Shown here one piece after another: positions 1 to 49,912 of a stretch of DNA of 49,912 nt (within the stretch, counting starts at the first letter, position 1; each line of letters opens with the position of its first letter). Source of the stretch: Sphingobacteriia bacterium (GTDB lineage Bacteria > Bacteroidota > Bacteroidia > Bacteroidales > 4484-276); NCBI GenBank assembly GCA_009930115.1, contig RZYY01000007.1, positions 1-49,912 of the forward strand, read 5' to 3'. The translations under genes and the position numbers were made by a program. The notes below the pieces were generated by a model, which was not told the origin of the DNA, searched no databases, and worked only from the letters and a program-made list of their open reading frames with translations.

Positions 1-709
1 GAGTAAGTGTTATTGGATTTGTCGCTGTAAATGAACCACCAGTTCCGGTTGAGATTTCATAATTTGTTGGAGGAGTCACATTGATATCATTGGTCAGGTT
101 TGTCCCTGCAACGGTGAAAGATTGCTCGGCTGAAGGGCCGGTGCCTTCGAGGTAGGTGAAACCGTTTAGAGAGGCGGGGTTGACAGTGATGAGGGGGGTA
201 GAAGTGGAATAATCGGTCACAATAATATCATGAACATATACTGCAGAGCTAGGCAATGTTAACCTTAATGTAGTAGCTGATCCTATATTAACATTATAGG
301 TATAAGTAGTTCCAATAGTTCCAATACCAGTGAATGTTGTAATGTCATCCCATGTAGATCCATTAAATTTTTGTAATTTAAGAGTTCTTCCGGCTCCTCC
401 TGCGGCAATTCGAAATTCTACAGTACCAATAGATGATAGTTGAGGCAATTCTAAAATCCCATTTGTACCCTGCATTTGAACACGGCCAATAGTTCCCGTT
501 CCACTAGCACCGGCACTAGGCTGAACAATACACTGAACCATATTTATTGTACCAGCAGGAATAACTTGTGTGTAGGTTCCATATGATGTATGAGCTGTCC
601 AAGATTGGATATTCTCACTAATAAGGGTTGTCTGCCCCCACACATTTCCCGTTAAAAGCATCAGCCCTATCCCCAGGGCTAACATTTGTAAAAGTTTTAA
701 TTTTTTCAT
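1..709 (-). CDS. Secreted modular protein, C-terminus outside window (partial)
   Basis: This reading frame is missing from the ORF track because it runs off the left edge; I read it by hand from ATG at 709 through 236 codons without a stop. It begins MKKLKLLQMLALGIGLMLLTGNVWGQ, a clear Sec signal peptide. Residues of about 27-165 form a Ser/Thr/Gly-rich beta-type region with no motif I recognise. From about residue 170 there is a segment of the type SLNGFTYLEGTGPSAEQSFTV, a small Ig-like module often found in tandem in large secreted Bacteroidetes proteins. The C-terminus, where a type IX sorting domain would sit, is not visible. It lies 38 nt downstream of the endonuclease gene on the same strand, so the two are probably co-transcribed. 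The Ig-like part looks GC-richer than the N-terminal part. Function unknown; likely extracellular or surface-attached. Confidence 0.8.
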   Translation of the reverse strand, partial: MKKLKLLQMLALGIGLMLLTGNVWGQTTLISENIQSWTAHTSYGTYTQVIPAGTINMVQCIVQPSAGASGTGTIGRVQMQGTNGILELPQLSSIGTVEFRIAAGGAGRTLKLQKFNGSTWDDITTFTGIGTIGTTYTYNVNIGSATTLRLTLPSSAVYVHDIIVTDYSTSTPLITVNPASLNGFTYLEGTGPSAEQSFTVAGTNLTNDINVTPPTNYEISTGTGGSFTATNPITLT

Positions 710-747
710 AAGCGTTTAAGTTATTGTTAGAGAAAAAGTTGATTGAA

Positions 748-1911
748 TTATTTTGCTTCGATACTTATCTGTTGGATGGCGCCGTCGGTTTTGTAATCGA
801 TGGAGCTCCCGGTGCCACGATAGCCATAAATTTTGAAATAGTAGGTGGTGTTGGGGGTGAGATTGCCAAAAACGGTTTTCTGCACACCGTAGGGCACGTT
901 TTTGTTCCAGAAATCGCCGGGCACAGGGCTTCCGTCCAAAGGAGCGGCAATGGCTTCAAAGCTGGTTGCGCTCATGCGCACGAGGTAGCCTTCGGGAAGC
1001 GAGGGGCCTGTGGCGTCATTCCAGCTCAGGGTGATAGTGTGTGCCGAGAAGTCGCCGGCGTGGTTGGCAGGTTCGGGGGCTAATCCGACATCCCAGATCT
1101 GATAAACGTACTCAGGATGATCAATAAAAGGATTGCGATTGTTTTGAATAGCGTAAACCGCGTTGTTACGGTCGGTTTCTTTTTGCGAAACGGGGTCGGC
1201 TGCGTGCCATTCGCCAAGCATTTCCAAATACCAGGTTTCGAACACCGGATAAGCGTTATCCTGCAAAATGGCATCAGCTTCGGGAGAATTGCTGTGCCAG
1301 TCAGCTATCAGGTCTTCATAGCGGGTGGCCATGTAAAAGTAAGTCCGGGCAAAATCGCCTTTGTAGTCGTCAATGGGTTCGAATACCGTACCGGAATAAC
1401 CGGGATAACTGCAAAAGCCCAGTTTGCTTCCGTTTCCGGTTGTTATCGTCGGGTTGGTTACCTGGCCGAAAGGATAATTGCCCCGGATACTGTTTACTTT
1501 TCCATCGGCAGGAAAAACATGGAAAAGATCGGTGTACATGGGAGATGCATCATCAAACCAACTTGAAGGAACAGAATGTTCTCGGTTGTAGCAGTCACAC
1601 TCTAAGGTATAATCACCACATTGGTTGCCTCCATTAGCAACGCTTCCAAAAGTAAAAGTGCAGTTGGAGTACATGTCCCAAACTTTGTTTTCCGCATTTT
1701 TATCCGTTGTGTTAAATGCTGTCCAAAGATAATCGTAGGACTGCACTGTATGGTCTTTGATGATGTTGTGCAGTGCTGTTTTCAGGTCAGCGCCGGTAAG
1801 ACCCTGAGCAGAGTTGTAATAACCAGAAGGAATCTGTGCGAAAGTACCAACAGTAATAAAAAGTATTGCTGCCAGCCCTGACAGATGGCAGATGGCAACC
1901 GGGTTTTTCAT
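748..1911 (-). CDS. Secreted endonuclease I (EndA/NucM family) with C-terminal FN3 domain
   Basis: A secreted non-specific nuclease, probably used to degrade extracellular nucleic acid. A signal peptide covers about residues 1-25 (ends TVGTFAQ). The nuclease domain (about 26-275) carries the family hallmarks YNREHSVPSSWF (the His is the expected general base) and DLFHVFPADGKVNSIRGNYPFG, the metal-binding region. Residues of about 285-387 form a fibronectin type III domain (TITLSWNDATG, NTTYYFKIYGY) of the kind that recurs in Bacteroidales secreted proteins. No type IX sorting domain is seen: the protein ends just after the FN3 domain. The chosen ATG gives a proper signal peptide and lies 33 nt after a TAATTTTG box. 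Family and secretion are firm; substrate is inferred. Confidence 0.9.
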   Translation of the reverse strand: MKNPVAICHLSGLAAILFITVGTFAQIPSGYYNSAQGLTGADLKTALHNIIKDHTVQSYDYLWTAFNTTDKNAENKVWDMYSNCTFTFGSVANGGNQCGDYTLECDCYNREHSVPSSWFDDASPMYTDLFHVFPADGKVNSIRGNYPFGQVTNPTITTGNGSKLGFCSYPGYSGTVFEPIDDYKGDFARTYFYMATRYEDLIADWHSNSPEADAILQDNAYPVFETWYLEMLGEWHAADPVSQKETDRNNAVYAIQNNRNPFIDHPEYVYQIWDVGLAPEPANHAGDFSAHTITLSWNDATGPSLPEGYLVRMSATSFEAIAAPLDGSPVPGDFWNKNVPYGVQKTVFGNLTPNTTYYFKIYGYRGTGSSIDYKTDGAIQQISIEAK

Positions 1912-2278
1912 AAGAAGGAAGTTCGAAAGAGAAAAAGTAAAAGCAAAATTAGAATTTAACTAATACAAAAAGCAGTGAAACCAGTTAATTTTTATGTTAA
2001 AAAGCACATTGCAGTCCACATTTATTCCAAATTAAAACATAAAACAAACAATTTTAATGACTTATGACGTCAATCTTTTGCCTTACTTTTTGTCAGAATT
2101 TCAGGGGATACTATCGTAAAATTAAGGACAATGGATTTACCTGCTGATTATTTTCAGTAGGTTTAACCTGTTGAACTATATATTATTAAAAGCAAAAGGT
2201 CGTACTTAAACGATATTTCTTTTCCATTTTTCATTCATTGTTGGCTGATTATTTCTATTTTTACGAAAAAAAAATTTA
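1912..2278. other. Divergent intergenic region, endonuclease / recJ
   Basis: This 367-nt AT-rich gap holds the leaders of two divergent genes. Apart from the minus-strand -7 box, it contains a 9-bp hairpin (ACCTGCTGA / TCAGTAGGT, one G-T pair, positions 2139-2162) without a T-run, and an isolated palindrome TGACGTCA at 2065-2072. No perfect TAnnTTTG box was found for recJ. No small ORF or RNA gene is convincing. Confidence 0.5.
1944..1951 (-). promoter_or_regulatory. Candidate -7 box for the endonuclease operon
   Basis: Read on the minus strand this is TAATTTTG, an exact match to the Bacteroidetes -7 consensus TAnnTTTG, ending 33 nt before the endonuclease ATG. No well-spaced TTTG -33 element is seen, so this is moderate evidence only. 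Confidence 0.4.
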
Positions 2279-4054
2279 ATGGATAAGCGATGGGTAATCA
2301 AGGGAAGAGGTGATCCGGAAATAGTACAGCAGCTCTCACGTGAATTGAATATCAATACGTTACTCACAACATTGTTGGTTCAGAGGGGAGTAACGACTTT
2401 TGAAGAGGCCAGGTCATTTTTCCGGCCAAAACTCCTGCAGCTCCATGATCCTTTTTTGATGAAGGATATGGACCGCGCAGTTTACCGTATCGAAAACGCA
2501 ATACGCAATCACGAAAACATTCTTGTTTATGGTGATTATGATGTAGATGGTACCACAGCAGTTGCACTGGTGTACACTTTTTTAAAATCCCTTTACAGGG
2601 AAGTTGATTTTTACATTCCCGACAGGTATTCGGAAGGATACGGAATTTCGAAAGCCGGGATTGATTTTGCCCACGAAAATAAATTCTCGCTCATCATTGC
2701 CTTAGACTGTGGGATCAAGGCCGTCGAGAATATTGATTATGCTTTGAAACGTGGGATTGATTTTATTGTTTGTGATCATCACCGACCGGGTGATCATTTA
2801 CCTGCAGCCTATGCCATACTTGATCCCAAGCGGGCAGATTGTAATTATCCTTACGATGAACTTTCGGGTTGCGGTTTAGGCTTTAAGCTGGTACAGGCTT
2901 TTTCAAAAAAGAATCACATGCCTTTTAAAAGGCTTGAAAAATACCTTGACCTGGTTGTAGTAAGCATTGCGGCTGACATTGTTCCCATCACAGGAGAAAA
3001 CAGGATTTTGGCTTACTATGGCCTGAAACTGCTCAATTCCAATCCCCGCCCTGCTTTTACGGCTATTCTGCACTATAGCAACATCAAGAAAAAAAATGAA
3101 TTTCAGTATGTTGAAGAAGAATTTGCTTTCAATCGCAAGCTTACCATCAGCGACCTTGTTTTTTTAATAGGGCCGCGTATCAATGCTGCAGGGCGTATGG
3201 AAAGCGGACGAAATTCAGTTGAATTGCTGGTGAGCACTACCATTGAGTCTGCAATCGAAAAAGCCGAACAAATCAACCAATTCAATATCGAACGGCGTAA
3301 TCTTGATACGATGATTACCCAGCAGGCGTTAAGCCAGATTGCAGCAGACCCCGATTTTCAAAATAAAAAAACCACCATTGTATATAATCCCGACTGGCAC
3401 AAAGGTGTGCTTGGAATCGTAGCTTCGCGTCTGACTGAACAGTATTACCGACCTACTATTATTCTTACTAAAGCAAACGGACTGATTACAGGTTCTGCCC
3501 GTTCAGTAAAGGATTTTGATATTTATAATGCCATCGACCAGTGTATCGATCTGCTTGAGCACTTTGGAGGACATAAATATGCTGCTGGACTTTCGATAAA
3601 ACCGGAAAACTTCGAAGCTTTTAAAGCACGTTTTGAAAGCATCGTGGCTTCAACCATCGAAGAAAGAATGAGGGTCCCCGAAATTGAAATTGATGCCAAA
3701 GTGCGCCTGAGCAGTATTTCCACCAAATTTTATAAAATTCTTAAGCAATTTGCTCCGTTTGGACCCGAAAACATGGCACCTGTTTTCATGACCGAAGGAG
3801 TGGTGGATACCGGTTTTGCATGTGTGGTAGGCAAAAATCATCTGAAGCTGAGCGTCATCCATCCTGATATTTCAGGTTTTCCGCTGGCTGCCATCGCTTT
3901 TCAGCAGGGCGAGAAGCTTTCGATCGTACAAAGCGGAAGGCCCTTTTCGATTTGCTATCACGTGGAAGAAAATGAATGGAACGGACACGTATCGCTGCAG
4001 TTGAACATCAAGGATATCAAACCGTTGGCCGAAGGTTGGGAACGCACTGATTGA
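2279..4054 (+). CDS. recJ: Single-stranded-DNA-specific 5'-3' exonuclease RecJ
   Basis: RecJ degrades single-stranded DNA 5' to 3' in RecF-type recombination, base-excision and mismatch repair, in the cytoplasm. The DHH phosphoesterase domain shows motif I GDYDVDGTT (about residues 85-93), motif II ALDCG (about 141-145) and the DHH motif CDHHRPGD (about 165-172), whose Asp and His residues bind Mn2+. DHHA1 follows, with LGIVASRLTEQYYRPTII and GSARSVKDFDIYNAI and the GGHKYAAGL signature; the C-terminal region (about 480-591) matches the OB-fold domain. Length of 591 aa is usual for the family. The ATG follows an A-rich leader. It converges with the lysE-type gene, with only 2 nt between stops and no obvious terminator. 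Very confident. Confidence 0.97.
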   Translation: MDKRWVIKGRGDPEIVQQLSRELNINTLLTTLLVQRGVTTFEEARSFFRPKLLQLHDPFLMKDMDRAVYRIENAIRNHENILVYGDYDVDGTTAVALVYTFLKSLYREVDFYIPDRYSEGYGISKAGIDFAHENKFSLIIALDCGIKAVENIDYALKRGIDFIVCDHHRPGDHLPAAYAILDPKRADCNYPYDELSGCGLGFKLVQAFSKKNHMPFKRLEKYLDLVVVSIAADIVPITGENRILAYYGLKLLNSNPRPAFTAILHYSNIKKKNEFQYVEEEFAFNRKLTISDLVFLIGPRINAAGRMESGRNSVELLVSTTIESAIEKAEQINQFNIERRNLDTMITQQALSQIAADPDFQNKKTTIVYNPDWHKGVLGIVASRLTEQYYRPTIILTKANGLITGSARSVKDFDIYNAIDQCIDLLEHFGGHKYAAGLSIKPENFEAFKARFESIVASTIEERMRVPEIEIDAKVRLSSISTKFYKILKQFAPFGPENMAPVFMTEGVVDTGFACVVGKNHLKLSVIHPDISGFPLAAIAFQQGEKLSIVQSGRPFSICYHVEENEWNGHVSLQLNIKDIKPLAEGWERTD

Positions 4055-4056
4055 GA

Positions 4057-4692
4057 TCAGATGAGACCATAATGATTCATCAACGTTCTGACCATCAAAA
4101 TAATCCCAAAACCGATCAGAAGTAATCCTACAATGTTGTTCAGGCGATGTATGTTGTTTACATTAAGCTTTCCTTTAATTGCTTTGGCTACAAGAACCTT
4201 CAGCAAATCAGTAAAAATAATGGTTGACAGCGTTCCCGCAAAGAATACAATTGCTTTGGATGTGTCATCTCCATAGTTGGAAGTAACTCCCACAGTAAGC
4301 CCCATCCAGAAAATCCAGACAAACGGATTGGTAAAATTCAGAAAGAACCCTTTAAAAATGTATTTCAGCCGGTTTTTTTCTTCTACAAAAACAATTTCAC
4401 CGTCTTGGTTAGTCTTGGTTTTACGGGTCAGTGCCACTATGCCGTAACTTATTAAGATCAAACCGCTGATAACACCAAAAATAAAGCGATTATCATCATC
4501 CGAGAGAATTTGGATGGCTCCCATGAAACATAGGAACACAAGTGACACATCACTGAGAAAAATCCCTGCTGCCAGCATTGCTCCTGATCTGAATCCTCTG
4601 TGGATGCTGGTTTGAATCAGGCTGAACATAGCAGGGCCAAGCAAAACTGCCAAAGTTAATCCGATAATCATGCCCTCAAGAAAAGGATTCAT
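4057..4692 (-). CDS. LysE/RhtB-family amino-acid exporter
   Basis: A 211-residue inner-membrane protein with about six hydrophobic segments. The N-terminal GLTLAVLLGPAMFSLIQTSIHRGFRSGAMLAAGIFLSD is the typical LysE-fold opening (PGP-like motif, then a re-entrant hydrophobic stretch), and NFTNPFVWIFWMGL matches the conserved NP-x-W segment of the second half. Family members export amino acids or related small molecules using the proton motive force; the substrate cannot be read from sequence. It lies 37 nt downstream of the GH3-family synthetase on the same strand, so the two are probably one operon. That pairing suggests it could export amino acids or the acyl-amino-acid product of the synthetase, which is inference. 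Confidence 0.88.
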   Translation of the reverse strand: MNPFLEGMIIGLTLAVLLGPAMFSLIQTSIHRGFRSGAMLAAGIFLSDVSLVFLCFMGAIQILSDDDNRFIFGVISGLILISYGIVALTRKTKTNQDGEIVFVEEKNRLKYIFKGFFLNFTNPFVWIFWMGLTVGVTSNYGDDTSKAIVFFAGTLSTIIFTDLLKVLVAKAIKGKLNVNNIHRLNNIVGLLLIGFGIILMVRTLMNHYGLI

Positions 4693-4729
4693 TTTATTGA
4701 ATGCTTGATAAATTAATTAGCTTTGATTT

Positions 4730-6274
4730 TCAACCGGTAAACTTTTTGAGATATTCTTCCCATTCTTCATACTGTTTGGCTTTAATTACGCGGGGAAACT
4801 TGTTCTGAGCCCCCTCTTTGCCATGGTCGTGCATCCATTGGTAAAATACCCTGGCGGGCAGTATTTCGACAATTACATCTTTTATGGCTTCAATTCGCTC
4901 AACGCGATAATCATCGTTGAGTGTTTTCAGGTTATTATCAATAATTTCACGGGCAACCTCCGGCTGAAGTTCGTCATCTGTGCCCAGATACCACTTGTGG
5001 GCAAACATGCTTCCATGTTTAATTCCGGCAACAGTAAACTCTTTTACGGTAATATTCAATTGGTTGCACATCATTTCCACTACCCGGTTCATGTTTTCCT
5101 GCGATAAATGTTCACCACACAGGCTTAGGAAGTGTTTTGTGCGTCCGGTAATGCGTATTTCGTTTAATTTTTTTGAGGTAAATTTTATGGTATCGCCAAT
5201 GATGTAGCGCCAGGCACCAGCGTTTGAGCTGATCAGGAGAGCGTATTCTTTTTCTTCTTCCGTCTGATTAAGGGTGAGCACCTGGGGCATGGGTTTGATA
5301 TTTCCGTCATCGTCAAAATTGCTGCTGTTGAATGGAACAAATTCAAAAAAAAGACCTGTATCAAGCGACATCTGCATCGAATCAACATGTGGGCGCTTCT
5401 GGTAAGCAATAAAACCTTCGGAAGCCAGATATGTTTCCATATAAACCAACGGTTTGCCCAGCAATCGTTCAAAACCCTTGTAATAAGGGGAAAATGAAAC
5501 ACCGCCGTGGACATAAATATTCAGGTTTGGCCATATTTCGTGAATATTTTTAAGGTTGTAGCGCTGGATTATTTTTTCAAGTAATATCTGTAACCAGGCC
5601 GGAACCCCTACAATTACCCCGATATCCCAGTCTTTTGCTCTTCTGACTATTTCTTCAAGTTTTACACTCCAATCACGCTCTTTGGAAATCCGACGACCAG
5701 GTTTGTAAAAAAACTGAAACCAGAATGGAATATTTCCTGTGGTAATTCCTGACAAATCGCCGGCGTAATAACTGCCATTGTATTGCAGGTGTGTGCTGCC
5801 ACCAAGCATCAAAATCCCTTTCCCTTTTTCAAAAAATTCCGGAGGGAAATTATACTGGGCAAGCGATAGCAACTGCCGCACACTTGTTTTTTTTATGGAT
5901 TTCAACACATCACTGGTTACCGGGATGTATTTACTCGAAGCTTCAGATGTGCCGGAGCTAAGGGCAAAATATTTAACTTTACCGGGCCACGTCACAAAAG
6001 GCTCACCATTGAGTGAACGATACCACCATTTTTTGAAGATGGAATTGTAATCGTGTACCGGAACATTTTTCTGAAATTCCTGCACTGCATTATCTGAGCG
6101 GAGAATTTCCGAAAAATGGTAAGCTTCGCCAAAATGAGTAAATTGAGCTTTGCGAAGTAACCGATTGAGAACAGCCTGCTGTGCTTTCCAGCCATCAAAA
6201 CTCTTCAGGTTTTCTTTGTTGCTCAAGCTCCTGAGTTCAATGGCCCTTTTTATTATTGATCCTATAATTGGCAA
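4730..6274 (-). CDS. GH3-family acyl-acid-amido synthetase (auxin-responsive GH3-like)
   Basis: A 514-residue member of the GH3 branch of ANL adenylating enzymes, which activate a carboxylic acid with ATP and couple it to an amino acid. ATP-binding motif 1 is seen as LSSGTSE (about residues 105-111), motif 2 as VYMETYLASEGF, and motif 3 as YIIGDTIKFTS; GRTKHFLSLCGEHLSQENM marks the hinge into the mobile C-terminal lobe. The frame starts with TTG: there is no in-frame ATG before the first conserved residues, and MPIIGSIIKRAIELR resembles the usual start of bacterial GH3 proteins. A TAAGTTTG -7 box lies 26 nt upstream, which supports this TTG. Bacterial GH3 substrates are poorly known; the acid and the amino acid are not predictable here. 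It is followed by a LysE exporter in the same operon. Confidence 0.88.
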   Translation of the reverse strand: MPIIGSIIKRAIELRSLSNKENLKSFDGWKAQQAVLNRLLRKAQFTHFGEAYHFSEILRSDNAVQEFQKNVPVHDYNSIFKKWWYRSLNGEPFVTWPGKVKYFALSSGTSEASSKYIPVTSDVLKSIKKTSVRQLLSLAQYNFPPEFFEKGKGILMLGGSTHLQYNGSYYAGDLSGITTGNIPFWFQFFYKPGRRISKERDWSVKLEEIVRRAKDWDIGVIVGVPAWLQILLEKIIQRYNLKNIHEIWPNLNIYVHGGVSFSPYYKGFERLLGKPLVYMETYLASEGFIAYQKRPHVDSMQMSLDTGLFFEFVPFNSSNFDDDGNIKPMPQVLTLNQTEEEKEYALLISSNAGAWRYIIGDTIKFTSKKLNEIRITGRTKHFLSLCGEHLSQENMNRVVEMMCNQLNITVKEFTVAGIKHGSMFAHKWYLGTDDELQPEVAREIIDNNLKTLNDDYRVERIEAIKDVIVEILPARVFYQWMHDHGKEGAQNKFPRVIKAKQYEEWEEYLKKFTG

Positions 6275-6300
6275 TGTCGATGTTTTTGGAATTGATTTTG

Positions 6301-6308
6301 CAAACTTA
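6301..6308 (-). promoter_or_regulatory. Candidate -7 box for the GH3-lysE operon
   Basis: On the minus strand TAAGTTTG, an exact TAnnTTTG match. Transcription would start near 6294, about 20 nt before the TTG start at 6274, which supports that unusual start codon. Confidence 0.45.
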
Positions 6309-6410
6309 AAAAAAAATCGAAAATTTACGTCCTGATTCAGAACATTTGTCTTCTTTCTTCTGGGATCGTGGTATGTTATTTGTGAATTTTGATGGAGTAA
6401 AAATCATGAC

Positions 6411-7223
6411 ATGAAAAGATTTAATATACTCATATTCAATTTAATAATAGTTCTTTTGCCGCTTATTGGTTTTGGACAGGACCAAATAGTCAAGCGAAAC
6501 AACGATGTAATAATTTGTAAAATAAAAGAGATTGGCTCTGCAGAAATAAAGTATATCCTGAGCGATTATCCTTCGGATGTCCTTTTTTCGGTTGAAAAGG
6601 ATCAGGTTGCAAAAATCATTTTCGAGGATGGACGCAAACTGGAATTCAGCATAGCTATGACCGATCCTGAAAAATATAAAGGTCAGCGAAGAAATGCCAT
6701 CAAAGTTGACCTTTTTTCACCTATGACGGGCAACACTACTTTTGCCTATGAGCGAAATATCAAACCAGGGCGCAGCCTCGAAGGAACATTGGGTATAATT
6801 GGTCTTAGTTTTGACCTGGTTGATGGAAATGCACAAGGTGTCTTTGCAAAATTTGGCTACAAATTCATAAAAAACCCTGATTTTTATCTTCAGGGATTGC
6901 ATTATGCACATATCCTAAAGGGTGGTTACATAAAACCCGAACTGATGTTAGCAATCTATAATAAAGATATTGAGGAGTACGACCCTCTAGATCCTCACGG
7001 TTATTATATCACCGAACGCCGTAGTTTTTTTCCTGTAGCTGTCCATCTGGTGTTTGGCAAACAATGGGTAATCGACAATTTTGCATTAGTTGACTATTAT
7101 TTTGGTGCCGGATATGGCTTGCACAACGGGGGAGAATCCTATCATTATGGTTTCATTATTGCTGATGATGGATTTTCAATAAGTCTGAGCACCGGTCTTA
7201 AGATTGGTTTTTTGTTTAAGTAA
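6411..7223 (+). CDS. Secreted hypothetical protein, probable outer-membrane beta-barrel
   Basis: Not recognised as a named family. Residues 1-22 are a signal peptide ending GFGQ. The next 60 residues (DQIVKRNNDVIICKIKEIG, then EIKYILSD and KIIFEDGRKLEF) resemble a small N-terminal domain common in secreted Bacteroidetes proteins of unknown function. From about residue 95 to the end, alternating aromatic and polar stretches (GNTTFAYERNIKPGRSLEGTLG, FALVDYYFGAGYGLH, ISLSTGLKIGFLFK) look like amphipathic strands, and the final aromatic residue before the Lys is compatible with an outer-membrane barrel. It stands alone between a divergent GH3 operon and rfbC. The start ATG overlaps an earlier out-of-phase ATGACATGA; the chosen one gives the signal peptide. 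Confidence 0.75.
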   Translation: MKRFNILIFNLIIVLLPLIGFGQDQIVKRNNDVIICKIKEIGSAEIKYILSDYPSDVLFSVEKDQVAKIIFEDGRKLEFSIAMTDPEKYKGQRRNAIKVDLFSPMTGNTTFAYERNIKPGRSLEGTLGIIGLSFDLVDGNAQGVFAKFGYKFIKNPDFYLQGLHYAHILKGGYIKPELMLAIYNKDIEEYDPLDPHGYYITERRSFFPVAVHLVFGKQWVIDNFALVDYYFGAGYGLHNGGESYHYGFIIADDGFSISLSTGLKIGFLFK

Positions 7224-7301
7224 ACCTTGATTCCTAGCTGCTTTGGTTCTGATAAAAATGAATGGATGATCTAACCCTGCTCATAGCCCGAAAGATTTCC
7301 G

Positions 7302-7339
7302 GATTGCCGGCAATCGGCAGGCATAAAAGCCTTACCTGC
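7302..7339. repeat. Two small inverted repeats in the gap before rfbC
   Basis: GATTGCCGGCAATC (7302-7315) is a perfect 14-bp palindrome, followed directly by GCAGG-N13-CCTGC (7317-7339). Neither has a T-run, so they are not classical terminators. They sit 79 nt after the hypothetical gene and 105 nt before rfbC. Role unknown. Confidence 0.35.
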
Positions 7340-7415
7340 AACAAGCAGCTTCCTGAATTGATGACCAATTGAGCTCTTTTTTGCATAGAGGCAGATTCTT
7401 CATTTTGTTTTTAAC

Positions 7416-7423
7416 TACATTTG
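7416..7423 (+). promoter_or_regulatory. Candidate -7 box for rfbC
   Basis: TACATTTG, an exact TAnnTTTG match. It overlaps the TTG at 7421 used by the ORF track, which argues for the ATG at 7445 as the true start, with a leader of about 15 nt. Confidence 0.45.
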
Positions 7424-7444
7424 ACCCGTGAAAACTATTTTAAT

Positions 7445-7990
7445 ATGGAAATTATCAAAACAGAAATTCAGGACTTACTGATCATAAAACCCAGAGTTTT
7501 TGAAGATGAAAGGGGTTATTTTTTTGAGTCTTACAATCAAAAGATATTCTCCAACAATGCGATTAATGTTGATTTCTTACAGGACAATGAGTCCAGATCA
7601 ATGAAGAATGTACTTCGGGGGCTGCATTTTCAGCGACCGCCTTTTAGTCAGGGAAAGCTTGTTCGTGTTATGCGCGGCTCAGTACTTGATGTGGCTGTTG
7701 ACCTGCGAAGTTATTCCCCAACTTATGGAAAATGGGCTTCCATAGTGCTTTCTGATAAAAACAAATGGATGTATTGGATTCCGGAAGGTTTTGCTCATGG
7801 TTTCCTGACTCTTGAAGACCAGACTGTCTTTTTTTACAAATGCACCAACGTTTACAACCGCGAATCAGAGGGGAGCATTCGCTGGAACGATCCTACACTC
7901 AACATTGACTGGAAAATAAGCAATTTACCCATACTCTCCGAAAAGGATCAGAATGCTCCTTTGTTTTCCGATTTTGACAACCCGTTTTAA
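7445..7990 (+). CDS. rfbC: dTDP-4-dehydrorhamnose 3,5-epimerase (RmlC)
   Basis: Converts dTDP-4-keto-6-deoxyglucose to dTDP-4-keto-rhamnose by epimerisation at C3 and C5, the third step of dTDP-rhamnose synthesis for cell-surface polysaccharide. The protein is a cupin of 181 aa, the usual length. Visible motifs: RGYFFESYN, VLRGLHFQ with the catalytic His (about residue 61), DVAVDLR, and WIPEGFAHGFLTLED. I moved the start from the track's TTG at 7421 to ATG 7445 because MEIIKTEIQDLLIIKP is the usual family start and the TTG overlaps the -7 box. It is separated from rfbA, rfbB and rfbD, none of which is in the window. Confidence 0.94.
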   Translation: MEIIKTEIQDLLIIKPRVFEDERGYFFESYNQKIFSNNAINVDFLQDNESRSMKNVLRGLHFQRPPFSQGKLVRVMRGSVLDVAVDLRSYSPTYGKWASIVLSDKNKWMYWIPEGFAHGFLTLEDQTVFFYKCTNVYNRESEGSIRWNDPTLNIDWKISNLPILSEKDQNAPLFSDFDNPF

Positions 7991-8066
7991 TTTTTCAGCT
8001 TTGTTGATTATCATCCTGTTTTTCAATCTCTAAAGATTTTCAACCATCTTAAAATTACCTTATTTA

Positions 8067-9014
8067 ATGAAAAAATATTTCTGGCTGTTTGCAGGATTGA
8101 GTTTACTTACAGTAGGCAACTTTTTCCTGTTGAAATTATTCAGTCAAAAGGAGAATCCGGAGCAATCAATTACTGCTCTTCAACAACCTTCTGTTTACAG
8201 TGTGCAGCTTCCCGAAAGTCTCTCATTTTGCGGAGAAAAAGTGCCGCTCGATCATTTTATGGTTCGCGAAAAGTTAGATCGGGAACTAACTTCCAATACT
8301 TTTTTCCATTCTTCCACCATTTTGCTTTTGAAAAGGTCAAACCGATGGTTTCCGGTCATCGAACCTATTCTGTCAAAATATGGAATTCCGGATGATTTCA
8401 AATACCTTGCTTTGGTCGAAAGCGGATTGCAGAATGTAGTTTCCCCATCAGGTGCTGAAGGAATATGGCAATTTTTACCAAAAACAGCCCGTGAATACGG
8501 GCTTGAAGTAAATTCAGGTATTGACGAAAGATATCATCCTGAAAAAGCCACTCGTGCAGCCTGTCATTACCTGAATGATGCTTACGAAAAATTTGCAAAC
8601 TGGACCCTGGCGGCTGCAGCTTACAACACGGGAATAAACAGCATAGCCTTGTCACTCAGCGAGCAAATGGCTGATAACTATTACGATTTGTCCCTCAATG
8701 AGGAAACTGAACGGTACTTATTCAGAATACTTGCGATAAAAACGATTTTTGAAAACCCTGAAAAGTATGGTTTTCACCTTGATAATGATGATCTTTATCT
8801 TCCGGTTCCTTGTCAGACAATAAAGGTTACAGAAACAATTGAAAACCTTGCTGAATTTGCTTTGTCGAAAAAGGTGACCTATAATGAACTTAAGTATTTC
8901 AATCCCTGGCTAAGGCAAAATTATCTTCCTAATCTTTCAGGGCGCACTTATTATTTGAAAATTCCGCTGGAAGGTTTTACCAGTTACTCAAGGCTTTTGG
9001 AAATGCAACAATAA
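8067..9014 (+). CDS. Membrane-anchored lytic transglycosylase (SLT/MltD-like) with C-terminal LysM-like segment
   Basis: Cleaves peptidoglycan glycan strands by forming 1,6-anhydroMurNAc. Residues of about 5-25 are a hydrophobic signal or anchor. The SLT domain (about 95-215) shows the catalytic Glu in YLALVESGLQN (about residue 118), then SGAEGIWQFLPKTAREYGL and AAAAYNTG, the standard GxWQFxPxTA and AYNxG motifs. The last 60 residues (ETIENLAEFALSKKVTYNELKYFNPWL, YYLKIP) have the shape of a single degenerate LysM carbohydrate-binding unit. It acts in the periplasm. It converges on the beta-mannosidase gene with 14 nt between stops. Subfamily is inferred from layout (SLT plus LysM). Confidence 0.9.
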   Translation: MKKYFWLFAGLSLLTVGNFFLLKLFSQKENPEQSITALQQPSVYSVQLPESLSFCGEKVPLDHFMVREKLDRELTSNTFFHSSTILLLKRSNRWFPVIEPILSKYGIPDDFKYLALVESGLQNVVSPSGAEGIWQFLPKTAREYGLEVNSGIDERYHPEKATRAACHYLNDAYEKFANWTLAAAAYNTGINSIALSLSEQMADNYYDLSLNEETERYLFRILAIKTIFENPEKYGFHLDNDDLYLPVPCQTIKVTETIENLAEFALSKKVTYNELKYFNPWLRQNYLPNLSGRTYYLKIPLEGFTSYSRLLEMQQ

Positions 9015-9028
9015 ACAGACTCATGATG

Positions 9029-11569
9029 TCAAATCCCCTCACTGAGATAAACCTTTAAATGTTTAACTTTCAATTGTTGGCTAAAATCCTCCAGGGTCAG
9101 GTTGGTGGTGCATTTCACAAAGGTTTTTTCTCCCGGACGGACATGAAAAAAATTATTGCTGAACACCAAGGGTGATAATTCAGAATACAAATACACAAAA
9201 GAAGCAAAATTATCTGAAGAAATTTCAATTTCAAAACCATCGTCTGAAGGCAGAATGGTGTAATTCAATTCTGCGTCAGATAATTGCAGTTTACCATAAC
9301 TGGTAAAAAACTGGGTTGATTCATAGGAATCCTCTTCAGTTCTGAAAGTAGCCTTCAGCAAACAGGCAGCAGGATCGTGGCCGGCAAGTATTCCTTTTCG
9401 GCTAAAGGAAAGCACTTGTTTGCTGGTGCAGGCAGGAATCAAGGATGCCCGTTCATAGTGCCAGATAATCTTTCCGTCAAAATCTGTTAACTGAAGTTCA
9501 AGCAGCCCGTCAACCGGTTTCATGCGGTCGGAAATGAGATGTACCGATCCGGTGTCATTTTTCATAACTACTGATAGCAGAATGTCTTTGAAACATTTTT
9601 CTACTTCGTACTGTAAAGCCTTCTGATTTCCATAAAAATCAGTGCCAGACCAGCTTGTAACCGGCCAGCAGTCGTTTAGCTGCCAGTAAAGTGATCCCAT
9701 ACAATAGGGCATTGCTCTTCGGTGGGCTTCAATGGCTATTCCGATTCCTTTGGCCTGAACCAGCTGACTGAAATAGATATAATGCTCCAAAGTTTTTGGA
9801 AAAAGATTTTCGCGTTCCAGGTATAACCCGATTGTTTCGAAACCTGTGGGATGCTTCTGGTGACATCGGATAGAAGATGAAAACAGTGAATCCTCTTCTG
9901 GTGGTTGTATTGTTCTGATTGTCGATAGTGCAGGCATTGCCTGAAATCCAAATTCACTCATAAATCGGGGGACTTTTTCCAGATAAATTTCGAAAGGTTC
10001 TTTTCCCCACCAAACGCCCCAGTAATGCGAGTCACCAAAGGCCATGCTTTCTTTTCGCCCCCATCCGTTTAATGGTGAGGTGGGGATATAATGGCATTGG
10101 TTGTCATACCGGGAAACTATCTCAGGTAGCAACTGGTGGAATAAACGCTGATAGTTTTCCCAAATCAATGCAGAGTCTTTTGCTGAAAGTCTGTATTGCT
10201 TTTGCCAGCCCCAGTTTTTCCAACCTTCATCAATTTCATTGTTACCACACCATAATGCAATGCTGGCATGGTTGCGAAGACGTTTCACCTGATGTTCAGC
10301 CTCTTGCCTTACATTTTCCAAAAATGCAGTGTCGCCGGGGTACATCGCACAGGCAAACATAAAGTCTTGCCAAACCATAATTCCGTGCTTGTCGCATAAG
10401 TGATAAAAGTCATCATCCAGGTAAACACCCCCACCCCAGACTCTGAGCATGTTCATATTTGATTTTGCTGCCAGTTTGACCAAACCAGCATACTGCTCCC
10501 GGTTAACCTCAGTCATAAAACTGTGAGGCGGAATGATGTTGGAACCTTTTATGAAAATTTTTTCTCCATTGAGTTTGAAATAGAAGGATTGTCCGTATTC
10601 GTCTTTCTCCCGCACCAGTTCAATGGTTCGTATGCCATAGTCTATTTGTTGTGAGTATTCATAACCCGATTCACCGGAGATAATAATTTCAAAGGGATAA
10701 AGATAGGGTTCTCCAAAGCCGTTGCACCACCATAAAATTGGATCTTCCAAAGAAAAAGTAAAATAGATTGCTTCTTTTTTTGGGTGCAACATTACTTTTT
10801 CTATGAAGAGGTCTTTTTTTGACAGAAGGTTTTTTACTTTAATTTCGGCTTTTTCTTCTCCTGAAGAATGAACAAAAACCAACCCTTTGATGACGGCTCT
10901 TTCCGGCGCTATGGATGTTGTACTCAGATGAATATCCACGATGGAATGTTTTTCCCAAATTTCGAGATAAACAGGTTTCCATATTCCAGCTGTTACATAT
11001 TTTGGCCCCCAGTCCCAGCCAAAATGATAGGCTGCCTTGCGTGCAAAAACCCATTTTCCGCCCGGTAGAGGATAATCCAGTGCAAGTGAGTCTTTGATGT
11101 ATTGTTCTTCAGCCGATGAAAAAATTACTTCAAGAAGGTTTTCTCCTTCCTGAAGAAAAGGTTTGATGTTCACCGACCATTTCCTGAACATATTATTAGT
11201 TTCCAACACTTTTTCGCCATTTAATAATATCCTGGCATAGGTATCGAGGCCTTCGAAAACCAGCCGGATATTCTGCTTTTGAAGAAGGCCGGAATCAGCA
11301 CAAAAGGTTTTACGATACTTCCAGTCGGATTGTCCGATCCATTGTAGTTTTTTTTCATTACAGCCATGGAATGGATCAGGAATGAGCTTGTTTTTAAGTA
11401 AATCAGTATGAATGGAGCCCGGGACAAAGGCCTTATGCCAGGATTCCCTGCCGGCATCAATTTTCTGAAATTCCCAACCATCGGTAAGCAAAACCTTTTC
11501 AGCAAAAGGTTTTTTTTCGGAAGTGCAACCGGTCAAGAGTATGAAGAAGAAGTATAAAAGTCTTTTCAT
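9029..11569 (-). CDS. GH2 beta-mannosidase, lipoprotein
   Basis: Removes terminal beta-linked mannose from manno-oligosaccharides, probably in the periplasm or on the cell surface. MKRLLYFFFILLTGC is a lipoprotein signal with a lipobox Cys at about residue 15. The N-terminal sandwich (FVPGSIHTDLLKNKLIPDPF) and the Rossmann-like signature RVWGGGVYLDDDFYHLCDKHGIMVWQDFMFAC are specific to the beta-mannosidase branch of GH2. The general acid/base Glu is in WCGNNEIDEGW (about residue 443) and the nucleophile Glu in MSEFGFQAMP (about residue 540); SLYWQLNDCWPVTSWS follows. At 846 aa it has the usual length. It is encoded 19 nt after the MFS sugar transporter and forms an operon with it, which fits uptake of the released sugar. 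Confidence 0.93.
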   Translation of the reverse strand: MKRLLYFFFILLTGCTSEKKPFAEKVLLTDGWEFQKIDAGRESWHKAFVPGSIHTDLLKNKLIPDPFHGCNEKKLQWIGQSDWKYRKTFCADSGLLQKQNIRLVFEGLDTYARILLNGEKVLETNNMFRKWSVNIKPFLQEGENLLEVIFSSAEEQYIKDSLALDYPLPGGKWVFARKAAYHFGWDWGPKYVTAGIWKPVYLEIWEKHSIVDIHLSTTSIAPERAVIKGLVFVHSSGEEKAEIKVKNLLSKKDLFIEKVMLHPKKEAIYFTFSLEDPILWWCNGFGEPYLYPFEIIISGESGYEYSQQIDYGIRTIELVREKDEYGQSFYFKLNGEKIFIKGSNIIPPHSFMTEVNREQYAGLVKLAAKSNMNMLRVWGGGVYLDDDFYHLCDKHGIMVWQDFMFACAMYPGDTAFLENVRQEAEHQVKRLRNHASIALWCGNNEIDEGWKNWGWQKQYRLSAKDSALIWENYQRLFHQLLPEIVSRYDNQCHYIPTSPLNGWGRKESMAFGDSHYWGVWWGKEPFEIYLEKVPRFMSEFGFQAMPALSTIRTIQPPEEDSLFSSSIRCHQKHPTGFETIGLYLERENLFPKTLEHYIYFSQLVQAKGIGIAIEAHRRAMPYCMGSLYWQLNDCWPVTSWSGTDFYGNQKALQYEVEKCFKDILLSVVMKNDTGSVHLISDRMKPVDGLLELQLTDFDGKIIWHYERASLIPACTSKQVLSFSRKGILAGHDPAACLLKATFRTEEDSYESTQFFTSYGKLQLSDAELNYTILPSDDGFEIEISSDNFASFVYLYSELSPLVFSNNFFHVRPGEKTFVKCTTNLTLEDFSQQLKVKHLKVYLSEGI

Positions 11570-11588
11570 CCGGTGAAGGTCTGATTTG

Positions 11589-12767
11589 CTATTTGCTTAA
11601 TAATTTCATGGCCAGCAGAAAAACATAAATGATACATATTGCGGGCACAATGAAACCAAGAAGTACATTGATATCAGCTACCAGTCCGGTAATGGGTGGT
11701 ACAATGGCACCACCCACGATGGCCATTACCATCAGTCCCGAAAGTTCGTTGCTTCGTTCGGGAAGAGTGTCAACGGTAATAGAAAAGATCAGAGGGAAAA
11801 TGTTCGCAAAACCAAGTCCGATCATAAAAATCCCTGCAAAAGCAAAATACTGACTCCCAAAAAAGAGCATCAGCATGCCGGCTATGGACAACAATACACT
11901 AATTATCAGAAATCTGTCTGCTTTAACTCTCCTAAGAATGAATGCTCCGGCAAGTCTTCCGATAAAAATTGGCAGGAAGAACAATGCCCATGCCAGCCAT
12001 AAACCGAAATTGCTGATTCCGTAAACAGTATCCATGAGGATAGGAACCTGCGCACTCATCGAAACTTCGGCACCAACATACAGAAAAATTCCAACCACCA
12101 TACTAAGAACGAATGGATTTTTCAATAGCAAAACACTGGAGAGAAATGTTGCCGGTTTGGAATCAGGGTCTTTTTTTTCATGGATAGTTACGGATTTGAC
12201 CCAGATAAAAGTAATGAACAGAATGAGGGCAAAAACAGGGAAAAGAATAGTCCAGTCAAGTCCGAACCATAAAGTCACCGCCGGAGGAATGAGAAAACCC
12301 ATTGAAGAACCTATTGCTTTAATTGATTGTCCAAGTGAGAGGTTGCTTGAATATCTTCCCGGATCAGAAACATCACGCATGATCGGATTTCCGGCAACCT
12401 GCAGGGTGGTAGCACCGGCTCCGAGCAAAAAGATGGAAGCAAAAAGTGCATACAACCTGATGTTTGAGTCTGAGTCGAGCGTTGTCTGAGGGCCATACAT
12501 TCCAAATGCAATTGGAATTAAAAGCCCTATCAAAGCTATGAGCAAACCCATAGACAATATATATTTTTTCCCTTTAACATCCTGAAATACTCCAAGCGGA
12601 ATAGAGAAAATTCCAAACATGATGAAACCGCTTGTAGTCATCAATGACGCTACAAAATTGGAAACCAGAAAGGATTCTTTGACAAGTGAAACCAGTGGCC
12701 CGACAACATCGCCAAAACCCATTGCAAGAAAAGCCAAAAAAATCGGTAATGTTTTATTTTTTGACAT
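11589..12767 (-). CDS. MFS sugar transporter (FucP/glucose-galactose type)
   Basis: A 392-residue inner-membrane protein with about twelve hydrophobic segments and no signal peptide. The opening (LAMGFGDVVGPLVSLVKESF, then SGFIMFGIFSIPLGVFQDVKGKKYILSMGLLIALIG) and the conserved helix GAGATTLQVAGNPIM-RDVSDPG resemble the FucP/NanT-like hexose:proton symporters common in Bacteroidetes. The substrate is probably mannose or a related hexose, because the next gene, 19 nt away, is a beta-mannosidase; that is inferred from context. A TATCTTTG -7 box lies 40 nt upstream of the ATG. Family is solid; substrate is not. Confidence 0.88.
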   Translation of the reverse strand: MSKNKTLPIFLAFLAMGFGDVVGPLVSLVKESFLVSNFVASLMTTSGFIMFGIFSIPLGVFQDVKGKKYILSMGLLIALIGLLIPIAFGMYGPQTTLDSDSNIRLYALFASIFLLGAGATTLQVAGNPIMRDVSDPGRYSSNLSLGQSIKAIGSSMGFLIPPAVTLWFGLDWTILFPVFALILFITFIWVKSVTIHEKKDPDSKPATFLSSVLLLKNPFVLSMVVGIFLYVGAEVSMSAQVPILMDTVYGISNFGLWLAWALFFLPIFIGRLAGAFILRRVKADRFLIISVLLSIAGMLMLFFGSQYFAFAGIFMIGLGFANIFPLIFSITVDTLPERSNELSGLMVMAIVGGAIVPPITGLVADINVLLGFIVPAICIIYVFLLAMKLLSK

Positions 12768-12807
12768 AATGATATTGAATAAGTGGATGAAATATAAAAC
12801 AGAGGGA

Positions 12808-12815
12808 CAAAGATA
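12808..12815 (-). promoter_or_regulatory. Candidate -7 box for the MFS / beta-mannosidase operon
   Basis: On the minus strand TATCTTTG, an exact TAnnTTTG match, 40 nt before the ATG at 12767. The same octamer occurs before cutC and lgt. Confidence 0.45.
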
Positions 12816-12899
12816 ATTACTATTTATCTGCCATTAACCATAGACACTATAATCCTGAATGATTTGCCGGATTTCTTCAGGAAGTTGTAAAGGAAAGGA

Positions 12900-13973
12900 C
12901 TATTTTTCAAGCCAGTGCAGAGAGTCACCCCATTCGTCCCATGCGATCTGATTAGAGGCAAGTTTTATACGCATTTCAAGGCAGGATTTACAATCTTCAG
13001 GATTTTCGGCAGTGCAGGGTTTGTTGTCGTATAGTTTATAATAATCACGGTAAGTGCAAGGTGTGATATTAGGCATGATGACGTTGGCACCAATCATGAT
13101 CGCTTTTTCTCTTCCCATTTTTTCGATGGATTGCAGTGCAGTGGCAGAAGCTATATTGATGTCTTTCATCAGGATGCGGAGGGCGGCGATCATTTTCAGA
13201 GAAAGGTCGAAGCGTTTTGCCATAGGTAATAGCAGATGCCGGTAAGCATAGAGAGGCGTTTCTGCATGTTCAAGATAAGGTCCCATTCCTACCATGTCAA
13301 TATCAAAGGATTGCATCCAGAGCAGGTCTTTGGCCAGGTCCTCCAAAGTTTGAAACGGAAGTCCGATCATCACTCCGGTACCTACCTGATAGCCGGTATC
13401 CTTTAGTTCGTAAAGACTTTGCAACCGATAATCGAAGGAGTGCAATTGGTTTTGGGGATGTATTTTGTAATAGAGTTCACGGTTGGTAGTTTCGATGCGC
13501 AGTAAGTAACGTATGGCACCATGTTCCATCCATTCACGGAAAGTGTCCCTGGCTTGCTCACCACAGGATAGGGTAATGCGTAAACGATTGTTTGTAACCT
13601 GATGAATTTTATCGAGCAGCTTGGTAATTCGCCGGATAAATGCTTTGCTTCTCAGCTCTCCTGATTGTAAAACGATTGATCCGTATCGGCTGTCAAGTGC
13701 AAATTTTGCAGCCCCCACGATTTCGTCATCGGTAAGATTGTATCTGATAACATTCGGGTTGGATTTGCGAATTCCACAATAATAGCAGTTTTTCGCACAT
13801 ATATTCGAAAATTCAATCAGCCCCCTGAAATAAACCAGATCTTGCACATACTTCTGTTTTATGGCTGCTGAATGAGCAAAAAGTAATTTCCTGTCTTCTC
13901 CTTCTGCTGCGAGAAATTTAACTAAATCATCGGTTGAAAATGTTGATTGGTTTAGTATCTGGGCAAATTGCAT
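12900..13973 (-). CDS. hydE: [FeFe]-hydrogenase H-cluster radical SAM maturase HydE
   Basis: HydE is a radical SAM enzyme of [FeFe]-hydrogenase H-cluster assembly. It has the HydE/BioB-like N-terminus (YFRGLIEFSNICAKNCYYCGIRKSN) with the CxxxCxxC [4Fe-4S] motif at about Cys59, Cys63 and Cys66, the GSIVLQSGE and LRIETTNRELYYKIHP segments of a complete TIM barrel, and a C-terminal Cys-x7-Cys-x2-Cys (CTAENPEDCKSC) that matches the spacing of the second cluster known in Thermotoga maritima HydE. Length of 357 aa is normal. A TAACTTTG box lies about 28 nt upstream. hydF, hydG and hydrogenase genes are not in the window, so either they lie elsewhere or this is an orphan HydE-like protein with another role. 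PylB-like proteins are related, but the C-terminal Cys motif favours HydE. Confidence 0.88.
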   Translation of the reverse strand: MQFAQILNQSTFSTDDLVKFLAAEGEDRKLLFAHSAAIKQKYVQDLVYFRGLIEFSNICAKNCYYCGIRKSNPNVIRYNLTDDEIVGAAKFALDSRYGSIVLQSGELRSKAFIRRITKLLDKIHQVTNNRLRITLSCGEQARDTFREWMEHGAIRYLLRIETTNRELYYKIHPQNQLHSFDYRLQSLYELKDTGYQVGTGVMIGLPFQTLEDLAKDLLWMQSFDIDMVGMGPYLEHAETPLYAYRHLLLPMAKRFDLSLKMIAALRILMKDINIASATALQSIEKMGREKAIMIGANVIMPNITPCTYRDYYKLYDNKPCTAENPEDCKSCLEMRIKLASNQIAWDEWGDSLHWLEK

Positions 13974-14000
13974 TGAGGAAATTTTGATTTATTTGGCCCG

Positions 14001-14008
14001 CAAAGTTA
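14001..14008 (-). promoter_or_regulatory. Candidate -7 box for hydE
   Basis: On the minus strand TAACTTTG, an exact TAnnTTTG match, giving a short leader of about 20 nt before the ATG at 13973. If it is the real promoter, the hairpins at 14.24-14.32 kb lie outside the hydE transcript. Confidence 0.45.
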
Positions 14009-14232
14009 GCTATAAAACCTCATTTACATAAGTTTTTCGTGAAGGTTCTGTTGTTTGGCAAACGTTTTACCAACTGGTCTCAGAAAATGGCCTTTTCCTC
14101 AGGATATTGGTTATTCCGGCATTGAAAAGAAAATGAATAGAAATACCGGTGTTTTTATGTCATGAATTGACAATTGATTCAAAACTTTTCCTATTAAAAA
14201 ACACTATTGACCAACAAAATTCGAAAAGGGTA

Positions 14233-14333
14233 GAAAAAAGTGGAGGGGAATCCTCTCCGCCGCCTACCCCCCAAAAAATACCCTTGAAACCTTTGTCATT
14301 TAGAACCACCAGCCGGTGGTGAGAAATCTCATA
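14233..14333. repeat. Palindromic intergenic element, possibly REP/MITE-like, in the hydE / DoxX gap
   Basis: The 512-nt divergent gap 13974-14485 has no gene. Its centre holds two strong hairpins: GGAGGGG-AAT-CCTCTCC (14242-14258) and ACCACC-AGCC-GGTGGT (14305-14320). The stretch between them is unusually C-rich on the plus strand for this AT-rich genome. On the minus strand the first hairpin is followed by AC and six T, so it could also end a transcript. The flank reading GAGATTTCTCACC...AAATGACA on the minus strand resembles widely dispersed bacterial intergenic palindromes. Only one copy is visible here, so its repeat nature is inference. The rest of the gap holds only the two promoters. 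Confidence 0.4.
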
Positions 14334-14456
14334 TTTTTTGTCGGTCAGTAATGATTAAAAAAAGATGCTGACTCATTTGGTTAAGTCAAAATGGATGTTG
14401 CCTTTACAATTTGGTATAAAATTTAAGTGACCCGTTTTTCTTTTTGTCAAAACAAT

Positions 14457-14464
14457 TACATTTG
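14457..14464 (+). promoter_or_regulatory. Candidate -7 box for the DoxX-Gfo/Idh-DUF1080 operon
   Basis: TACATTTG, an exact TAnnTTTG match and the same octamer as before rfbC. It lies downstream of the TTG (14444) used by the ORF track and 21 nt before the ATG at 14486, so it supports the ATG. Confidence 0.45.
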
Positions 14465-14485
14465 TCCGTTAAATTTTGTCGGGTA

Positions 14486-14962
14486 ATGGAATACAGCAAA
14501 GGGAAACTCACTGCACTCTTAATACTAAGACTGGTAATAGGCTGGCATTTCTTTTATGAAGGGATGATAAAAATACTCACTCCTTCGTGGACATCAAAAG
14601 CCTATCTTCTTGATTCGGGAGGTTTTGCAAAACCATTTTTCGAATGGATAGCTAATAATGAGCAAGTGCTCGCTGTTAATGACACGCTGAATGCCTGGGC
14701 ATTGATGCTGATCGGGCTTTCTTTTTTGGCGGGTATTCTTGTCAGACCTGCTGCCGTGGCCGGCATGATGTTGTTGATGCTTTATTATCTTTCACATCCG
14801 CCGTTTCCGGGTATTGAATATTTGTTCCCTTCCGATGGAAGTTATTTTATTATCAATAAAACATTGATTGAACTCAGTGCTATCTGGGTCATTCTGTTAT
14901 TTCCAACCGAAAAAATTATCGGATTAGCCCGACTTATACCCAATAAGAAAAACAAACAGTAA
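14486..14962 (+). CDS. DoxX-family membrane protein, first gene of the oxidative glycoside operon
   Basis: A 158-residue inner-membrane protein with four hydrophobic segments: LLILRLVIGWHFFYEGMIKI, NAWALMLIGLSFLAGILV, AAVAGMMLLMLYYLSH and a last one at IELSAIWVILLF. The first helix and the following loop match the DoxX family, whose members include subunits of thiosulfate:quinone oxidoreductase and many of unknown function. The track's TTG start at 14444 is rejected because a TACATTTG -7 box lies between it and the ATG. Its stop codon is followed at once by the ATG of the next gene, so translation is coupled. Given three downstream NAD(P)-type dehydrogenases, two of them exported, it could pass electrons to the quinone pool. 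That role is inferred from position only. Confidence 0.82.
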   Translation: MEYSKGKLTALLILRLVIGWHFFYEGMIKILTPSWTSKAYLLDSGGFAKPFFEWIANNEQVLAVNDTLNAWALMLIGLSFLAGILVRPAAVAGMMLLMLYYLSHPPFPGIEYLFPSDGSYFIINKTLIELSAIWVILLFPTEKIIGLARLIPNKKNKQ

Positions 14963-16531
14963 ATGGATCAGGAGAAAAATAAAGATAAATCCGGCAAATA
15001 CAGTCGTCGGGATATTCTGGCCGGTTTAGCATCAGTGCCTGTAATAGGTTTACTTGGTTATGGTCTGGTTAAAAATATTTCTGATCGTCAAAAGAAACAG
15101 TCTCCGTTGCTTGATGATTTGGAGTCGGTAATGCCCAAAGGCATACCAGCAATTGTTGAAGGAGAAACCATACGGCTGGGAATTGTGGGTGTCGGAGGGC
15201 GTGGCAGGTATTTGCTCAAAGCACTTGGATATCTTCATCCCGACCGCATTGATGAATTTGAAAAAAGGGCAAAACAAGATAAATACTGGGAAGAATACCT
15301 CAATGATTTTTATGCTCAGGAAGACCTGAATGTAAAAATCACTGCCATTTGTGATGTTTTTAAAAAAAATGCTCTTCGGGGTGTTGAAACTGCTGCCAAC
15401 ATCCATCATAATGGAACAAATGGCTTGAAGGGTGAAGCTCCAAAGCGCTATCAAACTTACCAGGAATTGGTTGCAGCTCCGGATGTTGATGCAGTAATCA
15501 TTGCCACACCCGACCATTTGCATGTCCCTGTTGCGCTTGAAGCTGCGCGGCACGGTAAGCATGTTTACTGCGAAAAACCACTATCCTGGACTGTCGAAGA
15601 AACTTACGAAATAAGGAAAGTGGTTAAAGACACCGGAATTATTTTTCAACTTGGGCATCAGGGAAGGCAAACAGAAAGCTATCACATTGCAAAATCACTT
15701 ATCGATCAGGGTGCGATCGGAAAAATTTCCCTCATCGAAGTTTGTACCAACCGCAACGATCCCAATGGTGCCTGGGTGTATGATATTGACCCTGAAGCCA
15801 ACGAAAAAACCATTGACTGGAAACAGTTTATCGGGCCTGCACCATGGCATGAGTTTAGTCTTGAAAGATTTTTCCGCTGGCGTTGCTGGTGGGATTACAG
15901 CACCGGGCTCAGTGGCGATCTTTTTACTCACGAATACGATGCCCTGAATCAGATACTTAATCTGGGAATTCCTCATTCTGCAACAGCATCCGGAGGTATT
16001 TATTTTTTTAAAGACGGTCGTACTGTTCCTGATGTGCTCAATATGGCTTTTGAATACCCGCAACGCGATCTGACACTGCTCTACAGCGCTACACTGGCAA
16101 GTGAAAAAGAACGCGGTAAAGTAATTATGGGACATGATGCTTACATGGAACTGAATGAAACACTGTTGGTTATAGCTGATCCAAAATCTACCCGGTACAA
16201 GGAAAAAATCGAAAAGGGGATCATTGAACCCCATATCCCCATTTTTTCATACGTACCTGGTCAGGATAAAGTGGACGCAATTACAACGCCTACTGAAAAA
16301 TACTTCGCCGGAAGGGGACTCCTTTATACTTACAGGGATGGGAAAACCTTCGACACTTCACATCTTCATTTGCGCGAATGGATCAACTGCATCAGGCTTA
16401 ACAACGGAATGCAACCAAGCTGCGATATTGACCAATCATTCCAGGAAGCTATTACTGCACACATGGGAACTATCGCCTATCATGAAGGCAGGCGTGTTTA
16501 CTGGGATTCCTCAACAGAAAAAATAATTTAG
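14963..16531 (+). CDS. Tat-exported Gfo/Idh/MocA-family oxidoreductase (large)
   Basis: A 522-residue NAD(P)-dependent sugar oxidoreductase that would act in the periplasm. The N-terminus has a twin-arginine signal (YSRRDILAGLASVPVIGLLGYGL). The Rossmann fold starts at about residue 71 (RLGIVGVGGRGRYLLKAL); the family signature HVYCEKPLSW, with its catalytic-type EKP lysine, is at about 205. The C-terminal alpha/beta domain includes WRCWWDYSTGLSGDLFTHEYDALNQ, as in exported Bacteroidetes and Planctomycetes members. An extra stretch of about 45 residues after the first strand lengthens the Rossmann domain. Tat export suggests the cofactor is bound before export and recycled in place. It begins directly after the DoxX stop codon. 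Likely step: oxidation or reduction of a glycoside ring hydroxyl, probably C3. Confidence 0.88.
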   Translation: MDQEKNKDKSGKYSRRDILAGLASVPVIGLLGYGLVKNISDRQKKQSPLLDDLESVMPKGIPAIVEGETIRLGIVGVGGRGRYLLKALGYLHPDRIDEFEKRAKQDKYWEEYLNDFYAQEDLNVKITAICDVFKKNALRGVETAANIHHNGTNGLKGEAPKRYQTYQELVAAPDVDAVIIATPDHLHVPVALEAARHGKHVYCEKPLSWTVEETYEIRKVVKDTGIIFQLGHQGRQTESYHIAKSLIDQGAIGKISLIEVCTNRNDPNGAWVYDIDPEANEKTIDWKQFIGPAPWHEFSLERFFRWRCWWDYSTGLSGDLFTHEYDALNQILNLGIPHSATASGGIYFFKDGRTVPDVLNMAFEYPQRDLTLLYSATLASEKERGKVIMGHDAYMELNETLLVIADPKSTRYKEKIEKGIIEPHIPIFSYVPGQDKVDAITTPTEKYFAGRGLLYTYRDGKTFDTSHLHLREWINCIRLNNGMQPSCDIDQSFQEAITAHMGTIAYHEGRRVYWDSSTEKII

Positions 16532-16555
16532 AAATATTAAACTTGAACCAGACAG

Positions 16556-17620
16556 ATGAGAGATACTAAGATAGAGGGCCAAAAGCAATTCAACACGGCT
16601 GTTATCGGTTACGGACTCTCCGGGAGTGTATTTCATGCCCCTTTTATACAAAAACATCCCCGCTTCAATTTACACTCCATCGTTACTTCCGGGAATATAG
16701 CTGCTACTATCTATCCCAATACTCAAATTGTCAGGGATATTAATAGAGTTACCGATAATCCGGAAATTGATCTGGTAGTCATTTGCACTCCTCATTTTTT
16801 TCATACCGAACAAGCTGAATTAGCAATTGATGCAGGTAAACATGTCATAATTGAAAAGCCTGTTGCCCTGAACAGTGCAGGTTTTATCCGGATTATGGAA
16901 AAAGCAGCCCAAAAAGGGAAACTCATTTTTCCTTTTCATAACCGGAGATGGGACGGCGATTTTCTTACTGTGAAAAAGATTCTTGCAGAAAGACATCTTG
17001 GAGAAATAGTCAGTTTTGAATCCCGTTTTGATCGTTACACTCCGGTACTAAACAGAGCTGAGTGGCGCTATCTGAATGAAGACGGAGGAGGTACACTTTT
17101 CGATTTGGGAACACATTTGATTGACCAGTCCCTCTGTCTTTTCGGAAAGCCAACGTCAGTGTTTTGTCTTCTTTACAATCAGCGCGAAGGGAGTAAGGCA
17201 AACGACAGTTTTGACCTGAAACTGATTTATCCACGGCACACAGCAAGTTTAAGGGCCAGTGTGTTTACCCGAGAGCCGGGCCCGCGCTTTGAGGTGCATG
17301 GTACTTATGGTTCTTATGTAAAATATTATTTCGACCGACAGGAAGAATCACTCAAAAGAGGTATTATACCCGATAATAAGTATTTTGGACTTGAGCCAAG
17401 AAAATGTTTTGGAATACTGCACACAGAAAAAGGAACCGACAAGCAAAAAATAAAATATCCTACCCAAAGAGGTAACTACATGGGTTTTTGGGATGATGTT
17501 GCTGCAACGTTGCTAGGCAAGAAACCACAGGAAGTTACCCCGGAGAGTGCATTGCTGAACCTGAATATTATTGAAGCAGCCTTCTTAAGCCATAAAGAAA
17601 AATGTATTGTTGATCTTTAA
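16556..17620 (+). CDS. Cytoplasmic Gfo/Idh/MocA-family oxidoreductase
   Basis: A 354-residue dehydrogenase without a signal peptide. The start NTAVIGYGLSGSVFHAPFIQKHP is typical of the YdgJ/IolW-like branch (GYGxxGxxFHAP). The EKP signature is KHVIIEKPVALNS at about residues 97-110, followed by PFHNRRWDGDFLTVKKIL and GGGTLFDLGTHLIDQ, with the usual His/Asp pair of the active site. Substrates in this branch are inositols or free sugars and their keto forms. It lies 24 nt after the exported oxidoreductase and its stop abuts the next ATG, so it is in the same operon. A reasonable inference is that it reduces the keto-sugar once imported, the reverse of the periplasmic oxidation. Confidence 0.88.
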   Translation: MRDTKIEGQKQFNTAVIGYGLSGSVFHAPFIQKHPRFNLHSIVTSGNIAATIYPNTQIVRDINRVTDNPEIDLVVICTPHFFHTEQAELAIDAGKHVIIEKPVALNSAGFIRIMEKAAQKGKLIFPFHNRRWDGDFLTVKKILAERHLGEIVSFESRFDRYTPVLNRAEWRYLNEDGGGTLFDLGTHLIDQSLCLFGKPTSVFCLLYNQREGSKANDSFDLKLIYPRHTASLRASVFTREPGPRFEVHGTYGSYVKYYFDRQEESLKRGIIPDNKYFGLEPRKCFGILHTEKGTDKQKIKYPTQRGNYMGFWDDVAATLLGKKPQEVTPESALLNLNIIEAAFLSHKEKCIVDL

Positions 17621-18505
17621 ATGAACCATAATATGAAAAAAAATGAACCGGGTAGCAACCGAAGGGATTTTCTCCGCATGCTTTCACTTCTCTCAGCAGG
17701 TGTTTTCTTGCCTATGGTTACAAATAAAGCTTTTTCTCTCCAACCTGTAGAAAAAAAGAAAATTGCCGTGCAGTTATGGTCCTTACGTGAAATCCTGAAG
17801 AATAATATTCCAAATGTCCTGGCAGAAATTAGCCGGATAGGCTTTACAGGAATTGAACCTTATGGTTTTAATGGGAAGTTTTATGACATTGAAGCCGGTG
17901 AATTCAGGAAAATGTGTGCTGATTTCAATCTGGAAATTTATAGTACCCATACAGGAATCACCGCTGAAAATGCAGAATTTTACTCAGAGAAAGCTTTGGA
18001 AGCAGGTCTGCAATATATAGTTTTGCCTTCCTTTGCTGGCCGTCCAAACAAAACGATAGCCGATTATCAGAAACTGGCCGAAGAGTTGAATATTATCGGT
18101 GGAATCTGCAATCGTTACGGACTTCACTTTGGTTATCATAATCACGATTTCGAGTTTCAAAAGATTGAAGGGATAATTCCTTATGATATTTTGCTGAAAG
18201 AAACTGAATCTGATAAGGTTTTCTTTCAGCCTGACACCTATTTTTTTGAAAAGGCAGGGATGAATCTAACAGAGATATTTGCACGCTATCCGGGCCGTTT
18301 TCTCCTTTGGCATATCAAAGACATGGGTAATGACCGCAATAGCTGTATTATCGGTAATGGCACGGTTGATTTTAAAAATCTGATAAAGTGGTCTGAACAA
18401 ACCGGCCTTAAACTGCTGATTTACGAGCAGGAAGAATGTGCCGAAGGCTCACCACTTATTTGTGCAGAACAAAGCATTCAATATATTCAAAGATATTTAC
18501 TTTAA
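17621..18505 (+). CDS. Exported sugar phosphate isomerase/epimerase-like TIM-barrel protein
   Basis: A 294-residue protein of the xylose-isomerase-like TIM-barrel (AP endonuclease 2) family. It has a twin-arginine signal (SNRRDFLRMLSLLSAGVFLPM). Barrel motifs include VQLWSLREIL, GFTGIEPYGF with a metal-ligand Glu, HFGYHNHDFEFQ, FFQPDTYFFEKAG, LLWHIKDMG and LLIYEQEE, giving the expected Glu-His-Asp/His-Glu set of metal ligands. Exported members in similar clusters are thought to act on keto-sugars or unsaturated glycals rather than sugar phosphates. It starts directly after the preceding stop codon and lies 15 nt before the next gene. The likely step is hydration or isomerisation of a product formed after C3 oxidation; this is inferred from context. 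Confidence 0.86.
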   Translation: MNHNMKKNEPGSNRRDFLRMLSLLSAGVFLPMVTNKAFSLQPVEKKKIAVQLWSLREILKNNIPNVLAEISRIGFTGIEPYGFNGKFYDIEAGEFRKMCADFNLEIYSTHTGITAENAEFYSEKALEAGLQYIVLPSFAGRPNKTIADYQKLAEELNIIGGICNRYGLHFGYHNHDFEFQKIEGIIPYDILLKETESDKVFFQPDTYFFEKAGMNLTEIFARYPGRFLLWHIKDMGNDRNSCIIGNGTVDFKNLIKWSEQTGLKLLIYEQEECAEGSPLICAEQSIQYIQRYLL

Positions 18506-18520
18506 CTAAATCAATGAGAT

Positions 18521-20005
18521 ATGGAAGAATCTGAAAACAAAAAACAGGGAGTAGATCGCAGGTCATTTCTGCGCAACACAGCGCTTGCTTCAGCCGGATT
18601 TGTTATTTTACCAAGTCATGTTATTTCAGGATTAGGTTACCGTATGCCCAGCGATAAGCTGAATATAGCTGGAATAGGAGTTGGCGGACGCGGTGGAGGT
18701 GTAATTCGTGCTGTAAAAAGTGAAAATATCGTTGCCCTTTGCGATGTGGACTGGAAATATGCTTCCAAAATTTTTGGGGAATTTCCTGATGCCAAAAAGT
18801 ATTATGACTGGCGGGTAATGTTTGATGAAATGCGTGATTCAATTGATGCAGTAGTAGTAGGTACACCTGATCATTCCCATGCAATTATCAGCATCAACGC
18901 CATGAAATTGGGCAAGCATGTTTATTGCGAAAAACCATTGACACATTCAGTCTGGGAATCACGAAAAATGACAGAGGTTGCCAAAGAATACAAAGTGGCA
19001 ACTCAAATGGGCAACCAAGGCAATTCAGGAGAAGGTATCAGAAAGGTATGCGAATGGGTGTGGGATGGAGCTATTGGTGAAATCAGAGAAGCCCATGCCT
19101 GGACAAACCGACCGATATGGCCACAGGGACTTGAGCGTCCAAAAGAAGTGATGCTGATACCCGATACTCTCAAATGGGACCTTTTTCTGGGTCCGGCACG
19201 TGAGCGTCCCTACAATCCAATTTATACGCCCTGGAACTGGCGGGGCTGGTGGGATTTTGGAACAGGTGCTCTTGGAGATATGGCCTGCCATATCCTGGAC
19301 CCTATCTATAAAGCATTGCAATTAAAATACCCGGTTAAAGTACAGGGAAGCTCGTCTTTGTTTAATACTGAATCGCCGCCATTGGCTCAAGTAGTAAAAT
19401 ATGTTTTTCCTGAAAGAGAAAAATTCAGAAATATTGACATGCCGGAAGTGTCGGTAACCTGGTGGGATGGCGGATTGCTGCCACCGCGCCCCGAAGAGCT
19501 CCCCGAAGGGGAAATCATGGGACGAGACCCGGATGGAGGAATCTTACTCATTGGTACCAAAGGAAAAATCATGTCGGGATGCTATGGTAAGAATCCTTTC
19601 CTGCTGCCACTTGATCTTGATAAAAACTATAAAAGACCGGCACCCGAATTGCGCCGAATTACCACAGGTCATGAAATGGACTGGGTGCGTGCCTGCAAAG
19701 AAACCCCTGAATACAGAACCGAAGCAAGTTCTTATTTCGGATATTCGGGACCAATGAACGAAATGGTAGTGATGGGTGTTGTAGCTGTCAGGCTGCAGGA
19801 TTTAAAAAGAGAACTTCTATGGGACGGTAAAAATATGCAATTCACCAATATCAGCGACACCGACGAGATCAGGGTTGTACTCAGCGATAAATTTGAAATC
19901 ATTGACGGTCACCCGCATTTCGATACCCGTCATGAAACGATAAATGCAAAAGCTGCTGCTGATGAATACATCAAACATACCTACCGCGAAGGATGGAGCA
20001 TGTAG
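18521..20005 (+). CDS. Second Tat-exported Gfo/Idh/MocA-family oxidoreductase
   Basis: A 494-residue exported oxidoreductase. The signal VDRRSFLRNTALASAGFVILPSHV is a clear twin-arginine type. The Rossmann motif is IAGIGVGGRGGGVIRAV (about residues 48-64) and the EKP signature is HVYCEKPLTHSVWESR (about 132-147). GNQGNSGEGIRKVCEWVWDGAIGEIREAHAWTNRP and WRGWWDFGTGALGDMACHI are highly characteristic of this exported subgroup. It differs clearly in sequence from the first exported paralogue, so this is probably not a recent duplication but two enzymes with different substrates or directions. It lies 15 nt after the TIM-barrel gene and 43 nt before the DUF1080 gene. Confidence 0.9.
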   Translation: MEESENKKQGVDRRSFLRNTALASAGFVILPSHVISGLGYRMPSDKLNIAGIGVGGRGGGVIRAVKSENIVALCDVDWKYASKIFGEFPDAKKYYDWRVMFDEMRDSIDAVVVGTPDHSHAIISINAMKLGKHVYCEKPLTHSVWESRKMTEVAKEYKVATQMGNQGNSGEGIRKVCEWVWDGAIGEIREAHAWTNRPIWPQGLERPKEVMLIPDTLKWDLFLGPARERPYNPIYTPWNWRGWWDFGTGALGDMACHILDPIYKALQLKYPVKVQGSSSLFNTESPPLAQVVKYVFPEREKFRNIDMPEVSVTWWDGGLLPPRPEELPEGEIMGRDPDGGILLIGTKGKIMSGCYGKNPFLLPLDLDKNYKRPAPELRRITTGHEMDWVRACKETPEYRTEASSYFGYSGPMNEMVVMGVVAVRLQDLKRELLWDGKNMQFTNISDTDEIRVVLSDKFEIIDGHPHFDTRHETINAKAAADEYIKHTYREGWSM

Positions 20006-20048
20006 TTTATTTTAAATTTAAATTTATTAACCATAAAAAAAGAAAGGA

Positions 20049-20822
20049 ATGAAAATGAAAAAAATCATCTATTTGTTTGTTATTGCCTTTGCTTTGGCAT
20101 CGTGCGCTGGTCAACAGTCAAAAACCACGGATGAATCTGCTGCTGTTGAGGAGCCGTTGGCTGACAATGTACTTACAGAGGCTGAAATCAATGAAGGCTG
20201 GATATTACTGTTCGACGGCAAAGAACCTGGCAAATGGCGCGGATACAACAAAGATTATTTCCCCACCGGGTGGAAAGTTGAAGACGGTACGCTGCGTTGT
20301 CTTGCCTCAGGCCGCGGAGAAGCTGGCGGCACCGAGGGTGGTGATATCATCTACGACGAAAAATTTCAGAATTTCGAATTATCACTTGAGTGGAAAATCT
20401 CACCGGGTGGAAACAGTGGAATTTTGTATCTGGCACAGGAACTTCCCGACAAAACCATCTGGCAAACTGCACCCGAGATGCAGGTGCTCGACAACACCAC
20501 ACATCCTGACGGACGAGACGGACTTCACAGCGCAGGAGCCTTGTATGACATGATTGGAGTAGCTCAGGATAAAGTAAAACCCGTTGGCGAATGGAACCAG
20601 GTTAAGATACTCGTCTTTAAAGGCCTGGTGGAACATTGGCTCAATGGCGAAAAAGTTGTTGAATATCATTTGTGGACACCCGAATGGTACGAAATGGTTG
20701 CTAAAAGCAAGTTTCCAGAATATAACCCCGACTGGGCTCAAGTAGCCGGTGAAGGTTTTATTGGCCTGCAGGACCACGGTGATGATGTTTGGTATAAAAA
20801 TATCAAACTGAAGAAATTATAA
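20049..20822 (+). CDS. DUF1080 / 3-keto-disaccharide hydrolase-family lipoprotein
   Basis: A 257-residue lipoprotein (signal MKMKKIIYLFVIAFALASC, lipobox Cys at about 19) of family PF06439, a jelly-roll domain called 3-keto-disaccharide hydrolase. Family features: GWILLFDGKEPGKWRGY, the acidic-aromatic run NFELSLEWKISPGGNSGILYL, PEMQVLDNTTHPDGRD, GALYDMI, GEWNQVKILVFKGLVEHWLNGEKVVEY and GFIGLQDHGDDVWYKNIKLKKL. Members cleave glycosidic bonds after the C3 hydroxyl has been oxidised to a ketone. It is the last gene of the operon and is followed by a strong terminator. Together with the upstream oxidoreductases it should complete the bond-breaking step in the periplasm or at the cell surface. 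ATG 20049 was chosen; ATG 20055 is a close alternative. Confidence 0.92.
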   Translation: MKMKKIIYLFVIAFALASCAGQQSKTTDESAAVEEPLADNVLTEAEINEGWILLFDGKEPGKWRGYNKDYFPTGWKVEDGTLRCLASGRGEAGGTEGGDIIYDEKFQNFELSLEWKISPGGNSGILYLAQELPDKTIWQTAPEMQVLDNTTHPDGRDGLHSAGALYDMIGVAQDKVKPVGEWNQVKILVFKGLVEHWLNGEKVVEYHLWTPEWYEMVAKSKFPEYNPDWAQVAGEGFIGLQDHGDDVWYKNIKLKKL

Positions 20823-20834
20823 AAGTCTCATACG

Positions 20835-20876
20835 AAAAAACCCTGCCTGAATTCAATAATACCGGCAGGGTTTTTT
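20835..20876 (+). terminator. Rho-independent terminator of the DoxX-to-DUF1080 operon
   Basis: Stem AAAAAACCCTGCC / GGCAGGGTTTTTT (13 bp, 16-nt loop) with a T-rich end, starting 12 nt after the DUF1080 stop. It cleanly separates the operon from the GH2 gene downstream. Confidence 0.9.
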
Positions 20877-20967
20877 ATTTGGGTATTTTTAGATTGATTG
20901 TTATTTAACAGCTTTGGTCAAAACCGCAATTAAATTTTGAATGTACCTGTTTGTTGAGATTTCCGAT

Positions 20968-20975
20968 TAAATTTG
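20968..20975 (+). promoter_or_regulatory. Candidate -7 box for the GH2 beta-galactosidase
   Basis: TAAATTTG, an exact TAnnTTTG match, 45 nt before the ATG at 21021. A TTTG lies only 14 nt upstream, a tighter spacing than usual. Confidence 0.4.
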
Positions 20976-21008
20976 TGGATTAATTCAATTGTTCATAAAA
21001 CTGATTAA

Positions 21009-24839
<3,831 letters not shown>

Positions 24840-25060
24840 TTCGAAATCGACACCTAAAAACCAATAGGTCGTCACATTTACGAAACTCACCGGCTAATCA
24901 GCTACAATAAAAAATCCAATGGTCTTATCACTGGAAGGAAATCCGCCTTTCTTGTAAGTGAATAATTTTTTCGCAGTGTGGTTTTTTTATTATGGTTGTT
25001 TGTAATGAGTCATTAGTTTGTTACGCTCATTTATTAATGAAAAAGCTTGGTGTCAAGGCA

Positions 25061-25097
25061 AAAAAAATCCCGGTAACCAGAGGCTGCCGGGACTTTT
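25061..25097 (-). terminator. Rho-independent terminator of the OmpA-TPR gene
   Basis: On the minus strand: GTCCCGG, a 13-nt loop, CCGGGAT and a run of seven T. It starts 15 nt after the OmpA-TPR stop. The remaining 220 nt up to the GH2 gene stop show no convincing feature. Confidence 0.85.
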
Positions 25098-25111
25098 CAT
25101 CAATCATTTTG

Positions 25112-27016
25112 TTATTTAACGAGTTCCATAAACTCAGTAAGGTTGAAATATTTGATAAATTCTCTGTCAATTTTTGCTTCAGCTTTGTATTTGTTATCAA
25201 CTCTGATAGCTTTTTCCAGATTGTTGAGCATCATGGTCTGGTTGTTTGTGCGTGCTCCCACCACAGCAAGTAAGTAATAGGTATCGCCATTCTTTCTGGC
25301 ACATTCAAGATTAGAAGCTGCATCACTTGTATTGCCATCAATCAGCTGTGCTAAAGCCATGTTGTAGTTACAATTAACGCCGCTAAATTTGCTCAGAGCA
25401 CCTTTATAATCGGCTTTTGAAAGAGCTACCAATCCTAAGTTGTAATTGTTGTCAACACCCATTCTGTTAGCATTATTGAAATATTTTTCTGCTTCTGCAA
25501 AATTGTTTTCAATTGCGTAAACTACACCGATGTTATTAGCAATAAGTCCATTATTAGGATTGAGTTTTTCTGCTTTTTCGAAATAATCTCTAGCTTCAGA
25601 AGTTTTACCAAGTTTTAATGCCATGTATCCAGCATTGTTTTGGGCTTCCCAACTATTGTCAAATTGATTGGCAGCAGCTTTGTAAATATTGTATTTGGTA
25701 GTCCAGTCCTGGGTAAGTGTGGCAGCATAGAGCAATTCTGCCTGGCTGAGTTCAGCCGGACTGGTTGTGGCAAGACGTGCGATTTCATCATCTGTTTTCT
25801 TGGGTTCGTAACAGGTAACGGTGATTTCGGCACGACGCTGGGCTGGCAAAATTTCGGATTCGAGTTCAGGGAAAATCAGGATCATGTTTCTGATTTCTTC
25901 TTCACGCTGCTCTGGTTTTGATGATCTTACAACATTCAGGATAGGTTGTTTGTCCTGAATATTGGATGCTTCAACCTTGGTAACAAAGCTGTTCCAGTCG
26001 GGACCGTTTCCTACCATTTTGAAATTCAGGTCGTTTTTAGCATTTTTGTAGGTAACTTTTGTGTCCTTTTCTTTGGCTATACGGTCGAAAGCTTTGTAAA
26101 GAATGTCGGCAGCAGTATTTGCTCTTCTTTCAGACAGGCCGTCGTTGAAAGTTTCTTCACCTTCGGGGGATGCCCATCCGTTGATCACAACGTCTTTTAT
26201 TTCCCATCCCTGACTAACAAAGTTATTTACCTCCTCAAGAAGGTTGGTAACATTGTATTTTTTATTCCATTCGAGATTAGTATCATAGTTATGCTTGTTT
26301 TTGGCAAAATAGACGGTAGCATTTTTGCTTGCAAGCGTTACTTTTTCATAACCATGAGGAGCCAGACCGAGCAGATCAACTTTGCTTTCTTCTTTTACCT
26401 GGTAAGCAGAGAGGTCAATATTTCCATTGGCATCGCGTACCGGGTTTACTTCGCCTACTTCGACGATCTCGCGTACTTCATTTTCGACTTTGATTTTGTG
26501 TGAGGTGCAGATTATTCCATCAGCAAGTTTCTTTTCGCCGAGGATAACAGATTTTTTCATTCCGCGTGCATCTTCAAATGTCATGCCTGCAGCGATCGGG
26601 TCTTTTGTAAGAAATGCCACACTGGTAACAATCAGCTCAGAGGCTTTCATTTCTTTGGTAAAACTGAAAGATTCAGTATAAGTAAATGAACCTCCTTCGG
26701 CATAAGAAATGGTAATGCCTTCACCAGATACACTTTCACCTTTCAGGACAAGTGGTCTCAATTCAAGCTGCCCACCTTCATATTCAATTGTCGGCTGGAA
26801 TAAAACGGCTGCTTTTTTATTGAAAAACTTGGCAGGCATGGTACCTTTTACAGTGAAATTCACTATGCCACCTTTTGATTCAAGAACTTCAGGTGTCACT
26901 TCATACGTGATGGATTCAAAGTTCTTGGCCATTTTGTTCAGAGAATTACACCCTGCAAACAATGCAGCGATTAAAATTAATCCTGCAAACTTCAGAAAAG
27001 TTTTCTTTTGATTCAT
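25112..27016 (-). CDS. OmpA-like lipoprotein with TPR repeats
   Basis: A 634-residue envelope lipoprotein (LILIAALFAGC, lipobox Cys at about residue 23). Residues of about 30-250 are beta-rich with no named family. About 255-330 resembles an OmpA C-terminal peptidoglycan-binding domain: EIKDVVINGWASPEGEETFNDGLSERRANTAADILYKAF, matching the GxaSxEG...N..LSxxRA pattern. The last 200 residues hold TPR repeats (WEAQNNAGYMALKLGKTSEARDYFEKAEKLNPNNGLIANNIGVVYAIENNFAEAEKYFNNA). Such proteins tether the outer membrane to the cell wall in Bacteroidales. It is single-gene, with its own terminator, and its AT-rich leader lacks a perfect -7 box. The precise role is unknown. Confidence 0.85.
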   Translation of the reverse strand: MNQKKTFLKFAGLILIAALFAGCNSLNKMAKNFESITYEVTPEVLESKGGIVNFTVKGTMPAKFFNKKAAVLFQPTIEYEGGQLELRPLVLKGESVSGEGITISYAEGGSFTYTESFSFTKEMKASELIVTSVAFLTKDPIAAGMTFEDARGMKKSVILGEKKLADGIICTSHKIKVENEVREIVEVGEVNPVRDANGNIDLSAYQVKEESKVDLLGLAPHGYEKVTLASKNATVYFAKNKHNYDTNLEWNKKYNVTNLLEEVNNFVSQGWEIKDVVINGWASPEGEETFNDGLSERRANTAADILYKAFDRIAKEKDTKVTYKNAKNDLNFKMVGNGPDWNSFVTKVEASNIQDKQPILNVVRSSKPEQREEEIRNMILIFPELESEILPAQRRAEITVTCYEPKKTDDEIARLATTSPAELSQAELLYAATLTQDWTTKYNIYKAAANQFDNSWEAQNNAGYMALKLGKTSEARDYFEKAEKLNPNNGLIANNIGVVYAIENNFAEAEKYFNNANRMGVDNNYNLGLVALSKADYKGALSKFSGVNCNYNMALAQLIDGNTSDAASNLECARKNGDTYYLLAVVGARTNNQTMMLNNLEKAIRVDNKYKAEAKIDREFIKYFNLTEFMELVK

Positions 27017-27188
27017 TTCTTTATTTGTTTAGTAGTTAGTAAAATTTTGTCTATGTGTATGTTTATTAATTCGCATTAAAATTACAAAAAAAAATCACAA
27101 AATCAGCTTTTGTTAAAAGTAAAATATTTTGCAAATGTATGATTTTCTACTGGTTTGAAAAATTTTTTGTTTGTTATCGCCGTCAAAT

Positions 27189-27731
27189 TTAAGATTTCTT
27201 AGTAAAATGCCAAAACAAACTCCAGATGACAATCCCTGCTGAAACAGATATATTTAGCGAATGTTTGGTGCCAAATTGCGGAATTTCAATGCAAAAGTCA
27301 CAGATATTTACCACATCCTGGTCAACACCTTTTACTTCGTGGCCGAAAACAATTGCCAGCCTGGTATCCGGAGAAATGCTGATTTTTTCGAGTGAAACGG
27401 CATTGCTCACTTGTTCAATTGCGGCTATTGTATAACCACTGGATTTAAGTTTTTCCACTGCACGGATTGTACTGTCAAAGTAATGCCACTTAACGGTCTC
27501 CGTGGCTCCAAGTGCGGTTTTGTGAATATCACGGTGTGGCGGGCAGGCTGTAATTCCGCATAAATAAATGGATTCAACAAGAAAAGCATCAGCTGTACGA
27601 AAAACTGATCCTATGTTGTTGTGGCTTCGTACATTGTCCAGAACGATAACCAGAGGGATTTTTCGGGTTTGAAAATATTCTTCAGGAGATTTGCGGTTAA
27701 GTTCATTGTTGGGAATCTTACGTTTTAGCAT
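27189..27731 (-). CDS. TrmH/SpoU-family RNA 2'-O-methyltransferase
   Basis: A 180-residue SPOUT methyltransferase that uses SAM to methylate a ribose 2'-OH in tRNA or rRNA. All three knot motifs are present: motif 1 LDNVRSHNNIGSVFRTADAF with the catalytic-type Arg, motif 2 LAIVFGHEVKGVDQDVV, and motif 3 CIEIPQFGTKHSLNISVSAGIVIWSL. There is no N-terminal RNA-binding domain, so it resembles the short TrmL/TrmH-like single-domain type. Target nucleotide not predictable. It lies downstream of a GNAT gene on the same strand with a 93-nt gap. Confidence 0.9.
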   Translation of the reverse strand: MLKRKIPNNELNRKSPEEYFQTRKIPLVIVLDNVRSHNNIGSVFRTADAFLVESIYLCGITACPPHRDIHKTALGATETVKWHYFDSTIRAVEKLKSSGYTIAAIEQVSNAVSLEKISISPDTRLAIVFGHEVKGVDQDVVNICDFCIEIPQFGTKHSLNISVSAGIVIWSLFWHFTKKS

Positions 27732-27824
27732 GGTTCAGTTCAAGTTTTAAAAAATTTTCTAAAAAACAGATTTTATTAAAAATTAAATTGTCAATAGAAA
27801 AGATAGAGGGAAATTCATTTATTG

Positions 27825-28331
27825 TCATGCGATTCCAAGATTTTTGCCATAGATCAATTGTCCGCAGATACAATCATTCAGATTGACGATATCCGGCAGA
27901 TGACCCCACTCGACAAAGCCAAAATTCCTGAGTATTCCGGCGCTTTTATAATTGATATCAAGCAAAATGGCAAATAAATTTCTGATGCCAATTCTCCGAC
28001 AGTCAGTCAGCATGTGCCCAATAAGTAATTTCCCAAATCCCCGGTTGTGATATTGATAATCAATGTAATAGCTGATCTCGGCGGTAGTTTTTAATCCATT
28101 TCTTCCTTTTCGGTAAGGGCTGATTGACCCCCAGCCTGTAACCCTTTCTTCTGCTTCGATAATATAAACAGGGAAAGTGTTTTGTTCATGTTCGGAAAAC
28201 CATTTCCGGCGTTGATCAGTAGTTACCGGATCAATGTCGGCAGTTACATTACCGGATCTGACAGCCTGGTTATAAATGTCAACGATTATCGGAAGGTCAT
28301 CAATGGTGGCAAATCTGATAATAGGATGCAT
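27825..28331 (-). CDS. GNAT-family N-acetyltransferase
   Basis: A 168-residue acetyltransferase transferring acetyl from acetyl-CoA to an amine. It opens IRFATIDDLPIIVDIYNQAVRSG, typical of the phosphinothricin/methionine sulfoximine acetyltransferase-like subgroup (Pat/MddA), and has GWGSISPYRKG, the motif A pyrophosphate-binding loop YHNRGFGKLLIGHML, and NYKSAGILRNFGFVEWGHLPDI. In this subgroup the physiological substrate may be methionine sulfone or sulfoximine, but this is family-level knowledge only. It follows cutC with a 54-nt gap on the same strand. Confidence 0.85.
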   Translation of the reverse strand: MHPIIRFATIDDLPIIVDIYNQAVRSGNVTADIDPVTTDQRRKWFSEHEQNTFPVYIIEAEERVTGWGSISPYRKGRNGLKTTAEISYYIDYQYHNRGFGKLLIGHMLTDCRRIGIRNLFAILLDINYKSAGILRNFGFVEWGHLPDIVNLNDCICGQLIYGKNLGIA

Positions 28332-28385
28332 GACTTGTTTAAAAAAATAGGATGATTTATTTTGTTGGTTAATGTGAATGTTTTT

Positions 28386-29138
28386 TCATTGTGAGAGTCT
28401 GCTGATTTTTTCTTTAACCCGCCTGATTTCTTCACCATTAGCTCTGATAATCTGGTATTCCTGGTTTTTGGCAATGCCCATGGACAGGTTGGGATTTGCA
28501 TAATGCATTGCTGAAGGGTAGGTTTTTTTTGCTGAAAGATGTATTTCTTTAACTCCTGTTAAATGAATTATTTCTGCAGCATTTTCGGAGGTTATTCCGC
28601 TTCCTGCCATAATTGAAATACGATTTCCGGCCTGCTTAACCAAAGCAGCGATGGTTTTTTCCCCCTGAACAGCAGTTTCCTGCTTTCCCGAAGTAAGAAT
28701 ACGTTGTGCACCGGTTGCGATTACGTCTTCCAATGCACGGGCAGGATTGTCGGTCATATCAAAAGCACGATGGAAAGTTACCTGCATGGGAAAGGCAAGA
28801 TCAACAAGCATGGACGTGCGATGGATGTCAATTGAGCCGTCAGCTTTCAGGATTCCAGTTACTACCCCATCAGCACCGGCATTTTTTACGAATTCAATGT
28901 CTTTCAACATTGTCTTGAATTCCTGTTCGGTATAGAGAAAATCACCACCACGGGGACGGATCATAACAAAGAGTTGGATGGAGAGTAAATAGCGTGCTGT
29001 TACAATTGTTCCTGGACCGGGTGTAGTTCCTCCACTAGCAGGTGCAGCACACAGTTCCACGCGGTGGGCACCATTTTTTTGTGCTATTGTCGCAGATTCG
29101 ATATCGTAAGCGCAAATTTCGAGTTGAATGCCTGACAT
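28386..29138 (-). CDS. cutC: CutC-family protein
   Basis: A 250-residue TIM-barrel protein of the CutC family, historically linked to copper homeostasis; its biochemical role is still uncertain. Diagnostic segments: LEICAYDIESATIAQKNGAHRVELCAAPASGGTTP, MIRPRGGDFLYTEQE, GADGVVTGILKADGSID, QVTFHRAFDMT, RILTSGKQETAVQG and IMAGSGITSENA. Full family length. A TATCTTTG box lies 22 nt upstream of the ATG, downstream of the tRNA-Ala terminator, so it probably has its own promoter. Confidence 0.92.
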   Translation of the reverse strand: MSGIQLEICAYDIESATIAQKNGAHRVELCAAPASGGTTPGPGTIVTARYLLSIQLFVMIRPRGGDFLYTEQEFKTMLKDIEFVKNAGADGVVTGILKADGSIDIHRTSMLVDLAFPMQVTFHRAFDMTDNPARALEDVIATGAQRILTSGKQETAVQGEKTIAALVKQAGNRISIMAGSGITSENAAEIIHLTGVKEIHLSAKKTYPSAMHYANPNLSMGIAKNQEYQIIRANGEEIRRVKEKISRLSQ

Positions 29139-29160
29139 AAGATGAATTTTAATGCTGTGG

Positions 29161-29168
29161 CAAAGATA
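29161..29168 (-). promoter_or_regulatory. Candidate -7 box for cutC
   Basis: On the minus strand TATCTTTG, an exact TAnnTTTG match, 22 nt before the cutC ATG and just after the tRNA terminator. Confidence 0.45.
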
Positions 29169-29192
29169 ATTATGAAAGGATATCCATAACGT

Positions 29193-29229
29193 AAAAAAGG
29201 TTTGTAATCAATGTATTACAAACCTTTTT
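29193..29229 (-). terminator. Terminator of the tRNA-Ala transcript
   Basis: Perfect 15-bp stem AAAAAGGTTTGTAAT / ATTACAAACCTTTTT with a 6-nt loop, starting 9 nt after the tRNA 3' end. On the minus strand it ends in six T. It separates tRNA-Ala from cutC. Confidence 0.88.
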
Positions 29230-29237
29230 CGAAGTAG

Positions 29238-29311
29238 TGGAGCGTAGGGGAATCGAACCCCTGACCTTTAGACTGCCAGTCTAACGCTCTAGCCAACTGA
29301 GCTAACGCCCC
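29238..29311 (-). tRNA. tRNA-Ala (anticodon GGC)
   Basis: Read on the minus strand it folds into a complete 74-nt cloverleaf: acceptor GGGGCGT / ACGCTCC, D arm GCTC-AGTTGGCTA-GAGC, anticodon stem TTAGA / TCTAA with loop CTGGCAG (anticodon GGC, reading GCC/GCU Ala codons), variable loop AGGTC, T arm AGGGG-TTCGATT-CCCCT, discriminator A. The acceptor has a G3-T70 pair, the main alanine identity element. The 3' CCA is not encoded (CTA follows), so it must be added by the nucleotidyltransferase. Confidence 0.97.
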
Positions 29312-29382
29312 CTCTTGTTAAAAACAACAGCGTGCAAAATTAAAATTTTTCTACCCAATTAGTGAAATTTTTCATTAAAAAT

Positions 29383-30159
29383 TCACTTTCGGGGTTTTCT
29401 TAAAACAATATAAAAACCCGCCAGAATAAACGGAATACTTAGCCATTGGCCCATATTCAATGTCATATTGGTTTCGAAGGCAACCTGTGGTTCTTTCACA
29501 AATTCGATCAGAAACCTTACTACAAACAGAAGGATAAGGAACATTCCGAAAATAAAACCTTCTTTAGGCTTTCCATTATTTTTCCAGTAGTACCAAAGCA
29601 GGTAAGCAAAAATTAACAGATAACTCAACCCTTCATAAATTTGTGTAGGATGCCGCGGAAACTCATCCTGAGAGGTGAAAACAAAAGCCCAGGGGACTGT
29701 AGTTACCTCGCCGTAAATTTCAGAATTCATCAAATTGCCCATGCGAATAAAAAACCCCCCGAGTGCTACCACTATTACCAGGCGATCGAGTACCCAGAAA
29801 AAACTTTTTTTGTTTTTGCGTGAAAAGAGCCATATTGCGAACAAAATACCAATAGCAGCACCATGTGAGGCCAGCCCTCCCTGCCAGATTTTTAGAATAG
29901 AAACCGGATCAGCAAGAAAATGTTCCGGCTCATAGAAAAAGACGTGACCCAAACGTGCCCCGATAATGGTAGCAATGAAAACATAGGTTGCCAGCTGATC
30001 TAAAAGATTTACAGGCAGTTTTTCGTGCTTGAAAATTCGCATTAAAATGATGTAACCAAAGAAAAAAGCTGCAGCAAAAAGCAATCCGTACCACCTTACA
30101 GGCAAAACGTCGGGAAATATTTCGGGGTTAACACTCCAATGAATGTAATTCAACAACAT
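29383..30159 (-). CDS. lgt: Prolipoprotein diacylglyceryl transferase
   Basis: Lgt transfers diacylglycerol from phosphatidylglycerol to the lipobox Cys of prolipoproteins in the inner membrane, the first step of lipoprotein maturation; several lipoproteins in this window depend on it. It has about seven membrane segments, VRWYGLLFAAAFFFGY at the start, GGLASHGAAIGI with the catalytic-type His, the Lgt signature region IRMGNLMNSEIYGEVT, RHPTQIYEGL, and FLIEFVKEP with the conserved RFxxEFxKEPQ pattern. I use ATG 30159 (258 aa): the track's TTG at 30192 lies upstream of a TATCTTTG -7 box, and MLLNYIHWSVNPEIF is the usual start. Confidence 0.95.
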   Translation of the reverse strand: MLLNYIHWSVNPEIFPDVLPVRWYGLLFAAAFFFGYIILMRIFKHEKLPVNLLDQLATYVFIATIIGARLGHVFFYEPEHFLADPVSILKIWQGGLASHGAAIGILFAIWLFSRKNKKSFFWVLDRLVIVVALGGFFIRMGNLMNSEIYGEVTTVPWAFVFTSQDEFPRHPTQIYEGLSYLLIFAYLLWYYWKNNGKPKEGFIFGMFLILLFVVRFLIEFVKEPQVAFETNMTLNMGQWLSIPFILAGFYIVLRKPRK

Positions 30160-30173
30160 AGCAATTTTTTCGG

Positions 30174-30181
30174 CAAAGATA
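30174..30181 (-). promoter_or_regulatory. Candidate -7 box for lgt
   Basis: On the minus strand TATCTTTG, an exact TAnnTTTG match, 14 nt before the ATG at 30159. The leader would be only about 9 nt. It excludes the upstream TTG start. Confidence 0.45.
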
Positions 30182-30314
30182 GTTTTTAACAAGAACTTAA
30201 AAAGCAGCTTTGTCTGTTGATATTTTTTTGTGGGTTGCTTTTATGTTGTTGTCAACGTTTATATTTAAAGATTTTTTTACTTTTAACCCCGCGATTCAGG
30301 TTGATCTATTCCTT

Positions 30315-31409
30315 ATGCTGATTTATAAAATCGGACTGACTTTGCTCCCTGGTGTGGGAGATGTGCTTGGCAAAAAGCTTGTGGCTTATTGTGGAGGCGT
30401 TGAAGCAGTATTTAAGCAAAGCAGACAGGCAATTGAAAAAATTCCCGGGATTGGTGAAAAACTGGTAAACAGCATTCTTTCACAAAATGTGCTGCATCGT
30501 GCAGAAGAAGAAATAGCATTTATTGAAAAGCATAACATCACCCCACTTTTTTATCTTGACAAACAGTACCCGGAATTACTCAAACATTGTCCTGACGGGC
30601 CTGTTTTGCTCTATTATAAGGGAAGCGCACCTCTTAATGTTACAAGAATAGTGAGTATTGTTGGTACCCGAAAAGCCACGGAATATGGTAAAGAAATTTG
30701 CGATAAACTGGTGAAAGGGTTATCGGAATATAATGTCCTAATATTAAGCGGGCTGGCTTATGGTATTGATACATGTGCACATCGCAGCGCACTTGATTAT
30801 CAACTGAATACGGTTGCAGTACTTGGACATGGTCTCGACCGTATTTACCCTTACATGAACCGTGGTTTAGCTGCTAAAATACTGGATCAGGGTGGTTTGC
30901 TCACGGAGTTTATGACTAAAACCCTTCCGGACAGGGAAAATTTTCCTCAACGTAACCGCATTATAGCCGGGATGGCTGATGCAACGGTAGTAGTGGAAGC
31001 AGCAAAAACAGGCGGAGCTCTTATCACTGCTGCAATTGCAAATTCATACAGCCGTGACGTGTTTGCGATACCGGGCAGAGTTGGCGATAACTGGTCAGAA
31101 GGTTGTAATTTACTTATCAGAGATAATAAAGCTGCTCTTATTCAGGATGCAGATGACCTGGCTATGATGATGGGATGGGAAAATATAAAAACCACACCAA
31201 AAAACAAACAACCTGAATTATTTGCTGAATTGTCACCTGAAGAAGAAAAAATTGTTACCATCATGAGGGTTAATGGTAATATGGGCATTGATGATATTAC
31301 CCTGAAAACAGGTTTAACTGCTGGGAGAGTAGCAGCTTTACTGCTAAATCTTGAATTTCAGGGCATTATCAGGGCATTGCCCGGGAAAATGTTTAAACTT
31401 GACCGATAA
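30315..31409 (+). CDS. dprA: DNA processing protein DprA
   Basis: DprA binds single-stranded DNA taken up during transformation and loads RecA. The protein begins with a helix-hairpin-helix-type segment (GLTLLPGVGDVLGKKLVAYCGG, IEKIPGIGEKLV), followed by the Rossmann-like DprA fold: SIVGTRKATEYGKEICDKL, ILSGLAYGIDTCAHRSAL, NTVAVLGHGLDRIYP, NFPQRNRIIAGMADATVVVEAAKTGGALITA and VFAIPGRVGDNWSEGCNLLIR. A C-terminal winged-helix (DITLKTGLTAGRVAALLLNLEFQGIIRALPG) completes it. I use ATG 30315 (364 aa), because the 35 extra residues from the TTG at 30210 are hydrophobic and unlike the family, and homologues start MLIYKI. It converges with the DUF2723 gene. Confidence 0.94.
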   Translation: MLIYKIGLTLLPGVGDVLGKKLVAYCGGVEAVFKQSRQAIEKIPGIGEKLVNSILSQNVLHRAEEEIAFIEKHNITPLFYLDKQYPELLKHCPDGPVLLYYKGSAPLNVTRIVSIVGTRKATEYGKEICDKLVKGLSEYNVLILSGLAYGIDTCAHRSALDYQLNTVAVLGHGLDRIYPYMNRGLAAKILDQGGLLTEFMTKTLPDRENFPQRNRIIAGMADATVVVEAAKTGGALITAAIANSYSRDVFAIPGRVGDNWSEGCNLLIRDNKAALIQDADDLAMMMGWENIKTTPKNKQPELFAELSPEEEKIVTIMRVNGNMGIDDITLKTGLTAGRVAALLLNLEFQGIIRALPGKMFKLDR

Positions 31410-31436
31410 TTCAATTTTTACCGAAAATAATCAAAA

Positions 31437-31461
31437 TTATCAGCTTAAAAATTGCTGATAA
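31437..31461 (-). terminator. Terminator between dprA and the DUF2723 gene
   Basis: Perfect 8-bp stem TTATCAGC / GCTGATAA with a 9-nt loop. On the minus strand it is followed by TTTTGATTATTTT, so it mainly serves the DUF2723 gene, but could work weakly on both strands of this convergent pair. Confidence 0.6.
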
Positions 31462-31465
31462 AGGA

Positions 31466-34400
31466 TTACATAAATTTTTCAAGCAATAGATTAATACTTG
31501 CTTCGATTTTGTCTGCCTGGTCATTTTGCCCATATCTTCGTGCCATCGAAGAAATGTGTTGAATAATGCTAAATGCCCGTTCAACATCTTCCTGATAATA
31601 TTCCTGAAAATAGGTTTCCAGTGAAGCATAGTATTCCAGGTCAGCTTCATAATTTGCATAAATAATGTCAGCCACCTCATTTCCTTTGTTTGTGGCACCT
31701 GCTTCATAGTAAAACTCAATCATTTGCAGGGCATACATATCGTAAATGATTTTGTTGTTTGGGAAATACTTCTGGCAAGTATCCAGCACAACGACAGCTG
31801 AGTCCATTTCTTTCCGTTCTACAAGTGCTGAAGCAAGCCTGAAATAGTTTTGTCTGGGCATCACAATATTTCGACGGCTTTCAGGATCTAAGTAAACCTC
31901 GGGTTCGTGCAGTCGACCCCAGCTTGCATTATTCACCAGCCTGTTGTACGTTCGTTCAACATTAATTCCTCCCAGTCCTTTGATATAATGTTCTGCAATT
32001 AAAGGCATAAAGCGGTAAGTAATACCTTCGAGATGACAATATTTGGTTACGTCCATTACACCTTCAACTGATGACGGACTGGTAAAATAGATTGGTCGCT
32101 CCCAGTTATTGGTGGCAATAAGGTCGAGCAACATGAGATCGTTTTTATAAAGAATATTTTGTTTTACCGTCCATGAAATCTCATCAGGAATTCTGTGGGC
32201 ATCTTTTTCTTTGACAATTCCCCTTTTCAGTAAATCATCCCGGTCAATAGTTATTTTTAAATCTTTGGTAGGAAGATAATTAATGGAAGACCCATCCTGC
32301 ATCGGAAATTTCGTTCTGGGGTCGTCACTGGCAATGAAATCGATAATTTCTTTCAGCTCAGTTGTTTTATTTATCCGGTTTAAATAGGGGATGTAATTGT
32401 TTTTTCCCTTATCGTAATTCTTTTTTGAAATGGTAAACGGCAATGGCGGAGAATCATAAACCATCCGCATTTTCTGGTGGATATACCATTCGCCGGAGGC
32501 AAGCATGTAGTTTACAACACGGATATCGGTGCGGATGCCTTCAACTTCCTGTGCATACCAGAGCGGGAATGTATCATTATCACCATTGGTGAAGATGATT
32601 GCATTAGGTTCGCAGGATTCAAGATATTGAATGGCAAAATCGAGAGCAGCGTATTTTCCTGACCGGTCGTGATCGTCCCAGCCTTCCCTTGCCATTATTC
32701 CCGGAACAAGTATCAGCGGGACTATTGTGGAAACAATTGCTGATAGGTTGTGATTCATTAATTTTTTTAGTGCATTGAAAATTCCCAGCACGCCAATGCC
32801 AATCCAGATGGCAAAAGCATAAAATGATCCTGCGTATGCATAGTCCCGTTCGCGGGGTTGATAGGGGTGTTGATTGAGAAAAACAATAATGGCAATTCCG
32901 GTCATTATGAAAAGCAGTGAAACTACTATACCGTTCCGGTAATCGCGGTTGAACTGAAAAAAGAGGCCGATAAAACCGAGTAGCAGCGGGAGCATGTAAA
33001 ATTTATTGTTACCGGGGTTTTGCATTCTTGGAGGCAGGTTATGCTGATTGCCCAGTCTTTTGGCATCCAATGAGTTGATTCCGGTGATCCAATTGCCGTT
33101 TTCCACTTCTCCGTGTCCTTGTATGTCATTTTGTCGCCCTGAGAAATTCCACATAAAATAGCGCAAGTACATGAAGCCCAATTGATAGCGGAAAAAGTAA
33201 CGCAGGTTTTCACCAAAAGTTGGTTTCTGAATTACTTCACTTTCGCCCTGCTCATTGGTGAATCGAATCGGAACTCCTTTCACTTTTCCCCAGCGTTTGT
33301 ATTCATTGATGTGAATACTTTTACTGTTGCTCCACATTCGGGGAAAAATTGTGGTAAAATCGGGATGATAAACTGGGTTTACACCTCTGCGATCATCAGC
33401 TATGACATATTTACCTTTTGCCTCATCGCGAACATATACCGGATTGCCATCTTCGTAATCAATAACTGGTGAGTTGTAATAAGGTCCCTGAAATAAAGGC
33501 CAGTTTCCATATTGTTCACGGTTCAGATAAGACAGCAGTCCGATGGCATCTTGCGGATTATTCTCATTTACCGGGGTATTGGCATTTGCCCTGATAATAA
33601 TGACCAAAAAGCTTGAATATCCTATCAGTAAAAAAGCCAGGCTCAGTGCAATGGTATTAAGTTGTGCCTTTTGATAACGAAGCAGATAAATTCCACCAGC
33701 TACAATTCCGCCAAACAGTAAACGGAGAAAAAATGCTCCTGCTGAGTTACTCTCTGCGAGTATCAGTAAAAATAACACAACTGCCAGCCCAATGGTTATG
33801 TTGGTCATTTTGGTGCTCGCGTTTTTTGTCGCTTTGACAAACATCACTACATTAGCTAAAAGTATAATTGCCAGGAATATGGTGCCCGAGTTAAAGGGCA
33901 GACCAAAGGTATTAACAAAAAGCATCTCGGTGTGGGCAAAGAGATTTGCAATTTCAGGAATAATAACATACATTACCACCGATAATAAAACAATCGAAAT
34001 CACACCGGCTGCCAGCATTCCTTTGAGTGTGGGCTGGTATTTTTTAAAATAAAACACGAAAACAATGGCCGGAATAGCAAGGAGGTTAAGCATGTGTACA
34101 CCTATGGAAAGTCCGACCAGATATGCAATAAGCAACAACCAGCGCGCTGAATGAGGTTGCTCCTCTTCTTCCTCCCAGCGAAGTATAGCCCAAAAAACTA
34201 AAGCCGTAAATAATGCAGACATGGCATATACTTCACCTTCAACGGCTGAAAACCAGAATGAGTCGCTGAATGTGTAAGCCAAAGCACCTACAACTCCACT
34301 CCCAAAGATGGCAATCATTTTCGGCGAAGTCATTTCACCACCCAACATTACAGCTTTTTTTGCCAGAATGGTAATGCTCCAAAACAAAAACAAAACGGTA

Positions 34401-34666
34401 AAACTGCTTGAAAGTGCTGACATACCGTTTATCATCAAAGCTACTTTGGAAGAGTCCCCTAATGCAAACAGTGAGAAAATCCGGGCTAAAAGCTGGAAGA
34501 AGGGAGCTCCCGGAGGATGTCCTACCTGAAGTTTGTAGGATGTAGCAATGTATTCCCCGCAATCCCACCAACTGGCTGTGGGTTCGATGGTCAAAAAGTA
34601 AACCACTGTGGCTATCAGCCATACTCCCCAACCAATCAGATTGTTGAGCTTTTTGTAATTTCTCAT
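31466..34666 (-). CDS. DUF2723 / GT117-family membrane glycosyltransferase (TMEM260-like) with TPR-like C-terminus
   Basis: A 1066-residue inner-membrane protein. The N-terminal half has about ten or more membrane segments and the DUF2723 signature TIEPTASWWDCGEYIATSYKLQVGHPPGAPFFQLLARIF; its Asp/Glu pair is the likely GT-C catalytic acid. FSDSFWFSAVEGEVYAMSALFTALVFWAILRWE follows. The middle has PRERDYAYAGSFYAFAIWIGIG and IIFTNGDNDTFPLWYAQEVEGIRTDIRVVN, both typical of Bacteroidetes members. The C-terminal 150 residues are helical, TPR-like. Human TMEM260, of the same family, is a protein O-mannosyltransferase, so a role in O-glycosylating exported proteins is plausible but unproven here. 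ATG 34666 is preferred over the TTG at 34714; a near-consensus TATCTTCG box lies between them. Confidence 0.88.
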   Translation of the reverse strand: MRNYKKLNNLIGWGVWLIATVVYFLTIEPTASWWDCGEYIATSYKLQVGHPPGAPFFQLLARIFSLFALGDSSKVALMINGMSALSSSFTVLFLFWSITILAKKAVMLGGEMTSPKMIAIFGSGVVGALAYTFSDSFWFSAVEGEVYAMSALFTALVFWAILRWEEEEEQPHSARWLLLIAYLVGLSIGVHMLNLLAIPAIVFVFYFKKYQPTLKGMLAAGVISIVLLSVVMYVIIPEIANLFAHTEMLFVNTFGLPFNSGTIFLAIILLANVVMFVKATKNASTKMTNITIGLAVVLFLLILAESNSAGAFFLRLLFGGIVAGGIYLLRYQKAQLNTIALSLAFLLIGYSSFLVIIIRANANTPVNENNPQDAIGLLSYLNREQYGNWPLFQGPYYNSPVIDYEDGNPVYVRDEAKGKYVIADDRRGVNPVYHPDFTTIFPRMWSNSKSIHINEYKRWGKVKGVPIRFTNEQGESEVIQKPTFGENLRYFFRYQLGFMYLRYFMWNFSGRQNDIQGHGEVENGNWITGINSLDAKRLGNQHNLPPRMQNPGNNKFYMLPLLLGFIGLFFQFNRDYRNGIVVSLLFIMTGIAIIVFLNQHPYQPRERDYAYAGSFYAFAIWIGIGVLGIFNALKKLMNHNLSAIVSTIVPLILVPGIMAREGWDDHDRSGKYAALDFAIQYLESCEPNAIIFTNGDNDTFPLWYAQEVEGIRTDIRVVNYMLASGEWYIHQKMRMVYDSPPLPFTISKKNYDKGKNNYIPYLNRINKTTELKEIIDFIASDDPRTKFPMQDGSSINYLPTKDLKITIDRDDLLKRGIVKEKDAHRIPDEISWTVKQNILYKNDLMLLDLIATNNWERPIYFTSPSSVEGVMDVTKYCHLEGITYRFMPLIAEHYIKGLGGINVERTYNRLVNNASWGRLHEPEVYLDPESRRNIVMPRQNYFRLASALVERKEMDSAVVVLDTCQKYFPNNKIIYDMYALQMIEFYYEAGATNKGNEVADIIYANYEADLEYYASLETYFQEYYQEDVERAFSIIQHISSMARRYGQNDQADKIEASINLLLEKFM

Positions 34667-34868
34667 TGAACTAAAATTTGAGATGAGCAACAAATGCGAT
34701 GCGAAGATACGCAATTTGAAAAATTAACGGTTTTATTGATAAATATTGCTGCAAATCGTTTTAAAGGAACATTTTCCATAACAATCAAAAAAAACCTATT
34801 TAACTTTCTATTGCTCAGTTTTTAATTAGTTTAAACCTGGTTACAAGGGGTTGAATAGAAAATTATAG

Positions 34869-34876
34869 TAGGTTTG
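34869..34876 (+). promoter_or_regulatory. Candidate -7 box for the C69 dipeptidase
   Basis: TAGGTTTG, an exact TAnnTTTG match, 29 nt before the ATG at 34906. Confidence 0.45.
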
Positions 34877-34905
34877 CGCTCCAAAATTTTTTAAATTTAA
34901 GTACG

Positions 34906-36639
34906 ATGAAGTTTTTTTGTCCGGTTTCGATCTTTTTTATTTTAGTTATAATTTCTCCGCCCCTCATGGCATGTACCAGTTACCTGGTTACTCCCGGGGC
35001 TTCTGTGGATAGTTCGGCAATGATAAGCTATGCTGCAGATTCACATATTCGCTATGGAGAGCTTTACTTTTATCAGGGTGGACCACAACCAGAAGGTTCT
35101 TATTATCAAATGTATTGCCGCAGCACTCATAAGCCGCTGATAAAAGTTCCAAACCCGTCATTCACCTATTCAGTTGTAGGATTTATCAACGAGAAGCAGG
35201 TTGCAATGGGTGAAACAACTTTTGGTGGTCGGTCAGGTCTTCGCGATACTACAGGATTAATGGATTATGGTGGCCTGATGTTTCTGGCCCTGCAACGTTC
35301 TGCTTCCGCACGTGAAGCTATAAAAGTAATCGGGCAACTGGTCGAAGAATATGGTTATTATAGCGATGGAGAATCTTTTTCCATATCCGACCCCGACGAA
35401 GTGTGGATCATGGAAATTATCGGGAAAGGGACAAACTTGCTATATGATGAGCACAAGCAAAAATACTACAATGCTGATAAAGGTGCTGTTTGGGTTGCAG
35501 TGCGTATCCCCGACGGATATATTTCGGCACATGCAAATCATGCCCGGATAACAAACTTCCCTCTCGAAAACGGCATCAACTCCATCAGCTCAAAAAGCTG
35601 GAATAAAATAGATAATCCCGATGTTGGTGTAATCTATGCACATGACGTGATCAGCTTTGCCCGAAAAAAAGGATTCTTTGACGGTCCGGATGCAGAATTT
35701 AGTTTTTCTGATGTCTATGCACCTGTTGACTTTGGTGCTGCTCGTTTCTGCGAGGCGCGAGTATGGTCACTGTTTCGTAAAGTAAACAGTGAGATGGAAA
35801 AGTATGAGAATTATGCAATGGGCTACGATCTTGAAAACCGCATGCCTCTTTATATTAAACCCGACAGAAAATTGTCGGTGCAAGACCTGATGAGTTTTAA
35901 ACGCGATCATTTGCAAGGCACAAAATATGATATGACCGGAGATATTGGTGCAGGTCCGTGGGAAAAGCCATATCGTTGGAGGCCGATGACCTGGAAACTG
36001 GATGGGAAAACGTATTTTCACGAACGAACAACTGCAACCCAGCAAACTGCATTTTCCTTTATCACACAGTCGCGTGGCAATTTACCAGATCCTGTCGGAG
36101 GAATTATCTGGTTTGGTGTTGATGATGCCAACACAACAGTGTATGTACCAATGTATGCCGGCATAAGAAAAGCACCTGAAGCATATGCCGAAGGCAACGG
36201 AAGTATTTTGGAATATTCTGAAAACTCAGCATTCTGGACTTTTAACAAAGTATCAAATTTTTCATATCTTCGATACAATTTGATGCTGCCTGACATTCAA
36301 AAGGTACAGTCAGAACTTGAAAACAGATACAAGGAATTTGTGCCCGCAATTGATAAAGCAGCTGCGGAACTGTTCAATAAAGACCCGGAACTGGCCAGAG
36401 ATTTCATTACTGATTTTTCGGTGAAAATGGGCAATTACACTGTACAGCGCTGGGAAGAATTGTTCAGGTTTTTAATGGTTAAATTTATTGATGGTAATTT
36501 AAAAAAAGAAGAAAACGGTGAATTTGTAACCAATAAATATGGAAAATACCCCATTGTTATTCACCCTGAGTATCCTGAATGGTGGCTTCGTCTGATAGTC
36601 GAAACCACTGGGGATAAATTTCTGTATCTTGAGGATTGA
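34906..36639 (+). CDS. Secreted C69-family (PepD-like) dipeptidase
   Basis: A 577-residue N-terminal-nucleophile peptidase. The signal peptide (FILVIISPPLMA) ends directly before Cys23, so cleavage would expose the catalytic Cys of CTSYLVTPGASVDSSAMISYAADSH, which matches the C69 pattern of Cys followed by a Thr/Ser-rich strand and a conserved Asp. GEKQVAMGETTFGGR-like sequence (EKQVAMGETTFGGRSGL) and DPDEVWIMEIIG, VWVAVRIPDGYISAHANHARI are further family blocks. It cleaves dipeptides or short peptides, presumably in the periplasm. It is a single gene, converging with the GNAT-nitrilase gene. Family call is strong, specificity unknown. Confidence 0.92.
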   Translation: MKFFCPVSIFFILVIISPPLMACTSYLVTPGASVDSSAMISYAADSHIRYGELYFYQGGPQPEGSYYQMYCRSTHKPLIKVPNPSFTYSVVGFINEKQVAMGETTFGGRSGLRDTTGLMDYGGLMFLALQRSASAREAIKVIGQLVEEYGYYSDGESFSISDPDEVWIMEIIGKGTNLLYDEHKQKYYNADKGAVWVAVRIPDGYISAHANHARITNFPLENGINSISSKSWNKIDNPDVGVIYAHDVISFARKKGFFDGPDAEFSFSDVYAPVDFGAARFCEARVWSLFRKVNSEMEKYENYAMGYDLENRMPLYIKPDRKLSVQDLMSFKRDHLQGTKYDMTGDIGAGPWEKPYRWRPMTWKLDGKTYFHERTTATQQTAFSFITQSRGNLPDPVGGIIWFGVDDANTTVYVPMYAGIRKAPEAYAEGNGSILEYSENSAFWTFNKVSNFSYLRYNLMLPDIQKVQSELENRYKEFVPAIDKAAAELFNKDPELARDFITDFSVKMGNYTVQRWEELFRFLMVKFIDGNLKKEENGEFVTNKYGKYPIVIHPEYPEWWLRLIVETTGDKFLYLED

Positions 36640-36696
36640 TTTTCTTTTTGTCAGAAAAACCTGGAGGCAGATGAAAGTTACTCCGGCCAGGCTATG

Positions 36697-38223
36697 TTAT
36701 AGTTTACGAAGGTCAAAAATATCTTTACGTCTGTCTTTTAGGTTTCGGACGCTGCCAAACTCATTCAATTCTTTGAGTAAATCAAGGTCAACATCAGCTA
36801 TAAGGATCATTTCGGTATTCGGAGTAGCTTCGGCTTTAATCCCATTGGTGGGGAAGGCAAAGTCACAAGGCGTGAAAACCATTGACTGGGCAAACTGGAT
36901 GTCCATGTTGTGAACATTTGGGAGATTGCCCACACTACCTGCAATAGCAACATAGCATTCGTTTTCGATAGCACGTGCCTGGGCACAGTTTCTGACACGT
37001 GAATAACCGTTTTGGGTATCTGTCAGAAAGGGGATAAACAAAATATTCATTCCTTCGTCGGCCAGCAGACGGCCTAGTTCAGGGAATTCAGAATCATAAC
37101 AGATCAATATTCCGATTTTTCCGCAATCGGTGTCAAAAACTTTCAGTTTGTTTCCTCCTTTCATTCCCCAAACTTTCGCCTCATCAGGTGTAACATGAAT
37201 TTTTTCGTATCGGTCGGTAGTACCATCTCTTCTGCACAGGTAACCTGCATTGAAAAGTTTACCACTAATTACTTCAGGCATACTCCCCGAAATGATGTTG
37301 ATATTGTAAGAAATGGCAAGCTCCGAAAATTTACGTGTTATCGCACTGGTGTGTTTAGCCAGCTCTCTGATAGCTTCAGGTTCCGAAAGATGATTGTTTT
37401 GGGCCATAAGCGGTGCATTGAAAAACTCGGGGAAGAGAGCAAAGTCGGACCGGTAACCTGAAACTGCATCCACAAAGAATTCAACCTGTTGCATTAGTGT
37501 TTCGATGCTATTATAAGGGCGCATCTGCCATTGAATCAATCCGAGGCGTACGACTCTTTTTGTGGTCAGGGCCTTTTTCCCGGGTTTATCATAATAAATA
37601 TTATTCCATTCGAGTAGCACGGCAAATTCATTGGAAGCTATGTCGCCTTCCAGGTATCCTTTTAGGATTTTTGTCGGATGAAAATCGTTGGAAATCTGAA
37701 AATTAAGAACCGGATCATGAATTTCTTTTGCCCTGACTTTTTCAATGTATTGTTTGGGAGTCAGTTTATCGGAATATTTGTGATAATTGGGGATTCTTCC
37801 GCCAAAGGCGATGCCTTTCAGATTGAGTTTTTCACAGAGGTCTTTCCTGTAATCATATAACCGGCGGCCCAGTCGCAAACCACGAAATTCAGGTTTAATA
37901 AAAATGTCGATCCCATAAAGCATATTTCCGTTTTTTGTGTGAGAGTCGAAAGTGTAATCAGCCGTAATTTCTTTGTAGGTATGTGAGCTTTCGTATTTCT
38001 CAAAATCAACAATGATGGACAATGCACAACCGGCTAAAATCCCGTTCACGCTGATTACTACCTGACCCTCAGGAAACTTTTTTACCAGAGATTCGATTTG
38101 ATGTTCTTTCCAATATGCATTAGGCATCGTTTGGTATGATGCAATCATTAAATCCTTCAATTCCTGATAATCCTTGATATCAAGATACTTCAGTTCAATG
38201 TTGTCAATTTCGTTCAGATTCAT
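36697..38223 (-). CDS. GNAT-acetyltransferase / carbon-nitrogen hydrolase (nitrilase) fusion protein
   Basis: A 508-residue two-domain cytoplasmic protein. Residues of about 8-210 are a GNAT fold with acetyl-CoA loop motif PEFRGLRLGRRLYDYRKDL (about 111-129) and FGGRIPNYHKY. Residues of about 224-500 are a nitrilase-superfamily hydrolase with a full triad: Glu266 in ALFPEFF, Lys341 in YEKIHVTPDE and Cys375 in ILICYDSEFPE. This layout is known in a nitrilase-superfamily branch that carries an N-terminal GNAT domain, but the reaction is undefined. It is 42 nt downstream of the O-antigen-ligase-like gene and probably shares its transcript, or has a weak own promoter. A combined deamidating and acetylating step on one metabolite is conceivable; that is speculation. 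Confidence 0.92.
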   Translation of the reverse strand: MNLNEIDNIELKYLDIKDYQELKDLMIASYQTMPNAYWKEHQIESLVKKFPEGQVVISVNGILAGCALSIIVDFEKYESSHTYKEITADYTFDSHTKNGNMLYGIDIFIKPEFRGLRLGRRLYDYRKDLCEKLNLKGIAFGGRIPNYHKYSDKLTPKQYIEKVRAKEIHDPVLNFQISNDFHPTKILKGYLEGDIASNEFAVLLEWNNIYYDKPGKKALTTKRVVRLGLIQWQMRPYNSIETLMQQVEFFVDAVSGYRSDFALFPEFFNAPLMAQNNHLSEPEAIRELAKHTSAITRKFSELAISYNINIISGSMPEVISGKLFNAGYLCRRDGTTDRYEKIHVTPDEAKVWGMKGGNKLKVFDTDCGKIGILICYDSEFPELGRLLADEGMNILFIPFLTDTQNGYSRVRNCAQARAIENECYVAIAGSVGNLPNVHNMDIQFAQSMVFTPCDFAFPTNGIKAEATPNTEMILIADVDLDLLKELNEFGSVRNLKDRRKDIFDLRKL

Positions 38224-38265
38224 AAAAACTCAAGTGGATAAAAGCGTGAAAAGTACCGAAGGATT

Positions 38266-40656
38266 TTATTTATTGCCACAAAACCGCTGAAAGTTTGAAG
38301 TGCCGCTTTTATCGCCCATATCTGCTGATTTCCTGAAATCTTTGCATGCCTCATCCTTCATTTTCAATTCGAGTTTGCAGACACCCCTGAGATTGATTAA
38401 AGAGGAATTTGCAGGACCTAATTTTAAAGCCTGATCAGCGTCTTCAATACTTTTCTCATAATTTTTCAGGTAATAATGTGAAAAAGATCTGATCTGGTAG
38501 GCATTGGGATAATCGGGAACTATTGCTATAAATTCGTCAAGCAGAGGAATTACTTTATCATACTTTTTTGCTTTATAGTGCGCTGCAGCTTCATTAAAAA
38601 AGTGGAGATTAGGCTCAATTTCCAGTTTATGCCTGAGAAAACGATGCTGTTTTTGAACAAGAGTGTCATGTGGATGATACTTCATGGCCTGATTAACCAT
38701 TTCATTCGCTTTTTCTAAATTATTATTCTGAATATAATAATTGCTTGCCAGAAGAAATGCCTGACTTTCTTTTTTGTTTTTGGCTAAAAACCTTTCATAA
38801 ATATGAGGTATTGAGTCAGTGTCACCGCTTCGTTCAAGCAGCGAAGTGTACATTTGAATGTTGCGCAGATAATTTGGTTTAAGTTGATAAGCAATTTTGG
38901 AGTAGTAAAGTGCACTGTCATACTGTTTCATGTTGTTGAAGGCCATAGCCATGAAAAATTCCCTGCGCGCATCGTAAGGGCTTGAGTAATCAGTGTAGAG
39001 GACATCAAGTGCTTCCTCATATTTTTCTTCGTTTATCAGGTATCTTGCTTTTAATGTTTCAATTGATTCGCCCCAGACACTGACATCAGGCATCCATGGG
39101 AACCCGGCAATGATCCTGGCCGAAGGTTCTTTCAATTTGCCTTGCATGATTTCCTGGTAAACGATTCGCTGGGTTATAGATGATTGAAAATTCAGATACA
39201 ATAGCCAGACTGATGTAGCAAGAATCAGAATTCCAACAATAGATGCCACAATCCTGACTGGTCGAAGACCTAAAATCTGCCTGTTGCGCATTATATAATT
39301 CGACTCGGTGTTTTGGTCATGATAGCTGGTGGCAATTCCGGCGGATACAAAAAATGCAAAAAGAGCTGTAATTTCAGGCCTGTCAGCCGGAAAATTAAAA
39401 AATGCATCCACCGCATAAAAAGCTACACCTGTTGCCGCTAAAAATAAAAACTGATGAAGTTTTTCAGGATCATTGGTTTTATTAAAATAATGCCGGATGA
39501 ACAGTGATATAATGAGCAGAAAAATCCCCATAAACAACAATCCCCCAAAGATGCCTGTTTCTGCCGTGGTTTCGATAAAATCGTTGTGAGCTTTGTAAAG
39601 ATAAATAAACCCCGGGTTTTTTTGATTTTCATATTTCAGAATATCAACCTTCCAGTTTCCGCTGCCAACCCCTAAAAGCGGTTTTTCTTTAATGAGCTCC
39701 CAGGACCATCTCCAGGCATCCAACCTGAGTGAACTTGCACTTTCAGGATTTTTTAGAGTAGAAAGCTGTGCAACAACACTTTGCGTATGACGACTTTTTT
39801 TCTTCTTAGGATAAAGATTTGCTTGCGTAAAATTAAAAATGCCAAGCCCGATAATAATCGAGCCAATATAAACACCTGCAAGCATAAGTGCTGTTTTTTG
39901 CTTTTGACGGATGTAAACGACAATGTTGTAACAAATAAATACAATGGAAATGATGAGAAGTCCAAGATAAAATGCCCTGGTTGCCATGAAAAAAGTTGCT
40001 GTGATTCCTAAAGTAATGGCAAACCAACCGAAAACCCTAAGCCATTTTTTATCGAAAACCAGCAACCAAAGAGCAAAAGGTAGTTTTACATAAATTGCTG
40101 ATGCAAGAATATTCTTGTTGGAATAAACTGTTTTTATGTCGGCTATAGCTTCAATTTCTCCGATGATGAACTTGTTGATGTTGACAAAAACGGAAATCGA
40201 ATCAAAAATCAACAATGCAGTCATAGTAATTATAATCAGTCTGATGTATTTAAGATTGTGCATCAGAATGATGGAAAGGTTAAACACAGAAGCAAATATG
40301 GTAAAGAGCTTGGTAAATTGCAGAACCGACTCGAGAATATTGATTGACTGCGTAAATGAAAGGAGAGAAACTAACAAAAATCCACTGTAAACCAGTCCAA
40401 TAGGATTAAGAAAAAAACGGTCAGCTAAACGATGGTTTTTTAAAACAGGGCTAAATAAGAAAACAACAAATACTACCAGGTTGAGTGTGGCCGTCATAAA
40501 AAACTTTGGAGTGTTGGTGTCGAGCGACATCCAGTTCGGTGTAAAAGTTGGAATAAAAATGTAACCAGATATTATCAGTCCGAAAAGAAAATCTATCGGT
40601 TTAATCAATGGTTCATGTTCTGTTTTTTTCGATGTCTTTTTTTTGGTTTTCTTCAT
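38266..40656 (-). CDS. O-antigen ligase/polymerase-like membrane protein with C-terminal TPR repeats
   Basis: A 796-residue inner-membrane protein. After a basic N-terminus (KKTKKKTSKK) it has about ten membrane segments up to residue 460 and the Wzy_C/WaaL-type periplasmic motif ASSLRLDAWRWSWELIKEKPLLGVGSGNW followed by KAHNDFIETTAETGIFGGLLFMGIFL, with the conserved Arg and His. Residues of about 500-796 are TPR repeats (NAYQIRSFSHYYLKNYEKSIEDADQALKLGPANSSLINLRGVCKLELK). Such proteins polymerise or transfer polysaccharide or O-glycan in the periplasm. It starts 19 nt after the CapD-like gene, so both belong to one surface-glycan operon. Ligase, polymerase and O-oligosaccharyltransferase cannot be told apart by sequence alone. 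Confidence 0.86.
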   Translation of the reverse strand: MKKTKKKTSKKTEHEPLIKPIDFLFGLIISGYIFIPTFTPNWMSLDTNTPKFFMTATLNLVVFVVFLFSPVLKNHRLADRFFLNPIGLVYSGFLLVSLLSFTQSINILESVLQFTKLFTIFASVFNLSIILMHNLKYIRLIIITMTALLIFDSISVFVNINKFIIGEIEAIADIKTVYSNKNILASAIYVKLPFALWLLVFDKKWLRVFGWFAITLGITATFFMATRAFYLGLLIISIVFICYNIVVYIRQKQKTALMLAGVYIGSIIIGLGIFNFTQANLYPKKKKSRHTQSVVAQLSTLKNPESASSLRLDAWRWSWELIKEKPLLGVGSGNWKVDILKYENQKNPGFIYLYKAHNDFIETTAETGIFGGLLFMGIFLLIISLFIRHYFNKTNDPEKLHQFLFLAATGVAFYAVDAFFNFPADRPEITALFAFFVSAGIATSYHDQNTESNYIMRNRQILGLRPVRIVASIVGILILATSVWLLYLNFQSSITQRIVYQEIMQGKLKEPSARIIAGFPWMPDVSVWGESIETLKARYLINEEKYEEALDVLYTDYSSPYDARREFFMAMAFNNMKQYDSALYYSKIAYQLKPNYLRNIQMYTSLLERSGDTDSIPHIYERFLAKNKKESQAFLLASNYYIQNNNLEKANEMVNQAMKYHPHDTLVQKQHRFLRHKLEIEPNLHFFNEAAAHYKAKKYDKVIPLLDEFIAIVPDYPNAYQIRSFSHYYLKNYEKSIEDADQALKLGPANSSLINLRGVCKLELKMKDEACKDFRKSADMGDKSGTSNFQRFCGNK

Positions 40657-40675
40657 AATAAAACATTTTAGCTTT

Positions 40676-42619
40676 TTAATCAGCTGTTTTTGGGTTTATG
40701 CTTACCGGATTTGATGAATCAAGCTTTTCATAAATTGAATTGTTGCTTCGATAGTCCGGAACAATTTTTTTCAGAGCAGCCACAATTTTGAAATTATCGT
40801 AGGATTGCCATTGCAGGGTCAGATCATCAAGTTGTTGTACAAGTAATTGGTGATCAGCAGGATTTACCTGGGCAATCATGATTCTGGGATGATGAGTAGG
40901 TAATGTGTTTTCACTACTGTTCAATAACTCTTCATAAAGCTTCTCGCCTGGCCGTAGTCCCGTGTAGATAATCTTTATATCTTTTTCAGGTTGAAGACCG
41001 GAGAGACGAATCATATTTCGGGCAAGCTCAACAATGCGAATGGATTTTCCCATGTCAAACATAAAAATTTCACTGCCTTGGCCCATGGCGCCAGCTTCTA
41101 ACACCAATTGGCAGGCCTCCGGGATGGTCATAAAAAAACGGGTGATTTCCGGGTGGGTTACGGTAATTGGTCCTCCTTCTTCAATTTGCTTTTGAAACAG
41201 AGGTATTACTGATCCATTAGACCCAAGAACATTTCCAAATCTTGTGGTAATAAAACGGGTGGCATTTGTATGATGGATGTCAAGACTTTGAATATACATT
41301 TCGGCAATTCGTTTTGTAGCACCCATGACATTGGTTGCTTTTACCGCCTTGTCAGTTGAAATCATTACAAATTTTTCAGTACCATGCTTTATGGCAGCAT
41401 CTGCCAGAATGCGGGTTCCGAATATATTCACCCTCACGGCTTCTACAGGGCTCTCCTCCATCATCGGCACATGTTTGTAAGCAGCTGCGTGGTAAACAAG
41501 CTGAGGTTTGTAGTGGTTAAAAACCCACTCCATTCGTTGTGTGTTACTGATGTCAGCCATAAAAATCTCGGCACGATCTGAAAAATCAGCAAACGTGTTC
41601 TTAAGATTGAGATATAAATCATGCAATGGCGTTTCGGCTTGATCAAGCAAAATGATTCTTTTGGCATGGCAATGCATAAGCTGTCTTGATATTTCGCTGC
41701 CAATGCTTCCTGCTGCACCTGTTACCAGTATCACTTTGTCTTTGTTTTGCTTCAGAACAATATTGTTGTCGAGAATAATTGGTTCACGCATTAACAGGTC
41801 TTCAATCCTGATAGCTTTGATTTGCCTGATTTGTAATTCACCATTGATCCAGTTTTCAACCGGAGGTATATTTTTTATGGTTACATTGAATTGAAGAAAA
41901 GCATCAGCAAACTCCCGTTTTTTAACAGGGTCAATGTTATGAACGGCAATAATCAATTCATGAATGTTTCTCTTCTTAATAAACTGGGGTGAAATTACCG
42001 TGGGATCATACACTGGAATCCCTTCAATACTTTTCCCGATTTTTCCGGGATTATCGTCCAGGAACCCAACAACATTATAAATATTGTCAGTGTTGGCAAC
42101 AAGTGTATTTTTTGTCAGAATTCCTGCTTTACCTGCACCATAAATAATAACATTTACCGACTCCCCTTTTCCTTTTATCAGGTTGATCCATATTATTTTA
42201 GCCACAAGTCTGGTAAATACCATAAGGAAAAGTGAGAGTAAACTATGAATAATGATTATTGAAAGCGGAATTACTTTATCCAGCGGCCAGTGATATAGTA
42301 AAATTAGCCAGTTTAGAATAATCAGAATAAGGAAAACTAAACCTGAAGCTTTAAAAATTCTGATAACATCATCAGTGCTTGTGTGGCGGATAATACCTAC
42401 ATAAGATCGGGTTATCAGAAATGTCCCCAGCGAAAGCACTACTACAATAGGAAGAAATACAGGGAGTTTCCAATGATGTATATCACTGGCATCGAAATTA
42501 AAACGAATGAGATAGGCTACAATGAAAGATGCAGCCACTATCAGAACATCACCGATCAATACAACATATCCCGATATAAAGCGATTGGAATACCGAAGCA
42601 AAAATTTCCTGAAATTCAT
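40676..42619 (-). CDS. Membrane-bound nucleotide-sugar 4,6-dehydratase/epimerase (WbpM/PglF/CapD type)
   Basis: A 647-residue enzyme that acts on UDP-GlcNAc-type sugars at the inner membrane, making 4-keto-6-deoxy intermediates for surface polysaccharide. Four N-terminal membrane helices (up to about residue 140) are followed by a CoA-binding-like domain (VIIYGAGKAGILTKNTL) and the extended SDR domain: VILVTGAAGSIGSEISRQL (NAD binding, TGxxGxxG), VYHAAAYKHVPMMEESPVEAVRVNIFGT and STDKAVKATNVMGATKRIAE, where Met replaces the usual catalytic Tyr, as in WbpM and PglF. LRPGEKLYEELL is also characteristic. It is the first gene of the operon with the O-antigen ligase-like protein, 19 nt upstream. 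A TAGTTTTG box precedes it. Confidence 0.93.
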   Translation of the reverse strand: MNFRKFLLRYSNRFISGYVVLIGDVLIVAASFIVAYLIRFNFDASDIHHWKLPVFLPIVVVLSLGTFLITRSYVGIIRHTSTDDVIRIFKASGLVFLILIILNWLILLYHWPLDKVIPLSIIIIHSLLSLFLMVFTRLVAKIIWINLIKGKGESVNVIIYGAGKAGILTKNTLVANTDNIYNVVGFLDDNPGKIGKSIEGIPVYDPTVISPQFIKKRNIHELIIAVHNIDPVKKREFADAFLQFNVTIKNIPPVENWINGELQIRQIKAIRIEDLLMREPIILDNNIVLKQNKDKVILVTGAAGSIGSEISRQLMHCHAKRIILLDQAETPLHDLYLNLKNTFADFSDRAEIFMADISNTQRMEWVFNHYKPQLVYHAAAYKHVPMMEESPVEAVRVNIFGTRILADAAIKHGTEKFVMISTDKAVKATNVMGATKRIAEMYIQSLDIHHTNATRFITTRFGNVLGSNGSVIPLFQKQIEEGGPITVTHPEITRFFMTIPEACQLVLEAGAMGQGSEIFMFDMGKSIRIVELARNMIRLSGLQPEKDIKIIYTGLRPGEKLYEELLNSSENTLPTHHPRIMIAQVNPADHQLLVQQLDDLTLQWQSYDNFKIVAALKKIVPDYRSNNSIYEKLDSSNPVSINPKTAD

Positions 42620-42973
42620 TCGTTCTGCTCTTAATCTTTTGTTATAAGATGCAAAACTACAAAAGTTCAGTTAACAAAAATACAATCAGTTTAAATGCGC
42701 TGGAGAAAAAACTGTATAGCGATTTTTTTAAATCATTGAAATTTAGTAAAATAAGAAAAGAAGTAAAACTTTTTTGTCTATCAGCAAGGCTCAGAAAGGC
42801 TGACGATATTGGTGTCATTCTTACATGTTTGCCAGAGTTATTTAATTTTCACTGTTTAAGTATCCCTTCTTCAGACAGTAAAAGAAAAAAGTTAATTTTG
42901 GGAACTATTTTATGATAAAAATTTTTACCTACTTATTCACCAATCCAAAATAGCAAAATCACAAATAATAAAA
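42620..42973. other. Divergent intergenic region, wbpM-like / DHOD-like genes
   Basis: A 354-nt AT-rich gap with promoters for both sides: the minus-strand TAGTTTTG and a plus-strand TAATTTTG at 42893-42900, the latter 73 nt before the next ATG. An 88-codon frame at 42649-42915 overlaps the minus-strand promoter, has no recognisable motif or signal peptide, and is not called. No hairpin of note. Confidence 0.45.
42652..42659 (-). promoter_or_regulatory. Candidate -7 box for the surface-polysaccharide operon
   Basis: On the minus strand TAGTTTTG, an exact TAnnTTTG match, 32 nt before the ATG at 42619. Confidence 0.4.
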
Positions 42974-43978
42974 ATGAAGAATATGGTTGACCTTACAACA
43001 AAATTTTTAGGACTAACCCTTCGTAACCCACTGATAGTTGGAAGTTCAGGGTTAACTGATACCGTAGAACAGATAAAAGCTGCTGAGCAGGAAGGTGCAG
43101 GTGCAGTTGTGCTCAAATCATTGTTTGAGGAAGAAATAATTGCAGAAATGGATGAAAATATGCACCGCATGACATCACGACATTTCATCTACCCGGAAAC
43201 TTTTGACTACATGGATGAAGAGCATGAAGAGGACAGCGTGCGTAAATATTTACGCCTGATCAGTGAGTCAAAGGCTTCAGTGAAAATACCCGTGATTGCG
43301 AGTATTAATTGTGTTACAGCACAAAAATGGATGTATTTTGCCAGTGAAATTCAAAATGCTGGTGCTGATGCACTGGAGCTAAACCTTTTCATCCTCCCTA
43401 CGGATTTTGAACGATCAGCAGCCGACAACGAACAACTCTATTTTGACATTGTAAAACAAGTAAAGAAAGTTGTCTCTATCCCCGTTTTGCTTAAAATCAG
43501 CTATTATTCCTCCAATCTTGGGCAACTCATCCAGAAACTCTCTGCAACTGGCATTGAAGGAATTACTTTGTTCAATCGTTTCTACAGTCCTGATTTTAAT
43601 CTTGAAACATATCAGGTAGTATCAACCAATGTGCTAAGTAACCCTACTGATCTTGCCATTTCTCTCCGATGGATTGCCGTAATGGCAGACAGGGTAAAAT
43701 GTGATTTGGCAGCCTCTACAGGAGTGCACGATGGCGAAGCAATGATTAAACAAATACTGGCTGGAGCCAACGCAGTACAGGTTGTATCAACACTTTACAG
43801 GCACGGAATCGGATATATTCATCAAATGCTTGACGAAATGAAAAAATGGATGGAGCATGAAGGATATCAAAAGCTTGACGATTTCAGAGGTAAGATGAGT
43901 CAGAACAGAAGTTCCAATCCGGCTGCCTTTGAAAGAGTACAGTTTATGAAGAGTTTCAGGCATTACATTCATCAGTAA
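42974..43978 (+). CDS. Dihydroorotate dehydrogenase-like flavoprotein (not PyrD)
   Basis: A 334-residue TIM-barrel protein of the DHOD-like group widespread in anaerobic Bacteroidetes. It opens VDLTTKFLGLTLRNPLIVGSSGLTDTVEQIKAAEQEGAGAVVLKSLFEEEI, with the FMN-site NP-x-x-x-x-SG pattern, then ELNLFILPTDFERS, PVLLKISYYSSNLGQLIQKL with the conserved Lys, and CDLAASTGVHDGEAMIKQILAGANAVQVVSTLYRHG, a phosphate-binding GGI-like region. In true DHODs the segment NxSCPN carries the catalytic Cys or Ser; here the same place reads NLFILPTD, so dihydroorotate oxidation is doubtful. Partner genes and reaction unknown. ATG 42983 (MVDLTTKF) is an alternative start. Confidence 0.82.
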   Translation: MKNMVDLTTKFLGLTLRNPLIVGSSGLTDTVEQIKAAEQEGAGAVVLKSLFEEEIIAEMDENMHRMTSRHFIYPETFDYMDEEHEEDSVRKYLRLISESKASVKIPVIASINCVTAQKWMYFASEIQNAGADALELNLFILPTDFERSAADNEQLYFDIVKQVKKVVSIPVLLKISYYSSNLGQLIQKLSATGIEGITLFNRFYSPDFNLETYQVVSTNVLSNPTDLAISLRWIAVMADRVKCDLAASTGVHDGEAMIKQILAGANAVQVVSTLYRHGIGYIHQMLDEMKKWMEHEGYQKLDDFRGKMSQNRSSNPAAFERVQFMKSFRHYIHQ

Positions 43979-44190
43979 TCATTTTACCCGTTAAAAGTTA
44001 GTTAACCATTAAATGCATCAACTGTTAGTTGGCATTGATAGAATGAAACAAATTCCTGGTACACTTCAATCAGAAATTGTTTCAGGTTAATCAGTAAAAT
44101 AAAATGCGCCTGGAGTGATACTTATGCGATTTATTTTGGCATGATTTTAGTCAGCGAAAAAAAATATGAACAAATTTAATTAAATGATAA

Positions 44191-45144
44191 ATGAGTGATA
44201 CATTTGAAAAAGTAAAATGCCTGATTATTGGATCAGGACCAGCAGGTTATACTGCTGCTATTTATGCAGCGCGTGCCGATCTTCACCCTGTAATGTACCA
44301 GGGAATGCAACCAGGAGGACAATTAACAATTACTACCGAAGTTGAGAATTTTCCCGGATACCCAAAAGGAGTTCAGGGGCCAGCCATGATGGAAGAAATG
44401 AAAGAACAGGCTGAACGTTTTCATACTGACATCCGGTGGGGCGAAATTATAGAGGCAGATTTGTCAAAAAGACCGTTTAAAGCTGTGGCTGATGACGGTA
44501 CAGTCTTAATGGCCGAAACCATTATTATTTCAACCGGTGCTTCAGCCAAATGGCTGGGATTGCCCTCAGAGCAGGAATACAATGGTTATGGCGTGTCTGC
44601 CTGTGCTACCTGCGACGGTTACTTCTACCGGGACAAGGTAGTTGCTGTGGTAGGTGGTGGCGATACTGCTGCTGAAGAAGCATCTTATCTGGCAAAACTT
44701 TGTAAAAAAGTTTATCTGATCCATCGTCGTGATGAACTCCGTGCCTCAAAAGCTATGCAAAACAGACTTTTTAAACTTCCAAATGTGGAACTTGTCTGGA
44801 ACAGTGTTCCAAAGGAAATTACCGGGAAGCAGGAAGGTTTTTCAAAAGCAGTAACAGGTGTAATTGTCGAAAACATATTGACCGGCGAAAATAAAACAAT
44901 TGATATTGATGGCTTTTTTGTTGCAATAGGCCACAAGCCAAATTCTGACCTTTTCAAAGGCCAATTGGACATGGATGAAGCAGGTTACCTCTTAACCGCT
45001 CCTGACTCAACTGCCACTAAAATTCCAGGTGTTTTTGCTGCCGGAGACATAAAGGATAAAATATACCGGCAGGCCGTCACTGCTGCCGCATCAGGTTGTA
45101 TGGCAGCACTTGAGGCCGAACGTTTTTTAGCCGATCAGGATTAA
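44191..45144 (+). CDS. trxB: Thioredoxin reductase
   Basis: Transfers electrons from NADPH via FAD to thioredoxin in the cytoplasm. All hallmarks are present: FAD motif IIGSGPAGYTAAIYAARA (about residues 11-28), GGQLTITTEVENFPGYP, redox-active disulfide ACATCDGYFY (about 135-144), NADPH motif VAVVGGGDTAAEEASYL and HRRDELRASK (basic residues fitting the NADPH 2'-phosphate), and the C-terminal FAD motif GVFAAGDIKDKIYRQAVTAAASGCMAALEAERFL. Length of 317 aa is standard. It is a single gene with its own terminator. Highly confident. Confidence 0.96.
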   Translation: MSDTFEKVKCLIIGSGPAGYTAAIYAARADLHPVMYQGMQPGGQLTITTEVENFPGYPKGVQGPAMMEEMKEQAERFHTDIRWGEIIEADLSKRPFKAVADDGTVLMAETIIISTGASAKWLGLPSEQEYNGYGVSACATCDGYFYRDKVVAVVGGGDTAAEEASYLAKLCKKVYLIHRRDELRASKAMQNRLFKLPNVELVWNSVPKEITGKQEGFSKAVTGVIVENILTGENKTIDIDGFFVAIGHKPNSDLFKGQLDMDEAGYLLTAPDSTATKIPGVFAAGDIKDKIYRQAVTAAASGCMAALEAERFLADQD

Positions 45145-45163
45145 TCAAACTGTAATGTAAAAT

Positions 45164-45194
45164 GAAGGCTGCTCATACCGGGTAGCCTTTTTTG
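45164..45194 (+). terminator. Rho-independent terminator of trxB
   Basis: Stem AAGGCT / AGCCTT with a 13-nt loop followed by TTTTTGTTTTTG, 20 nt after the trxB stop. Confidence 0.8.
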
Positions 45195-45234
45195 TTTTTG
45201 CTAAGATTAAAGCTCTACTATTCGCTTGCAAAAG

Positions 45235-45272
45235 TTCAGTTTTCACGAATTTAATTAATTTTGTGAACTGAA
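45235..45272 (+). promoter_or_regulatory. Candidate promoter and operator dyad of the AOR-ppnP operon
   Basis: A TAATTTTG -7 box (45256-45263) lies inside an imperfect inverted repeat, TTCAGTTTTCAC (45235-45246) and GTGAACTGAA (45263-45272), which differ by a two-T insertion. The dyad covers the core promoter, where a repressor could act. The ATG is 46 nt further on. Confidence 0.4.
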
Positions 45273-45318
45273 TAACGGAGAAAACATTTATCATTTAATT
45301 AATAACTAAGATTTTTCA

Positions 45319-47478
45319 ATGGAAGCAGTTGAATTAAAGCAAAAGCATAAGTTGCTCAAAACATGGGACTACAACTGGAACCCACTGGACAGAGGATACA
45401 CTGATAAAATCCTCTATCTCAATTTAAGTACTAACGAAATCAAAGAAAAAAATGTGCCCCCGATGATGAAGGAAAAATTTGTCGGTGGTCGGGGTTATGG
45501 TTTAAAACTGCTTTGGGATGCAACAAAACCTGATACAAAATGGAATGATCCTGAAAATGAGATTAACATTTCGTCAGGTCCGATTGGCGGAATAACTCAA
45601 TATTCAGGTACTGGAAAATCCATTTGTGTCTCCATATCACCCCAAACCGATATTCCCATTGATAGTAATGTTGGGGGTTTTTTTGGTCCTTTTCTTAAGT
45701 TTTCGGGTTTCGATGTGATCGAAATTCAGGGTAAAGCAGACAGAGAAGTCATCGTTTTTATCGATGGTGTCAATCACAAAGTTGAAATTTACGAGGCTCC
45801 CTATGATCTGGTGGATAGCCATATACTTGGTGAAATACTTACAGAAATGTATGCCGACGACGAAAAAGACAAAAAGAATATTGGTGTCGTTTCCACCGGA
45901 GCTGCTGCCGGTAAATCACTGATTGGGATGCTCAATTTTTCTTTTTACGATTCCAAACGTAAACTGGTTAGACTCAAACAAGCTGGTCGTGGGGGAATTG
46001 GAACTGTTTTCAGAGATAAAAAAATAAAAGCTATCGTTTGTAAAATACCCGGAGTAAAAGGAAATCTGAATAACGTAGTTGATTTGGAAGCAATAATGGA
46101 ACGAGGTCGCCGGTTCAACAAAGAAATGCGTGATTTTGATGATTCTCAGGCGCAAATGCGGTCAAAAGGTACGGTACATCTTACCAATATTATGAATGAC
46201 TACGATTTACTTCCAACCTGCAATTTCAAATATGGGAATCATCCTGACGCTTACAGAATTCATTCAGATGTTTACAAAGAACGTTTTACCCAGGGTGTTC
46301 CGGACGGTTGCTGGATTGGTTGCAACATGTCATGTGCTAAGGGTGTTGATAATTACATGCTTCGCACCGGCCCTTACAAAGGGCAAAATGTCATTGTTGA
46401 TGGGCCTGAATACGAAACAGCATCATCACTGGGGTCAAATGCCGGGATATTCAATCCCGATTTTACTATAGAAGCCAATTTTTACTGCGATACCTATGGT
46501 ATTTGTACAATTACCTGGGGGACCATTCTGGGGTTTGTTATGGATTGCTACGAAAATGGTATCCTAAATGATGAGCGAACCGGAGGGCTTAAACTCAATT
46601 TTGGAAATGCTGATGAAGCCATGGAGCTTCTCCATCAGTTGGCAAGAGGAGAAGGATTTGGTCTGATTGCCGGACTGGGTGTGCGCAAAATGAAAGAAAT
46701 GTTCAGTGAAAGAGGATGGGGTGACCCACAGTTTTTGCAGGATATTGCAATGGAGAATAAAGGGCTTGAGTATTCCCAGTATGTTTCGAAAGAATCACTT
46801 GCACAGCAAGGCGGCTATGCCATGACCAATAAAGGACCACAACACGACGAAGCCTGGCTGATTTTCATGGATATGGTAAATAATCAGATTCCGACTTTCG
46901 AAGATAAAGCCGAAGCTTTGCACTATTTCCCGATGTTTCGTACCTGGTTCGGCCTTCAGGGCCTTTGCAAATTACCCTGGAACGATGTTGAACCAGCCAA
47001 CAACGCCGAAACCGACGAACCCGCAAAAGTACCTGAACATGTTGATAATTATGTTACTATTTATAAGGCTGTTACAGGCAACACGAATTTCGATAAATAC
47101 GAACTGATCCGACAAAGTGAAAGAGTTTATAATTTTCAGCGAATTTTCAACATCAGACGCGGTTACGGATTACGCAAACATGATGCTCAGCCATACAGGG
47201 CTGCTGGTCCCGTTACTCCTGAAGAATATGCTTCAAGAGCTGAACGATATGATAAACAAATGAAAGAAATTATCGGGGTTGATCCTGAAGGGAAATCAAT
47301 TGAGGAAAAAATTGCCATTACGAGAAAATACAGAGAAGAACGTTACGAACAGCTACTCGATGCTGTATATTTACGTCGTGGCTGGACAAAAAACGGTGTA
47401 CCAAAAATTGAACACCTGAAAAAAATTGGTATGGACTTACCTGAATTGATCGAAATTATCAAAGACAAACAGGAATAA
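45319..47478 (+). CDS. Aldehyde:ferredoxin oxidoreductase (AOR)-family tungsten/molybdopterin enzyme
   Basis: A 719-residue cytoplasmic enzyme that would oxidise an aldehyde, or reduce an acid, with ferredoxin using a bis-pterin tungsten or molybdenum cofactor and one [4Fe-4S] cluster. AOR blocks are visible: KFVGGRGYGLKLLWD (about 53-67), SGPIGGITQYSGTGKS and SNVGGFFGPFLKFSGFDVIEIQGKA in the N-terminal domain, STGAAAGKS, AGRGGIGTVFRDKKIKAIV, and VDGPEYETASSLGSNAGIFNPD (about 360-381), contacting the pterin. Cluster cysteines are Cys331, Cys335 and Cys339 (CWIGCNMSC), spaced 3 and 3 instead of the 2 and 3 of Pyrococcus AOR; the fourth is probably in LQGLCKLPW near 555. It is longer than the classic 605 aa, with an extra helical C-terminus. 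It shares an operon with ppnP. Substrate unknown. Confidence 0.9.
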   Translation: MEAVELKQKHKLLKTWDYNWNPLDRGYTDKILYLNLSTNEIKEKNVPPMMKEKFVGGRGYGLKLLWDATKPDTKWNDPENEINISSGPIGGITQYSGTGKSICVSISPQTDIPIDSNVGGFFGPFLKFSGFDVIEIQGKADREVIVFIDGVNHKVEIYEAPYDLVDSHILGEILTEMYADDEKDKKNIGVVSTGAAAGKSLIGMLNFSFYDSKRKLVRLKQAGRGGIGTVFRDKKIKAIVCKIPGVKGNLNNVVDLEAIMERGRRFNKEMRDFDDSQAQMRSKGTVHLTNIMNDYDLLPTCNFKYGNHPDAYRIHSDVYKERFTQGVPDGCWIGCNMSCAKGVDNYMLRTGPYKGQNVIVDGPEYETASSLGSNAGIFNPDFTIEANFYCDTYGICTITWGTILGFVMDCYENGILNDERTGGLKLNFGNADEAMELLHQLARGEGFGLIAGLGVRKMKEMFSERGWGDPQFLQDIAMENKGLEYSQYVSKESLAQQGGYAMTNKGPQHDEAWLIFMDMVNNQIPTFEDKAEALHYFPMFRTWFGLQGLCKLPWNDVEPANNAETDEPAKVPEHVDNYVTIYKAVTGNTNFDKYELIRQSERVYNFQRIFNIRRGYGLRKHDAQPYRAAGPVTPEEYASRAERYDKQMKEIIGVDPEGKSIEEKIAITRKYREERYEQLLDAVYLRRGWTKNGVPKIEHLKKIGMDLPELIEIIKDKQE

Positions 47479-47483
47479 TTGCT

Positions 47484-47765
47484 ATGTTTAAAACTAATGA
47501 GTATTTCAATGGCAGGGTTGTATCAATCGCTTACCAAACACCCGAGGGTCCTGCAACAATTGGAGTTATGAGTCCGGGAGAATATGAATTTGGAACATCT
47601 ACCATCGAACATATGACCGTCATCTCCGGGATAATGAATGTGCTTTTACCAGGTGAAACACAATGGAAAAGTTATAAGGAGTTTGAAACCTTTATTGTTC
47701 CCAAAGATACAAAATTCAAAGTCAGACTGCAAACGGACACCGCTTACCGCTGCTTGTACAGATAA
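47484..47765 (+). CDS. ppnP: Pyrimidine/purine nucleoside phosphorylase PpnP (DUF1255)
   Basis: A 93-residue cupin that cleaves nucleosides with phosphate to give the base and (deoxy)ribose-1-phosphate. The whole protein matches the family: NEYFNGRVVSIAYQTPEGPATIGVMSPGEYEFGTSTIEHMTVISGIMNVLLPGE, then FIVPKDTKFKVRLQTDTAYRCLYR. Length is exactly that of E. coli YaiE/PpnP. The start codon lies 5 nt after the AOR stop, so they are co-transcribed, and a strong terminator follows. The pairing with AOR is unusual; a simple cupin role other than nucleoside cleavage is possible. Confidence 0.93.
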   Translation: MFKTNEYFNGRVVSIAYQTPEGPATIGVMSPGEYEFGTSTIEHMTVISGIMNVLLPGETQWKSYKEFETFIVPKDTKFKVRLQTDTAYRCLYR

Positions 47766-47768
47766 ATC

Positions 47769-47793
47769 AAAGGGAGCTTCGGTTCCCTTTTTT
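47769..47793 (+). terminator. Rho-independent terminator of the AOR-ppnP operon
   Basis: AAAGGGAGC-TTCG-GTTCCCTTT followed by TTT: a stem of about 9 bp (one G-T pair) with a stable cUUCGg tetraloop, starting 3 nt after the ppnP stop. Confidence 0.92.
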
Positions 47794-47886
47794 ATTGGAT
47801 AAAAATTTTATCTGGCTTATTTAGGTTGAATTGGCTGTTGCAATCTTTTGCACATTACATTTTATTTCATTTCTCCCTTTAGTGAT

Positions 47887-47926
47887 ATCTGAGCAGATGC
47901 AGGTAGCTTTTTTACCTGTAATTTTG
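47887..47926 (+). promoter_or_regulatory. Candidate promoter with dyads upstream of the Crp-aspartase gene
   Basis: TAATTTTG (47919-47926) is an exact -7 match, 33 nt before the ATG. Directly upstream lies an inverted repeat TGCAGGTA (47898-47905) and TACCTGTA (47913-47920), 7 of 8 positions paired, spacer of seven nt; a second dyad ATCTG-AG-CAGAT lies at 47887-47898. They occupy the -33 zone and could bind a regulator. Confidence 0.42.
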
Positions 47927-47959
47927 TAAACTTTTTAAAATTTCCAGAACAAATAGAAT

Positions 47960-49810
47960 ATGGACAGAATGACAATTAGTGAAAAGTTCGTGTTGATCAA
48001 CAACATAGAGCTTTTCAGAGGATTAAGCCGTGAAGAAATAATGGTGATAGCCGAAGAATCAAAGGAAATGATTTATGAGCCTGGTGCTTATCTTTTTAGG
48101 GAAAATTCGCCCAGAAAACAAATTTTCCTCATCGCTGAAGGGAAGGTAAAACTTTTCAAAACCACTCCATACGGCGAAGAAAAACACATAACTTATTTCG
48201 GTCGTTATGATTTTCTCGGGGAAGGGTCGCTGCTTGAAGATGCACCACACTCTACAACCGCCCGCACTTGCGAGAAAAGTACAGTGCTGGTTATCGAAGG
48301 TGATTTATTCCGAAAATCAGCTTCCATTGCAGTAGTAACTTTATCAAATATTACCAAAGTGATTTCGAGGCGAATGCGGTATGCAAACGCACGTGCCATT
48401 AACTCCACTGCGCAGTATGAATCAGGTAAAACACGTCGTGAACATGATCTTCTTGGAGACAGAGATGTACCTTATGAATACTATTATGGCATTCAAACGC
48501 TCAGAGCACTCGAAAACTTTAACATCAGCGGGGTTACCCTCAACTTTTACCCCGATTTTATTGATTCTCTGGCAATAGTTAAAATGGCAGCCGCAAAAGC
48601 CAATCACGAACTTGGTTTACTAAATACTGAAATAGCAAATGCAATTATAAAAGCATGTCAGGAAATACTGGAGAATAAATACCATTCCCATTTTGTGGTA
48701 GATATGATTCAGGGCGGTGCAGGAACTTCCACCAACATGAATGCCAATGAAGTTATTGCCAATCGCGCACTGGAAATTATGGGGAAAAATCGTGGGGAAT
48801 ACCAGTACTGTCACCCAAACAATCATGTAAATCTTTCACAATCAACTAATGACGCATATCCGACAGCAATAAAAATAGCCCTGATTAAGGCAAACCAAAA
48901 ACTGGTTCATGTGATCAGAGAGATGATTGAGGCTTTACATAAAAAAGCACACGATTTTTCAGGTATAATAAAAATGGGGCGTACACAATTGCAGGATGCT
49001 GTGCCAATGACACTTGGCCAAACATTTGAAGCTTTTGCAGTAACCATGGAGGAAGAAATTCACAATCTGAACCGAACAGCTGCTTTATTTCTCGAAGTGA
49101 ACATGGGAGGTACTGCCATTGGAACCGGAATAAATGCCGATCCCAGATACAGCGCAAAAATTATCCCCTATCTTCGTGAAATTACCGGAACCGATATCCG
49201 CCTTGCACAAAACCTGGTAGAAGCTACACAGGACACAAGTGATTTTGTAACCTATTCAGGCTCTTTAAAAAGACTTGCTGTAAAACTTTCCAAAATATCC
49301 AACGATTTAAGACTTCTTTCATCAGGACCAAGAGCTGGTCTCAACGAAATCAACCTGCCTCCCATGCAGCCCGGATCTACGATCATGCCCGGAAAAGTTA
49401 ACCCTGTAATTCCTGAAGTAGTCAACCAAATTGCATTCAAAGTTATTGGAAATGACCTCACCGTTGCAATGGCAGCAGAAGCAGGCCAGCTTGAGTTGAA
49501 TGTGATGGAACCGGTCATCGTACAAAGCCTTTTCGAATCCATTGAAATGATTAAAAATGGTATGCAGGTCCTGACCAATCGTTGTATTACTGGTATTACA
49601 GCTAATGCAGTCCATTGCAGAGAAATGGTTCAAAACTCCATCGGACTGGTAACTGCTTTAAATCCTTTTATAGGTTATGAGGCTTCAACAAAAATTGCCC
49701 AGGAAGCTCTCCAAACCGGAAAAAGTGTGTATGACCTCGTGCTTGAAAAGAAATTGTTATCGAAAGACAAACTTGATCATATTCTCAAACCTGAGAATAT
49801 GATACAGTAA
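47960..49810 (+). CDS. aspA: Crp-like cyclic-nucleotide-binding-type domain fused to aspartate ammonia-lyase
   Basis: A 616-residue fusion in one uninterrupted frame. Residues of about 10-145 are a Crp/cNMP-type beta-roll (NIELFRGLSREEIMVIAEESKEMIYEPGAYLFRENSPRKQIFLIAEGKVKLFK), ending in the helix ITKVISRRMRYANARA; there is no DNA-binding helix-turn-helix. Its phosphate-binding cassette FLGEGSLLEDAPHSTTA (about 86-101) lacks the Arg that binds cAMP phosphate in Crp. Residues of about 158-616 are a whole aspartase, which reversibly turns aspartate into fumarate and ammonia: REHDLLGDRDVPYEYYYGIQTLRALENF, QGGAGTSTNMNANEVIAN, NLSQSTNDAYPTA, GRTQLQDAVPMTLGQ and the catalytic loop PGSTIMPGKVNPV (Ser473). 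The most direct reading is ligand control of aspartase. The gene stands alone with its own promoter. Confidence 0.95.
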   Translation: MDRMTISEKFVLINNIELFRGLSREEIMVIAEESKEMIYEPGAYLFRENSPRKQIFLIAEGKVKLFKTTPYGEEKHITYFGRYDFLGEGSLLEDAPHSTTARTCEKSTVLVIEGDLFRKSASIAVVTLSNITKVISRRMRYANARAINSTAQYESGKTRREHDLLGDRDVPYEYYYGIQTLRALENFNISGVTLNFYPDFIDSLAIVKMAAAKANHELGLLNTEIANAIIKACQEILENKYHSHFVVDMIQGGAGTSTNMNANEVIANRALEIMGKNRGEYQYCHPNNHVNLSQSTNDAYPTAIKIALIKANQKLVHVIREMIEALHKKAHDFSGIIKMGRTQLQDAVPMTLGQTFEAFAVTMEEEIHNLNRTAALFLEVNMGGTAIGTGINADPRYSAKIIPYLREITGTDIRLAQNLVEATQDTSDFVTYSGSLKRLAVKLSKISNDLRLLSSGPRAGLNEINLPPMQPGSTIMPGKVNPVIPEVVNQIAFKVIGNDLTVAMAAEAGQLELNVMEPVIVQSLFESIEMIKNGMQVLTNRCITGITANAVHCREMVQNSIGLVTALNPFIGYEASTKIAQEALQTGKSVYDLVLEKKLLSKDKLDHILKPENMIQ

Positions 49811-49912
49811 AACAGATTAGTGTTTTTTTAAGAAACAATTTTAAGAAGATTTTACTCGCCGAAAGTTGATTCCTGCAGCATAACTCTTTTGAAATAAGTG
49901 TTCAAAGCTATA

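Follow-up and report, generated by a model that had tools for sequence, protein, structure and literature searches.

Bacterial aspartase is mostly controlled via transcription or by substrate activation. The control of an enzyme by a cyclic nucleotide-binding (CNB) domain is in itself of a known kind, and mycobacterial Pat, in which an N-terminal CNB domain precedes a catalytic domain with a fold unlike that of aspartase, is one such CNB-regulated enzyme. Another is Bd1971, a bacterial CNB-EAL enzyme that is switched by cAMP and in which the N-terminal CNB domain controls the catalytic domain, with the same domain order as in the protein described here but with a different enzyme fold (PMC6717892). 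CNB domains without the phosphate-binding Arg have also been described. The PKA of trypanosomes binds purine nucleosides, and the regulatory subunit of the trypanosomatid enzyme has Thr or Asn for this Arg, together with an extra ribose-binding Glu at the position of PKA Ala202 (PMC10959531). In PDZ-GEF, a Met or His is found at the phosphate-Arg position, with an unclear effect (PMC2246266).

The aspartases AspA/AspB of which structures were solved (TIGR00839; PDB 6wng, 1jsw, 1j3u) have no N-terminal CNB domain. No paper that joins an aspartase with a CNB domain was found in the literature, although domain-architecture databases may list such a fusion, and the word 'lyase' is absent from a 2007 survey of CNB domains. 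The fusion described here is encoded in a window of 49,912 nucleotides (the whole stretch of DNA that was analysed) from a Bacteroidales genome.

Domain arrangement of the fusion protein

The gene is a single open frame that runs on the forward strand from the ATG at 47960 to the stop codon ending at 49810, about 100 bases before the end of the window. Its parts, with residue numbers of the fusion protein, are the following.

47960..49810, + strand: CNB-aspartase fusion gene including stop codon, 616 aa (Pfam and TIGR00839)
47960..48391, + strand: CNB sensor (Crp-type beta-roll and C-helix), residues 1 to about 144 (PF00027; AF2 and Foldseek)
48209..48265, + strand: equivalent of the phosphate-binding cassette, DFLGEGSLLEDAPHSTTAR, residues 84-102 (Glu88, Gly89, His97 at the Arg position)
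48368..48373, + strand: conserved Arg137-Arg138 of the C-helix (135/136 and 136/136 records)
48374..48430, + strand: end of the C-helix and linker, residues 139-157, indel-free
48431..49807, + strand: complete aspartase (aspartate ammonia-lyase), residues 158-616 (Pfam, TIGR00839, conserved active-site positions)

The initial annotation had described a Crp-type sensor without helix-turn-helix (HTH) that is joined to a full-length aspartase, and the family searches bear this out. The cNMP_binding family (PF00027) matches residues 39-119 (E 4.7e-19), no HTH family was matched in the Pfam search, and what comes after the C-helix is the aspartase, which begins around residue 158. This part is covered by Lyase_1 (residues 168-497, E 3e-95) and FumaraseC_C (residues 563-615), and it matches TIGR00839 (aspA) over the full length with 714.6 bits, above the cut-off of 681.2. 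It shares the full catalytic domain, the SS-loop (GSTIMPGKVNP, residues 472-482) and the substrate-contact motifs with the solved aspartases, of which 6wng is the nearest relative (66% identity in the structural alignment). The active-site motifs were rightly claimed to be complete: the Ser of the SS-loop, the Lys/Asn and the substrate-contact Thr/Ser/Asn positions are all present, and they are invariant in the 111 fused records that were scored (111/111). Since the only other close superfamily match in the genome is a class II fumarase, fumC (775 versus 664.75 bits), the fusion is the sole aspartase detected there. Upstream lie the genes of an aldehyde ferredoxin oxidoreductase (at 45319) and, after a gap of 5 bases, of a small PpnP-family nucleoside phosphorylase (at 47484), which together span 45319-47765 and are possibly one operon.

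The AF2 model of the sensor alone (pLDDT 91) consists of a beta-roll and a C-helix, and Foldseek retrieved the cNMP receptors GlxR, MtbCRP and PKG with this model (TMq up to 0.85). The single-chain model of the full-length protein is weaker (79, pTM 0.71), with low confidence for the linker and the SS-loop. The C-helix spans residues 121-143, or 121-150 if the sensor is folded alone, and is followed by a short linker. From Arg137 to the ExDLLG motif of the aspartase there are 24 residues, a spacing that was found in 128 records by pattern and in the other eight by eye. No indel occurs between the Arg-Arg of the C-helix and ExDLLG in the fused records; the only frequent indel of the sensor is located after residue 117. 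The fixed spacing between C-helix and aspartase suggests that the two parts are coupled mechanically and not by a loose tether.

Distribution and origin of the fusion

The 136 fused records that were collected come from Bacteroidales, from Ignavibacteria-type lineages and from a second phylum that is called Zixibacteria-like here, a provisional label based partly on tree neighbours and not taken from genome taxonomy. Some of the records represent one gene retrieved via two collections, and the first 111 have an effective number of 57 at 80% identity. The best 80 hits in GTDB genomes were all full-length fusions (80/80; 64-80% identity). The fusion was present in 12 of 59 genomes of the same order, with that of the window counted, in 20 genomes besides the latter among 396 spread over the phylum, and in 27 of the 133 Zixibacteria-like genomes. 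In view of this number, and since some of these last copies are on contigs of more than 0.5 Mb, contamination was rejected as the cause of the finds in other phyla. One of the carriers, Perlabentimonas gracilis (L033), is a cultured organism. The fusion also occurs in two MAGs labelled Thermodesulfobacteriota that nest among Bacteroidales in the tree, which may be due to transfer or to misbinning.

In a quick tree of the catalytic part only, of which the internal order is weak, the fusions are on one branch, together with just one unfused enzyme, from genome G026. The loss of the sensor was clean in this case, with upstream stop codons and a new start. The CNB-aspartase pairing thus arose essentially once, with one gain and one loss in both samplings. 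The sensor-less enzyme (L116; G026:C4:2500-8500) is 72% identical, is nested among the fusions and provides a ready-made natural control; its genome of 2.1 Mb is also without class III cyclase. Close relatives of the window's genome from the same genus and family (L117 and L118, in G001 and G003) do not have the fusion; their aspartase is unfused and about 52% identical. A second sensor loss, in G590, was dropped since the contig ends at the gene and supports no inference of loss. A second fusion copy in G526 (L184; G526:C1:1368500-1372500) continues into a run of N and then into HAD-phosphatase-like sequence; it looks like an assembly join or a masked stretch and was not counted as a new protein.

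The gene neighbourhood of the fusion is conserved in small subclades only; the cluster seen most often downstream, at 22 loci, is a TPR histidine kinase encoded on the other strand. At six loci (L046, L050, L062, L068, L073 and L119), the gene of a REC-PAS class III cyclase of about 535 aa is located 0.5-2 kb downstream on the opposite strand, and the gene between it and the fusion, to judge by its sequence, probably codes for a cytidine deaminase of about 160 aa. The neighbourhood was rejected as a clue to the ligand, as neighbours are not conserved and these six loci represent one subclade.

The sensor pocket and its candidate ligands

The sensor is not a random attachment: the fusion is maintained across many lineages, and the pocket is much better conserved than the remainder of the sensor, a domain that as a whole varies considerably (mean pairwise identity about 46%, versus 76% for the catalytic domain). 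Weighted conservation averages 0.90 over the cassette positions, versus 0.55 elsewhere in the sensor (Mann-Whitney p 2e-6). When the cassette was compared across the 136 fused records, Glu88, His97 and Arg138 proved invariant, and Gly89 and Arg137 were each conserved in 135, so that the Gly-Glu noted in the initial annotation is indeed kept. The Ser that it placed at the position of the phosphate-binding Arg was misassigned. In the profile alignment, 'DDSPHSTS' of the fusion lies over 'YDEPRSAT' of a PKG, which brings His97 to the Arg position, while Ser98 is the neighbouring Ser/Ala; an alignment with standalone CNB domains of related genomes gives the same H over R, the closest of these domains reading PRSA or KRSA. 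From a hand alignment with the Crp sequence, we take Arg138 to be the probable counterpart of Crp Arg123. The sensor thus has the beta-roll, the C-helix with its Arg-Arg, and the Gly-Glu and Ser of the cassette in common with the cAMP receptors Crp, GlxR and MtbCRP, but differs from them by the lack of an HTH, by His97 and by the attached metabolic enzyme. Judged by the canonical features of cAMP/cGMP binding, the ribose-binding Glu is present and the phosphate-binding Arg is not.

The retained Glu88 makes a ribose-bearing nucleotide or nucleoside a fitting ligand. The PKA of trypanosomatids, likewise without the phosphate-binding Arg, is not a residue-for-residue precedent, since the fusion has Ser90 where the trypanosome protein has its ribose-binding Glu; a cassette of that type was rejected because this diagnostic residue is absent. 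We lean towards a directly ligand-gated aspartase, in which the CNB domain binds a small, probably ribose-containing metabolite and acts through the linker of fixed length. If a small ligand controlled the enzyme by direct allostery, one would expect a conserved sensor that lacks an HTH and precedes a complete aspartase, conservation centred on the pocket and a fixed linker, and these features are present. That suggestion of the initial annotation is supported in part, without its Ser detail.

It is considerably less likely that ordinary cAMP or cGMP serves as the ligand, in which case His97 would tolerate or contact the cyclic phosphate and the signal would come from class III cyclases. The solved folds nearest to the sensor are cAMP/cGMP receptors, the six loci mentioned above have a cyclase gene nearby, the window's genome encodes a full membrane class III cyclase of 687 aa, and cAMP would fit as a ligand in Bacteroidales, where such a cyclase is present in all 12 fused genomes versus 29 of 47 unfused ones (Fisher p 0.007), an association that genome size may confound. 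The cyclase genes next to the fusion, on the other hand, reflect a single evolutionary event, and the exchange of Arg for His is found in 136/136 records. Furthermore, PF00211 is lacking in 16 of 24 fused Zixibacteria-like genomes, nearly closed ones included (the remaining 8 have a match, in several cases partial), and in 4 of 51 carriers of another sampling. The class I cyclase family PF01295 was found in 0 of 28 genomes tested in the Zixibacteria-like phylum. The fused genome G581, a single contig of 2.61 Mb, is without PF00211, PF01295 and CYTH and still keeps the PHST cassette. With most Zixibacteria-like carriers thus devoid of recognisable adenylate cyclases, the earlier remark that the ligand may not be cAMP gains weight, and cAMP or cGMP is unlikely as the general ligand unless another type of cyclase or uptake is involved.

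The CNB domain could also be a ligand-free structural module that serves as an extra dimer contact, for stability or for docking of a partner. CNB folds can lose cyclic-nucleotide binding, as did the CNB insert of family 2B encapsulins, which is located inside a capsid-fold shell protein without aspartase and, as reported, does not bind cyclic nucleotides and is without a proven ligand (PMC12407261). This insert (NF041163), which came first among NCBIfam families for the sensor half (E 1.4e-11), counts against ligand gating, and the organism with genome G026 shed the sensor while the enzyme was retained. Such a role is nevertheless distinctly unlikely, as conservation is focused on the ligand cassette and Glu88 and His97 never vary, in contrast to degenerate CNB domains.

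CooA-type cassettes lose Gly-Glu, whereas Glu88 is always kept here, and in the alignment of fused records His97 is the only Cys or His of the sensor that is invariant. It is therefore very improbable that His97 is a heme ligand of a domain that, as in CooA or DNR, senses CO, NO or redox state, even if the fold search retrieved the DNR sensor (rank 39) and the His of CooA that is analogous to the PKA Arg209 position coordinates heme (PMC2246266).

A possible route of control and its significance

In the ligand-gated aspartase that we favour, the N-terminal Crp/PKA-type beta-roll would take up a nucleotide, a nucleoside or a non-standard cyclic nucleotide. The invariant His97, with Gly89 and Arg138, would stand in for the classic arrangement around the phosphate-binding Arg, with the ribose-recognising Gly-Glu kept. 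Binding would shift the C-helix, the fixed-length linker would relay this movement to the N-terminal region of the catalytic domain, and the conversion of aspartate to fumarate and ammonia could be altered without transcription. We infer ligand binding, the class of ligand, the effect on activity, the direction of control and the geometry of the tetramer, on which the four sensors may pair, from the features described above.

With its occurrence in several phyla and a non-standard pocket residue that never varies, the built-in sensor is a clean system for finding a new CNB ligand, and it could show by what means such domains gate a metabolic enzyme that is a tetramer. The fusion could also be used as a ligand-switchable biocatalyst. 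More tentatively, and with somewhat less confidence than in ligand gating as such, we propose that the His-type CNB domain represents a new specificity, for a nucleotide or nucleoside other than cAMP or cGMP, and provides direct on/off control of aspartase in several phyla. Aspartase is at the junction of nitrogen release and fumarate supply. If the proposal is true, an intracellular signal that has so far escaped notice would be linked to nitrogen and fumarate metabolism in these phyla.
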